A stretch of 64,000 bases of DNA from the NCBI GenBank assembly GCA_009801085.1, contig VNWV01000026.1:1-64000 (forward strand), read 5' to 3'. This DNA comes from Lasiodiplodia sp. COLG20. Lineage: Eukaryota > Ascomycota > Dothideomycetes > Botryosphaeriales > Botryosphaeriaceae. Below are positions 1 through 64,000 of this stretch, piece by piece (positions within the stretch are counted from its first letter, which is position 1; every line of letters starts with the position of its first letter). The notes under the pieces were generated by a model, which was not told the DNA's origin, searched no databases, and was given only the letters and a program-made list of their open reading frames with translations. The position numbers and the translations under genes are program-made.

Positions 1-50
<50 letters not shown>
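1..50. repeat. Poly-A run at the window start
   Basis: The first 50 bases are all A. No telomere-type repeat follows it. It may be a contig-end or sequencing artefact, or a genuine homopolymer; the window alone cannot decide. Confidence 0.9.
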
Positions 51-54
<4 letters not shown>

Positions 55-76
55 AACCTGATTCGACAACCACGAT

Positions 77-3000
77 TCAGAGCTGAGGTTTGATTCGTAG
101 AAGCGCCTCGTTTTGTTCGGTGAACTGCATACTTGAGCCGTGCAGAGCTTCAACATGCTCTGCCATACGCCATAGAGATCGCTTTCTCAGTCCCATATAC
201 AGGCTTTCTCGACTGAATCCCCGAATCTTTGCCCCCCATTCGGAGCTGTCAGTATAAGAGAAGAGTGTGTCAACCATGGTGATGTTGTCCCCGTAGGCCG
301 CGCGGCCCAGCGGGCTGTCATCTGTACTAGTGTAGGAAGGCCCAAAGTACTGCACCTCTCCAACATCATTCTCCATGATACATCGAACAAGGTCAACATC
401 CTCTTGTTTGACGGCTTCCTCGAGTAGAAAAGTCCCTGCGCCGGCATCGAAGCCAGAGGTATTGGTTGCTGACCACCTGCTATCGAGCCATAAAGTCGAC
501 GTCGACCCTCTCCGCCATAAACCACGTTTTTCTGGCTGACCCCGAGCTACGAGAAACCCAGCGGTTTTTAGCACAGCAAACAATGTTGCATGTCTGCTTT
601 TGGAGGTCAGCCGCAGTACTCGGCATATTATCCAGGCGGGAATAGCAGTTCCGATGGGGTGTGCGCGCACAGCCGAGCAATAGAACTGCAACATTGCTTC
701 ACTGCCACCGTTCAGGACGTCGGCCAATAGATCCCTCTGTTCATTGTCGTACAGTATTGCGTCATGGAAATATAGTATTACCCTGGGATTTTTCGTATCG
801 TAGTCTGCAATGTCCCAGTATTCATGGTTCCGAAGGTTCCAGAGTTCGCATTTCCCGTTCCGGGCAGCCCACCGGAACATGGGAATGTCTGGAAAGGAAA
901 GACTTTGAGAGCTACCTCCGAGACCATCGCTATCCCACGGACGATGAGGGAATGGAAACTTTTTCTCGCACAGCTTTTTTGTTCTTATAGCCAGATGGTA
1001 ATAGTCCCCCGATTCGTTTGGAGGGTAATATTTCATCGATTCGTCATTACGGTAAAATGGCACTTGCAACCCATCACCCAATAGACTGGGACAATGAAAG
1101 CACCACCATGATGAGACGTAATCCAAAAGAGAATATTTCCTCTTCAGCTCATTTTCGCGGCGGACTCGTGAAGCGTTGCCTTGGATTGAGAGGCCCCATT
1201 GGTTCAAGTTGCTCGTGGAATGGGGTTGCCCTTTTAGAAGGGTAGTCAGTCGGCCAACTGTTCCGGACTCGGGAAGCATGTAGTTAACTAAGGAAGAAAC
1301 AAATCCGCCGGCTTCAGAAATCTTGGGGGTGCTGCTGCCACAACATGTGATCTGAGTTTCGAAGTCGGAGAAGTTGAGGTATGCAACACAGAGCGCATAG
1401 ACTTTACCCTCGGCATAATTCAAAAGGAAACAGGGAAACTCCACCGGACCGTCTCCAAGCTCAGAAACAATAGACGGGTCCGTAAGAAACTGTTGAACGG
1501 TGTGATGGGCAAACTTGACTGATCCGTGCTCTTCATCGAATACAACAAGATTGCCGCAAGCAAGGCGTAAGCGAGTACCCCCGTCTGTAGGAATTCGATC
1601 CGCAGGAAAGGATGTATCGTCCTTACTCAGGGCAACAGCTTCAATGAGCTCCTCAATGGTAAGAGGTCTTTTGGCGCATGCTATCCACCGGAAGGCTCGT
1701 TTTGCCAACTTAGCCTTTTCAGGTCCATGCGTCGAGGAAACGATCTTGTAAAGAATTCTTCGGTAGGTCCCAGCAAGGTCTCTCGGGAGGTTTTCCAGAG
1801 TACTTCGAAGTTCCACGTCGCTCATACATTCGCAGAGCTCCGCAATTTGGAATTTTACCCACAAGAACCTACGTGAATGTGGATTAGACGGAATACTAGG
1901 TATATTAGGCTGCAATGTACCTACATGTCTTCCGCTCCTTCTTGCAGCTTGACTTTGATCTCCTGTTGCAACGCCGGGTCTTGGATAGTCAAGTCGTTGC
2001 TATCAATCTTGGCCTGTACCATGTCATCCACAAAGAGACAGATATCTTTCGATAGTAGCTCTGGCGACAGAGCTATCGAGAACCGTGGCTGGGGTACCTT
2101 TTTAAGGACGATTGCTTCGAATCGACACGATATTAAGACTTTCACTTGGCAAGCGTGTAAACCCAGAAACGCTGAAATGATACTCCCACATTCGTGCTGA
2201 TCATGTGGAGAAAGCTCGTCTAGCGCATCGATGACGATCGTGACTTGTTCGAAGCGTTGAAACGCAGCTATGACAGCCGGGAGAAGCTCTTGAGCGAGTG
2301 GACTTGAATTGCGATTAGCCCACTGATTCAACACCCATTCACGAAGTCCCTCTGCATGATGAGAACGTTCAAGAATCTGTCTGATAAATGTGCCAAGAAT
2401 AATCGCGGGATCCAGAGTTTGGTGGTCGGCATAGTCGCAATAATAGAAGCATATCAGATGTGACGGGTCCACGGGATCCACGGTTAAGCCATCGATGATG
2501 CTTGATGCTAGTAGTGTTTTCCCAGATCCTGGAATTCCATTGCAATGGATTGAGCACGACTGCGTAGTCTCTATCCATGACTTGTAGGAATCATGGTCAA
2601 ATATCCATTGTGCAGTTCCTTGGTGGCATTCAGATCGGAGTCGTCGGTGTTTCTGATGGTAATCGATGGGACAAAGGCTCTGGAGCGCCTTTCGAAGCTT
2701 TTCCTCCCGTGAACGCGCTTCTATCAAGGCTCTACTTCTTTCCTGTAGCTGCCGTTCTCGTTTGGCTTCAATCATGTGAGCTACATTAGCTTGCTCCTGT
2801 ACGTGCTGCTTGAGGTCCTTGAATGTCTTTAAGTATGCTGCGAATCGCTGAGTGAATGGCTTCCACAACGTTTTGCAGCTGACGGTCAAGCTCACGGCCG
2901 ATACTGGCACAATTCGTTAGGATTGGCTGAATAAGTGCCATGAATTCGCCTTACCTGTGCGCGCTTTTGCCTCCTTGAAGAGCCCTATGACATCTGTGCA

Positions 3001-3525
3001 GAACCGCAGAATATTCAGATAGGCTTCGGAGAGGACTTGCAACAATCTCTCATGGTTTTGAAAGAGATTTTGGTAATCCCGAAAAAGAGGTAGCGTCCGA
3101 CCAATTTCTTCCAGCATTTCCGCCAGTTTCTGAAAATACTTCTCCGTCTCCTGCGCTACCTGCATTTTTCATCAGCTTCAACTATAATATCCCTCCATGT
3201 GGCTACTCACATAAAGCGCTACGCGAATACTTCCCCATATCGGGCACAGAAATGCTGCCGCCACTGGGGTATTCGATATCACATCCAATCCCTTGCCATA
3301 CCCATCGATAGCATCAACCAGCGGAGCAAGCCGTCGCCGTGCTGCCTGGAGTTTACTCGACTGCTGGTGTTGTCTGTGGGATACGCTGGCTTCGTGGTAC
3401 ATGGTATTGAGGTCTGCATTCTCGAATAGCGTGCGCTCGTGGGGATTGAGTTGCTCTAGGAATAGACGTCTTGCTCTTTCCCAAGGCTCTGTGGCTATAG
3501 GCAACTCGGTGCGAATGGTCGTCAT
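77..3525 (-). CDS. STAND/NLR-like protein: DUF7708 - NACHT - winged helix
   Basis: Predicted 1096 aa from four exons: 3211-3525, 2955-3159, 1925-2903 and 77-1868. The three introns (51, 51 and 56 bp) are GT-AG and all joins keep frame. Residues about 1-200 resemble the fungal DUF7708 domain, with long helices. A NACHT-type NTPase follows: Walker A GIPGSGKT near residues 296-303 and Walker B IDALDEL near 398-404. Next comes the 'MFLWVKFQIAEL' segment and a winged-helix region typical of fungal GPIID-type STAND proteins. The C-terminal half has no obvious tandem WD or TPR array; a weak ankyrin-like stretch lies near the end. By family it would be a signal-transducing NTPase that oligomerises on sensing non-self. 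The ligand is unknown. The ATG at 3525 is the first in frame before the conserved N-terminus. Domain calls are strong, exact ends less so. Confidence 0.85.
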
Positions 3526-4220
3526 TGTCTGATCAGATGTGACAGCCTTGTCAGCATAGCCTTTCGGGAGGACTCCACCACGGTGCTTACGACTGTTTGC
3601 AGCTGGCTCTTTTGCGGGTGCCAGCCGCGGGATGATGGCGACAGTTGAATTAGGCCCAGGCGGGGGATTATAGAGATAGTTGATGTGGAAGTGGGAGAGG
3701 TTGAGCAGCAGCCTTCAGTCTTACTGCGGGGTTTACCGTGGCGAGGCTGAGCTGCGCCCCCCTCGCTTGCAGTGAAGGTAACACAACAGGTGAGTTAACC
3801 TGAGCCTGGAATTGGCCGTCTGGCTGAAAGGTTGTCCTACACGCCACACCATTGTTCCAAAGTTCGCGACCCCTGCACGTGATCATCTTAGATATAATAG
3901 GTTTCACCCTGGAAGGCATATGACGTCGTCCACCATGAAGTTCGTAATGACCAATGATAAAAGAATTCATCACGAGTTATTGGATCAACCTACTCAACAA
4001 AGGCTCTGGGAAAACACTCCAGTCGATAAATGCATACACGATATCAGTTTTTTCTTTCTGCCATTTTGGTCCCCAGTACTGTCACGAAGGGCAATTTGGG
4101 TAGGACTCAAGCCCTAAACCCCTTAGCAGTATCCAATAGAATCGCCATCGTTACCTAGTACATGTTACCACTGTCGTCCCCGAGAACCCGACCACACCAT
4201 CAAACCCGCCCCACCCGACC
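3526..4220. other. Intergenic, no gene seen
   Basis: This lies between the start of the NACHT gene and the 3' end of the FAD monooxygenase. It presumably holds the NACHT gene promoter. Two overlapping short open frames (3668-3973 and 3812-4117) show no domain and no splice partners. Confidence 0.5.
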
Positions 4221-5668
4221 TCACTCCTCCACCTCCAACCCCCTCACCGCCTCCCACACGCCCCCATACCCATAATTAAAATCCATATTCTCCCAGCGCT
4301 CCTCCGGCGTCTGCGCGCCGGCGACCTGCCTCGTGCCATGCAGCACGCGCGTGCAGCGCGGCTTGCGGACGGCCTCCCAGCGGCGCAGCACGGTAGGCAC
4401 ATCCTCCGCGGAAGAAACGTGGTTCAGCAGCTGCAGCGCGTCGGCGTCCTCGACGGCCATATTGGCGCCCTGGCCCTGCAGCGGCGTCATGGCGTGCGCC
4501 GCGTCGCCCATCAGGCAGGCGCGGCCGCGTGTCCACGTCGGGAGCGGCTCCAGGTCTTGGAGTTCCCAGAGGTTGACGGAGGGGGCGGCGCTGTGAAGGT
4601 TTCTCTTGTCAGTTTGTTTCAGAGGAGGAGGATAGAGGGGGAGGGGAGGGGTTGGTAGACATACCGCAGAAGCCGCACCAGGTGCTCAGGGAAATCGTGA
4701 AAGATGTCGACCATCTCGTCGCGGTCGCCCTCCGCCCACCACGACGCCACCGTGTCGTCCTTGGATTGCCGCGTGCGGAAGGCGCAGGTGACGTTGAGGT
4801 TTTTGTAGTCGCGACACGGGTAGATGGCGACGACGCGCCCGCTGCCGTCGCCGGCGTCGATGAGGGCGAAGCGGCCCGCGCCGCGCGCCGGGTCGAAGTA
4901 TTCAGGGAGCTGGTCGTCGCCCCCGAGCGCCTGCGCCGCTTCGGAACGGGACACGGCGAAGCGGAAGACGGACATCCCCGTTAGCTGCGCGCGGTGGGAG
5001 CGGTCGCCGACAATGCGGTGGCGCAGGTGGCTGTGGATGCCGTCGGCGACTGGTGGTTGAGGGTGTGAGCTTGAGGTAGCAGTGGGAAGGGGGGGTTCTT
5101 CGTCTGATGGTTGGAAAAGGGGACGAGGAATGGAGGAGGCGTAGGCCAAAGTAGCAAAATACATACCGATAATAACATCCGCCTCACCCCTCGACCCATC
5201 ACTAAGCTCGAACGTGCCCTTCTCAGGATCAATATCCGTAACCGCCGTCTCAAACACCACCCTCGCCGGCTCCCCCGCACCCTCCTTCCCCACCACCTCC
5301 TCTTCCGGCGCCGTCGCCAAACGCAACAACTCATCACGATAGTCAGCACGCAGATGCATGTACCAGTCAGCGCCGTAGCGCTGCTTGAGGTCGAGCGGGC
5401 GGTCGCCGATGACGTTGCCCGCCTTGTCGAAGGTGCGGTAGCCGCTGCAGCGCACCGAGCGCACGCGCGCGCGGTCGAAGCCCAGCGGCTCGAGGATCTT
5501 GACGGCGTTGGGCGTCGCGATCGTGCCCTGCCCGCCCGTCGCCGTCGACGCCGTGCCGCGCTCGTACACCGTCACCGTGTGGTGCGAGCGGAGGACGCGT
5601 GCGGCGGCGAGCCCGGCGAGGCCGGAGCCGATGATGGCGATGCGGAGGTTGGGGGTTTCGGTGGCCAT
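4221..5668 (-). CDS. FAD-dependent aromatic monooxygenase (salicylate hydroxylase-like)
   Basis: Predicted 418 aa from three exons: 5167-5668, 4665-5049 and 4221-4590. Introns are 117 and 74 bp with GTATGT donors. The N-terminus carries the Rossmann motif IIGSGLAGLAAA (residues about 12-23). The join of exons 1 and 2 restores a GVADGIHS segment of the group A flavin monooxygenase fold. The C-terminal third has the second FAD motif MGDAAHAMTPLQGQGANMA. Members hydroxylate aromatic or related rings using NAD(P)H and oxygen, as soluble monomers or dimers. The substrate cannot be read from sequence. There is no signal peptide. It is not obviously clustered with other catabolic genes. Confidence 0.88.
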
Positions 5669-6558
5669 TTTCTTTTTTTTTCCCCCTGGAGGGAGGAGGA
5701 TGGATGGTTGGTATGATTGGTGAAAGAGATGTAGAAATTCTTGCTGTCTGTGGATTGCTCTGCGAAAAGTACAAGTCTATCGTTTATATGTTGAAATGCT
5801 CTGTTCAGATTTCCTATCTTGGTCGGTGGTCAAAAGATTCGGAGGAATGCAAGACGTCCGGACGCTTTGTTCCGTGACGTTGGACATCTGTGATGACCTA
5901 ACGGTGGTCTGTGAGGCCGAAGCCGAGGACGAGGCCGAAGGCTGCTATACCGTATGGGGGAATCTAGAAGGCCCACGATCTAGCCGCTTAAGGTATCGCA
6001 ATCTGTGCTTCGGATACGAATCCGCTATTTTAGCCATCTTCGGCGTCACCAATTGGTTCGAGTTCGCATGAATGCACGGGCAACCTTCTTGCTGTGGTAA
6101 GAGCCGCAATCAAGCCTTTGTGATCCTGAATGTTGAAAAGAGCAGGTATGGCCCGCAATAGCGTATCACTAGATGGAGTAACTTTACGCCTTCCAGTCGG
6201 TTCGGAACTTGATCGGGACCGCCATGTCGTTCCGCACTATGAAACGCCAATTCATTAGAAGCATAGAATAATACTCCGATATGGAGACGAAGGACGCGCA
6301 TATGCGCGATATGTGCTGGAAGCACCTCGAGATGCAACGGTAGGAGCATAGCTTTAAGACGTAATGCATGGTTTCACAATGCTGAGAAAGCGCGGAGGTC
6401 AACCAAAGTGCAATGAATGTCACGGAGATATCTATTTATGCCAATGAAAGCCACTATTAACATTGAATCAACCGTAGTAAAACACCATCCGCTCTTCTAC
6501 TTTCTCAACTGAACCTGAAGTCCCCTATCCGCGGTAAGCAATTTAGCTTTCCATTTCT
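5669..6558. other. Intergenic, no supported gene
   Basis: This is the upstream region of the FAD monooxygenase and the 3' side of the P-loop gene. A 91-codon frame at 5796-6071 and two minus-strand frames near 6110-6423 have no recognisable content. A short GAGGCCGA-type imperfect repeat lies near 5915-5945. Confidence 0.5.
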
Positions 6559-7227
6559 TCAATTTAATTGGCCGCTTCGTGTACCAATATCCGGAGTAGA
6601 AGTATTGGCACTCAGCCGGGAGTTCCATTTCATTATGATCGTACTGACAAATACCTCTTGACTTGACCAATCGCCTCGAACAATGTAGTCAATTCCATTC
6701 TCTTTCAGCATATCGCAAAAGGCTATGTGAATATCTTGCCACTCTTGAATGTTCTGTGGCATCAATCGCACCCCGTCGTCCTTTAGAAACTTCGCCTGAG
6801 GACTGCACACGACCACAACGGAACTCCTCATTCTTTCTCTCAGTTCCTGCCAGTTCTCGCCATTCAATAGTTGAGATGCACCACTTTCCCCTCCAAATTG
6901 CTGTGCGTAGATGATGGGATCCAGTCCCGATCTATCGGAGATAAGCCATCCGGATTTTCCGAGGGTGTCTCTTTCATGCTGCCACTGCGCCGCTAAGATG
7001 TGTTGTTGTAGCTCAAGACAACGTTCAGTCGAGATTCGAATGTCGTCTCTGGTAAATCCGTGTTGAACGAGGACGCCGCGAGCGACCTCTCGAATCACGC
7101 CAGGTACAGGGATGTGCACGTCGTTCTGGATGCGATTGTCTGGATTTGCGAAGTGTGCCTCGAGGGCATTAACGAGAGTTGTCTTGCCGGTAGACTGGGC
7201 GCCAACGACATAAATGTTAGGAAACAT
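6559..7227 (-). CDS. Small P-loop ATPase (AAA_28 / NadR-kinase-like)
   Basis: Single-exon frame of 222 aa. The N-terminus is VVGAQSTGKTTLVNAL, a Walker A motif at residues 9-16. The later 'WLISDRSGLDPIIYAQ' block resembles the Asp-containing motif of NadR/Ttd14-type nucleotide kinase-like ATPases (AAA_28 family). A GTPase-like or kinase role is possible; the reaction is unknown. It is divergently arranged with the RdRP-helicase gene, with about 230 bp between the starts, so the two may share a promoter. Length is normal for the family and no intron is needed. Confidence 0.75.
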   Translation of the reverse strand: MFPNIYVVGAQSTGKTTLVNALEAHFANPDNRIQNDVHIPVPGVIREVARGVLVQHGFTRDDIRISTERCLELQQHILAAQWQHERDTLGKSGWLISDRSGLDPIIYAQQFGGESGASQLLNGENWQELRERMRSSVVVVCSPQAKFLKDDGVRLMPQNIQEWQDIHIAFCDMLKENGIDYIVRGDWSSQEVFVSTIIMKWNSRLSANTSTPDIGTRSGQLN

Positions 7228-7456
7228 GGTGGTGTCGGTGTTTCGCGTACAAGGATATCGGGGTCAGCAAACAGTTAAATAGTGGACCCCTGGCAGTGCC
7301 CCGCTTCGTGTCACCCGAGGCCCTCTTGGCCTTCCGATAAGACTGCGGGAATTCTGCTTCATATGCCTCCACTCCTTCCCATCTTCAAAAGGTATTGTGG
7401 ACCTCCAAAATAGCACGCCTATCGAAATCCATCAAAACTTCATTCCATCGTCCCTC

Positions 7457-10400
7457 ATGGCCGACAAAAAAGGGCTCAAGGGGCACAGGTACACACTCAG
7501 CTCGGCCATTGATCCACAATCGCAGAAATGGGAGTACACGGTCGCAAAATTCCCCCCTGTCACCGCCACCAACGCCGCCGGGCTGACTAAGTGTGTGAGC
7601 TTCATCTCCAATCCGTCACGGCAGGAGATAGTTCTCCGCTTGGAAGCAGTTCCGCAAAACAGAATCACGAAAAGTGACCCATTGGACCGGTTCATGTTCT
7701 TGTCGTTCTCCGACTTCCGCCTCGTTCGGCCTTCTCAGACGGACCCGTCGAAGATGGAACAAGTTCCGGCGAGAGAGACTGCAGACTACATTTCACGCCT
7801 TCTCAAGTCGGGGATCCGCTTCAATGGCGTCCATTACAATTTCTACGGACACAGCAATAGCCAGTTGAAGACGCGTTCCTGCGTCTTGTTCGCGGACACG
7901 AGAGCCGCCATTCACCGCAAGATCGAGTCTCTCGGCGACTTCTCGAAAATGACGACCGTCGGTAAGAAGGCGAAGAGGATTGGTCTGCTGTTCTCGAGCG
8001 CCGAAATGGGTGTCGAGCTGGCTCCTGAACGATGCGAAGATATACCAGACGTTGAAGCCAATGAATACGTCTTCACGGATGGTTGCGGGCTCATATCGGC
8101 GCATCTCGCGCGTCTGCTCGTGGAGAGCGTCCACATCGCTTTTCGCAACCACAAATACATTCCTTCGGTATTTCAGATTCGTTATCGAGGCTACAAGGGA
8201 GTGCTCTCGCTCGATCCGTCGATGGGTACCCAGTGCCTTGCGAAGTTCAGATCTTCGATGAAGAAGTTCCGCGGTGGAGACGATCTAACACTATCCGTCG
8301 TTGACTACTCAAAGGTATGCCTGAAAAATGTCTGCATATGATAGTGCCTAACATGAACAGCCGTATACCTTTGGCTATCTGAACGATGAGGTGGTTCTCC
8401 TGCTACACGCACTTGGGGTACCCGATGAGGTTTTCCTTCGCAAGCAGGCTGAGCATCTTAGTTTTCTTGAGTCAGCCACGCGCCTGGACGTGAGAATGTG
8501 CTTTAGGTTTGTCTCTTACTGCAACCGTCTTGATCTTGCCGAGAGGCTCCTGATCAGCGGTGTCGAGACCGTTGAGAAAGAGGTGCGAAAACTCGTCGGC
8601 CAAGAATACGAGAGAATGCTCACCAAGAGGAACGAACAACGGTGTCGCATTCTCATTCCCCAGTCAAGATTGCTCTTCGGCGTCTGCGACCCGAAAGGAT
8701 TGCTCAAAGAAGGAGAGTGTGCCGTCCGAGTCACAATGGATGGAGATGGCCAAGCTCAGACCATTGTGGGAACCCAAGTGTTGGTTACGCGAAATCCTTG
8801 CCTACACCCAGGCGATCTCCAAAAGTTCAAAGCCGTCTTTTATCCAGAGCTATCGCACCTCGTGGATTGCGTGGTGTTTCCGACGCAGGGTAAACGGCCC
8901 AGCGCCGACCTCATGTCTGGAGGGGATCTTGACGGCGACAAATGTAAGTTCCCGGTCTTTCAAATCCCCAAGCATTCATTGACGTCTCACAGTCTTTGTT
9001 TGTTGGGACAAGGATCTCATCCCTGCTGTTGTTTCTGAGCCGGCCGAGTATCCTGGGCCGAAAGCACCAGTCGCCCTCAAGCCCATCACCGAGGACGATC
9101 GGATCGACTACTTCGCCCAGTACAGCAACATGTCACTCGGACGGGTCAAGAATCTTTTCCTCGCCTGGGCTAGACTACACGGTCCACTAAGCCCGCAATG
9201 TCAACAATTGAACCGCCTGTTCTCGCTTTGCGTTGATGGCAACCGGATCAAAGTGCCTCAAGATCTGCAAGACCCGCCAAAGGGACCGGTACCCAGTCCC
9301 GGATTGATTGTCGATAGGCTGCACGAACAAGCATCAACCTTCATACAACGGAGCCTTCCATCACCCACAATGTACCACGGATATTCATCCGATGCCGTTG
9401 AGCTCATATCAAGCCGAGACGAGATAGCCGTTTCCGAATTCGAGCTTGTGACCCTCACGTACAACTGGTGTTTGCAACAAAAGGTGGAGATGATGCAATT
9501 TCTGTCATTCTTCGACTTGAACAAGCTTACGGATGAACAAAAAGCGTGGGTGTTGAGTAGAGTGCCGCCTACACTGGAATCTGCTGGCATGGTCATGAAC
9601 TCCTTGAACCAGTCAAACTTGTTGCAGTCTCAGGAGCTTCGTCGCTTCGGGTTGGATAATCCTGGTCTTCACTGGAAGTGCGTCTATGATTCGTCAATCG
9701 ACAGGCTTGGTACTTTCTTCAACAGCGCTAGCCGGACTCTCGAGCTTTTCCACAAAAAGCTCATCATTCTTCGCATCGACGAGCGTCTAAGCGTTGCCAT
9801 ATTCATTCCTCAGAAAATTGAGAAGAGCACAGAATTCCAAGTTGACGGACTCGTTCGGGTATTCTCCTTCCCGCATTCCAAGGAAAGCTCTAATGCTGCG
9901 AGACGAGTTATTCCCACCAAGGTCAACTACCGCCTATATTGCGATGACAATACATTCCAGTTGTATGAGAACAGGCGTGCACAAACTTGGATATTCCTGA
10001 CGCGAGGAGCACTCGACGATTCGACGTACCGAAACGTCAAAGACCGTGGAGACAGAAGAAGAGTCAAGCAAGCGAGCATCGATACCGGGACTAACTACGA
10101 ATGCCGAGCCAGTATCGATCTGGGAAGGATGGGCAGGGACATCCAGCGGCACATGGGTAGGATAAATCGGGCGGGCATTGCAGGCGCAGTAAGTACCCTA
10201 CACATCTCTGAAGCATCCAGTCCAGGTGTTATGTAGATATAAGAGGCGCACTATGTAGCTTCAAAGACCCGATTATCCGTACTGAATTGTGTTACAGGAA
10301 ATCTATGTCATCAGCAACAGAGATACCAGTTCGCTGCGTCAGCTTGATCTCTGGCTAGAGCTAGTGGACACTCAGGACGTCATTCCCCTCTTCCAGCAAA

Positions 10401-12778
10401 CACCACGAGAATACACCGTCCCGCATCTGAATGGAGTTGATTGGACGTCCGAATCCACCTTCATCGTCGACATCGCCCGTGATGGAATGCTCGCGTCGAT
10501 GGGGAAGTTGACCAAAACAGAAGAGCTATGGATCCTATTCCGATGGCTTGCCCGCTTCGATCAGCGCGTACGATTGCTACAGATATACAATTGGCTGTCT
10601 ACCCCAGACCACTATCGCGAAGTCAACATCGATGTGCTTGAGGTGGCTCAAATAATGCTTCACTTTCTATGCGAGTGCCCTTTCCTCACCGGGCCGTACT
10701 TTCGCTCAGACATTTGGCTTTCCCACAAAGAATCCCTGTCTGAGGAATGTTCGACAACGCTACCCAGCCTACTTAAAGAGTTGATCCTGTCCTCAGAACT
10801 CATGGAAAGCTTCGTCAAAGAACCATTCATGACCGCCCTCAGTTGCGTGTCCGAAATGACATTCCAACTATTCGGTGAACTCGTGGAAACTATCTCATTG
10901 AGTGTTCATTCCGCGGATCTGGCCATGGAGTTATTGTTTGAACTCCAGGAAAGAGCTCACGATCTGCTCTCAGGAACAACGAGAGCTGTTGAGAGATTCA
11001 CCAAAAGTCTCCTTGGTATCGCCTTGGATCACATAGGGGAAGCAATCTCTGTTGCAAAGGTCAAGAATGCACTTGTGGACGTGATCCGGGTCCCGGGAAA
11101 GGATGATGGCACTTTAATCGAGTGCAGGCTACGCATCGATCAGCAAACAGCCGTGCTGCGTGTTGGAGATCATGTGCAGCTTGTGGCAGCATCTCTTCCG
11201 AGCAATGCAACATTAGACAGAAGGTACTCGATGGATGTCCTCGTTGAGGGGAGCGAGCGGGGCAAAGCAAAAATGCGCTGCATCCACCACCCTCCGCCAT
11301 TCCTCGAGGAATGCTCATGGAAGATCAAGAACTGTGGATCGTTCGTTACAAGCAAGACAATGCTAGATGCGGTCGTGGAGCTCTACCGCGAAAGAGAGAT
11401 CTGCAGCATCTTGTACCAGCCCATGACGGAGACTGGGCCCACAACTGGCCTCCCCACTCCACATCTTAGTGCAGGATCTCGCACCCCCGACGACACCTCT
11501 CTAAACGAAAGCCAACTCGCCGCCGTCTCAGCAGCGCTAACCCACCCACTATGCCTCCTCTGGGGTCCCCCGGGCACCGGCAAAACCCGCACCATCGTCG
11601 CGATCCTCATCCAGCTCCTCCTCGGCTCCCACACCGGCAGAGTCCTCGTAACCGCACCAACCCACAACGCCGTCGACAACGTCCTCCGGAAGTTCATCGA
11701 GCTCCACGGCATCGCCCGCACGCAAACCACCCCCCTCCGCGTCTCCACCGACGTCGCCAAAGTCTCCGAGGACCTGCGGCCGTACACGTGCGACGCCATG
11801 ATGGGCAAGGACATCAACGAGCACTTCGACGCGCGCAAGAAAGCCGCCAAACGCATCAAAGAAGCGCGGCTGCTCTTCACCACCTGCGTCGGCGCCGGCC
11901 TGGGCCTGCTCCGCGGCGAGAGCTTCGACACGGTGCTCGTCGACGAGGCGTCGCAGCAGACTGAACCAGCCTCGCTCGTTCCGCTCGCGAAAGGGTGCAA
12001 GCACGCTGTCCTCGTCGGCGACCACGTGCAGCTGCGCGCGACAGTGCAGATGCAGTCGCTCGTGGCGGACTTCGACGTCTCGCTGTTCGAGAGCTTGTAC
12101 GACGAAGCATCAGACGTGCCGGGCCGGCTGGCGAAGGTCATGATCGATGTGCAGTACCGCATGCATCGGCAGATCTGCGCCTTTAGTTCAAAGGAGTTCT
12201 ACCAGGAGAGGCTAGAGACGGCGGTGCGGGACGACGCGCGCCCGCTGCCGGCGTCGGCCTTTGCGTGGCCGACGTTGCCGACCGGGCAGCCGGCGCGCAT
12301 GGTGTTGATCCCGTGTGCCTCCCCTGAAGACATCGGGCAGAAGTCCAAGAGCAACCGCGGCCAAGCATTTTTATGCCGCGAGGTCTGCAGTCAACTGTTG
12401 AGCTTCCCGCCCGGGTTGGCCCCGGAAGCGTCTCTGACTGTCGCTGTGCTGACGCCATACTCGCGGCAGAGGGAGTTGTTGAAGCAGATGCTGCCGAAGA
12501 GCGATATGCTCGAGATCTCGAGTATCGACGGGTACCAGGGGCGTGAGGCAGATATTGTCGTGTTCGTCACGACGAGATGCAATGTCCACGGCCAGTTGGG
12601 CTTCTTGTCGGACATGCGCCGCTTGAACGTCACCATGACTCGGGCAAAGGCGGGGGTGGTGATTATCGGGCACAAGGAAACGTTGTGTGGTGGGGCAGAG
12701 TCTGACATGCCGAGCAAGCAGACGTGGGGTCGGCTGCTTGCGTCATGTCAAGAGATGGCTATTGAGACTCAGAAGTGA
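7457..12778 (+). CDS. RNA-dependent RNA polymerase fused to UPF1-like SF1 helicase
   Basis: Predicted 1705 aa from four exons: 7457-8314, 8361-8943, 8993-10188 and 10298-12778. Introns of 46, 49 and 109 bp keep frame. Residues about 1-880 are a eukaryotic RdRP core: FTDGCGLIS region, then the catalytic GGDLDGDKFFVCWD block with DLDGD at 475-479. Residues about 880-1705 are an SF1B helicase: Walker A GPPGTGKT near 1302-1309, DEAS box near 1428, QYRMH motif, and the motif V/VI region SIDGYQGREAD...NVTMTRAK. The helicase frame has no ATG close to its start; the third intron carries the only stop between the parts. RdRPs make dsRNA for RNAi, and Hrr1/SAD-3-like helicases partner them in fission yeast and Neurospora. 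The RdRP N-terminus is shorter than many fungal homologues. The start is the first in-frame ATG. An upstream exon is possible. Confidence 0.85.
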
Positions 12779-13765
12779 CGTAGTCGTCGGTGACATATGG
12801 CGTGCGTTATGAATAATTCCTCAACGAACTCGTACGTGTAGTAGAGAGCTGCGGTTATTACTTATTACCGCGGTAAAAAATGTTGAAAGGGAATGGGGGC
12901 CGTGTGATAGTAAAAGAATCTTGGATCATCGCTCCCCAACAAGGTATATGTTAAACGGCAAAGCTATTACAAGGCAGAGTAAGCTTAAAGAAATGCACTC
13001 TATATGCATCTAGTGAGTATCTCTCGCAAGGGCGGTGGAGCGCCCGATCTTGGAATATATATACTGGAAGCCTTGATTGGTGATTATTCTGAGGTAAACG
13101 TTGACGGGCTCTGCGAAATCTTGGAAATTCATTTTTGGCGAGACTATTACAGCCAAACACATTGCATTAGACGTATGACTACCTGAACATGGAATACTTT
13201 TGTTGGTCTGAAAGGTTGCTCACAGTAACGGTTGCTAAGACCTTTACTGTTGTTATTATATGATTGCGTGTGTTTGGACCTATTATTCAAGGTTATCAGT
13301 TAGTGGAAAGCCTCCCCTTGCATCCCGAACCTTCTAAATTGCGAAAACACACTTCTGGAAGCGAATGACCGGTTTCCGTTTCAAACTTTTCTACAGTGCA
13401 TCCCAACACGGCTACAGGGAACTACAAAATAGACGCCATCCCAACAGATCTGACTTGGATTTGAGGGTTGTTGAGGTCGGATCAGGCAGCAGCACTTGAC
13501 CGTGACGAGTCACCCATGTCTAGCATGACTGGAAGCCAGGGCGCCTCGCCTCCCGTGATGTTCACTGTCTTACCCCATAATCCACGGTATCAGTCGATGT
13601 TAGCCTTTATGCCCTGCAACGTGACGTGGTTTCCGTTCGATGTCCTGGGAGATCATGATGGCGGTGACGCAAATGAGAAGTGATTATATAAATGCGTCGC
13701 TGCTACGGTTTGGGCAGAGCGCTGTAGCACCCTTTCAGATATTTCTCGAGACTTCCACAGTAAAG
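12779..13765. other. Intergenic, AT-rich in part
   Basis: The region holds the 3' flank of the RdRP-helicase gene and the upstream region of the cysteine-rich protein. About 12830-13330 is visibly AT-rich. Short frames (12951-13160, 13004-13186, 13468-13683) show no domains. Confidence 0.5.
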
Positions 13766-14152
13766 ATGCGATTTTATATCATCACCCTTTTCGTTCTCCT
13801 TGCAACCTTCGATGTTGTTGCGGGCAGACGCAGACACGACCACTGCAGGGGCGGCGAACGGTGGTGTGGGGTACGTGGAATTGCCGTACTATACCTCCTG
13901 CAAGCAAGACTCTGATACTCTGATCGGCTAGAAATGCAATGGTTACAGTTGCAGATATCCTTCCTGGCTGTGGTACGAGAATGCGAAGTGTTGTTCAGGG
14001 ACTTCAGTAAGTGCCTACATTTAAAGTGACAGTTTGTGGATATGATTTAACATCGTGTACAGTGCATTGGCAGTGGTGGCGGGGATGGCAAGTATTGCGC
14101 GTCTAATAAACCTAAGGCAGGCGATTGTTATCAATGCCCTGTGGTTGCATAA
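13766..14152 (+). CDS. Small secreted cysteine-rich protein (effector or antimicrobial-like)
   Basis: Predicted 89 aa from three short exons: 13766-13870 (35 codons), 13932-14006 (25 codons) and 14063-14152 (29 codons plus TAA). Introns are 61 and 56 bp, with GTACGT and GTAAGT donors, and both are phase 0. Residues 1-20 form a clear signal peptide (MRFYIITLFVLLATFDVVAG). The mature part has 10 cysteines in under 70 residues, including one CC pair, plus many Gly, Tyr and Trp. Ten cysteines allow five disulfides, as in many fungal apoplastic effectors and antifungal peptides. I recognise no named family. All three frames remain open and cysteine-rich only when both introns are removed, which supports the model. 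No transcript evidence is available here. Confidence 0.72.
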
Positions 14153-14264
14153 GTGTAGAGATACTCCAGGCTGTCTCTTCTATTTCATCTACACTTAATC
14201 TCGGCCCATAGTCCGCCTGCACTCCTTTCAATTCGAACTACGAAGTTACTTCAGACCCATTGGC

Positions 14265-15672
14265 TCACTGAGTCTTCTCCCGATCATACCTCTGCTTTTC
14301 CATCTCATCAACCAAACCCTCAAACAACTCATCCATATCCCCCCTCAGCTGCTCCTCATCCACGCCCAGCACCCTCCTCCCCTCAACCACAATCCTCCCA
14401 TCCACAATAACCGTTTCCACAGCCGTCCCATTGCACCCGAAAACAAGATGACTCTCCAACATCTTCCTCCGCTCCCTCTTCTCTCTCAGGAGCGGCGTGA
14501 ACATCATATCCTTCCTCAAATCCACCACAATCACATCCGCCTTCCGTCCCTTCTCCAGCACCCCGGCATCCACGCCAAGCGCCCTCGCCCCATTCCCCGT
14601 CGCCATCCTCAGTACCTCCCCCGCCTGCCCCACCGCCGCATCCCTCCCCTCCACCTTCCTCACATAACTCCCAATCTTCATACTCTCAAACAAATCCGTC
14701 GAATTATGGCACTCGCACGCATCCACCCCCACCCCCACATTCACCCCCGCAGCGACCATCTCCCCCACCCGCGCCACCCCATTCCCCAGCTTCGCATTCG
14801 ACCCAGGATTCCAACTCACATGCGTCCCCGTCGCGGCCAAGATCGCGATGTCGCTGTCGGACAAATGCACGCAATGCGCCGCCACCGTCTGCGGCCCCAG
14901 CAACCCCGCATCGCGCGCGACCTCCACCGGCGTGCGTCCCCCGCTGTACCGCGTCGCCGTGTCCGCGACCTCGGACACCGACTCGCACAGATGCACATGC
15001 ACCCCCGTCCCCAACTCCCTCGCCGCCTTTCCTATCTCCCTCAGCAACGCCTCGTCCGCCAGCGGCAGCCACTCGACGCCCATCCACACCCTCACCCGTC
15101 CACCGGACGCGCTCTCGTCGACAGCATGGTACGCGGCGACGTTGTCGGCGAGCGTGTCGAGGCGGTGCGCGGGCAGGGCGATGTCGTTGGCGAGCACGGC
15201 GCGGATGCCGGTCGTGTGCGCGGCCGCGGCGAGGGACGGGACGAAGCGGTACATGTCGTTGACGGTGGTGGTGCCGGATTTGAGGGCGGTGGTGTAGGAG
15301 TGCAGGGCAGCAGTGAGGGCGGTGTGTGGGGTTAGCGCGCGGATGGAGGGGTACCAGACGGTGTCGAGGTATTCCCAGAGGGGGAGGGTGTCGTTGTAGC
15401 CCTGGGTGGGTGAGCGAGGGGTTGGGGGAGGGGGAGGTGAAGGGGGGTACCTTGGCGACGCTGGTGTGGAAGTGGAGGTCGACGAGGCCGGGCATGACGA
15501 GTTTGTCGGTGCCGTCGATGGTGGTGGTGGGGATGGAGGAGGTGAGCTCTTTTTCGCCCTCGAACATGTCGATGATGCGGTCGTCTTGGATGACCAGGGT
15601 GGCTGGATACAGGAACGTGTCTTTGTCATCCAGAGTCAGGATGGAGCAGTTGCGGATGATGATCCTCGACAT
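14265..15672 (-). CDS. Metal-dependent amidohydrolase / deaminase (ATZ/TRZ, SAH-deaminase-like)
   Basis: Predicted 452 aa from two exons, 15451-15672 and 14265-15401, with a 49-bp intron. The metal ligands of subtype-III amidohydrolases are visible: HxH in VDLHFHTS (67 and 69), H in GVHVHLCES (209/211), H in AAHCVHLS (250 or 253) and D in GVDACECHNS (301). The HCVHLS and VSWNPGSNAKLGNG segments match S-adenosylhomocysteine / methylthioadenosine deaminases and chlorohydrolase-like enzymes. It probably deaminates or dechlorinates a small N-heterocycle in the cytosol; the substrate is not predictable. An in-frame upstream extension to 15855 exists but lacks family similarity, so the ATG at 15672 is preferred. 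Confidence 0.88.
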
Positions 15673-16441
15673 GGTTGCGCGTTTGGTAAAGCTTTGGGGA
15701 AGTAAGTAGGAGCTGTGCGATGGTACTATCCGATGTAAATGATTGTGGTGGGATGGAACTTGGTCTTTAATCACAGAGATTTCCGTACCGTACAGATTGG
15801 ACGTGCTCGTAAATTTCCGCTTTGGGTTAGGAAAACGCAGGAGTGGGGAGGCCAAGTGACTTCTCGTTTAGACGACATGGGCCGTGGGGAGTGCGACCAG
15901 GGTCAGTCCGCCTAACGCGCGATGGCTGTTTGTTGAAGATGCTGTGGAACTTATTGCTGACGACGCTGACAATTGGGTGGGGGCGCGTTGAGGTGATGTG
16001 GGGAACCGGTGCTTGTCTCCGGGTGTGCTCGGCGTGCGGGGGTTCTGATTGGCTGGTTAACGTGGGTGATCTTATAAGAGTCGATTGTTTATGTCTCAAT
16101 GGCCGAAAGTGCTGTTTTCTGTTCGATTACGAGATTTCTTGTTCTTTCATCGATATTCCAGCCTTGCGCAGCCCTCCACGCCCAACGCAACCAGTGTCGT
16201 GTGGCCTGTCAATGACTTCATTGGACGATCGTTATCCGAATTGCGCCTTGCGCTGCAGCCACGACCTCTTGCAGCGCTCAGCCCCGCACACTTTCTGACG
16301 TCTCGTGAGTCTGCTTCGGCTGCCTACAAGGCTGCACGTTTCAGCCTTCTCTATTCAAATACTCCCTCTTCCTCAACACCACCTCACTTCAACTGCATCA
16401 TCACTCCCTCCGACTCGAGTTTTCCCGAAAACACCATCAAG
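15673..16441. other. Divergent intergenic region between amidohydrolase and HET gene
   Basis: This region carries the promoters of two divergently transcribed genes. The 16350-16440 segment is pyrimidine-rich, as often seen just before fungal start codons. The frame of the HET gene stays open upstream to 16085, but the extension has no domain similarity. Confidence 0.5.
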
Positions 16442-18313
16442 ATGCAGCGCTGTGCTCACTGCGGGCACTTTGGCCGCCGCAGCACGCATTGCTCGCCTCG
16501 AAAAAAGAAATCGCGCCCGAAAGCCCCGCGACCGCGTCAGCGCGCCGACAAAAACAACCGGAAAAGAGGGATACTCCCAACTGAGTGCTTTATCCCTGTC
16601 GGTACACCTCGCTATTCTCACACGCCATTCGATGACACGCGTTGCATTCGCCTTCTCGTTTTGCTCCCTGGAGACAAGTGGGAGCCCGTCCGTTGCGAAC
16701 TCGTCGTCCGGCCGCTCGACAATGCGCATTATGAGGCCATCTCATATGCTTGGGGCCCCAAGGAAGAGAAAGGCGACATCCTGTGTCATGATCAACGACT
16801 GAAAGTCCCCTGGAATCTGGAACACGGCCTAAGGAAATTTCGCCGGCTTAGGAAGAAACGAGTCCTCTGGGCTGACTCGGTGTGTATCAACCAAGATGAC
16901 AAGGCAGAACGAGGCCACCAAGTCCAGAACATGTCAAGGATCTATGAAAATACCAAAAGAGTCCTTGTCTGGTTGGGCTTTCACGAATATTCCAATCCCA
17001 GCGCTTTATTTGAATTCATCAGAGCACTGGGACCTTTACCACCACCGGATTATCAGTCCGTGGGCTACATCAAACACCAGATCAAAGTGTATGGCTGGAA
17101 ACACTGGCAAACTTTTAATAGCCTCGATCATACAGGCTGGTTTCGACGTCTGTGGGTCATCCAGGAGATTTGTCTTGCACCCAGTGCTATCGTACATTGC
17201 GGTCCAGCGTCCTTGGATTGGAACCTTTTTGCGTCCTTTTGCGACTACATGTTCTACTATCTGGATGAGATCAATATTGCCTATAAGCTTTCCATCGTGA
17301 GCATGGTATTACGAATTCATGGTTTGAAGTTCCAAGACAGTGGCCGAGACATTCCTTCGATCCTTAACGTCGGTCGAGTAAAGCAGTGCGCAGACCCCAG
17401 AGATCATATCTATGCCTTTCTTGGGCATAAGGCGTGCCTGGAGACAATCTCGAATCCCGATTCAGAGCTATTCCTCCCTGTAGACTACTCAATCTCCCAT
17501 AAGGATCTTTACACGTCAGTTGCAATCCGGATACTCCAGGCTGAGAATCTTTCTTCCCTCCATATTATCAACTTCGTCAGTCATAATCCATCCAGCATTC
17601 AGGACCGTACCATCAGCTCCTGGGTTCCGCGATGGGACATTTACGGGTCACTCCCTTTTGTTTACTATCCAACTGAAGATGAATATAAGACGCACGGGCA
17701 GACTGCGGTAGAGGCTTCCTTAAATGGAAGTTGCTTAAACGTTGCGGGGTTTACCTTTGACTCAGTCGTATGGGCGTCCGATACTATCGAATACGGCAAC
17801 GATCCCTTTAACGGACTAGACGCCTCAAACCAACACCCGTTCGTGCAAGTTTGGAATCATGCTCGAAATATAGAGGGAAGGAGTTCAAATGATATATTTG
17901 AAATTTTATGTACCATGATAAGCAACAAAAATAAAGGATCGAAAGATGAGGAGCGATTTGTGAGTGGCGCGGTGGCATACGCTTACTCCATGGGGCTAGA
18001 TGTCTCAGGAATGGAACATTTGGTCGCCTTCGAAGCCATACCATACTTCTTCAGCGAAATGAGTAGAGGTCATCGGTATTTTTTTACTTCACGTGGTTGG
18101 GTTGGACTGGGTCCGAGAACTACTCTGCTTGGAGATGATGTTTGCATTTTCTTTGGCGCTCCGACCCCATTCGTTGTCCGGCAGCTTCCATCGGCCGGCG
18201 AGACTCTTTACCGACTGTGTGGCCCATGCGATATTCCCGGTATCATGCAAGGAGAAGCGATCAAAATGTTTGAACGAGGAGCGTTTGATAGGACAACTTT
18301 CAACTTGATCTGA
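16442..18313 (+). CDS. HET-domain protein
   Basis: Single-exon frame of 623 aa from ATG 16442. The first 55 residues are Cys/His- and then Lys/Arg-rich (CAHCGHFG, then basic). The HET domain (PF06985) spans about residues 95-250, with YEAISYAWG, VLWADSVCINQDD, the IY..TKRVLVWLG block and RRLWVIQEICLA. The C-terminal part has the usual DPRDHIYAFLG and late G-rich region of HET proteins. HET domains trigger cell death in vegetative incompatibility; many paralogues have no known partner. A longer start at 16085 would add residues without similarity and is less likely. No damage is seen. Confidence 0.88.
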   Translation: MQRCAHCGHFGRRSTHCSPRKKKSRPKAPRPRQRADKNNRKRGILPTECFIPVGTPRYSHTPFDDTRCIRLLVLLPGDKWEPVRCELVVRPLDNAHYEAISYAWGPKEEKGDILCHDQRLKVPWNLEHGLRKFRRLRKKRVLWADSVCINQDDKAERGHQVQNMSRIYENTKRVLVWLGFHEYSNPSALFEFIRALGPLPPPDYQSVGYIKHQIKVYGWKHWQTFNSLDHTGWFRRLWVIQEICLAPSAIVHCGPASLDWNLFASFCDYMFYYLDEINIAYKLSIVSMVLRIHGLKFQDSGRDIPSILNVGRVKQCADPRDHIYAFLGHKACLETISNPDSELFLPVDYSISHKDLYTSVAIRILQAENLSSLHIINFVSHNPSSIQDRTISSWVPRWDIYGSLPFVYYPTEDEYKTHGQTAVEASLNGSCLNVAGFTFDSVVWASDTIEYGNDPFNGLDASNQHPFVQVWNHARNIEGRSSNDIFEILCTMISNKNKGSKDEERFVSGAVAYAYSMGLDVSGMEHLVAFEAIPYFFSEMSRGHRYFFTSRGWVGLGPRTTLLGDDVCIFFGAPTPFVVRQLPSAGETLYRLCGPCDIPGIMQGEAIKMFERGAFDRTTFNLI

Positions 18314-18366
18314 TTCGATAGCAATAGGATGGATAGTCCACCCTCTTCAAGACCTTGTTCAGTACA

Positions 18367-20117
18367 TTATCTACTCCCTCCCCCATGCCCATTCACCCCA
18401 CCCCCCTCCCCCATCAGCCTCACCTGCCACGGCAACGGCCTCTCCGCCGCCCTCGCCGGCCCCACACTCCCACCCACCTTCCTCCTCTCCCCCCACTCCT
18501 CCAACTCCGTCCCATCAACCCAATTCCCATGCAACCCCAACTTCAGCTTAAACGGCAACTTTATCACCGCCACCGGCCCCTTCGCCAAATCCCTCGCATC
18601 CAAAATCACCACATCATTCCTCAACACATCCAAATGATTCTTCAACGCAATCAAATACCCATCCCCCTCCTCCGTACTCCCCCTCCTCGGAATAAACGCC
18701 GGCTCCTGCCACGTCGCCGTCGGCCCCGCCCACACCACATCCTGCGTCCTCCCCTCCCACGTAAAATGGCCCAAAACATTAAACAAACCCCCCGCCGGCG
18801 GCCCACATTTCGCCGCGTCATAGAACCGCGACCCGTCCACCTGCGCCTGCCAGAAGTGGTTGTACGGCTTCGTCACGAGGCGGTCGTCGATGCGCGAGAA
18901 CTCGCCGTTGATCTGGAAGATGGAGGATGGCGTGACGCGGTCGCCGGACTTGTGGGTTTTGGGGTCGAAGACCCAGCGGTAGGTGGGGCTGGAGAGCTTG
19001 TTGCGCTTGGCGAGGTTGTGGGAGGCTGGGTCGACGTTGTCCGGCGGGAAGAAGAAGAAGACGTTGCCGTCGGCGACGGTGAGGTCGAAGACGATGTGGC
19101 CCGAGGCGTCTTCGTAGCAGCCGGCGACGTGGCCGTGGAAGGCTGCGGGCGGGGAAGGTCAGCGAGGCACGGACAGAAGGAAGAAGGGGAAGGTAGCATA
19201 CCGTTGTCGGCTCTGAGCCAGATGATGTCCTCGGGCTTGCCGCCGCGGCGCGGGACGATGCCGTACAACTGGTCCTCGTCGGGGTCCCAGGCCCAGTGGT
19301 TGCCGCCGCGCTTGAGGCGGTCGAGCGAGCACTTCATCGGCGTCATGGGGAGGACGACGTAGTTCTCGCTGAGACCGCAGTCGTGGATCATGCCGCAGAA
19401 GGGCGCCTTGTACCAGCACTCCTCCGTCTTCTTGCCGTCCTTGTCGATGGTGTAGACGACGATGTCGCACGAGCCGTCGTTGCCGTCGCCGCCGGCCTCG
19501 TAGCCGAAGCACACCATCTCGCCCGTGTCCGGGTCGAACTTCGGGTGCGCGGTGAAGGTGGGCGAGAGGACCTGCCCGTCGAAGTCGTAGCGGCCGATTG
19601 TTTCGAGCGTCACCGGGTCCATGGCGAAGGGGGGTCCGTCTTCTTTGGTGGCGAGCAGGACGCCGCGCCAGAAGACGATGTTGGTGTTGGAGGCGGTGCG
19701 GATGACGCCTTTGACGCTCTCGTTGTCGGTGAATTTGTTGCGGTAGCGACCGAAGAGGCTCTTTTGCGCGGCTCTTTCGTGGTTGAAGCGATCGGTGCGC
19801 ACGTAGCGGTGTTTGAAGTGTGCGTGGCCATTCTGGATCCGGATCGCTGTCACGGCGCCGTCTCCGTTGAAGTGGATGTCGTCTTCGAATAGCGGTGGGA
19901 ACTGATGATCCGGTTGAATGCGGTAGAAGGTACCGTCGATATCCTTCGGGATCTCGCCTTCGAATTCAAGCTCGAAGATGTCGCCCTCAAAACGCGAGGG
20001 TTTGTTGAAACCGCTGAAAGCTACTGTTTCTGGGAACTTGACCTCTTCGCCGACTTTGACGCCGTTGACATAGGTGCGTTTCTCCACCTCCCCGGCGATT
20101 TCGTGAATATGCGCCAT
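18367..20117 (-). CDS. Carotenoid-oxygenase family dioxygenase (stilbene/apocarotenoid cleaving)
   Basis: Predicted 563 aa from two exons, 19202-20117 and 18367-19142, with a 59-bp intron. The four iron-binding histidines of the family are all placed: TAHPKFD (H191), MIHDCG (H245), FHGHVAG (H308 or 310) and LHGNW (H510). The N-terminal [17 protein letters not shown] segment is typical. The closest family type is the lignostilbene/resveratrol-cleaving branch, which splits an interphenyl double bond into two aldehydes. The neighbouring dihydroxybenzoate-type decarboxylase favours an aromatic substrate over a carotenoid; this is inference. Its promoter has the CGG-N10-CCG site at 20222-20241. 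No signal peptide is present. Confidence 0.9.
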
Positions 20118-20221
20118 AGTTGTCCTCCAGCCAGTGGTTAACGGGACATTCCAACTTACACAGCATCATCATGCACATAAAAGCGCGGTTCCAGGAGCAT
20201 CATCGGGATAGAACGCGATTG

Positions 20222-20241
20222 CTCGGGTGGATTGTCCCGAG
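20222..20241. promoter_or_regulatory. CGG-N10-CCG inverted repeat, dioxygenase promoter
   Basis: Perfect 6-bp inverted repeat CTCGGG ... CCCGAG with an 8-bp spacer containing TGGAT. It lies 105 bp upstream of the dioxygenase ATG. The geometry is that of a dimeric Zn2Cys6 protein site (CGG-N10-CCG). Near-identical sites sit before the next two genes. Confidence 0.6.
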
Positions 20242-20541
20242 TGCGGGGAGAGGGACACAGGAAGGTTTACCCCACAGTGAAAGGTGCCCCTCCATTCTCG
20301 ACGAGCAGGGGTCTCCCTTGCCCATCTGACCTCACCCTCGGATCTAAAAGGCAATTCTCGGCAAGTCAGGTTCGGCATTTGCTAAGGTTGCAGGCCCTCG
20401 CTTCCTCCCGCTGAACCTCGAAAGCTTGATCTGCGGCTCTGCACTGGGGACACGAGCCGCCCACTGCGCCGGAAGTCTATCTTCACAGCAGATTTCTGGA
20501 TCATATGAGGTCTACTAGAGTTGCTTGCTCTATCAAAGACA

Positions 20542-21731
20542 TTATTCTTCCAGTGGCAATTTAAAAAGCCTGATGGCATTTCTCCTCCCAACTGCCTCCT
20601 TCTCACTATCCCCCAGATCAATGGTCTTCCACCAGGCTTGTCCTTCTTCGATAGTGTCGTAGGGTGTATCTGCAAGAACTTAGATAGGAACAATACATGG
20701 AAGGTCTAACTCTCTTACCGATAGCATAGAGACACCTGTCCAGGCCAATCTCACGGATGCAAAACTTGAGACCGGCGGTATTGAAGTTTCCAGATGTCGT
20801 GATGTGCACATTGTGCTTGAAGTAGTACGTGTAGTCTTCTTTTGATGGCCGTGTCTTTCGCTTTTGAGGCTTGTTAAGCCAGTGGTCGGCCCGCCACAGG
20901 TTGAACGGAATACTTCAAAAGCCTGTGTTAGCCTGGCATATCTCTGATATATCTGAAAAGACTCACTTTTCACCCAAGTGGCCAGCAATGATCTGGACCT
21001 TGGGAAATCTGTCGAAGATGCCTTGGCGGAATGAGCGTCTATCTCTGAACCCAACAGGGATTCCTAAACTTACCGCTCGAGCAAACAGCATATATATGCC
21101 AACTCAAGTCCAGATGAAAGCTGCATCCGGCACCAAGCATCTGACTTCTCCCCTTGTATGCCCCGCTGACACCTTGGCCGGTCTTCAACTCCTCCAGTGG
21201 CGGATATCTCGGATGGAAGTAAATTGGAACATCCAGCTCCTGCACCGTCCTCCAGAAAACATCGTATTCCTCCGTATCGTAGTACTTCCTCCCAGTGCCG
21301 TCCTCGCCAGTCGACTGCCAATCATTCACCAGCCCACCAAACATCCCCAACTCTTTCACACACCTCCTCAGCTCCCCCGCTGCCTGCGCAGGGTCATGCA
21401 TCGAGACAGCCGCGAGAGCCCCAAAGCGCGTCGGATTCTTCTTTACCTCAATCGCAAGCCAGTCATTCGCCTCCCTCGCCACCTTCTCAGCCTCTTCCTT
21501 CACGTGTTCGCCCTGCGCGCCCGGGCTGGTCAGGCTGAGCAGCATGTACTCGACGCCCTCGGCGTCCATGGTCTGCAGGCGCTTGTCGTGGATGTCGGAC
21601 AGGCGCGCGCCGTGGGCTGCCACGCCGGCGGCTACGTCGGAGCCTGGGGCGAGGATGGGCTGCCATTGGGCGAGGGTGTGGTGTTGGGAGGGCGGGATGA
21701 CGGCTTCTTCGATTGCGATGGTGCCGCGCAT
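20542..21731 (-). CDS. Amidohydrolase-2 decarboxylase (2,3-dihydroxybenzoate / gamma-resorcylate type)
   Basis: Predicted 344 aa from four exons: 21074-21731, 20967-21021, 20719-20912 and 20542-20669. Introns are 52, 53 and 49 bp. The joins rebuild the family blocks [30 protein letters not shown] and HNVHITTSG. The N-terminal IAIEEAV, the VPIYFHPRYPP block and the GHLGE block supply the expected metal and substrate residues. Family enzymes remove CO2 non-oxidatively from ortho-hydroxylated benzoates, giving catechol or resorcinol. Its place next to a stilbene-type dioxygenase suggests stepwise breakdown of a resorcyl aromatic. The CGG-N10-CCG site at 21810-21829 lies 79 bp upstream of the start. 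Confidence 0.88.
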
Positions 21732-21809
21732 GTTGGGCTGTGATGGGTCGAGTGTGGGGGAGGGCTAAGGCAATGGTGTGGGTTATATCTTTGTTTGAAG
21801 GTAGGCTTG

Positions 21810-21829
21810 CTCGGTTGGATGAACCCGAG
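21810..21829. promoter_or_regulatory. CGG-N10-CCG inverted repeat, decarboxylase promoter
   Basis: Arms CTCGG and CCGAG flank a 10-bp spacer that begins TTGGAT. Sixteen of 20 positions equal the site at 20222-20241. It lies 79 bp upstream of the decarboxylase ATG, within a 366-bp intergenic region (21732-22097) that holds no gene. Confidence 0.62.
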
Positions 21830-22097
21830 GCTGAAGAGTGGAGGACTGGCGTGCATTGGGTTCTCTGTACTCTCGAGCTCCGCAATATGGAGTACATGGA
21901 GGTGTAGCATGCGGCGCAACACTGATCGATAGCACTATGCATGAGTGGAGGTGTGAGCATGCTGGCGCCTCTGGTCCTCGTAGCCAGGAACGCCGTGGCT
22001 CACGTGGGGCTCAATTGCGCCTTTCCCTTCCAGCATTCAAATCTGTATACCTGAAACTAAAGTAACTCTCAACCCAGTTCCGATCTACGATCAAACT

Positions 22098-22950
22098 CTA
22101 ACGATCCTTCAACGACAACGCGGGCTCCGATGTACTCACATCCTTCCCAAACTCAGGCGCCCTCAAATCATCCTCCTCAACCTGCAGCCCCGTCACCGGG
22201 TGCGGATAATGAAACGGAATACACCTCGTATCGGGCCACAACAATTTCTGCTCGACCAACTCATCCGGTCCCAACGGATCCTCCTCCACCGTCTTCTCCG
22301 CAAACGGCACATAATTCGGCTACGTCAACGCCCACCCATCCTGATGCTCACCATGCCAAAACGCAAAGTACCTATACTTCCAGATCTTCCACACCCCATC
22401 CTCCTTAATATACTCATTCTCGTACACCCCGCCCTCCCACCACTGCCGCGGCTGCCCCGCCGCATTGTACCCCCGCGGATGCGCGTCCGCGACCGACGTG
22501 TGCACGCCCGCGCTCATCAGCGCGCGCCACCGGCCCCACGCGTGGTCGCCCGATGGCGAGACGTCGATGATGTCCTGCATCATGGCGTGGTCGAGCAGGA
22601 AGCCGTGGACGGGCCCGTTGCGCCCGGCGACGAAGTTGGTCTGGAAGCGGCCCGTGTAGAGCCGTCGCACGCCGGCTTTGCCGCGGTAGCGGCCGCCGAG
22701 GAACTCGACGATGGTGTCGGGGTGGTCGGCGAAGAGGTCGACGACTTGCTTGTACAGGCACTTGTCGAGGTAGTAGCCGTATTTGTGGTGGAGCTTGCGG
22801 ACTTCGGCTTCGTCTGTGCGGTTGTGGCGTGTTAGCGTCCCGTCTTGTGGTGGTTGGGCTGGGTGTGGGGATGGTACCTTGAACCTTGTTCAGCCGCTTG
22901 GTGAGGTCGTTGACCTGCGCTTGCAGCTTCGCTACTTGATCTTCGGCCAT
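22098..22950 (-). pseudogene. SnoaL-like domain protein with internal TAG
   Basis: Two exons, 22878-22950 and 22098-22813, with a 64-bp intron. The product starts with a short coiled coil (AEDQVAKLQAQVNDLTKRL) followed by a SnoaL_4-type alpha+beta fold (KYGYYLDKCLYKQVVDLFADH ... KIWKYRYFAFW). An in-frame TAG at 22320-22322 follows GWALT. The same frame continues for 73 more codons (PNYVPFAEKTVEEDPLGPDEL and on) to a natural stop. Translation would stop after 188 aa, losing about 73 residues. Family members have a Lys or similar residue at the stop position, from memory of the family. It may be a recent nonsense mutation, a sequencing error, or readthrough; no intron fits. SnoaL-like proteins act as small isomerases, dehydratases or hydrolases. 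It is adjacent to the aromatic enzymes and shares their promoter site. Confidence 0.75.
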
Positions 22951-23690
22951 GATTGGAAATAATTTGTCAGGGACGGCCCGTTGCTGAGGGGGGAGCCGTT
23001 GGCCGGGGGTCCGAGCCGCTTTATGCCGGGCATGGTGTCGGCTGGCAAATGGCGACGGGGTCGAGTCATTCCCCGCTCAGGGTGAGGGCGATTGCTGTGC
23101 AGTGAAGCTTGGGGAATGTGTTCGGGAGGATGATGCCGACGACTGGCGTCTGGGGTCCGTAGCGATGTTAGCTGCCCCACCCCCGCATTTTACCCTGCAG
23201 ATCTGCCGTGTGTTGATCAACATGCCGTGCGCACGCCGTTGACGAAATGGTGCTTTTTGATTTGCAAGCAGGAGAGGCTGACATGCCATCGTCGCCCTTT
23301 TGCTGACGGTTGAACAGTTGGAGGCCACCGCCGGCATGTTCGCGCAGGGATCAGCTGCAGCACACAAATACATGCTCAGGAAGCTTGCCGGAGGTACTAC
23401 TAGTAGTAGCATTCCCGTTGAGCTTAGAGAAAGAAGGTTGCCCATGCGCAGCCGTTCATTGAGTTGGCACTGACATACGATACTCTCATAATTTATTCTG
23501 AAACACGAAAAAGCAAATTCAGGTTTCAAAACACTCCAATTGCAAGAGGCGGAAGGGCGGATGAGCTGGTCAGTGCCGCGGATCAACACACGACCCCTGC
23601 ATAAGTTTCCCCGCATTATCAACCTCGCGATACCTCGCAATCTCCCTTTTTCCCACCTCCTTCCCCCTCGGAAGCATCGCATCTGCCGCC
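22951..23690. other. Divergent promoter region of SnoaL-like gene and regulator
   Basis: A 740-bp region between two divergent starts. It contains the third CGG-N10-CCG site at 23121-23140. The remaining sequence shows no supported gene, although several frames are open by chance. Confidence 0.5.
23121..23140. promoter_or_regulatory. CGG-N10-CCG inverted repeat, SnoaL/regulator divergent promoter
   Basis: TTCGG and CCGAC arms with a 10-bp spacer containing AGGAT. It shares TCGG, GGAT and CCGA at the same positions as the two sites before the neighbouring enzymes. It lies 171 bp upstream of the SnoaL-like ATG and 551 bp upstream of the regulator ATG. Confidence 0.52.
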
Positions 23691-26625
23691 ATGCCGACTG
23701 CACAACACGGCTCCGAACCAGCCCTGCCCGGCCCTAAGAACAACAGGCAGAACGTGCGGAAGAAGCGCACGGCCGTGAGCTGTGACCGCTGCAAGAACCG
23801 CAAAACAAAGGTACGGTGAGCTCCGCCGCAGCTCCTCACAGGTCGCAGTCCACTGACACAGCAACACCAACCTGCAGTGTGTCGACCCAGGTACATGATC
23901 TTTTCCTGCCCTGTCAACCACTCAGAGCCATTCCCACTCACACTCGTCCACACAGTCCCCGGCCCGTGCCACTACTGCGCGAGCATCAATGCGCCATGCA
24001 AGACAGACCTCAACCGGCGCAAAAAGCGGCCGTACTACCACGTCTCGGAAGAAGAGTACCGGTGCATGACCGAGATCTTACGGCACTACCTCCCGGATCT
24101 GGAGTTCAACCTTCCTGCGCTCAAGGCTCTCTGTGCACGACTCGACGGTCTGAACGGCGGGGGGCCAACTCCCGCCACCGGCCAGGACGATGAGGGCAAC
24201 TCAGACAGCCACCAGGGCGACACGCCCAGCACGCCGGCCGGTCAGGACGCTGCATGTAGTCCCCAATGGGGCGATTGCTGCAAGGAGGACGGAGCAGACG
24301 AGGACGAGGGCTCGAATAGCGGGATCCAAGAGATCCAGGCGCTGCAGGAGCAGCTGGGGTGTTTGATGATTGACTCGCGCGGAAACTACAGCAAGTTTCC
24401 CCCTCCCTTCCTCTCCGTATGCTGTTTGTGAAGTACAGCCATGCTAAGCATCCCCATGTTACGAAAAACAGGACACGTCGGCACCGACTCCTCCATCGGC
24501 TTCAACGCCGCAATCCGCATGATCAAAACCGAACCCCAACCCGACGACTCGGACAACAACAACCCCCGCAAACCCACCCAACCCATCATCATCCAGCCAC
24601 TCTCAACAACCAGCCTCCCCCCAGCAACTCCCGAGAGCTCCATAGGCGTGAACCCCGGCGGCAGCGACGCCTGCAGCGGTACGGCATGCCATCACCAGCC
24701 CATCTACCTCCCGCCGCTCGAACACGCATCCGCGTGCGTGCAGCGCTACTTCGACGAGGTCCATTGTCTCTATTGGCTCTTCTCGACCGAGCAGTTCCAC
24801 GAGCGCGTGCACGAGACGTACCTGACCGGCGGCGTGCTCGCTAGCGCGTCGTGGCTGTGCTGTCTGTACTGCGTCTACGCCATCGGGAGCGCGGGTGGTG
24901 GTGGCGCAGCCCACGGACAGAAGACGTCGACGGAGTACCTGGTCATGGCGAAGGCGCTGGTGCCGCAGGTCGTCGATGAGGCGGATGTGGATAGCGTTAG
25001 GGCGCTGAGTCTGCTTGTATGACCCACTCTTTTTTCTACTAAGGAACCAGTCCTTGGATGTTCCGCGGCTAACGGTTTTCTTTCAAGGCCCTCGCGCTTC
25101 AGATCGAGTGCTATACTAATGCAGCATACCTGTACATCGGCACGGCCGTCCGCACGGCGTACTCGCTCGGCATGCACGTGGAGAAGGCGGCGCCGCCGTC
25201 ACGGGGCCGGCTCGAGCGTGAGCAGAACCGGCGCATCTGGTGGACGCTCTACCTGCTCGACTACGAGATCGCGCACCGGTACGGCAACCCGTGCGCCGTG
25301 GTTGAGGATGTGCACGACATCCAAGTCCAGATGCCGTCCGAGCAGGTATGTGTTGCCCCCTTATTCCCATCCTCCCACCCCCACAGCTTCGCCTAACTGA
25401 CCGTCTACCTCGCAACCAGATCCTCAGCCCCGGCCCCAACACGCCCCCCAACTACCTCGCCGCCGCCTCCAGCCTCTGCACCATCTCCCGCTGCATCCGC
25501 TCGACGCTGCACCAGCACCGCCAGAACGACGGCAAAGACAGCAAACCCACCATCTCCACCTCCACCATCCGCGCCCTCCTCGCCTCCCTCACCACCTGGC
25601 ACGCCTCCCTCCCGGTCCACCTCTCCGCCCTCTCCCACACCGCCCCCGCCCACCGCCGCGCCGTCGGCATCCTGCATTTGCAGTACTGGGCGAATGTGGT
25701 CCTGGTCACGCGGCCGTTTTTGCTGTACCGCGCGTTGCTGAGGAAGTGGCGGCGGGGGAGGCAGCACTCTTCTTCAGGACAGCCAGCGGCGGCGGGGTAC
25801 AGCTGCCCTGCTTCGATCGGCGGATGTGGCGGCGGCGGCGGGGGCGAGGGGGAGGGGGAGAATGGGGAGAAGGGGGAGAAGAAGTGCTGCGGTGGCGCGA
25901 CGACGAGCAAACGGCGGCTCTTCGCCGAAATGGCAGACACGTGCACGGCAGCGGCGCGGAGCGGGTTGGATATCATGATGACGATGATGGTGGGAGGAAG
26001 CGGGGCGGGCGGCGAGACGGCGACGGCGGGGTCGCTGAGCAGCTTGGTCAACTTCGACTGCTCGAATCTGCTGGAGCTGGTGCAGGTATTCCGGTTGGCG
26101 ATGTTGTTGGAGGAGCGGGAGGCGGCAGACGGCAGTGATCAGTCTTCCCCGTTTTCGGAGATGCCGTCTTGCGATTACTGCAGCGGTGGCGGGGCGGGAG
26201 GGTCAGCGCCGCAGCAGCAGCCGGACGTGGCGGCCGCAGAGAACGACTGGAAGCAGCGCATACACGAGGCGCTGGCCATCATGCGCGCGATGGAGCCGGT
26301 GGGCTGGACGGCGCGGGCGCTGCCGGAGCTGGAAGTACAGATGCGGGAGTGTGGGATCTTGGTGGATGGGGAGGGGTGTGATGGCGGAGGAGGGGTGGAG
26401 TTTATTGCGCCGCCGCTGGGTATGGAGGAGATGATGAGGGAAGCGATGGTGGGGCAGCGGGATGCGGGTGGGGGTGGGTACGGCGGGGTTGAGAGGATGG
26501 ACGTGGAGGATACGTTGGGCGCGTTCTTTGGGGATGTGCTGGGCGAAGGGGCGGCTGGTGGGGGGTTTGGAGCGTTTGGGGACACGTATAATAATGTGTT
26601 GTTCTTGGACGTTGATTTTACATGA
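23691..26625 (+). CDS. Zn2Cys6 transcription factor of the aromatic cluster
   Basis: Predicted 858 aa from six exons: 23691-23810, 23878-23890 (13 bp), 23956-24390, 24472-25016, 25088-25345 and 25420-26625. The binuclear zinc cluster is split over the first three exons: cysteines 31, 34, 41, 49, 52 and 59 (C-x2-C-x6-C-x7-C-x2-C-x6-C), followed by the basic NRRKKRPYY. The middle region matches Fungal_trans, including GTAVRTAYSLGMH and NRRIWWTLYLLDYE. The third intron begins with GC (GCAAGT), a GC-AG intron; splicing there rebuilds the common DSRGNYRHVGTDSS block. The C-terminal third has Gly-rich low complexity near 25820-26020. It sits divergently next to the SnoaL-like gene and is the likely reader of the CGG-N10-CCG sites. 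Confidence 0.85.
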
Positions 26626-27116
26626 TGAGTTTAGCGGGATAGGTGGCGGGGATAATTAGCGAAACAGATTCGAGAGACAGGTCGCATATAGCAGTAGAGC
26701 TATAGGCTCTATTCTATAAGTACTGCATTAGAGGTGCAGCGGATACAATTCTAAACTCTAAATCTACCCATAAATACATGTAGACTAGAGGGTCAACCCT
26801 CTATTTTACTTCTAAAGTAAACCGATTTTATATCACCTACATAATACTACCTGTTTCCAGCGGCGATATATTGCTTATTATTAATTATCTACGGCATTAT
26901 TTTACGTTTTACACTTATATACAGTTAAGTTTACTGTAAAATAAATAGTTTTCTTTACCATAAAGAAGAAAAGAAGATATAAAAATAAAGTACTTTAGAG
27001 TGTTTAGAAAATAGTCAATGGCTGTATAGTTTTAAAGAAGCGATTTTGAATGCAGCCACAATGACTGAAAGGAGTTTAACAAACTTAGTAAATCGCCAAA
27101 TTGTGACCAGTTGTAT
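26626..27116. other. AT-rich intergenic block
   Basis: From about 26690 to 27060 the DNA is very AT-rich with many TA steps, unlike the GC-rich coding sequence just before it. This is the look of RIP-mutated or decayed repeat DNA. It separates the aromatic cluster from a damaged HET gene. Confidence 0.6.
26786..26803. repeat. 8-bp perfect inverted repeat
   Basis: TAGAGGGT and ACCCTCTA arms with a 2-bp centre, inside the AT-rich block. It could be a transposon-end remnant or a chance hairpin. Confidence 0.4.
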
Positions 27117-29780
27117 CTACTTTAGCCATATATCTTTGAGTTCCCAGTCGAATGAGCTCCATTGCTTCAAAAAAATCCAGCCAAGACCGATGCGTCGTGC
27201 ATAACCGTCTTCCCAACTAACAAACATGATATTTACCCTCGGGGTTGGAACAAGAGGCTTATCATTGCAATCGAAATATGTCAGGTCGCGGTATAGTTCG
27301 TCCCACTCGCTGACGCCTTCAAGTGAAATGTCTTGGTAGTTCAGTTTTACCACTTGTTTGATGTGACGTTCGAAAGCCGCTGATATTGAAATGGCAATAC
27401 CCTCGATATTACGCTCCCCATCATCACAGCACTCCTCGTAGTTACTACATTCCTCGTAATTGCCGCAGTCCTGAAAGTCGTTGTCTTCTTCAGGGTCACT
27501 GTCTCCTTCGGGGTCACTGTCTCCCTTGTGCATGCCCTGATTGGCTTTCTTAATTATTTTGGCAGGCTTCCTCTGGTACACACGACCAATAACCATCCCA
27601 TTGGCGTTTTGAATCCATCCGGACCGAATGTTGAAAATCCCAGATTGCGCCTTTGTGAACAGAATGCCATTACGCCCAGGTAATTGACGGGTGTCAGCTT
27701 CTCGCACCTCGTTATAGGCGTCCTTGTACGTCGGCCATCGGGCCGTGAAACGATCCTCTGAATAATAAAACCATTTGTACGCTGGTATGGAGACTTTTTC
27801 TGCTGCTATGCATCCTTCGTTTATTGCAAGAGCGAGAAAGAGCTGCGAAGATGATCTCAACACTTGCCACATAAAGGGTTCATCTATTGCTTTAAGCTCT
27901 AGTCTGTGCAATCCACATGCCTCTGGATTGGCACTCTGAGAACTCATGTCGGAAACTTGGGCTTTATAAAGGACCCATTTGACGAGAGTCATGCAGAAGA
28001 AATGAGCGTATACTACTCCACAGGTGAGCGATCCCCAAGACCAGCTCGGAGTTGTTTCAGCGCAGGCACGGAGGCACCTGCTACGGGAATCATTCCATCG
28101 GCAGCCGCAGTACCAGAGAAGCGACTGGTCAAAGCAAGGTTCCGGAAGTCCAAAATGAAAACCGTCATTCCGTCCATACAGAGCATGTGCAATTCCATCA
28201 AAAGCGTTGTATATGTCTGATGCGTAACCGAGCTTTCGCCTCGTGTACAGCGTAAGGTGTTTCGCATAGTCCATGAAAAGAGCGAAATCAGAGAGGAGTG
28301 TTCCATGAATCTAAACATTTGAGCCCAGGGGTTGTGTAGATAATTGGATTCGTATTCTCGGAAGATTTTTCTCCGACACTGGAACCAGACTTCCATTGGA
28401 GTCATAATCAACATTCGTTCGGAAAGGGTCGCTTCTTGATATGTCCATCCTCGAGTGTTCCATATAGACTCTGGGACAATGTAATGCAGTTCAAGAGACT
28501 GATAGCTGATGGTAAGAACCTGAATATTTATACTGCGCGTCTTCCACTGCCTTTTTCTGCGGACTCCTGGAATTCCAGACTCTACGCCATCTCCTGAGCA
28601 AGCAATGACTGTAATGGCAGATGATGAGTAAATGTCGGCCATTGCATTAATCTGGGCATGTTTGTGGGCCGCATGATCCTGGACAATGCAGTATCTGTCG
28701 ACCCAAAGGTATTTGATACCGAGGTTTTGACATATCGCGATTGCGTCCTCAATAGTCTCCGGTAGCCTGATGAGGCCTCCAGGAACTTGGAGGCTTTCGA
28801 TGTTATCGCGCGTAGCTTGCTCCACATAGCATGCCGACTCTGAACGGTTTCCCCACACGTAACTGAGCGCCAAATATTCACAGAAACCTTCTCTTTCTAC
28901 AACACATCTTTTGTTGACGTCGATAACTCGGAAGCCTGGTGGAACAGTTTGCCTTGAACGGTATGCACACTGAGTTTTGTGATTCTCGTTGCATTCTACC
29001 AGCCAGCGGCGGACAGCGTCCCATTGAACAAACTCTTCGGAATTGGCCAAGGTGTTAGTTGAGGCTAACAACATGTTAGAATAGCAAAGCAAGATTCTTG
29101 TGCACTTTTTAAGTACCTTGATGACGGTCGATATTGAACCAGACAGAATACGGACGTGCTGGATTACCTCTATGAGCTTCCATTATCATATTGCGGCGGC
29201 TCGCACATGCGCCAATCTTAAGGGTCGCAGACGTTTCCGAAGTAATTTCCACCTCGGAAACGCCAGTTTGCGGAAGACTTATAGCACTCGTTAGAAAGTC
29301 GCATAGATGACACTTCGCTCGGCTCAGAGCTCGGGAAGGCGGATCCAGGTCTATTAAAATCCTGATCAACTTTGGCACCTCTGGCACTTTTGGGTTTTCC
29401 CAAATGCACCAGACAAGATGTCCCAACCGGAGATGCTTGCAGAAGTCGCAAAGAGGGATCTGTGCTCCATCTGGAGAAGAGCAAGACTGGCATTCCTCAT
29501 GAAAGACAAAATGTCGAATTTCGGCTATGCTCGGCCCGTCCTCTTTAGTGATTGGAATATTGTCCTCGGTTTCGCGTTGCAAAAGATGAGAAGGCAAGTT
29601 TAGACAAGGGCAAAATGGGCAGTCGGTCGTATGTAGATCTGCAGAGTCTTCTTGGGGATCTTGTTCGTCGATGATGGGAGAAGTAGGGGTAGAGGAATTT
29701 CTCGCTGGGCCGCGGAGCGCATCGCAGGGAACAGTCCATTGTGACTCATCTGTGCCACTTTCCTCGGAAACGCAATCCAT
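27117..29780 (-). pseudogene. HET-domain gene with a frameshift
   Basis: Exon 1 is 29117-29780 and exon 2 starts at 29064 after a 52-bp intron (GTACTT donor). The HET domain is clear: EYLALSYVWG, IKYLWVDRYCIVQD, ADIYSSSAITVIACSGDG and WNTRGWTYQEATLS. Near 28275-28280, at a short A run on the plus strand, the frame is lost. The family sequence resumes one frame over as MDYAKHLTLYTRRKLGYASDIYNAFDGI and stays open to 27117. One added base would give a protein of about 870 aa. The C-terminal part has an acidic SDPE/YEECC-rich stretch. No GT-AG intron explains the shift. It is either a real inactivating indel or a homopolymer sequencing error. As it stands, the HET domain would be made but the C-terminal half would be lost. 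Confidence 0.75.
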
Positions 29781-30943
29781 GGATACGTTGAACCGGTCTC
29801 GAATGGATGGAGGATGGCTTGGAAGATTCGAAGCGATCAGCAGCCTTTGGCTAGTACTGCGTTTAAGACATCAAATTTCTGCCCGGCCGAAACTGAAGAT
29901 TACTCGCCAGCTAAACCAACACTGGTCAGCAGGTCGAATCAGCCTAGATGTCCCCAGTGAACATGGACTCACATGCTCCGCAGTTTTCAATTTGCTAGAA
30001 AGAGCTCGAAAGCCTGGTTTACGCTGCAGGTCTCCCAAATAAATAAAATAATGACTGGCATCAGCAAAATTGTTGGATAGTGAAGGTGGTGGGGTTGGGT
30101 TATCAGAATCACCAAAAGAACAACGACACGTGTATTTCCGACAGTGTCTGCTTTTACTGCGCCGCTGTTCATCGCTTGAATACGCAGTGATTCGCTGGCG
30201 CTGCGGCCCGACCCATCCCAGCTGCCCCATAAATGTCACGGTTGCCTGAGTACTCGCGGACTTAAACCACGTTTGTCCGTCACGGTCCACAATTTAGGCG
30301 ATTGGCTCGTCTGTTGCTTTAAGGACCACGCATGGTTGTTGCAGGAACCCCACTGCCGTGATGGCGACTGGCAGAGGCTTTATCGCACCCGTCAGCAGCT
30401 GGGACTGCATCCCTGGGAAAGTATGGCGTTTTCTAATACTCGCTGTAAAACTATTCAAGCATGCCGAGGGCTTTCAAAAGCCGACACGCATTTTAGCCAC
30501 GCATCGGAAATGGTGTGCAAGAGTTCGTTGGTAGTTTCATGGGCTCCGGCTACTGTAACGACGACAGCTGAGATCAGGGCAGACCAAGTTGGCAGACCGG
30601 TTTCTCCAAAGTGTTAACAGCGATAAGGGTTGTAGCAAACGCTAAAAGACGGGCTTTGTTAGTAAAGTAACGTCATACCAATAGAGTAGTCTCCGTTATA
30701 GACCGTACTATAGGCATTAAAGCTATTGTCCAGGTATATGCAGAATTAGTAATTACACATCCACGTCCGGATGATAGCTTTAACCACCTAAAATACAAAC
30801 GAAAATAAGTTTCACGTTAGCCTTCAGCCGCGAGACCACCGAGCATTCAAGCCGACAGCCTCCGTTCCCAGCGCCGGAAATCGTAACGTCGTATAACACA
30901 TATCCCTCCCTCCCTCCCGCCTCTCCCTCACCCCACCCCACTC
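29781..30943. other. Intergenic, no supported gene
   Basis: Upstream of the HET pseudogene and downstream of the SAT4-like gene. Frames at 29871-30290 (-) and 30273-30617 (+) show no domain. About 30620-30800 is AT-rich with many TAG/CTA steps. Confidence 0.5.
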
Positions 30944-32372
30944 CTACCTTTTCTTATACGTCGTACTAATCCGATCCTCCCTCAAAATCTCGCGCTGACT
31001 CGCATCATCCTCAAAGCTACCAACATCCTCCGCCGTCCCACCACTGCCGCCTCTCGCCTCCCGCCCCAACCTTTCGCGCTCTTCGCGCTCCAATTCGTCC
31101 GGCTCCCCTGCTGTCACGGTCGTCTTCACTCCGTATCCGGCGCGCGTGGCGGGGTGCACGATGATGGCTTCGGACGCGTCGGCGTCGCCCAGTTCGATGC
31201 CGGACCGGCGGCTCTTGAGGGCCGTCGGGCAGCAGCCGTATTCGCGCGAGTCCGTGTCGTCGGATTTCCCGCGGCTGCTGCCGAGCCGAAAGATGCGGGT
31301 GAAGATGGGGCGGAGGGTCTGTGTCCATCTCAAGTTGGTCAGTCGTCTGCTGCGTGACGGAAGGGGGGCGATTGGGGGTTGGGGGAAGGGGACGAGGGAA
31401 GAGTGGGGGCCGCAACTCACACTGCAGTTCGCGGCGGAGAAGCCGACGCCGGCCTCGGCATACGCCCACATGACGACGAACGAGGCGTGGTAGAGGAAGT
31501 CGACGTCCTCGTTGAGGGCGATGGTGTACTTGAGGCGGATGAGGGCGCAGATGCTGGCGAAGATGCCGAAGGACAGCAGCACGCCGGCGGCGATCTTGGA
31601 GTTGCGGTGCATCTCGAGGTTCCACAGCAGCGGGATGGGCAGCAGCGCGCACGTCCAGTCGGTCACGATGTTGCCTGCCGAGATGCCGAAGCTCAGGCCG
31701 GTGAGGATGCGCTTGTCTTTGCAGTAGCCGTTGGGGATGGTCTTGTCCCACGAGTATCTGTGATGAAGACGTTGTGAGCAAAAAGCGTTTGGGGGGTGGT
31801 GGGGTGGTTCAGCCGTACTCGATGGGTTTACATTGGACTAGGACGTAGAAGAAGACCATGAAGATGGTGGCCGTGAAGACGAGGATGGTCACCCGGATGG
31901 TCCATATGTAGGCGGGCCGACCGGCGGTGATACGCATCAGAGTCATGGCGATGCTGAGTTTGAGGAAGAAGACGCCGCAGCAGTAGGACAGCATGAACAT
32001 GAAATAGTTCTGCCATGTCGTCAGTCAGTGGGCCCGGCATGGCTTCGAGCCTCTGCCTACCTTGAGTACTGTCGTGTACTGGTCCTGGCCTCCGAACAAG
32101 TGTCTGTCCCTGGCTCCTAAGCCATTCAACGCGCCAGTGAGGACGGATGCCGACAGCCACGCGAAGAATGGCTACAGGGAAGAGGCGTTAGCTGCGGGCG
32201 TCAGACGCGAGAGAGGGACCGAACGCACCGCGGAGATTATCATGCAGGTGTCATCGATGCCCCATGCCTTCCGGTGGATGCGCACGCCGCAGCGCAGCGC
32301 GAGGGTGATGTATGCCGGCGGTATCAGGATGAGCACACACGTTGCTACCGACTTGCTGGCATCGTACAGCAT
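30944..32372 (-). CDS. Rhodopsin-like (SAT4/PTH11-related) integral membrane protein
   Basis: Predicted 385 aa from five exons: 32229-32372, 32061-32171, 31819-32009, 31421-31757 and 30944-31318. All introns are GT-AG and keep frame. Seven hydrophobic segments are spread over about residues 5-290. Family signatures are GIDDTCMIISA after helix 1-2, the FGGQDQYTTVLK loop, CKPIEYSWD...GYC, and DWTCALLPIPLLWNLEM. The last 120 residues form a polar, charged cytosolic tail. The family (fungal rhodopsin domain, PF20684) includes PTH11-type receptors and cluster-associated proteins, but the function here is unknown. A longer N-terminus to 32606 is open but polar and unlike the family, so ATG 32372 is used. 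Confidence 0.82.
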
Positions 32373-33263
32373 CGTGAGGTGAAGAGACGGTCTCTTCTGC
32401 GCATGGTTTGTAACGACAGGTACTAGGAGAAAAGTTAAAGGAGGGGAGTGGGCCCAGGCCGTAGGGCAAAAAACGTGGGGATCCGCGTTGCAGGTCCCGT
32501 TGCAGCTAGACGACGCAGCCCGATCGGTTTCTGACGCGTGCGAGAACACGAACGGTGCGAGGTACCGGCAGTTTCCAGTTGCCGCCCGATCAGCCTCGGA
32601 TGGCACGTGGATGGTGGCGGGTGTTTGCGCGATCGCAACGCACGGACTGCGTTGGGATTTTCTTGCTGAATGGCCATCTCCCGTCCATATTCAAGTCCTC
32701 TTCAACACTGGAATGCCTATCGTGATCGTGGCAACAGCATCGAGCCCTGAGATACTCGGCCGAGTACGAGGCCACGCGGACTTAAGTGAGGCAAAGATTC
32801 CGGACCGATCCTCAGTAAGGCGAGCAGTCTATCCGGGCCGTGGTTCTTGTTCAGAGCGGACTGACTCGCCGGCGCATGAAAGAACCTCTTAGCGTAACCT
32901 ACCGGCACCCGCGGCAAGATTCGGTGTGACTCAGCCCGACATCCCCGGCCAATGGGAGCACGTATTATTAGTAGTCAGTGTTTGCCTACCGTTATTTTAG
33001 CGGGAACGCTTTCTCCTTTCTTCAACGGGAACGTTTTGACTGTCGACGGCCCGCTGAGACTACGTCCAAGGAATAGGGGCGGGGCTCTGGATACACGAAT
33101 ACACCGTAAGTAGTGCGATTGGCTCGGAGAAAAACAGGGGTTGTGTTTCACAGATACCGCAGCGTGATGCGGAAACGCAATGTCATTACAGTATGCTGTG
33201 CTCTGCTGCCAAAAACCGAACACCCCACCTCTCCCCACTGGCAGATTTCTCTCCACCACGCTT
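32373..33263. other. Intergenic between SAT4-like gene and P450
   Basis: This holds the SAT4-like gene promoter and the P450 3' flank. It includes the 14-bp palindrome at 32753-32766. No supported gene is present. Confidence 0.5.
32753..32766. promoter_or_regulatory. 14-bp perfect palindrome TACTCGGCCGAGTA
   Basis: A perfect palindrome centred on CGGCCG, 381 bp upstream of the SAT4-like ATG. It has abutting CGG and CCG half-sites and could bind a Zn2Cys6 dimer. Function is speculative. Confidence 0.35.
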
Positions 33264-35004
33264 TCACGCATACTGCGAGAGGAACTCCTTGGCAGTCTTG
33301 GCCTCCCTCCTAATCGTCTCCATGTGTGCCTCGCTCCTGGGACGGAACTCGACCTTGTACGGCTTGGGATAGGTGATGATACCGTCCTCGTAGTCCTCCG
33401 TATCAAGCGCGATAGGCTCGCCAGTGGCCGGATCGGTGGCGGGGACGATGTCGAAGGCCCACAGCATCTTAGCCGTCATGCGGAACATGGTGCGCTCGGC
33501 GAGGTGCATACCCGGGCAGATGCGGCGGCCGGAGCCGTAGCTGTAGTGGTCGCGGCGCGTGAAGTCGGCGAGGCCGGCCAGCTCCGACGCGGGCCGCGTG
33601 TGCTCGGCCCAGCGCCCGGGATCGTACGTCTCGGGATTGCTGAAGCCCTGCTTCTCGTTGTGGTGCACGCCCCAGACGGGCATGACGATCGTGGCGCCCT
33701 TGGGGATCAGCATGCCCTCGTAGTAGTCGTCTTGCGTGACCGAGTGCGGCACGCCCAGGGGCAGTACGCTCTTCCAGCGCGTGCCCTCCTTGACGATGCC
33801 GTTGATGTACTGCAGCTTGTCGAAGTCGGCCCACGACGGCACGCGGTCCACGCCGCAGACCTCGTCCAGCTGCGCCTGCGCCTTCTTCTGCACCTCCGGG
33901 TGCAGCGTAAGCAGCATGATGGACGTCAGCATCGAGCCGGCCGTCGTGTCGGCGGCGCCCTCGACCAGCACGCCCAGGAAGTGGTTGACCTGGTGGGGCG
34001 TGAGGGGCACGTCCGACTTGATGTCCTCGTCTTCCATGCGGTCGAAGATGGACGGCCGCTTGACGCCCTTGGCGCGGCGCTCCTCCGCACGGCGGCGAGC
34101 TTCGCGCCACACGTTGTCCATGGCCGTGTACGACAGCTTGGCCCGACGCTTCCACGGCGCGAACCGGTCGGGAATGTATTTGAGGAACGGGATCTGGTCG
34201 CACGGCGGGTTGGCGCCCGGCTCGAGCGCTTCAGAGTACTTTTCCAGGGCCTTGTACACGCACTGGAACATGGTTAGCCTTGAAGAGATTATTTGGTGGT
34301 TGGAGACTCACGCTGCCCCAGAAGTCGTCATAGGTCGGGCCGCGGTGGCCCCACACGACGATGTTGGCAGTGGAAGCAGTAGTACGCTTCACGTGGTTGT
34401 AGAAGCCCGTGGGATCGCGCAGCAGGTCGTCCATGAAGATGGCCGTTTCCGCCTCCTGGATCGGAGCCACTTTCTCATCGAGGGCGCGGGGCTGCCAAAT
34501 AGTCAGCATATGGACCAATGTGAAGATGCTCAGGAAACCACACCGAAAGGTTGTGCGAGGAAATCTTCCGCTGGGCGCGCCAAGCGGGGTTGTCGTAGTT
34601 CATGAAGGCGATGCTGTCACCGTTGGTGACGAGATCGGCGACATAGTTGGGGGGACGGTCCGAGTAGATGGCACTTTTCTTGTCGAGCAGGTCATGGATG
34701 GCCTTGCGGTCGTACAGGACAATCATCGTGTCGTTGGCAATCTTGATCGAGTAGACATCGCCATACTGGTCGCCCCATTCTTTCAGTCTGCTCCGGTTAG
34801 CTTTGGGTGTAAAGTGGAAAGCAATTGCAAGATGTACTTCTTGTAGAGACCAGTGAGCGGAATCTGGTGGATGTTCCCGAGAACGGGCAAGGTGGGGGGC
34901 CCGGGGGGCAGCCTCGGGTCTCTCTTCCCAATCTGGAGCAGCTTATACACGCCCCATGAGAGGACGGCGACGATCACCGCCGTCAAAACTGGACTGAGAG
35001 CCAT
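33264..35004 (-). CDS. Cytochrome P450 monooxygenase
   Basis: Predicted 529 aa from four exons: 34838-35004, 34544-34787, 34312-34491 and 33264-34262, with introns of about 50 bp. The N-terminus is a membrane anchor ([18 protein letters not shown]) followed by the proline-rich hinge [14 protein letters not shown]. The I-helix oxygen motif EGAADTT ends near residue 304. The K-helix ExxR is E356-R359 (KEGTR). The haem loop is [12 protein letters not shown] with ligand Cys446. It is a microsomal P450 reduced by CPR. It resembles the CYP620/CYP64-like fungal group, whose members oxidise secondary metabolites or xenobiotics. No backbone synthase is nearby, so no pathway can be assigned. Confidence 0.92.
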
Positions 35005-36557
35005 GCTGACGGATGCACACGCAAGCAAGACAAGCTTCACCCAGACGACTGTCGACCCTTTTAAGGAGTTCCAGCAACCTCGACCGTGGGATTGAAACAT
35101 TGACATGAATCGTCTATCTACAGCTCCACTGCGGCACAGCTCTCGCTACGCACGGTCTGCCGTGTGCGCGACTCAAGAAAATCACGTTAGAAGCAGGCTC
35201 GCCCCGCGGGGACTCCACTTCTGCCATCGGCTTCGTTCCCAATTCGTGGTTTGGACTTCGCTGCAGCGACGATACTTGCCATTGTAATCTAAACGCGTCG
35301 GCACACGTCCATCAAAGAGTGCAAGCAGACACCACTGACCAGCGCTCAACTCCTGCAGGCCTTTAATATGCGGTGAATTTGTCAGTAGCATCAGCAATAC
35401 GGAGCGCTCGCGGGATTTATCTTTCTATTTAAACTGTGTGTACTCACCATCTCATCCGCCTACAGATCCACTCTCACCTGCTCAGGCTCTTATTGAACCT
35501 TGTTCATGAGCCGAGCGACTCAACGGCACAAGTGATTGGCTGCCAGCGACGGATGAAATGCAACATGGTTCTCAGTTACAATGAATGAATTAGACCTAGT
35601 GGAGGTAGAAGTGGAGGTCAGAGTGGATCTACAGGGTGGAGGAAACAATAAGGTTAGCGCCTTCTTAATGGGGTATCCTCGGGCCTCCCTGTACATGAAG
35701 AGGCCCTTCCAGGTCAACCTCGTCAACCAGGTTTTTTCATGCTGAGCCTCAGTCTCGGGCTCCAGGCCCCCCGCCTCGCGGAACCTCGCCGCAGCTCGTC
35801 ATTCCGCCTGTCCCGACCGCTTCATCGCCCTCGCTTCCACGCCGCGTGGCCTCCCGGACCCCACGTGTTGCCGCGCCAGCTATTCGTACAGGCTGCAGGA
35901 CTTGCATTCAATCAATATTAAGCGACGGCTGGGCAGCGCCGCTGCACGAGTCAGCAAGAGAAGAGGTAGACGTACAAGGATTGCCGGAATGCCAAGCACG
36001 AATCGAGTTGCGACAATTGAGAGATCCAGGAATAAATGACACCAATCTTTGCCCTCCAGAAGAAGCTAAACCAGTCACAGAACGTCTCAACAGCTTTCCC
36101 TCTGTACCTCATCTAGACAATGAAGTTTCACACCGGCATCTAGAGTGGAAGGTGCGGGACTACTGGGGGTTGCAACAAGTGCAAGCAACAAATACGGCAA
36201 TGATGATAAAAAAACAAGAGGGTACAAAGGAAGCTTAGAATTTGGAGCCCACATGAACCATTCAGTTTGAGTCTCTCAGTGAGTTAGTATTATATGCATT
36301 CCCTATCAATATACATAAATCGCAAACTTATTGAAGTATTAAAGGCGCGGTATAGGCGAAAGGATGCATTTAATAAGACATGGTTATATTGCTTCGTAAG
36401 AAGAAGTTGGATGACATGAATGCTATGTCATATCGGTAAAGAGGTACTACAATTTTGGGGCGAATCCCGGTCTATTAGCATTGCACCGTTGAGTTTTCCA
36501 TATTCACAGGATCCATTCATGCAACCTAATAGTTTCATGGCCATCATCATGACTCGT
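35005..36557. other. Intergenic, gene-poor
   Basis: About 1.5 kb with no supported gene. A 130-codon frame at 35846-36238 includes RTGCRTC, as in some zinc-cluster proteins, but no second half follows. About 36230-36480 is AT-rich. Confidence 0.5.
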
Positions 36558-38238
36558 TCATCTCTTTGATCTCTTGAACCTCCAACGCTTCCGGAACTTG
36601 TTATCCCCCTTGGCCTTCTTCACTTCGGCGCGCCTGTCGCTAGTCTGCGGCGTAACTACTATCTTCGAAGGGTCTTTTTTTTTTTTTCAGAAGACGTCAG
36701 CTTGGATTTCGACTCTGTCTTCTATGCTTTGATCTCTTCTGGTGACTCCTTTCTAGGAGTTAAGGGTGTCGATCGTGGTGTGGGTACGCGCTAACAGCCA
36801 TTTATTTCAGGGTATAGAGTACTTCTTTGGGATTTTAGCCTACCTGAGGTTCTGGTTCGTGCCTCCCTTCCAAAGGCGTTTCCTCAGCCATTTCTGGCCC
36901 TTGCATTTGTGGCGTGATTGGTGGTGAATTGCGTGCAACATTTTCTGTAGAGTTGTCATCCGCCATAATCAACTGGGCCTCTACATCAGCTGCTTCATTA
37001 TACTGCTGCTCTTCACTCTCTTCTTCTTTTCGCTTCGCTTTGTACCTTTATTAGCTCTGATAAATGAACAATGGTGATGAGGTCATACATCTTGGTTTCC
37101 GACGGGTTGAAATGCACGCCGTGTTGACTCGATGGTGATCAACAGGGCTGTTCCAAATGGTTGTATCTTGCATTATGTGCAATTCAATATCATTCCAACA
37201 TGGTCATCCCAAAACAGCATCGTGCGTGCTGTTCTCAAGAACGTGGAACGTATCAGTGCGTGGATCGGTATCCGGTTTGTGGCGCCAGGTAAATTTTGTC
37301 GTGAATGTGGATTGAGTTGTCATATCTCTGCAAGCTCCAGTGATGACCTTTGGGGATGTACGTTTCATCAAACCACTGAGGTTATTTCGGTTGATGAAAT
37401 CCCGATTGACGATGTTCACGTCTGATCCAGTATCTACAAGAAACCTGATAGGAATGAGAGAAGGGATTTCAGCCGCTCGTTCGAATGAGATAGCTTGTCT
37501 GAGGTCAGCTTGTCCTGATCCTCCGCTTGTCAGGTTCTTTAGTTGTGCCAACGCGGTCTCAATTGTGGAAGTCGGGGTATTGTTTACCAGGAACCCGTCT
37601 CACATGGCCCCAGTCACTTTCAGGTGTTTCTTGTCGTTGGGGTACCTTATGGGCGCCGGAAGGGCTCTCTTGCCGCTCTCATCGTGATCTCTGCCACGAG
37701 TCAAGCATTCCGCACTCCAGGAATGTTGTTGATGTTGTATTTGCAAGTCAGCAAGCTGTTGATGCATCTCAGTGCTGGGGGTGTTAGTAGCTTCAACAGT
37801 CAGGAAGATTTTGCGGAGGACTTACTAGGAAACTATGCTGTGCAGCAATGTCACAGAACTCTCAAACCCACTCAAGGAGTCTCTCAACGCTTCCTGGTTG
37901 ATCGCGTGATGGTCAAGGAGAAACGGTCTGGTTAGGCCATGTTGAGCCGTTGGAGATGTTCCAGATTCGTGAGAATTGCTTCCAGCGTAGCAATCCTCAA
38001 TGACTTTCAGTTCTTGTTGGCAGTTGTGCAGAAAATTTTCCGTGGTTTTTGTGAGGGATGCATTTGCATTCGTCACGATCGTGTTGGTTTCGTCAAGCAG
38101 CGCAGCCAACGATGAAAGCTTTTGAGAGTATGAATAACCATTTTGCAAATTTCCACGCTCTTCCGGTAAGGCAGATATCAGTATACCTAGTGCTGATCTC
38201 ATACTGCAAACGATGCCGACAAACTCGATGCCCGACAT
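36558..38238 (-). pseudogene. Decayed gene: helical fungal N-terminus, retropepsin-like domain, basic tail
   Basis: The first exon (from ATG 38238) encodes a helical N-terminus starting MSGIEFVGIVCSMRSALGIL, like those at the front of fungal STAND-type proteins. A GTAAGT intron ends before 37795. The next exon continues in frame across an in-frame TGA (37600-37602) into a retropepsin-like domain with the active-site motif FLVDTGSDVNI. A second TGA (37204-37206) follows AVLG, where retropepsins usually read LGR or LGxD. Downstream, Lys/Glu-rich coding-like pieces lead to a basic C-terminus ending at 36558, with another in-frame TAG. Both TGAs are one C-to-T change from CGA. A 78-bp intron could remove the first TGA, so partial function is not excluded. 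Related fungal proteins with an aspartic-protease domain are known; their role is not. Confidence 0.5.
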
Positions 38239-39223
38239 CTTGAACGTGATTTGCTGATAGATACACGGAGCTAGACAATGAGAGTAGAGGGAGGGCTAAA
38301 GGAAGCGAGCTCGAGGCCGAGAGACGAATGCAATTTGTCTGTGCTTTGTAGCCTTATATAGGACATCACCACAAGCTTTTTCAGATAATCCGCACTTCAA
38401 AGAAATCAAACGCAAGGCGTGATGCAAAATGGCGTATGCCTGTAATTACCACATCACAAGGCTTTCATTGCGCTTCTCGAAACTGCAGAGTGCTTTGCTA
38501 TTCGAAAATATTTTGATTGACGTATCAGAGGTTTGGCGCCTCCAAAAACTACTCGAAGCCCATTTGATGCAACAATTCTGCAAGTGGCTGCCTAATCATG
38601 ACACATTAGGATGCTTAAAGCGGGTTTTGCGGATGTTTTCACGTGCAATGTCACTTCAGTGTTTCTCTAGCTCGCTGATTGGAGGGCATAATGCGTTCAA
38701 GATGCCTATCACATATGCAAGCTACATTACTTGCCAAGGCTGAGTGGACGACTGTTGAAGGCTCAACAATTGCAAATATCATAAGACAGGGCTATTACTG
38801 CCTCTTCTTTCTTTTAGAAACTGCCAGTCACGAGAGACGCGTCTACGGCGCATGGACGCCTTGTGCTACACGTCATTGGAGATTGACCAATGACGAACCT
38901 GCTTGGCTCTGCCCATTAGTGAGGATAATCTCACAACAACTGCAAGCCACAACTCTGTGTCCCCTTCTTCGATCTCGATGGCTCCCTTAGTGTGTGAGGA
39001 AAGCTGACGGCGCATGTTAGCTTTGCGTCGTGCCGATAATCGATGGATAACAAATCAAGCTGCTTTCTCGACCCATTCGTAGTCGATGCTCACCCTGCGT
39101 CAAACCCGCAGAAGATAAAAGGAGTAAATGTCAGCTTCTTTTATCGATATCATAATTCTTTGCGAAGCACTTTTTATCACAATTCGTTGGTCGGGAACCT
39201 CGATGCCTCCCCAATAAATTGAG
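38239..39223. other. Intergenic, no supported gene
   Basis: Divergent spacer between the retropepsin-like pseudogene and the DUF6594 gene. Plus-strand frames 38429-38743 and 38679-38990 lack any recognised feature. Confidence 0.45.
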
Positions 39224-40457
39224 ATGGAGGAGGGCTCAGGCCGTGCGGCGCGGAAGAAATCCCGCCCAGCTGCCCCATTTGCGATGTTCAAGGATGGCTG
39301 CTACCCAAGGTTGGCAAATCTGATGACTTACGGCGATATGGCCGTATTTCGCAAGTTTGGGGCCATGAACAACTATGTCTTGCTTTCTCTTCAATCTGAG
39401 CTTGTCGAACTCGAACAACGACTCCAATTCGAACTACTGAACCGCCATCACCTTGAAGGCGAATCTGAAGAGGTCACGACGGAGGTCGATTTGCGAGACA
39501 ATGTCGCAAAGGCGGCGAAAGACTCAAGTGAACCAGGAAGGCAACACAATGTACCACCGGCTGAACCAGAGGAAAAGGAATCTTCAAGCAAGGCTTCGCC
39601 ACCTCAGGAATCCGTACCGGCTGTACCAGAGGGAAAGGCACCGAGCAAGGCTTCGGTACTTCAGCAGACCGCAGAACGCATCAACGACAGGATTACTGAA
39701 ATCAAACAGAAGTTGGAACAGTACAGTAAGTGCAAGTTACACACCATTTACAGAGGCAAAAGGGGGTCTAAACTAGCAGTAGATCACTTCTTGTTCTTGT
39801 ATTCTCGGGTGTCCAACCTTAGGTCCGCAAAGAAGACAGATCTCGAGCGCCTACGTGAATGGCTGCGGGGCAAAGGTGAAGGCGAGGGAGGTATGTTCTT
39901 AGCGCGAACGCCATTCGAATCCAAAACATGGGGAGATGAATTCTTGGACAACGACTTTCTTCTCTTGGACAGCGGAAGCGATGACAAAGATCTGTTCTCA
40001 AGAGATGTCTCGCCACAAGTAATCAGAGCAGCACGAAGGATGGGGTTCAACAAGTTGAAGGTATGTTCGATATAACGCTATCGGCCTCGCGAAGCTAACC
40101 CTCTGGTTAGACACCCATCGATGAGAGTGGTACGGTTGTGTACTCTGGACTCACGCCATTCTTGAAAGTTTTCACAACAAGTTTGGCCGCAATTCTCCCA
40201 GCAGTATCGATTTTAGCTCTCTACTACTGCTCTACTATGGCCTTGCGCATTGGCGTCATGATAGTCATTACTTTCACCTTTTCGATCATTCTATCTGTGT
40301 TTACCTCGGCTAACCGAATCGAAATATTTTCAGCCACAGCGGCGTAAGTCACTATCCTCCTTTAAGTCATATTTGCCAAATGCTAAAATCACACAAAACT
40401 AGATTTGCTGCAGTCGAGGTCGTATTCATTGGAAGTGCTACGTTGAGGAACCCTTGA
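39224..40457 (+). CDS. DUF6594 membrane protein
   Basis: Predicted 374 aa from three exons: 39224-40060, 40111-40343 and 40403-40457, with introns of 50 and 59 bp. The N-terminal GCYPRLANLMTYGDMAVFRKFGAMN and the coiled LLSLQSELVELEQRLQ helix are hallmarks of DUF6594. The middle is low-complexity (EKESSSKASPP, PEGKAPSKAS repeats). The C-terminus has three hydrophobic helices and the family ending ANRIEIFSATAAFAAVEVVFIGS. The protein is probably membrane-anchored by its C-terminus. DUF6594 proteins are numerous in Pezizomycotina, often near HET and STAND genes; no function is established. Confidence 0.85.
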
Positions 40458-42273
40458 TCCGCTCTTTTAGGACCTTTGTGCTCAATTCCGTTATTTCTTT
40501 TTTGCTGATGTTATTCGTACGGAGAACGATTTAAGTACTAGTAGTAGTGGAGCTACAATATGATCACGCCTTAGTGCAAGTTATTATTGTTCTACGTCTA
40601 CAATTGACATCAATTTTGATGCAAAATATTGAGTTCTGCGTGTTCTAGCGATGATACTACGTGTAAAACTCGAGGACGCGTTTGCTGACGACACAGAGGG
40701 GCGTTCTACAATAGAGTTCTATTTAATGTTACTCGTGAAGATGGGATTAATTAACAGTTTGAGAATTCAATTATTAAAGAAACTCCACTTGATATGTCAA
40801 TACACATCATCTTTCATCTAGTATAATGTCGGTATTTCTCCTACTTTTCCTGATACTGTTGATGGACTGCTCTTCTATAATTTACGCATCCCTTTCAATC
40901 AACGTACTACTCGTATTATGAACAGCGGTCAACCTCGCCCCTTGTCAAAAATCGATCGTAGTCGAAACAGGCGGCTCGCTCCCATTCTGATCCCCCACCG
41001 TCTCGGACAACTGGAAAGGATATGATTTTCGCGTGTTGGTGTGTTTGGTTTGTATATGGACGATCCCGACAAAGATGGTGCAGATGAATATCAGTCTGGA
41101 TGGACTGTGCAGGATGTCACGGTTATGTAAAGGAATGACGCGAATTCGCTCGGTACTATCTATCAGTACATCCATCTTTACTACAACCGATTCAGATAAA
41201 CCTCTCTGAACCATGCCCATGACGAGAATCACTTGGGTGCCGGTACATACCACACAATCGTTACGACTGGTATAAATAATCGAAATGTTGGGGCAGCAAC
41301 GATTAAAGGAACGATCGGTCCCACGTAAGCCAGGAATCAAAATCCATCGTGAGGCATGTCTCAGACGTAGTCGCCGATCATCGCAGTCCCACCGAAGTAT
41401 GAAGACTGAAGGATGAAACAATGTTGATCGCAGTGGCAGCATCTGCAGCAAGCTTCAGGGGCTCACCAATGACGAGTCTCGCGGCCCACACACCCCACGC
41501 TCGATTCTGTGGTGTGGTATATTAAAAAGAGATAAGATCGTGATAGCATGATGCAAACCCATGCATCTTCTACCCCGCAAAGTAAATGAACGAACAAGGG
41601 CAGCCCGTGGATCCCCAGACATTGTTCCGCAACATCTTGCGCTTGGGACACGCAGCACTTTTGTACGAGCTGGCGATAGAGAGCGGCAAGCGCGCGGCTT
41701 CCTACTACAAGGCCCGATCTCGTATACAAAACCGAACGGTGCGCGCCGTGTAGAAAATGCATGCGAGCGAGGCGCACCCTTAGCGGCCAGCGCGGATCCG
41801 CAACCCGTGTCCCGGGCGCCCCACCGGACTCGCGAGACGATACGCTAGGCACCTCTAGCCCATCAGCCACAGCTGAAGTCGGCCAAAACCACCACTAGCT
41901 GGCCAATAGGAAATAAGCTTTAATTACGGAGCATCCTCCCGAACAGACGTTTCTCGCACCATGTGGCTGGCGTGGTTTACGTGCCTGGCGGGCCCTGGTG
42001 GTCGCGTGGTGTGCGGTGGGGGCCGCGGGGGATGCCATGTCGCAAATCCGATGTCTATCTGTGGTGGGTATTGGCTTCCGGACGTAGGACCGGTCGAACG
42101 ATCGATATCTTGGTCGTCATTTAGTAACGCGATTTCCGCCTGGGCAAGCATAGCCGTGCTCACTTGCTGGTCCGCTTCTTTTCTTATATTCACTACCTTT
42201 CTTAATTCACTACGACTCGTGAATCTGACCCCCTGCAAGACGACAAACAGCATTCGCGCCAAGACGTGGTGGT
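40458..42273. other. Intergenic, partly AT-rich
   Basis: About 1.8 kb without a supported gene. 40480-40930 is AT-rich. The minus strand has open frames at 40945-41451 and 41463-41870 with no recognised domain. One frame near 41220-41360 is strongly hydrophobic but broken by stops. Confidence 0.45.
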
Positions 42274-43778
42274 ATGGGCGGCGGGCTCAGTCCTCCGCCA
42301 GACCTCCTGGCGGAATGGATGACTAATCGGGAGCGGTATCCCTATGGCGAACGGCGCGAGCCATTCGTGATCGTTTTGATGTTCGTGCTGCTTGCGTTGA
42401 CGCTGGCCGTCGTAGCCGCGAGGCTGTGGGCGCGCTGCAAGATCAGACGCAATGCTGGATTGGATGACTGGCTTATTGTGGCAGCTATCGTATGTTGAAG
42501 CTGGACGACCTGTGCAAAGACATTTTGGCTGACCAAGGAGTTAGCCCATCTTGCTCGGATACGATGCTTGTCACTATCTGGGTATGCGACGCGACGAAAA
42601 AGCTCCCCAACTACCGATCAAGCTAACTTTTAAACTTAGGCTTCTACTACTACGGCGCCGACCGCCACGCCTGGGAAGTGACCATCGCGCAAGCCGTCAA
42701 CGTCCGCATCGTCACGTGGGCCATCGCCTGCGGCTACATGCTGATCACGTCGCTGGTCAAGATCTCGATCCTGATGTTCTACCGGCGCCTGAGCGAGGGC
42801 AGCGTGACCATGTCTTGGATCTACATCGTGCGCGGCTTCATCGGCTTCGTCGTCGTCTACTGCATCGTCTTCACGCTCATGCTCTTCGTCGACTGCCGCC
42901 CGCTCAACTCCTTCTGGAACAAGATGGACCCCGTGTGGGCGGCGACGCACGAGCACGTCTGCTTCAACGAGGGCGCCGACTTCATCGCCTCGGCCGTCGT
43001 CAGCGTCGTCACCGATGCCGCTGTGTGCATCCTCCCGCTGCTCGTCGTGCGGCAGCTGCGCATGCCGAGGAAGCAGAAGTGGGCGCTGAGCGCGCTGTTC
43101 GGCGTTGGGTTCTTGTGAGTAAAGCATTGCTGCCCTGTTCCTCCGTTCTTTTGTTGTTTGTTGCACGTATGTAACAAGAGCTGACGGAGATATATTACCT
43201 ACAGTCTTTGCTTCTGCGGCATCATGCGCGTCGCGTACATGTACGAAATTTACTACGCCACATACGACACGACTTGGGAGGCCTCGTACGTCTGGTCGTG
43301 GACGCTCGCCGAGACGCACTTCGCCATCATCTGCGCGTCGGCGCCGGCGCTCAAGCTCTTCTTCGGCCGCTTGCTGCAAGGGTCGACCGCGCAGCCGGAC
43401 AGCTATCCCTCACGCCAGCGCCACGAGTACAACAACTTTGGCAGCGAGGAACTTGGTGGAGCCGGCTCGGGGAAGAACACCAAGGACGACGGCAGCGGCG
43501 ATGGCGAAGCTATATACATGACCGACATGCTGGCGTTCAAGGTGGCGAAGGCGAAAGCGGAGAAGGAGAGCAAGGAGTTGCCGTTGTTTGACACGGTGGT
43601 AGAGAGGAGCGGGAGCGAGTCGCCTGTTTCGATCCTTACGCAAGGGGCGGGGCTGTCGGCTGCTAATGATGTGAGCAGGAGATTAAGCGAGAGTGATGCG
43701 CATGTGATGGAAGAGCAGTCCGCAAAGAGCATAAGTAGAAGCAGGGGAAGCACTGACAGCATATTGGGTCGGAGATAA
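42274..43778 (+). CDS. Rhodopsin-like (SAT4-family) integral membrane protein
   Basis: Predicted 433 aa from four exons: 42274-42489, 42545-42581 (37 bp), 42640-43114 and 43205-43778. The first helix is followed by RNAGLDDWLIVAAI, and the short exon 2 restores GYDACHYLGFYYYGADRHAWEV, the GxGRH-like loop of the family. Later blocks include FYRRLS, DCRPLNSFW, CFNEGADFIASAVVSVVTDAAVCILPLLVVRQLRMPRKQK and ETHFAIICASAPALK. Seven hydrophobic helices are countable. A polar tail of about 130 residues, rich in Ser, Glu and Lys, follows. It is the same family as the gene at 30944-32372 but not a close copy. Ligand and role are unknown. Confidence 0.84.
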
Positions 43779-45240
43779 TGTACATTTGTAGCATACTGGG
43801 CGGCGTTTTCCTTTCGACGACAGCATCCTGAACAACATTAATTACTCATCTATTCACGCCTGACCGGATTTCCAATGCAATCGTGCTCCTATACCACGGT
43901 AGCTTCTGGACAAAACAACTACTTGTAGAGAGTAGAAGTTATCACATGGACGTAAGTGCGTGATTAGTAATTCTGCGTTTATATCTCGATAACCACTTGG
44001 GCTGCCTTCCATCGGTGTTTGATACCCGGAAAAATAGTCGAGGATAATCTTCGGCTGCAATATCTCTCCGTCTGAAGCACAGTTCACTTTCAGCTGATCT
44101 ATATTCCATGCTCGCTTGGGATTGCCCATGTTTGGAAGTAAAGGTCTCCGGATATTTCCACCATCATCGAGTCTGCTGGTGGCAAAAGTTCGGGCCGCGT
44201 AGATATGGGTTGGTCGAGTGGCAAGTCATGGAGAGATCTACGGGCGGCAACGTCGGCCCGGGAAGCGCATTGCTTGATTCAGAAGCACTATCCATCGCGT
44301 ACCGCAGCTTGTATGTACATCGGGTGCGACAGCAGTTTAGTTCGGGGGTTTCCTTCTCCAGCGGCGGCTACACTTCGGTCTATGCGCGTCAAGATGGGGA
44401 GTAATGGCCCGAGTTCGTATCATGGGATCTCTGGTTGGACAGACATGCCTCTTACATGTTGCGCATTGCTAGAGATTAAACAAGGTTTCTGCATCAGTAC
44501 CGCCTCTCCGCCAAGTCCCAAGAAAGGTCGGGGTTGGCACAGAGATAAGCTCAGCCAAATCGTGAGCTTAAAACCCCACAGCAAGGTCTCGATACCCAAA
44601 TGGGTAGATTCCGTTTGGGGGATCCGCGGGTAATATACCCCATTCCACTTTAACCAGATGACGATCCAATCTCTCTTCAAACGCTCATTGGTGTAATGCA
44701 AGTAGTGGAAGCGGTAAGGTGAACGACGTGCAGGTGTACCCCGAGAAATAACCGGCATGGTTGGGACTCCTACTCTTTTGGGCAATTCAGTAAGGTGATG
44801 TGAGTCGGTCACCGCCTCATCGCGAGGCAAAATTCAGTGACAATGTTGCACTCCCGAAGTTACTGCGATATGCAACCTTGTTGTCACTCGTGAATCATGC
44901 TTTGAGGCTTCCGGTAGTCTGGATCCGCGGTTGATGGACTGTGTTTCTTTCCTACCTGGATGAGGAGTCTTCCGATCGCTTGACTCAATCCTCAATATTG
45001 ACAACCTGAGATGGAAAAGTAGAGGATAAATGATGGAACTGTAGCTGCGGGGTTATTCCACTGCAGTTGCCGAACAGGTTCCAGGTCTCACGACGGCTGT
45101 CGACATGATGATGCAATTGATGTGAAGGCAGAGGATAAAACGACACCGAATCCCGAGGAGTTTGTTCCATCGTCGCCAAAGGTCGCCCTTATTCAAGCCA
45201 CGAAACCAATTTGCAGATAAGACGGGGCCCAATCACAAAC
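43779..45240. other. Intergenic upstream of beta-glucosidase
   Basis: About 1.5 kb with no supported gene. The decamer GGATCCGCGG occurs at 44620-44629 and again at 44921-44930. Frames 43854-44129 (-), 44205-44633 (+) and 44420-44830 (-) have no recognised domain. Confidence 0.45.
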
Positions 45241-48200
45241 ATGCAATCGCTCGCGCTGTTTCTTGGCGTTGGTGCACTCTTGGCAGGCCCAACGCAGGTA
45301 AATCTCTCTCCCCTGGCCCTCTCAGCTGTTCGGCTCTCGGTCAACCTTTCGTTGTCACTTACTGAAACCATCCCTTAAGGCCGAGGACAAATCCAGCCCA
45401 TCCGACGAACTTTGGGGTGCCTATTCACCACCATTCTATCCTTCACCATGGATGGACGGTTCAGGAGGCTGGGGCGATGCCTACGCCAAAGCTCAAGCCT
45501 TCGTGAAGCAGCTTACCCTGCTTGAGAAGGTCAACCTCACAACCGGTGTCGGGTAAACATCATTTGCTCAAACTCGCCCGACATCACTGGTCGCTAACTC
45601 TCTTCCCCTTAGATGGAAAGGCGAGGGCTGCGTAGGCAACACAGGGTCCATTCCCCGTCTCGGGTTCCAGGGCATCTGTTTCCAAGATGGACCGCTCGGC
45701 ATCCGGTTTGGTAAACGCGCGTCACTACACGTACGGTGAGACTCGCTGACGTCCTTGAACTGTAGCTGATTACGTTTCCACGTTTCCTGCCGGTGGCACC
45801 GTCGCCGCGTCGTTCGATCGCAAGCTGTGGTACGAAAGGGGGCGGAGAGTCGCACTAGAGCAGAGTGACAAAGGCGTCGATGTCCAGTAAGCAGGCCAGT
45901 TCATGCTGTATAGTTGGGGAGAAGATGGCTAATGGGTCCAAGGCTCGGCCCTGCGATAGGTCCTCCCGGACGCCACCCTGCCAGCGGTCGGGTCTGGGAA
46001 GGTGAGTGCCCACTTAACTTGTTCGCTGCTATCGCACTTCGACATCTAACGCACAAACAAAAGGGTTCAGTCCCGATCCATACTTGAGCGGCGTGGCGGT
46101 AGCGGAAACGATCAAGGGGATGCAAGATGCAGGCGTCATCGCGGTGACGAAACACTTCATCGGCAACGAGCAAGAGAATTTCCGGCAGGCGCCCGAGTCC
46201 CGGAGTTACGGCCTGAACGTCTCGGAGTCGCTCAGCTCGAACATCGACGACACAACTCTCCACGAGCTGTACCTCTGGTAAGCCGGCTTTCATGGTCGTA
46301 TCAGACATACTTTACTGACCACAACAGGCCCTTTGCCGATGCGGTGCGCGCCGGGACCGGAGCAGTCATGTGTTCGTACACGCAAAGCAACAATTCCTAC
46401 GGCTGCCAGAACTCGTATACCATGAACGGAATTCTTAAAACCGAGCTGGGCTTCCAAGGATTCGTGGTCAGCGACTGGTCTGCACAACATTCGGGCGTGA
46501 GTAGCGCTCTTGCGGGCCTAGATGTCGCTATGCCGGGCGACACGGAGTTGGGTTCAGGCTACCCGTTCTGGGGGTCCAACCTGACACTCAGTGTTGTGAA
46601 CGGATCGATTCCGGAATGGCGCATCGACGACATGGCCACTCGCCTGATGGCAGCCTTCTACTACGTCGGCCGAGACAAGCTCCAGCGCCCGGTTAACTTC
46701 AACTCCTGGTCGAAGGATACGTATGGGTGGAAGAACGCTATCGCGAACAAGAACTGGGGGCTCATCAACCAGCACGTCGACGTGCGGCGAGACAACACTG
46801 CTTTTATCCGCGAAGCAGCGGCTCGTTCTGTGGTGCTGCTCAAGAACGAGGGAACGTTGCCGCTCACCGGGCATGAGAGGTTCACAGCCGTGTTCGGCAG
46901 CGACGCAGACAACTCTCCGCTTGGTCCGAACGCGTGCGATGACCGCGGCTGCGACGAAGGCACGCTGGCATCAGGCTGGGGATCCGGAACTTCAGACTTC
47001 CCATTCCTGGTCTCCCCTCTCACCGCGATCCAGAACGAAGTGGTCGACAAAAACGGCGGCCTCATCCAGTCCGTCACGGACGACTACGCGTACGAGCAAG
47101 TCACCGCCCTCGCCGCTCGCGCCAGCCACTGCCTCACCTTCGTCAACGCCGACGCAGGCGAGGGCTACATCTCCGTCGACGGCAACCACGGCGACCGCAA
47201 CAACCTCACGCTCTGGCACGACGGCAACACCCTGATCGACACCGTCGCCTCCTCTTGCAACAACACCATCGTCGTCATTCATGGCCCCAGCGCCGTGCAA
47301 GTCGACACCTTCGCCTCCCACCCCAACGTCACCGCCATCCTCTGGGCCGGCTTCCCCGGCGAACAATCCGGCAACTCCATCGCCGACGTCCTCTACGGCC
47401 GCGTCAACCCCGCGGCCCGCACACCCTTCACCTGGGCGCGCGACGTCACCCGCGACTACGGCACCGACATCCTCTACGCCCCCAACAACAACTTAACCGG
47501 CGTCCCGCAACAAGACTTCACCGAAGGCATCTTCATCGACTACCGCCACTTCGACGCCGCGAATATCACTCCCATCTACGAGTTCGGCCACGGGCTGTCC
47601 TACACGACTTTCGCCTACGCCAACCTGAGCATCACCGCGCACACCGATGCCCCGCCTTACGCCCCCAACAACCGCAGCATCGCTGACGGGGCCCCGCCGC
47701 CCGTCCTGGGCAACTACAGCGAGGATCTGGCGGATTACCTGTTTCCGACCGACGGATCTGTCGTCCGGGTCCCCGGCTACGTCTACCCCTGGCTCAACGC
47801 CACCGACGCCGCCGCCGCCTCCTCTTCCTCCTCTGAAACCAGCGTCGCCGGTACCAACGACACCTCCTCCTCCTCGCCAATCCCCCAACCCCCCGCCCCA
47901 GCCGGCGGCGCACCGGGCGGCAACCCGCGTCTATGGGACGTGCTGTTCACGGTGCGGGCGACGGTGACGAACACGGGGAATGTCGCCGGGGATGAGGTGG
48001 CGCAGCTGTATGTCTCGCTCGGCGGGGACAGCGGCCGGAATGCGCCGAATGTGCTGCGGGGGTTCGAGAGGCTGCGCGACGTGCAGCCGGGGGAGAGCGT
48101 TGAGTTCGTGGCGGAGTTGACGAGGAGGGATGTGAGTAATTGGGATGCTGGGGCGCAGGATTGGGTGGTGACGGCGGATGAGAAGAGGGTGTTTGTCGGG

Positions 48201-48245
48201 CCGAGTTCGAGGGTGGTGGGGGTGGAGGGGTGGCTGGATTTGTGA
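45241..48245 (+). CDS. Secreted beta-glucosidase, glycoside hydrolase family 3
   Basis: Predicted 879 aa from seven exons: 45241-45297, 45380-45552, 45613-45710, 45766-45886, 45943-46001, 46064-46277 and 46328-48245. A signal peptide ([16 protein letters not shown]) opens the protein. The GH3 barrel carries [46 protein letters not shown] and [12 protein letters not shown]. The catalytic nucleophile is Asp290 in [11 protein letters not shown]. The second GH3 domain and a C-terminal fibronectin-III-like domain follow, with a Ser/Pro/Gly-rich insert (about 47810-47920) between them. It hydrolyses terminal beta-linked glucose from cellobiose and glucosides outside the cell. Many N-glycosylation sequons are present. 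The gene looks intact and complete. Confidence 0.95.
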
Positions 48246-48737
48246 GGCGGGAGGGAGTTTGGGGATGGGGAGAGGTAGGGAGGCAGAGTTGGATGGTCAA
48301 GTGTTTGGCGAGGGTGTGTGTTGCGCCAGGAGCTTCGAACGCCAACGTCACGGTTCATCCGCTTCACCTGAATACGACGCCGTGGATGATGATATGGATT
48401 TGCACTGTCATTCAGCTAGGATGTAAATACTCTAAGGAGCGTCTGATTGTGTCATGAGCGAGCCTTGTCTCCATTCAAATTCAGTTGTATGCCGCGTAGA
48501 CCACTCGATCAAGAAGCGATGGTCGATAACTAATTGTGCAACCGCCACGTCGTCGGGACTCTTTTAAAGACTGTAGACACGAGATTCAGCTTAGCACACT
48601 CGTCCATGGTGTAGGAAAGTGCTTCCTGATTTTAAACGTAGCTTAAAGTAATTGACTACTTTATTTCTGTCTGGTCTTATTTTTGACAAAATGAAGTAAT
48701 GTGTGAATGAGCATTTGGATCTTGAAAAGAGAAACTA
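48246..48737. other. Convergent intergenic region
   Basis: The 3' ends of the beta-glucosidase and the ATPase-NOV-HET gene face each other here. From about 48540 on the DNA is AT-rich. No gene is seen. Confidence 0.5.
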
Positions 48738-51700
48738 TTAACACAAATAGAAGACTTCAGGAAAAGTCTCCGGGGACGCGGATGCCTCTCCGTACATGAT
48801 CCCGGTGATGAGGCACTGTCCAACCAGTCGGTAAGAATCAGTATGCACTTCACCCCTTCTCAGAAGAAATGGCACCTCTCCGCCGTTGAAAATGCAAACT
48901 AAATCACCAACCCTCGCTGTGCCGGGCACCATACCGCCGAGGCCTTTTTCCGTACCCACAAATTTCCACCCGTCCACTATGTCCACGAGCAAATCGACAC
49001 CAGCTGTTGACTCATAGTTGCAAAAGTATTCTTTTTGGTTCTGCCTGTCGTTGGGGCATGTGCAGAATTCCGTGATGGCGTCGACGAGGTGGCCCTTAAT
49101 AGCTAGTACATTGGGTTCCTCTCCACAACGTATATCCGCTTGCGACTTACCGGAAGCATTGAAAGCAACCCCAAGAGAAGATAAGTCTGCAAGGCTCCCT
49201 ACCGTTGTGGTAGTCCAATCAGGTATCCATGAAGGGAAGCGGTCGGGCTGAGAACCCAACCCAGCAGCGTTGAGCAATGTCATGCCTCGGCCCTGGGCAA
49301 CAAACGCTTGTGCGATCTTAACAACGATATCTTCAAAATTGGCGTCGTAGTCTGGCGCATATGCCGGGTCATTTCCGTCAGATGCCAGTCCGAGAAGGGC
49401 GAAAAACCGATCTCGTGCCAGGCTACTGTTGACATGTCGGTAGCCTTCCAAAAGCTGCGCCAACGGATAACGGATTTGTCGGGCTTCGCTTTCACGGTGC
49501 CATCCCAGAGCCATGAATGGGCTCCATGAAATTGCATACGTGTCTGAGATCGGTAGCTCGTATTCCACGAGTTTCATGGCTTCGAACAGGTCGTGCCAGT
49601 CAAAGGCTAACCCACCACACACCATCGTCACCGTCGGTGCAGCAACAGCCTCTTGTATGATCCATGCTCTTCTAAACCACGGGCGGCGGAAGAAGGCAAC
49701 GATATCTGTCCAAATCTGGCTTTCGGCTCCAGGCATGGAGCGCCCTTTCCATGAGGGGGGAGGGTGCGACAAATCCTTCGGCCATTTCTTCATTTCTGAG
49801 CCGCACACTGACTTTGCATTAATCTGCATCAAGGTCGTGATGGCGTCATTTCCTTCTTTGTCGGCCCCAAGGAATGCGATAGTGCAGGAAGCGTTTTGAT
49901 AGATTCTCGGCAGAAGGCGGATTTGGTGTGCTTTTTCTTCCGCGTTCTTTTGGTTGATGCAGATAGCATCTATCCATAGATGCACGCGACATGACTTCTG
50001 TCGAAGCATCAGAAGAGCGTCTTTTAGAGAAGTCTTGACTGTTAAGATTCCATCCGGTGTCAAAATGGTGTGTGTTGGCTGGTTCTCAATACCCCACACA
50101 TAGGAAAGTGTCCTGTATCGTCGATCAGACGTCAAAGGTATTGTGCAGACCTCCCCACGGATTGCATCACCCTGACGTCCAGGAAAGAGTATAAATACTC
50201 TGAATAATCCATCATCCAGATTCCTGTAGACGTAATCATGGTTGGCCCATTCCCGTATGCCCATGACGGCACTCATATTTTGTGATGATCTTGTAGACGG
50301 TGCGGTTTGCCCTAAATAGCCTGAGTTAAGGCTGTTTGGTGGCTCTGTTCGCATATTGGTTGTGCTTGCGAGTTCTGGTCCATCTTCCACTGCGGTTTGC
50401 AGCCTTCGTACAGATATTTCTGAGGACGGTGTTGTGATCTGGCTGTCGGGCTGCGAGAAGGCAGGATTCATCGGAAGAGGTTCCATGGAAACGCTAAAAT
50501 ATCCGTTGCCCTGTATGAGCCATTCTTCTGAGCAGAACAGGCCCCAGGGATCAATCGATACCTCAAACTGGGGTCGCTGGTAAACGTTACTGACCCTGAG
50601 TAGGATCACTACGTCTCTAGGGAATTGGTCCAGACAACCATGAAGTTTATATCGACGAAACTACGTGGATAATTAGTTTTTTTCTATGCAGGTTTCTTCC
50701 ATCAAGGCCATAGCATCTTACGTGAAAGAAAAGACGGGGTGGGGCTCTCACTCTTTGGATCTGCGACCAACTACACACAAACGGAGAACCCGTTGCGCTT
50801 TCTGAGGTAACAACTTCAAAATGGAAGATTTGAACTACCCCGCGCCAACTCTTGACTCCATCGAAACCACATCGACATAAGAAGTCTATGACCTCGGTAG
50901 ATGTGGGTGACGCTGCTATAGTGAAGGCCGCTTGACCGTCGCAATTTTCCGGACGAGAGAGTCCAGCCCTCGTCCGAAGCTCACTGGTCCAGTGTTTTAC
51001 CGGATCGTAAGTGGTTCCGAGGTAAGCCTCTAGAAACTGAGAAGCCTAGTTTCGGTAGTATGTCAGGAGTAGGATGGCTTGAATGTAGTGGCAACTTCAC
51101 TTACCATGTGTTGCCCAATAAATTGAAGGTCTCCGTTTGGATCCAACTCCTTACCCATGTAGTATAGGCCATGTGTCTCGAAGTATAGATCTGCCATTTT
51201 TAGTATGGGGAGTCGCCTATCTGAGATCGATTGTCCATCTTCTCCCTCCCGCGGACTGTTCCTTCTCCCACATTGCCTGGTTCGAGCGTCAGCATCATTT
51301 AACTCATCGCCGAAATAGTCGCCATGCCGATAAAATGGGTACTGAAGTGGAAGAAGATCCCAGTTCTTGCTTGGTGTCGCTTTTGGAACAGACCTACACT
51401 ATTTGTGAGTTATGCGGAGGCATATTGCAGATCAAGATCATCGGACGGAGTTTATACCTTGAGGCGGTACACTGACATGGAGTCCTTTCTTTGCGAACCT
51501 GGTTTGAAGGCCCTGAGTATCGAATTCGCCAAGAGCCTCGTATAGAAGGAGCAGATGTTGTGTATCCTTAATTTCGCAATATTGCGCAATCTCATCCCCA
51601 ATATCGAAGATAGTTTGGTGAGAAGGGTAGTCTTCGTTGGCTAGGTAAAGTTTCATTCCCATGTCGTTGAAGGATGAAGCAACGTTGGCTTCGTGTGGTC

Positions 51701-54700
51701 GACCGTGTACCTTGGTGTTTCCTTGCTGCAAGAAGTATTCCTGGACAACTGCAGCCGCTGTGCTAACGCTGATGGATCTTAGGTGACGGAGTAATGTCTC
51801 TCGTCCGGAGTTGGAGTTGGGGATTAACCTTAAATCGAAAAGTCACGTTAGGGGTGGCAACAAGGCGAGCTCCAATAATCAGGTTAAATACTTACTCTTG
51901 GATGAATGTCACCCGTTCTCGTAGAAAATTTTGATAGATATTGCAATGCCTGAAAGGCGCTTTTGCACTTGATAGAGCTTGCACCGATTGGGATAGACTG
52001 CGTGATTCCAAGTCGAGGCTTTGTAAGAGCTGTTTGATCCCGAGTATGTCATCCACAGAGAAGGCCAGCAAAGGCACCTTGTCGTAGAAGCTCTCCTGAA
52101 GATAAATCTGGTCTGCAATAAACCAGTCGCCGTCCTGGGGAGCTACTAATTCAAATGATAGAGTGCTCTCGGGCTTCTTGACTGGCATGATGCTTTTTTT
52201 CTTGAGAGGCTTTACTACACGAATGGCTTTGAGCGGGTCCATGGCTCCGATGGCGCGGCTGATGTCTGTGAAGATGTGTAGAATGTCAATAAGCTCAGTA
52301 GAAAGGTTGACCGACTCGGCAGCCTCTACCAAGTGGCTTATTTGTGTTTTTTCTGGTGCAAGAACATCTCCGAAAAGGCGCCTGCATGTTGGATATCGAG
52401 CCTCAAGGTTGACCTTTCTTTTCGCACACTCTTCAATTGTGATCCAACAGACGCTCTCTGTAGCCCTCCGCTCGCTAAACTCCACGTATATGGAGCTGTT
52501 TGCTTTGAAGAAGTTTCTGCTCAAAGTTAACACGGGCAACATATTCAAGGGGCTTTGCCACTTACATCACCAATCTTTCGTGGCCAATGCATTCATTCTG
52601 AATCTTCTCATATAGATAAGTCACAACTTCCTTCCGTGGACTGTCCTCGTGCCGCACGTGTCTCAAGCAGGTCAGGTAGTATTGGATACCCGCCTCAACC
52701 GTTATGCCAAGTTTTTTCAGCCCTTGTCGGGCAATGCCGTCGTGGATCTCGAGATCCAGTGTGGGAAGCGAAACCTCGCCCTCGACGTTGGGGTCAAGTC
52801 CTGGTAGCATGGTTTCTCGAAGCATGGAGAGACCAATGTGCGTCTGCACGGCCACTTCTCCTATGTCTCTGATAACAGATAACCGACTTCGGTTTTTAGA
52901 CTCACTTTCTCGGTCATCTTTCTCGATCCACCGGGAGTAGACCCACCAATACTTCCCTAAAACTTGAAGTATGTCTGAAGTTTGGCATACTTGAAACAGA
53001 ACCTTAACATCATTGGAAAGATGGAAGTTGTCGACTGACTCGTACTCCACTAGTCTCGGGATGGACCAAACTTGGAAGACATCTTTCAAGTAGTCTCGCT
53101 CTGTTACCGTGTTGAAATAGGCGAGATATTCCTCATGTATGACTGGAAAATGTCTCGACAGTTGCTCAAATACCCTGCTTTCGGGGGAGTTGGGTCGAAC
53201 CTCGTCTCTCATATACAGGCTAGAGCCTCGGCAACGTTGACCAGTGGAGGTTGCAAACCAGATGTCTATCTCATGCATTGACCGCCGGGAGTTGTCGAAG
53301 AGGAATTTAGCATGTGAGATCAATTCTTCTTGTGAATAACTGTCGGGATGGAATTCAGATGATGCGTGCGCCTCGATGATGTAGATGCATAAGTCTGAGA
53401 TTAGGCAAGTGCGGACTCCAAGTATCGAAAACAGTTTCCCACGATGATCGTATGTCGCTACAATTGGGTCAACCGTTTCTGGAATTTGGACGCCCGTAGA
53501 GAAAGCTGGAAACTTTCTGTCAGCGAAGACTGGCTGGCTGCTTGCCGAGACCCATTTCCCACTGCGAACCGGTATGAGTGTGAGCTCTTCTATTTTACTC
53601 CTGCAGAAAGAGTCTGTTTGGAGATGCATCAATGTTCTAGCAAGCTCTGAATGCCATTGAGGCGGTCGGTTGCGAAAGGCTTCTGGATCAAAATCGATCA
53701 TTAAGCTGAGGTGCTCTACAAAGTCGACCTCCGAAAGTCTGCGGAGGCCTATTGAAGAGAGCTTGTCAACAATCGATGGCGAGTATTCTGAGGACAGATA
53801 ACGGCCTTCCGTACATGGGGCCAACGTGAAAGGTGTCCCTGTGCTGTCCGAAAACTTGGTCCAATCGATGTAGAATAGTTTGGGCGGTTCAGCCATCTCC
53901 TTCGAGAATGTTAGCAACACTTTGCGTTGCTTTAATTTCTCCATGACCATGGACCTCGCTGGCTCGAAAAATGGTGACGTCTCCGGACCAGGCACAAAGT
54001 ATGGCCAGACGTGTGTTATTGCGCTCTCGTTCAACTGGTCGACAGCGGAAAGAAAGGCATCAGCCAGATTGTCGCGAAGAGCTTTGTTCCAAGCTAGCGA
54101 TGTTTCGATCTCCAGGCGGCTTGCTGTGAGAATAAAATCTCCATGCAAGAGGAACTATAATTCTCGTAAGCTTCATTTTATAAGATTACGAATCGGGTGA
54201 AATCCACCTTTAGCCCATAGTCGCGAATCGGCAGGGTTGCGTATACGTTCTGTGTGCCGCATTCACCAACAGTGGATGAGTCTACAGTGGGAAAGGCAAG
54301 AGCCAGTTCTGACTGAGTACAGTTCTGGCGCCTCGGCTCGATTGGCAGTTGCTGTATTTGGTGTTTTACGACCACAAATGTCGCCTTCTTGCGTCCTGTT
54401 GCTAGCTCGGTGACTGTTTGGCCATGCCTGGAGTAGTCGACCCGTCCTAAATTTCGGTTCAAGTTGGACCCCGCTTTCTGTTCTACTGTCAGGTGAATCT
54501 TTCGGATCCTTTTGAGGAATATAAGTTGCAGAGGATCAAACTCTCGGAGTTGCTTTTCGAGAAGCTCTTCGTTGTAATCGCTTCCCAATTGGAAGAACAT
54601 GGAGGTAGTTGTTGGTGAGGTGGCCCGAGGAAATGTTGCCCACGAAGGATAAATCATGCCGAGTTTCTCTCTCTTGTCGAACTTGAAGCTGTAGGCGTTT

Positions 54701-55146
54701 GAAGAAATCCAAACTACATCAGCAGCTTTAAACACACTTTTGAAGCCAATACCTTTCTCCCCAGTGAAGCCGTCGACACTATCACGACTTCCCTTCGTAC
54801 TCCCTCTTATTGTGCAAATAGCCTCGACGTTGCTAGCAGTGAACCCTGTCTCATTGCAATCGACACGGAGGCTCCCAGGTTGATAGGTTATCGTTAATGT
54901 TGGGTCCGTACGCGTATTATACGTGTTGTCGTCAGCATTCTGCAGGAGCTCGAGCAGAAAATGGGTCTCCGTGTCATAGAGCTCATAAGATAGCCTATTG
55001 CTCTCGTAAGAGGGAGTGGCACTTGGGCAAGAGAGGAGCGCGTACAGCTCGAGGGCGTTGCCCAGAATTGAAGCGACTTTGCCGTTGAGCTCGATACTGT
55101 ATTCTGACCGTATCCTTTCGATGAGTTCCCTTGCGTCCTGTGCCAT
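48738..55146 (-). CDS. GHKL (sacsin-like) ATPase - NOV domain - HET domain fusion
   Basis: Predicted 2003 aa from seven exons: 54208-55146, 52566-54154, 51896-52516, 51458-51828, 51105-51379, 50752-51045 and 48738-50660. All six introns are GT-AG and in frame. The N-terminus is a GHKL ATPase: FLLELLQNADDN (about 67-74) and GEKGIGFKSVF (about 129-139), then GLKFLLHGDFILTASR. A long helical region follows. A NOV/DUF3883 domain lies at about 1270-1410: FHFEVVTSESATGSPFVCSWSQIQR joins across the last intron to FRRYKLHGCLDQFPRDVVILLRVSNVY and SIDPWGL. Because this domain ends inside the last exon, the following HET domain (about 1515-1700: YRTLSYVWG, VHLWIDAICINQKN, RAWIIQEAVAA) belongs to the same protein. 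The fusion suggests an ATPase sensor with a HET death effector; this is inference. The start is the first ATG in frame. Confidence 0.82.
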
Positions 55147-56439
55147 TGTCGTGATCAATTTTCCTTTTGTGGTCGAGGATATCGATTACTTGCTCCCTAG
55201 AATAAAAACAAGGAAGTTAACTTAGAAGGGGATAATCACCGCCTTTTCACTTTCGGACAAGAAGGCTGTGTCGAAAGAATAAGCCCTGAGAAAGCAGGAC
55301 TTCTACCCTCATGAGGCTTTCTTTTCAAACATGCGTACAGTGATCACCTATTATTCGGTGAGGATTATTTTGTTTGTATCAAGTAAGCGAAATAAGCAAG
55401 GCTGAAGCAGGGGGCCAATCATGTATAGGTGGATCAACAAAAGGCCACGTGTAAAAAGGGGATTCGAAAATGATACGAAGATAACCAAGAAGGCAGATAA
55501 GCAGTCTCACGTAGGTAGTCTGGGCCTGCGTGGCAAAGCCCAAGGTGCAGACTTAGGGCTACCTACTTGCCGCCGTCCACCAACGGACTGCACTACGAGA
55601 CGGCTCGTCCGTTAAGCCGAGACATGATCGAAACCGCACAATCTACAAGATAGCCTTTTTTTTTTGTGGCATGAAATTCGTAACAAAGAGGCGAAAATAT
55701 GACGCAAGATTCGTGTAGAAATGAGGTCAGACAGGCAAGCTGAATATTGCCGAACGTTTGGGGGCTGCGTTGATTTTCTGCCTCATTGTCAGCTTTGCGC
55801 TGCCCGATTTCTGTGATCTTACGCGGTCATGAGGCTTAGCGCTAGCCGGTGCCTCAGTGCGAAACGCTTGCATGCTGTTAGCTACAGCGCATACAGCCTT
55901 GCATCACCAATCATAACCTACCTTCGCTTGCACCCTAGGCTCCAGGCAACCGCCAACTGCCTGGAGCCAACTTGGGCGTAGGACACTTTCCCTCTATTTG
56001 GGTGGCTGTCTTCAGCCACGTAGTCCCAATCTTCTGGGCAGCGGAGAAGCATCATGTCACGTGTGTCACTCATGTGATCTACGCAATAACTGCTGCGAGT
56101 AGGCCTCAGCTGCGTGTGGTAGCTGTTACGACTCGAATACCTGGCCTTTAAAGACAGTCGCTCACTACAAATAACGTCACAAGAGCCATGCTCATAGATA
56201 GTCAACCTGTACGTTTTACTTCGTAACCGGCAGTCGGTAGTCGGCAATTGATGGCGAGGTTTGTGCTCTATGGACCCTGCGGGTCTGTATCATGCCGGCC
56301 TCCGGAACAATGATTTAATTTCCTTAGTTTAACTTCCCTCAAACGTCCTACCGGAACATAAATTAATGAGCATTAAGCATTTAAACCAGCCTCACCTCCC
56401 ACCTCCCCCTCCCACCAACCCCATCGAACCCTCTCCACC
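55147..56439. other. Divergent intergenic region
   Basis: About 1.3 kb between the ATPase-NOV-HET gene and the MBL-fold gene. No supported gene is present. The MBL promoter part contains the triple CGG direct repeat at 56228-56244. Confidence 0.5.
56228..56244. promoter_or_regulatory. Triple CGG direct repeat (7-bp period), MBL promoter
   Basis: CGG triplets start at 56228, 56235 and 56242, that is CGG-N4-CGG-N4-CGG, about 200 bp upstream of the MBL-fold ATG. The last unit reads GTCGGCAATT, also found before the BVMO gene. Confidence 0.5.
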
Positions 56440-57357
56440 ATGGCGCCCCCCACCACCAAAACAACAGCCACCTTCCTCACAACCGGCACCGTCCGCATCA
56501 AAACCACCATGTACACCCAGCCCGCCACGCGCCCCGTCCTCCTCCGCCGCCTCACCGTCTTCCTCTCCAACACCTGGACGGCGCCCCTCCCCATCGGCGT
56601 CTTCCTCATCCACCACCCATCCGGCCCGTTTCTCTTCGACACCGGCGAATCTCCCTGCTGCAACGACCCCGGCTACTTCCCGGCGTGGAACATCCCGACG
56701 CGCACGTGGACGCAGACGTCCATCACGCCTGCCGACGGCATCGTCGCGCAGCTGCGCAAGCACGGCGTCGAGCCGAGGGAGTTGAAGGGAGTCGTGCTGA
56801 GCCACCTGCACCGCGACCACGCGGGCGGCTTGGAGGAATTGGCAAGGGAGGCGCCGGATGTGCCGGTTTATGTGAGTGAGGCGCACTGGAGGGCGTTTGG
56901 GATGCAGCCGTTCAGGGCGAGCGTGGAGGGCTGCGCGCCGGAGCATTGGCCGGAGGGGTTTAAGCCAAGGCTGCTGGAGGTGAAGGAGCACCGCGTAGGG
57001 CCGTGGGAGTGGTCGTGCCCGCTGACGGAGGATGGGAGGGTCGTGGTGGTTGATACGCCGGGGCATGTGCCGGGGCATGTGTCGGTGGTGGTGCGGGGGG
57101 TGGATGAGGGAGGGAGGGAGACGACGTATTTTTTGACGGGGGATGCGACGTATGGGATTGAGTTGCTGGAGGGGGAGCAGGTTGATGGGGTGAATGATGA
57201 TCCGCTTCGTGCGCTGGCGAGTGTGAGGTTGATTAAGGAGTTTGCGAGGCAGGAGGATGTTGTGGTGTTGCCGAGTCATGATGTTGATACGCCGCGGCTG
57301 CTTGCAGAAAGGGTGTTGTATAAGCCGAAAGATAGGGAAGGAGAAGCGAAAATGTAG
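56440..57357 (+). CDS. Metallo-beta-lactamase-fold hydrolase (lactonase-like)
   Basis: Single-exon frame of 305 aa. The zinc motif HxHxDH is at residues 122-127 (SHLHRDHAGG). Further ligands are expected from PGHVPGH, TGDATYG and PSHDVD. The overall pattern is that of AttM/AiiA-like lactonases and related fungal MBL hydrolases. It may open a lactone or hydrolyse an ester. The nearby Baeyer-Villiger-type monooxygenase makes such products, which suggests sequential action; this is inference. No signal peptide is seen, so it is probably cytosolic. An equally long antisense frame (56392-57366) is a GC-rich shadow. Confidence 0.9.
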   Translation: MAPPTTKTTATFLTTGTVRIKTTMYTQPATRPVLLRRLTVFLSNTWTAPLPIGVFLIHHPSGPFLFDTGESPCCNDPGYFPAWNIPTRTWTQTSITPADGIVAQLRKHGVEPRELKGVVLSHLHRDHAGGLEELAREAPDVPVYVSEAHWRAFGMQPFRASVEGCAPEHWPEGFKPRLLEVKEHRVGPWEWSCPLTEDGRVVVVDTPGHVPGHVSVVVRGVDEGGRETTYFLTGDATYGIELLEGEQVDGVNDDPLRALASVRLIKEFARQEDVVVLPSHDVDTPRLLAERVLYKPKDREGEAKM

Positions 57358-57532
57358 AGTATCCATGTCATCGATTTATTGTTTGCAATCTTGGCATTTC
57401 TCCCGCTATGTGTCACATTTGTGTTCAGCATGATCTACAGCTTCGCCACTTCTCCCCATTTCTCCCACACCACGATCGCTTTCGTCGGCGTACCGTCCTA
57501 TTGTCGACCTCATTAGCAATCCGTCCATTCTA

Positions 57533-57982
57533 TCATGGATTCTGAATGCGTACTGGTAGCATAAATTCCTGCAATGGCCTCAAGACCAGCAGAGTCTGTC
57601 CACCGCTCTGCTTCACCTCCCATTGTCGCACCTGCGGTTTCCCGACCCAGCTAGGATCGAGGGCAATTTCCACGTCCGTACTGAGAAGCTTCTTCCCGTT
57701 CTCTTCGTATACGCGGTACGGGCCGCAGTATGTCGTCATCGGCCGCGCAACGCCGGCGATCTCTTGTTCGGGCGCTTGAAACCAGGTCGGAGAAGCCCAG
57801 CCTTCGAACGCATCCGGGTTGGTCAGCGTGCAGCTCATGTAGCCGTCGGATTTAAACATGATGCGGCCGAGCGGGGAAGTTCCAAGGGGATGGAAGACGG
57901 GCTGGCCGCTGGCATCGCTGGCGAGGTGGAGAGCGAAGGACTTGAGCGTCCAGGTGCCGATCAGTTGGCTCTTGTCAGACAT
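57533..57982 (-). CDS. Lipocalin-like domain protein
   Basis: Single-exon frame of 149 aa. LIGTWTLKSFALHL at the N-terminus, GRIMFKSDGYMSCTLTNPD, TYCGPYRVYE and the late VLRPLQEF match the small lipocalin-like domain (PF13924) common in fungal metabolic clusters. The fold is a small beta-barrel; members bind or convert small ligands, but no reaction is established. It is divergent from the NmrA-like gene and shares the CGG-rich promoter at 58079-58133. Confidence 0.85.
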   Translation of the reverse strand: MSDKSQLIGTWTLKSFALHLASDASGQPVFHPLGTSPLGRIMFKSDGYMSCTLTNPDAFEGWASPTWFQAPEQEIAGVARPMTTYCGPYRVYEENGKKLLSTDVEIALDPSWVGKPQVRQWEVKQSGGQTLLVLRPLQEFMLPVRIQNP

Positions 57983-58380
57983 GGTGGATATTGTGTTGGA
58001 GGATCAGTTTGAGTGTGCAAAGCAACTTTCTCATGATATTCTTTGAAGCTTTTGTATACCCAAAAGAGAAGCTGTCCTCGGCAAATCATTGTTCGGCCGT
58101 CGGCATTACTCCACCTCAACGCTCGGCAAACGGGAAATGAAGGTTGCGCAATCGGAGGTTTGAATCGTTCCGAGCCTCCACAAATGGAATTGCATTGACG
58201 TAGGCCGGATAGACTTTCGGCCGCGGTGTAGTCTACTCAAAGGGGTATCACGGCGCAATTGATGCGGCCGGTCCTGAACTTTGGAAGAATATAGATTGCA
58301 CTGTAATCCAAGTTGAGACTCACAAAGTCAAACATCGGTCTTGTGATCATTGAAGTTTAAGCTAAAATCCTTCCATCAAT
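57983..58380. other. Divergent promoter of lipocalin-like and NmrA-like genes
   Basis: A 398-bp spacer without a gene. It contains five CGG triplets between 58079 and 58133. Confidence 0.6.
58079..58133. promoter_or_regulatory. Two CGG-N4-CGG direct repeats
   Basis: CGG triplets start at 58079, 58094, 58101, 58124 and 58131. The pairs 58094/58101 and 58124/58131 each have the N4 spacing seen elsewhere in the cluster. They lie about 100-150 bp from the lipocalin-like ATG and 250-300 bp from the NmrA-like ATG. Confidence 0.5.
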
Positions 58381-59433
58381 ATGTCCAAGCTCGTCGTCGT
58401 CGTCGGAGCCACCGGTGGTCAAGGCGGAGGAGTGGTGTCGACATTCCTCGAGGACCCCACGTTCAAAGTCCGCGGCATCACCAGAAATGTCGACAGCAAC
58501 AAAGCCAAAGAACTCAGAGCAAGGGGGGTCGAGATGGTCCAAGCAGACATCAACGACCAAGCCAGCCTCGACCGAGCTTTCCAAGACGCCCACGTCATCT
58601 TCGCCGTCACCGACTACTACGAGCACTTCTTCAAGCACGGCAAGGATGTCGCCATGGAGACTGAGACACGATACGGCACCAACCTGGCCAAAGCGGCGGC
58701 CAAGATCCCAACGCTCGAGCGGTACATCTGGAGCACGCTGCCCCTGACCAGCGCCCTTTCACAGGGCAAGGCCATCGTGCCGCACTTCGAAGGCAAAGGC
58801 CGCGTCGATGCTTTCATCAAGCAGCACCTGCCCGAGCTCTACGAGAAAACTGTCTTTTGCATCTTCACCATCTTTGCGGAGAACCTGACCGCGTACCCGA
58901 TTTTCAAGCCCGTGTGGCTGGTAGGTGTTCTCTGACGCTTTACGTCTTTTCCAGAAACAACTCACTGAAATATACGACAGGAATCGGCGCAGAAATGGAT
59001 CCAGTTCTACCCAACCAGCCCCGACGCTCCATACGCGTCTGTCGGCGACCACCGCACGAACACGGGCGTCTTCGTCCGATCGATCGTCCGCAACCCTCCT
59101 CCCCAGCCGGGAACGTATGTCAAATGCGGCGTTGAAGAGCTGACACTTGATTCGATGCTGGCGCTCTGGGGCCGTGTCAGTGGAAGAGCACCCACGCCTG
59201 GATCCACGAAGGTCGTGCAGGTCTCGGTCAAACAGTACGTGGAGTTGTTTGGGGAGATGGGAGAAGAGCAGGCCAGCCAGTGGCTTTTCTTTGAATGGAT
59301 GAAGGAGGCTGGGATCAGCACGATTCCTGGAGTGACGATGATGGACGTGCAGGAGCTGATGTCGAAAGAGGAGAAGGGGAAGTTGGTTGGCACGGAGCAG
59401 GCGTTGCAGGGGATGGACTGGTCGGGCTTTTAG
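58381..59433 (+). CDS. NmrA-like NAD(P)-binding protein
   Basis: Predicted 330 aa from two exons, 58381-58920 and 58981-59433, with a 60-bp intron. The N-terminal VVVVGATGGQGGGVV is the NAD(P)-binding motif of atypical short-chain dehydrogenases (residues 9-16). The RYIWSTLPLTS segment lacks a clear YxxxK pair, typical of NmrA proteins that sense rather than turn over dinucleotides. It may act as a redox sensor or a reductase (isoflavone-reductase-like). It lies between the lipocalin-like gene and the regulator in the cluster. Confidence 0.88.
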
Positions 59434-59544
59434 TTAAGGTTTCGGAGACTGTACATGCTATACAAATGCGAATGAATCAGTAGTCCAAGTGTAAGCACTA
59501 AGCACACATGGTGCCGGGAGATCTGCACGGGGGTAATAAACCGT

Positions 59545-59592
59545 CGGCGTTCGGCAATGCGCTTTCGGCACTCGGCACTCCCTCGGCTGCGG
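59545..59592. promoter_or_regulatory. CGG direct-repeat cluster, regulator promoter
   Basis: CGG triplets start at 59545, 59552, 59566, 59573, 59584 and 59590. Two pairs have N4 spacing. The motif TCGGCA is repeated at 59551, 59565 and 59572. The cluster lies 125-175 bp upstream of the regulator ATG, suggesting autoregulation. Confidence 0.5.
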
Positions 59593-59718
59593 ACCTTTGC
59601 GGAACGTCTCTCGCCCCTGCTCATCATCTTCAACGTCCATCTGAGAGTGCCTTCGCCGAAATAGCCCCCACGATTCATCGGCAAAGAGACCCACATCAAC
59701 CTGAGTGCACTACCGAAG

Positions 59719-61855
59719 ATGCCAGCCAGCCGCACCAACAACAGGAACAGAGCTCGAGCGGTCTGCACCATCTGTCATGAACGCAAGGTAGGCTTTTTCA
59801 ACATTTTGCTGCCACGGGCTCACGCCGTTAGGTCCGGTGCGATCTCCAGGACCAGCCCGGAGGAAGTTGTGGAAACTGCCAGAGAACAGGGGCACAATGC
59901 CGGTATGTGAAGACTACCTACATGGCTTGCAAACCCCACAAATTAAGCATCGCTCACGATCTACGTGGAGGCTCCACATCGGCTCTCGGCGACGAAGAGT
60001 GGATGCAAGAAGATCAAGCACGGGGATCCAAGCCGGAGTGGCACAGGGTCCCGTTGAGCCCTTACCAGCCAGCGCCCAAGCCTTGGTATCACCTGAGGAA
60101 TCTCTTCCTCCCAGCGAAAGCACCAACCAGGTCCAGAGTGGCTACATCGGCGATCGGTCGGTCCTAGCTTACCCGCCTACGCCCACACAAATCCAACCAA
60201 ACGATGGCCTCATACCCGGCGAGGAGGACCTGGCCCTCAGCTCCACCAAAGCGCAGGAGCCCCCACCAAGAGTCGTTGCAGAAGCGTTAGTCGATTTCTT
60301 CTTCCACGAACTCAGCCCCTTCATGCCGGTGGTGGACCGCGGGGAGCTAGAGCAGAGCCATGCGCCGCTGTTGCTTCGGCAATCGGTCTACTTTGCTGGT
60401 AGCATGATGCGTCGATCAACAGCAGCACGTCACGCAGCGCCCTCGACGCGAGCGCTGTACATCAAAGTCAAGACTTTACTTTTTCTAGAAGTGGAAAAAG
60501 ATCCACTAGTGGTCCTCCGCGCCGTGGCCTTGCTCGGCAGCTGGAGCTCGCATCCACCGCAGGCCATCAGCCTCGAGTGCCCGTGGCAGTGGAACGGCAC
60601 GGCGATCCGGCTCGCGCTGCAGCTGGGGCTGCACAGGGAAGCCACCTACACCGACAGCGAGAGGCACAAGCGTAGCCGGCGCGTTATGTGGTTCCTTTTC
60701 GTAAGTGCCTTTCCTCTGCCGATTTCCGCGGCTGGGTGATTGACGCTCCCCCTTTTCCAGAACAACGAGACGTTGCAATCAATCTGCTACGCCCGCCCTT
60801 CGATGCTACGGCTGCAAGACCTGGACATTCGGCATCTCGAACCAAGCGATTTCCCTAACGGAGAGAGCATCTCGGCCCTGATCTTCTGCGCCATGACGCG
60901 CCTGTGCACCGAATTCAGCCACATCGAGGCTCTCAGCGCTCAGCGGCGCCCCGCGTCCCCGTCCGACATCCTTGAACGTGTTTCGGCACTCCGGGCTTGG
61001 GTCGCCGCACTGCCGCCCGCGCTCAGACTGTTCGACGATGACAATCGGCGGTGCCCGTGGAGCCGTCTCGTTGCCGAATGCTACATCTTCTACTTCGTTG
61101 CCGTCATCCTCGTCTGCCTGCTTCCTGGGCCGCATCGGCAGTCGGCGACGTTTTGCACGGCGTCGATAGTTGCGTCGTCGTGCATTTCCCGGCTCTACGA
61201 GGAGATTCTGTGCCATGAGGAAGTGCACTGTCTGTTGCCTATCCACGGCTGGACCACTCTCCTCGCCGCAGTGCCGCAAATCTACTGCCGCGTGCAGCAC
61301 CCGCACACGGCCGCCGTGTGCGCCGAGGAGCTGGACATTTGCGCCGCGGTGCTGGAGCACATGCGAGATAAATACGAGTCTGCGGCCGTCGTGCTGGCCA
61401 AGGTTGATGCCCTGCGGCGGACGGACGCGGGGGTGGTTTTGGGATGGTTGAACCAGCCGCTGTCGTCGTCGTCGTCGTCGCCGCCGCCGCCGCCGAGGGT
61501 CAATGGCAGCAGCAGCAACCAAACTGGAGATCAGCCCTGGCGCGAAACGGAGGAGCTTGCGGGTTCGGTTGCTGGCCTCTTCCCGTTTCCGATCCATGTG
61601 TCGTCGAAGATGGGGCTGTTGCCGCTGCTGCCTTTCGGCGCCTCGGCTGTTGATGTTGTTGATACGACGACGATGACGGCGGAACTGCCTTCTTCTGAAG
61701 CCATGCCATTTGACCCCGGCGAGATTGCTTGGCCGCTGGACCTTTCGGCTTTCTCGCTGGCTAATCTGGACAGTCTGTTTCCGTTCGACATGGGGGCGGC
61801 AAGCGAAGACGCGGGGTTCGGTGGCGTAGATCGTGCTCTGCACACGGCTATCTGA
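59719..61855 (+). CDS. Zn2Cys6 transcription factor of the BVMO cluster
   Basis: Predicted 654 aa from four exons: 59719-59787, 59832-59902, 59971-60700 and 60761-61855. The zinc cluster spans exons 1 and 2: cysteines 16, 19, 26, 36, 39 and 46 (C-x2-C-x6-C-x9-C-x2-C-x6-C), followed by a basic linker (RRLHIGSRRRRVDARR). The middle region matches Fungal_trans, including ECPWQWNGTAIRLALQLGLHREATYTDSERHKRSRRVMWFLF. Ser and Pro codon runs lie at about 61462-61497. It is transcribed toward the BVMO gene and away from the NmrA gene. CGG-N4-CGG repeats before each cluster gene make it their probable regulator. Confidence 0.85.
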
Positions 61856-61864
61856 GCACGAGTT

Positions 61865-61874
61865 CGGCAGTCGG
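61865..61874. promoter_or_regulatory. CGG-N4-CGG direct repeat, BVMO promoter
   Basis: CGG triplets start at 61865 and 61872, within the tandem heptamers TCGGCAG-TCGGCAA. The pair is 100 bp upstream of the monooxygenase ATG and just after the regulator stop codon. Confidence 0.48.
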
Positions 61875-61973
61875 CAATTCCCAAGACTCGAACAACATCA
61901 CAGACGTTTATGTACACTATATCTTACTGCAAATTTGTCTCAAGCGCTGAGCAGAGAGGGTAAAGGACTAGCC

Positions 61974-64000
<2,027 letters not shown>

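Follow-up and report, generated by a model that had tools for sequence, protein, structure and literature searches.

The 64-kb stretch of the Lasiodiplodia sp. COLG20 genome analysed here (the window) carries, on its minus strand, a gene that our splice model resolves into seven exons, with its ATG start codon at 55146 and its stop at 48738. The 6012 coding bases predict a single protein of 2003 residues in which a sacsin/GHKL-type ATPase region, a NOV domain and a HET domain follow one another, the order and the single chain that the sequence-only reading had proposed. The six introns are 49-91 nt each. The features are as follows.

48738..55146, minus strand: whole coding gene, 7 exons, predicted 2003 aa (splice model; introns all GT-AG, frame open throughout)
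55146-54208, 54154-52566, 52516-51896, 51828-51458, 51379-51105, 51045-50752 and 50660-48738, minus strand: exons 1-7 (splice model)
53165..55002, minus strand: region matching bacterial TmtA, residues 49-643, exons 1-2 with intron 54207-54155 between them (PADLOC PDLC03972)
54676..54978, minus strand: sacsin/GHKL-type ATPase domain, residues 57-157 (Pfam SACS, under cut-off; NCBIfam NF047352, over cut-off)
54925..54951, minus strand: N-box ELLQNADDN, residues 66-74, with catalytic-type Glu and Asn (homologue conservation)
50752..51000, minus strand: first part of the NOV domain, about residues 1281-1363, exon 6 (homologue alignment; hhalign)
50800..50826, minus strand: decayed nuclease motif FHFEVVTSE, residues 1339-1347, with V1344 at the lysine position (column counts; hhalign)
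50661..50751, minus strand: intron 6, 91 nt, joining both NOV parts and hence NOV to HET (GTGAGA donor, CACGTAG acceptor)
50520..50660, minus strand: end of the NOV domain with DPW (D1400, P1401, W1402), in the HET exon (conservation)
50253..50507, minus strand: NOV-HET linker, predicted disordered (pLDDT below 50, exon 7 residues 52-136)
49650..50117, minus strand: HET domain, residues 1545-1700 (Pfam PF06985, 7.4e-31; also found in the genome scan)
48741..49133, minus strand: beta-rich C-terminal region past HET (AlphaFold2 strands from exon 7 residue 510 onward)

The NOV-HET junction and the homologue family

The sequence-only reading took what might look like two tandem genes to be one, joined in frame by the 91-bp GT-AG intron at 50661-50751. 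That intron is plausible by its donor (AGA/GTGAGA), its acceptor (CACGTAG), a branch-like ACTAAT site and a phase 0 join of exon 6 to exon 7; unspliced, the frame of exon 6 stops at 50647, short of the NOV tail. The join between NOV and HET is nevertheless independent of splicing, because both lie in one open frame: exon 7 is uninterrupted and encodes both the conserved last part of NOV (P1401 0.99 and W1402 0.93 across 113 homologues) and the entire HET domain, so that the last NOV strands are indeed encoded only in the HET exon. Elsewhere the model is less tightly fixed. Intron 4 (51457-51380) is ambiguous, with 10 of 24 donor/acceptor combinations open and a protein of 1984-2013 residues as the outcome, both 78-nt options giving 2003 residues; on sequence, intron 2 has a possible alternative acceptor 3 bases upstream.

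A protein search returned 971 relatives, and the counts given here use the 120 listed, drawn by similarity to the COLG20 protein. BLASTP alignments spanned the exon 6/7 junction in 113 of these 120 homologues, and in 84 of those 113 the junction was ungapped within 8 residues. A homologue was scored as HET-bearing if two or more of three HET motifs occurred on its chain; 106 of the 120 qualified, 96 of the 106 being 1900-2400 residues long. The proteins belong to many ascomycete genera, which include Fusarium, Xylaria, Daldinia, Aspergillus, Fonsecaea and Coccidioides, among others. HET-less relatives are known, three loci in the COLG20 genome among them, and might suggest that the gene model has wrongly merged an ATPase-NOV gene with a neighbouring HET gene; given the stop-free exon shared by the NOV end and HET, the 106 fused homologues and the alignments that cross the junction, we regard such a merger as extremely improbable. 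Judged by these predicted proteins, ATPase-NOV-HET is a widespread ascomycete family. The remark in the sequence-only reading that no such architecture was known to be described thus holds for the literature searched, but the architecture itself is common.

The ATPase region and its relation to Tiamat

Exon 1 matched the NCBIfam sacsin ATP-binding domain NF047352 above its cut-off (2.6e-16, 59.8 bits against 50), while the Pfam SACS match lay below (6.9e-6, 26.5 bits against 32.8). The ATPase motifs are intact and near-invariant: in the N-box, conservation is 0.99 for E66 (118 aligned homologues) and 1.00 for N70 (117 aligned homologues), residues of catalytic type in the GHKL family, and G101 and G134 are both at 1.00 (117-120 aligned homologues). 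Modelled with AlphaFold2 (mean pLDDT 82.1), exon 1 resembled Hsp90 (E 1.0e-7) and human sacsin SR1 (5v46; E 1.9e-7), with low TM-scores by query of 0.40 and 0.36, respectively; among the matches listed, TM-scores to Hsp90 and sacsin ranged from 0.35 to 0.42 by query. A Pfam scan of the protein at E up to 1 gave only HET and SACS. It contained no NACHT or NB-ARC, in keeping with the earlier description of a non-NLR protein, and no second SACS stretch, DnaJ or HEPN, so that the domain content is not that of sacsin proper.

The N-terminal third has a kinship that the sequence-only reading missed. The PADLOC profile PDLC03972 for TmtA, the protein of the bacterial anti-phage system Tiamat, matched the spliced protein at 6.9e-63 over residues 49-643 (profile 30-644 of 1302); past residue 643 the match is weak (residues 788-1117, 1.1e-6). 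TmtA profiles also matched the homologue P0001 (8.7e-70) and the HET-less homologue P0082 (1.1e-82). As a specificity control we used L015, a further sacsin-like protein encoded by the COLG20 genome and searched in two pieces: its ATPase exon reached 1.3e-14 along some 110 residues, and its middle 6.9e-11. As a profile label, TmtA is therefore non-exclusive and loose by itself, but the long match of 595 residues is not.

Scanning prokaryote genomes with the fungal alignment yielded 301 relatives, of which 80 were kept, with 67 open frames of at least 900 residues. Six of these relatives carried Pfam NOV_C near the C-terminus after SACS, over the cut-off in all six; SACS was over its cut-off in five, the sixth reaching 30.8 bits against 32.8, and the best TmtA profiles matched all six at 2e-198 or better. 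A prokaryotic NOV profile, seeded with the six NOV domains and iterated once, recognised NOV at the C-terminus of 31 of the 67 long relatives. Pfam found no NOV_C in the remaining 36, some of whose frames are cut by contig ends. The predicted order ATPase-middle-NOV is thus that of a large part, not all, of TmtA-like proteins, and HET is an addition to it. Since NOV occurs in only 31 of 67, the idea of a nuclease as the general Tiamat output is weakened. The C-terminal end was an AAA/helicase-type domain in one prokaryotic relative and DUF7669 in another, and one of 30 further relatives without NOV contained NucS_C; these alternatives suggest that outputs may be exchangeable.

The relation to TmtA also bears on whether the gene encodes a sacsin-like chaperone or stress protein, with HET merely regulating or localising the ATPase. 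Such a role would suit the likeness that the exon 1 model bears to Hsp90 and sacsin SR1, sacsin being described as a chaperone (PMC3710099; this and other papers are cited from the parts of their text available). But the longest family match, at 595 residues, is to a phage-defence protein, DnaJ and HEPN were absent from the Pfam scan, the HET motifs are conserved and HET is a death domain (PMC12881547, PMC10890737, PMC10197012), all of which make a chaperone function improbable.

The NOV domain and its nuclease motif

A Pfam search of the spliced protein, as proposed for DUF3883 and HET, bore out only the second: HET was well over its cut-off, but NOV_C (PF13020), formerly named DUF3883, matched neither the protein nor 24 relatives. 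Nor did the prokaryotic NOV profile find any fungal protein below 0.001, the COLG20 protein not being among its matches. NOV has diverged too far for the Pfam model to match it, and its assignment is based on profile-profile comparison. With hhalign, 103 HET-fused proteins aligned to the 31 prokaryotic NOV domains at 94.6% probability and E 6.4e-8 (a single comparison), and ten HET-less sequences, two of which were pieces of the COLG20 genome's own paralogues, at 96.0% and 3.8e-9. The pairing sets the bacterial IEVK opposite FEVV of the COLG20 protein.

DUF3883 has been described as a novel restriction-enzyme domain (PMC3710099), and the (D/E)xK motif is kept in 31/31 prokaryotic NOV domains, from a profile that may favour intact motifs. 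It is likewise kept in both HET-less COLG20 paralogues with a readable NOV (IEVK and FEVK); no HET was found in the loci of these paralogues. Among HET-fused proteins with an alignable NOV it occurs in 0 of 104, the COLG20 protein reading EVV, and among HET-less listed homologues with an alignable NOV in four of ten, the others reading DxR (four) or ExA and DxA (two). These counts come from a single MAFFT alignment, in which they depend on two columns, and leave out three HET-fused and three HET-less rows without an alignable NOV, as well as one partial HET row reading DxA. The HET-less P0050 and P0054 (ExA and DxA) and the partial P0058 (DxA) fall off the HET/motif pattern. P0054 carries the PF26639 label and may be a misannotated HET protein.

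In one lineage, six HET-fused proteins keep the lysine and have replaced the acidic residue with L (five) or F (one); since the others lost the lysine, the motif was lost at least twice, separately. Catalysis has probably been lost from the NOV domain of HET-fused proteins, which amends the sequence-only reading. A dual output, in which NOV still cuts nucleic acid while HET kills, might be argued from the retention of E1342 in the COLG20 protein and of D or E at that position in 76 of 104 HET-fused proteins. The change of the lysine to V1344, the lack of (D/E)xK throughout the 104, and an alanine at position 1310, where 62 of the 120 listed homologues have D, render it very unlikely.

A FastTree phylogeny built on the ATPase region (169 taxa, 562 columns) united the fungal proteins in one group (support 0.989), and within it the three HET-less COLG20 paralogues grouped together (0.999) beside the other 121 fungal proteins (0.825). 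Eight HET-less proteins of black yeasts (Chaetothyriales), with DxK in four and DxR in four, nest within the HET-fused group, a placement that speaks against a history in a single step. If HET gain was followed by NOV loss, these nested proteins would need either several parallel losses or a loss of HET with NOV kept. HET-less lineages are under-sampled here because the sample was drawn by similarity to the COLG20 protein.

The HET domain, proposed function and known systems

The HET domain matched the full Pfam profile (1-146 of 146) at 107.9 bits against a cut-off of 22.5, and the AlphaFold2 model of exon 7 had a mean pLDDT of 80. The beta-rich region past HET may correspond to PF26639, a precomputed label on most listed homologues, whose model was missing from the Pfam set scanned. 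HET by itself can bring about cell death and is distantly related to TIR (PMC12881547, PMC10890737, PMC10197012). A comparison of the HET model with solved structures (Foldseek, VIA) gave no convincing relative, so that a TIR-like activity is without support here and NAD consumption is a guess. Along the chain, residues 61-180 are conserved at an identity of 0.56-0.61; no stretch of 60 residues is lower in identity or occupancy than 1441-1500, and outside the linker conservation is least at about 1080-1260 (0.18-0.19).

HET candidates number 429 in the COLG20 genome (43.5 Mb, 88 contigs); 150 of them were scored, giving at least 150 HET domains. Ten open frames of the window, picked by size and position, were also scanned, and they revealed a NACHT gene, two HET genes besides this one, a helicase of the AAA_11/AAA_12 type and an RNA-dependent RNA polymerase. 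The three HET genes of the 64 kb exceed the 0.6 expected were all 429 candidates evenly spread. It has been suggested that parts of fungal genomes may be similar to the defence islands of bacteria (PMC10197012); the window is compatible with that idea and proves nothing.

The number of HET domains also weighs against the gene being an allorecognition (het) determinant, with strain-variable alleles and a HET domain that kills fused cells of unlike genotype. HET is present in many known het genes (PMC10890737, PMC10197012), and the middle region and linker are the fastest-diverging parts between species, both of which speak for it; yet het genes account for only four of the 132 HET genes in Podospora anserina (PMC10890737) and the COLG20 genome alone has at least 150 HET domains, and we consider this role unlikely, if less so than the others weighed above.

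The continuous frame, the ATPase motifs, the TmtA match, HET, the loss of (D/E)xK and the occurrence of the architecture in many ascomycetes are read directly from sequence. A sensor-effector role in defence or in self/non-self recognition is supported, though unproven. We think it likely, on balance, that this one predicted 2003-residue protein, with its TmtA-like N-terminal third and HET end, is an intracellular sensor that would trigger regulated death via HET. The Hsp90-like ATPase and the long middle region would together form its switch, kept at rest by ATP binding and an Hsp90-like clamp. The fast-diverging stretch at about 1080-1260, or the presumably non-cutting NOV, might recognise an intruder or a cue from the host; ATPase closure or dimerisation could then free or cluster HET on its flexible linker, and HET would kill, possibly by the guessed TIR-like, NAD-consuming activity.

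In evolutionary terms, an ancestral Tiamat-like protein is likely to have had NOV as its nuclease effector, an output that the HET-bearing lineages then replaced. More tentatively still, it is possible that ascomycetes took over Tiamat as an immune sensor and traded its nuclease for the TIR-related HET, NOV decaying repeatedly, to give a class of non-NLR, Hsp90-switched receptors across Pezizomycotina. If so, many fungal HET proteins would be relatives of a bacterial anti-phage system and would have an Hsp90-like ATPase as their switch rather than an NLR, and both what Tiamat senses and whether HET is an exchangeable output of an ancient sensor would become testable. That the nuclease motif has decayed where HET is present points concretely to one effector having replaced another. 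For most fungal HET proteins, function is a gap in knowledge (PMC10890737, PMC10197012).

New here are the link to Tiamat and the loss of an intact nuclease motif, although fungal relatives of Tiamat may have been reported in literature beyond that searched; the architecture is undescribed as far as the literature searched shows. Term searches with partial coverage found no description of ATPase-NOV-HET, nor any text that joined the HET domain with sacsin or heterokaryon incompatibility with NO VEIN. By word search of the text available, HATPase and GHKL are unmentioned in PMC12881547, PMC10197012 and PMC12258605, HATPase and sacsin in PMC9815663, and ATPase and DUF3883 in PMC10890737. Heterokaryon incompatibility and HATPase co-occur in the available text of one paper on fungicide adaptation.

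Among known systems, Tiamat is tabled with those of unknown mechanism and credited to Doron 2018 and Millman 2022 (PMC12926258). The COLG20 protein shares with TmtA a sacsin-type ATPase, a long middle and, by profile comparison, the C-terminal NOV that follows in the same order in 31 of 67 long relatives; unlike TmtA, it is fungal and spliced, has lost the NOV lysine and carries HET after NOV. A bacterial GHKL-nuclease protein protects against phage (PMC12137116): in VcSduA, a GHKL-type Shedu, a GHKL ATPase is likewise thought to control a PD-(D/E)xK domain on one chain, but the nuclease belongs to the DUF4263 family and is intact, and there is no HET in the account available (PMC12137116). 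Animal sacsin-like proteins, such as the DEATH proteins of a sponge, also join a sacsin-type ATPase to a death-pathway domain, although their partners are DEATH or HEPN and, as far as the available text goes, the NOV-HET pair is missing (PMC3710099). Like the COLG20 protein, BH of het-B in Podospora anserina has HET in a non-NLR protein; there HET is N-terminal with a lectin-fold partner, and no ATPase or NOV figures in the parts available (PMC10890737). Finally, the HET-NLRs HET-E/D/R of Podospora resemble the COLG20 protein in placing a HET effector on a large nucleotide-binding protein (PMC12881547, PMC10197012), but, as there described, they pair an N-terminal HET with a NACHT switch and WD40 repeats, whereas in the COLG20 protein HET is C-terminal and the predicted switch is Hsp90-like.

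HET genes and other immune-type genes of the window

Besides the focal ATPase-NOV-HET gene, the window contains two HET-domain genes, and thus three HET genes in total; the genome as a whole (G000, 43.5 Mb) has at least 150 HET domains, from 429 candidates. Domain matches also identified an NLR-like gene, in which the NPHP3_N domain scored 9.3e-32 and the GPIID winged-helix domain of the second frame 1e-11.

Features of the window
80-2916, (-), NLR-like gene: NPHP3_N/NACHT frame, then GPIID winged-helix frame
7283-8338, (+), RNA-dependent RNA polymerase frame (3.8e-45)
10286-12775, (+), helicase-type frame (AAA_12 5.4e-46, AAA_11 1.4e-41)
16070-18310, (+), HET-domain gene (2.8e-30)
28016-29182, (-), HET-domain gene (2.3e-33)

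The helicase-type frame lies downstream of the polymerase frame on the same strand, and the two are possible RNA-silencing genes adjoining immune-type genes.

Relatives in the same genome

The focal gene has three HET-less relatives within G000. Those on contigs C50 (L012) and C22 (L013) keep the NOV nuclease motif, as IEVK and FEVK, respectively; a NOV domain was sought in the third, on C1 (L014), and not found. The large sacsin-like protein L015 (C45:578000-587900; a frame of 1608 residues, with an ATPase exon upstream of it) was matched at 1e-6 by neither the focal protein nor any of its 120 listed homologues, and is a sacsin-like protein separate from the focal gene.

Prokaryotic relatives with other C-terminal domains

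One prokaryotic relative of the ATPase (L079:5923-10992) carries a C-terminal AAA_19/AAA_11 helicase-type domain and another (L068:5953-9744) a C-terminal DUF7669. In bacteria, too, Tiamat-like proteins may be able to swap one output for another.
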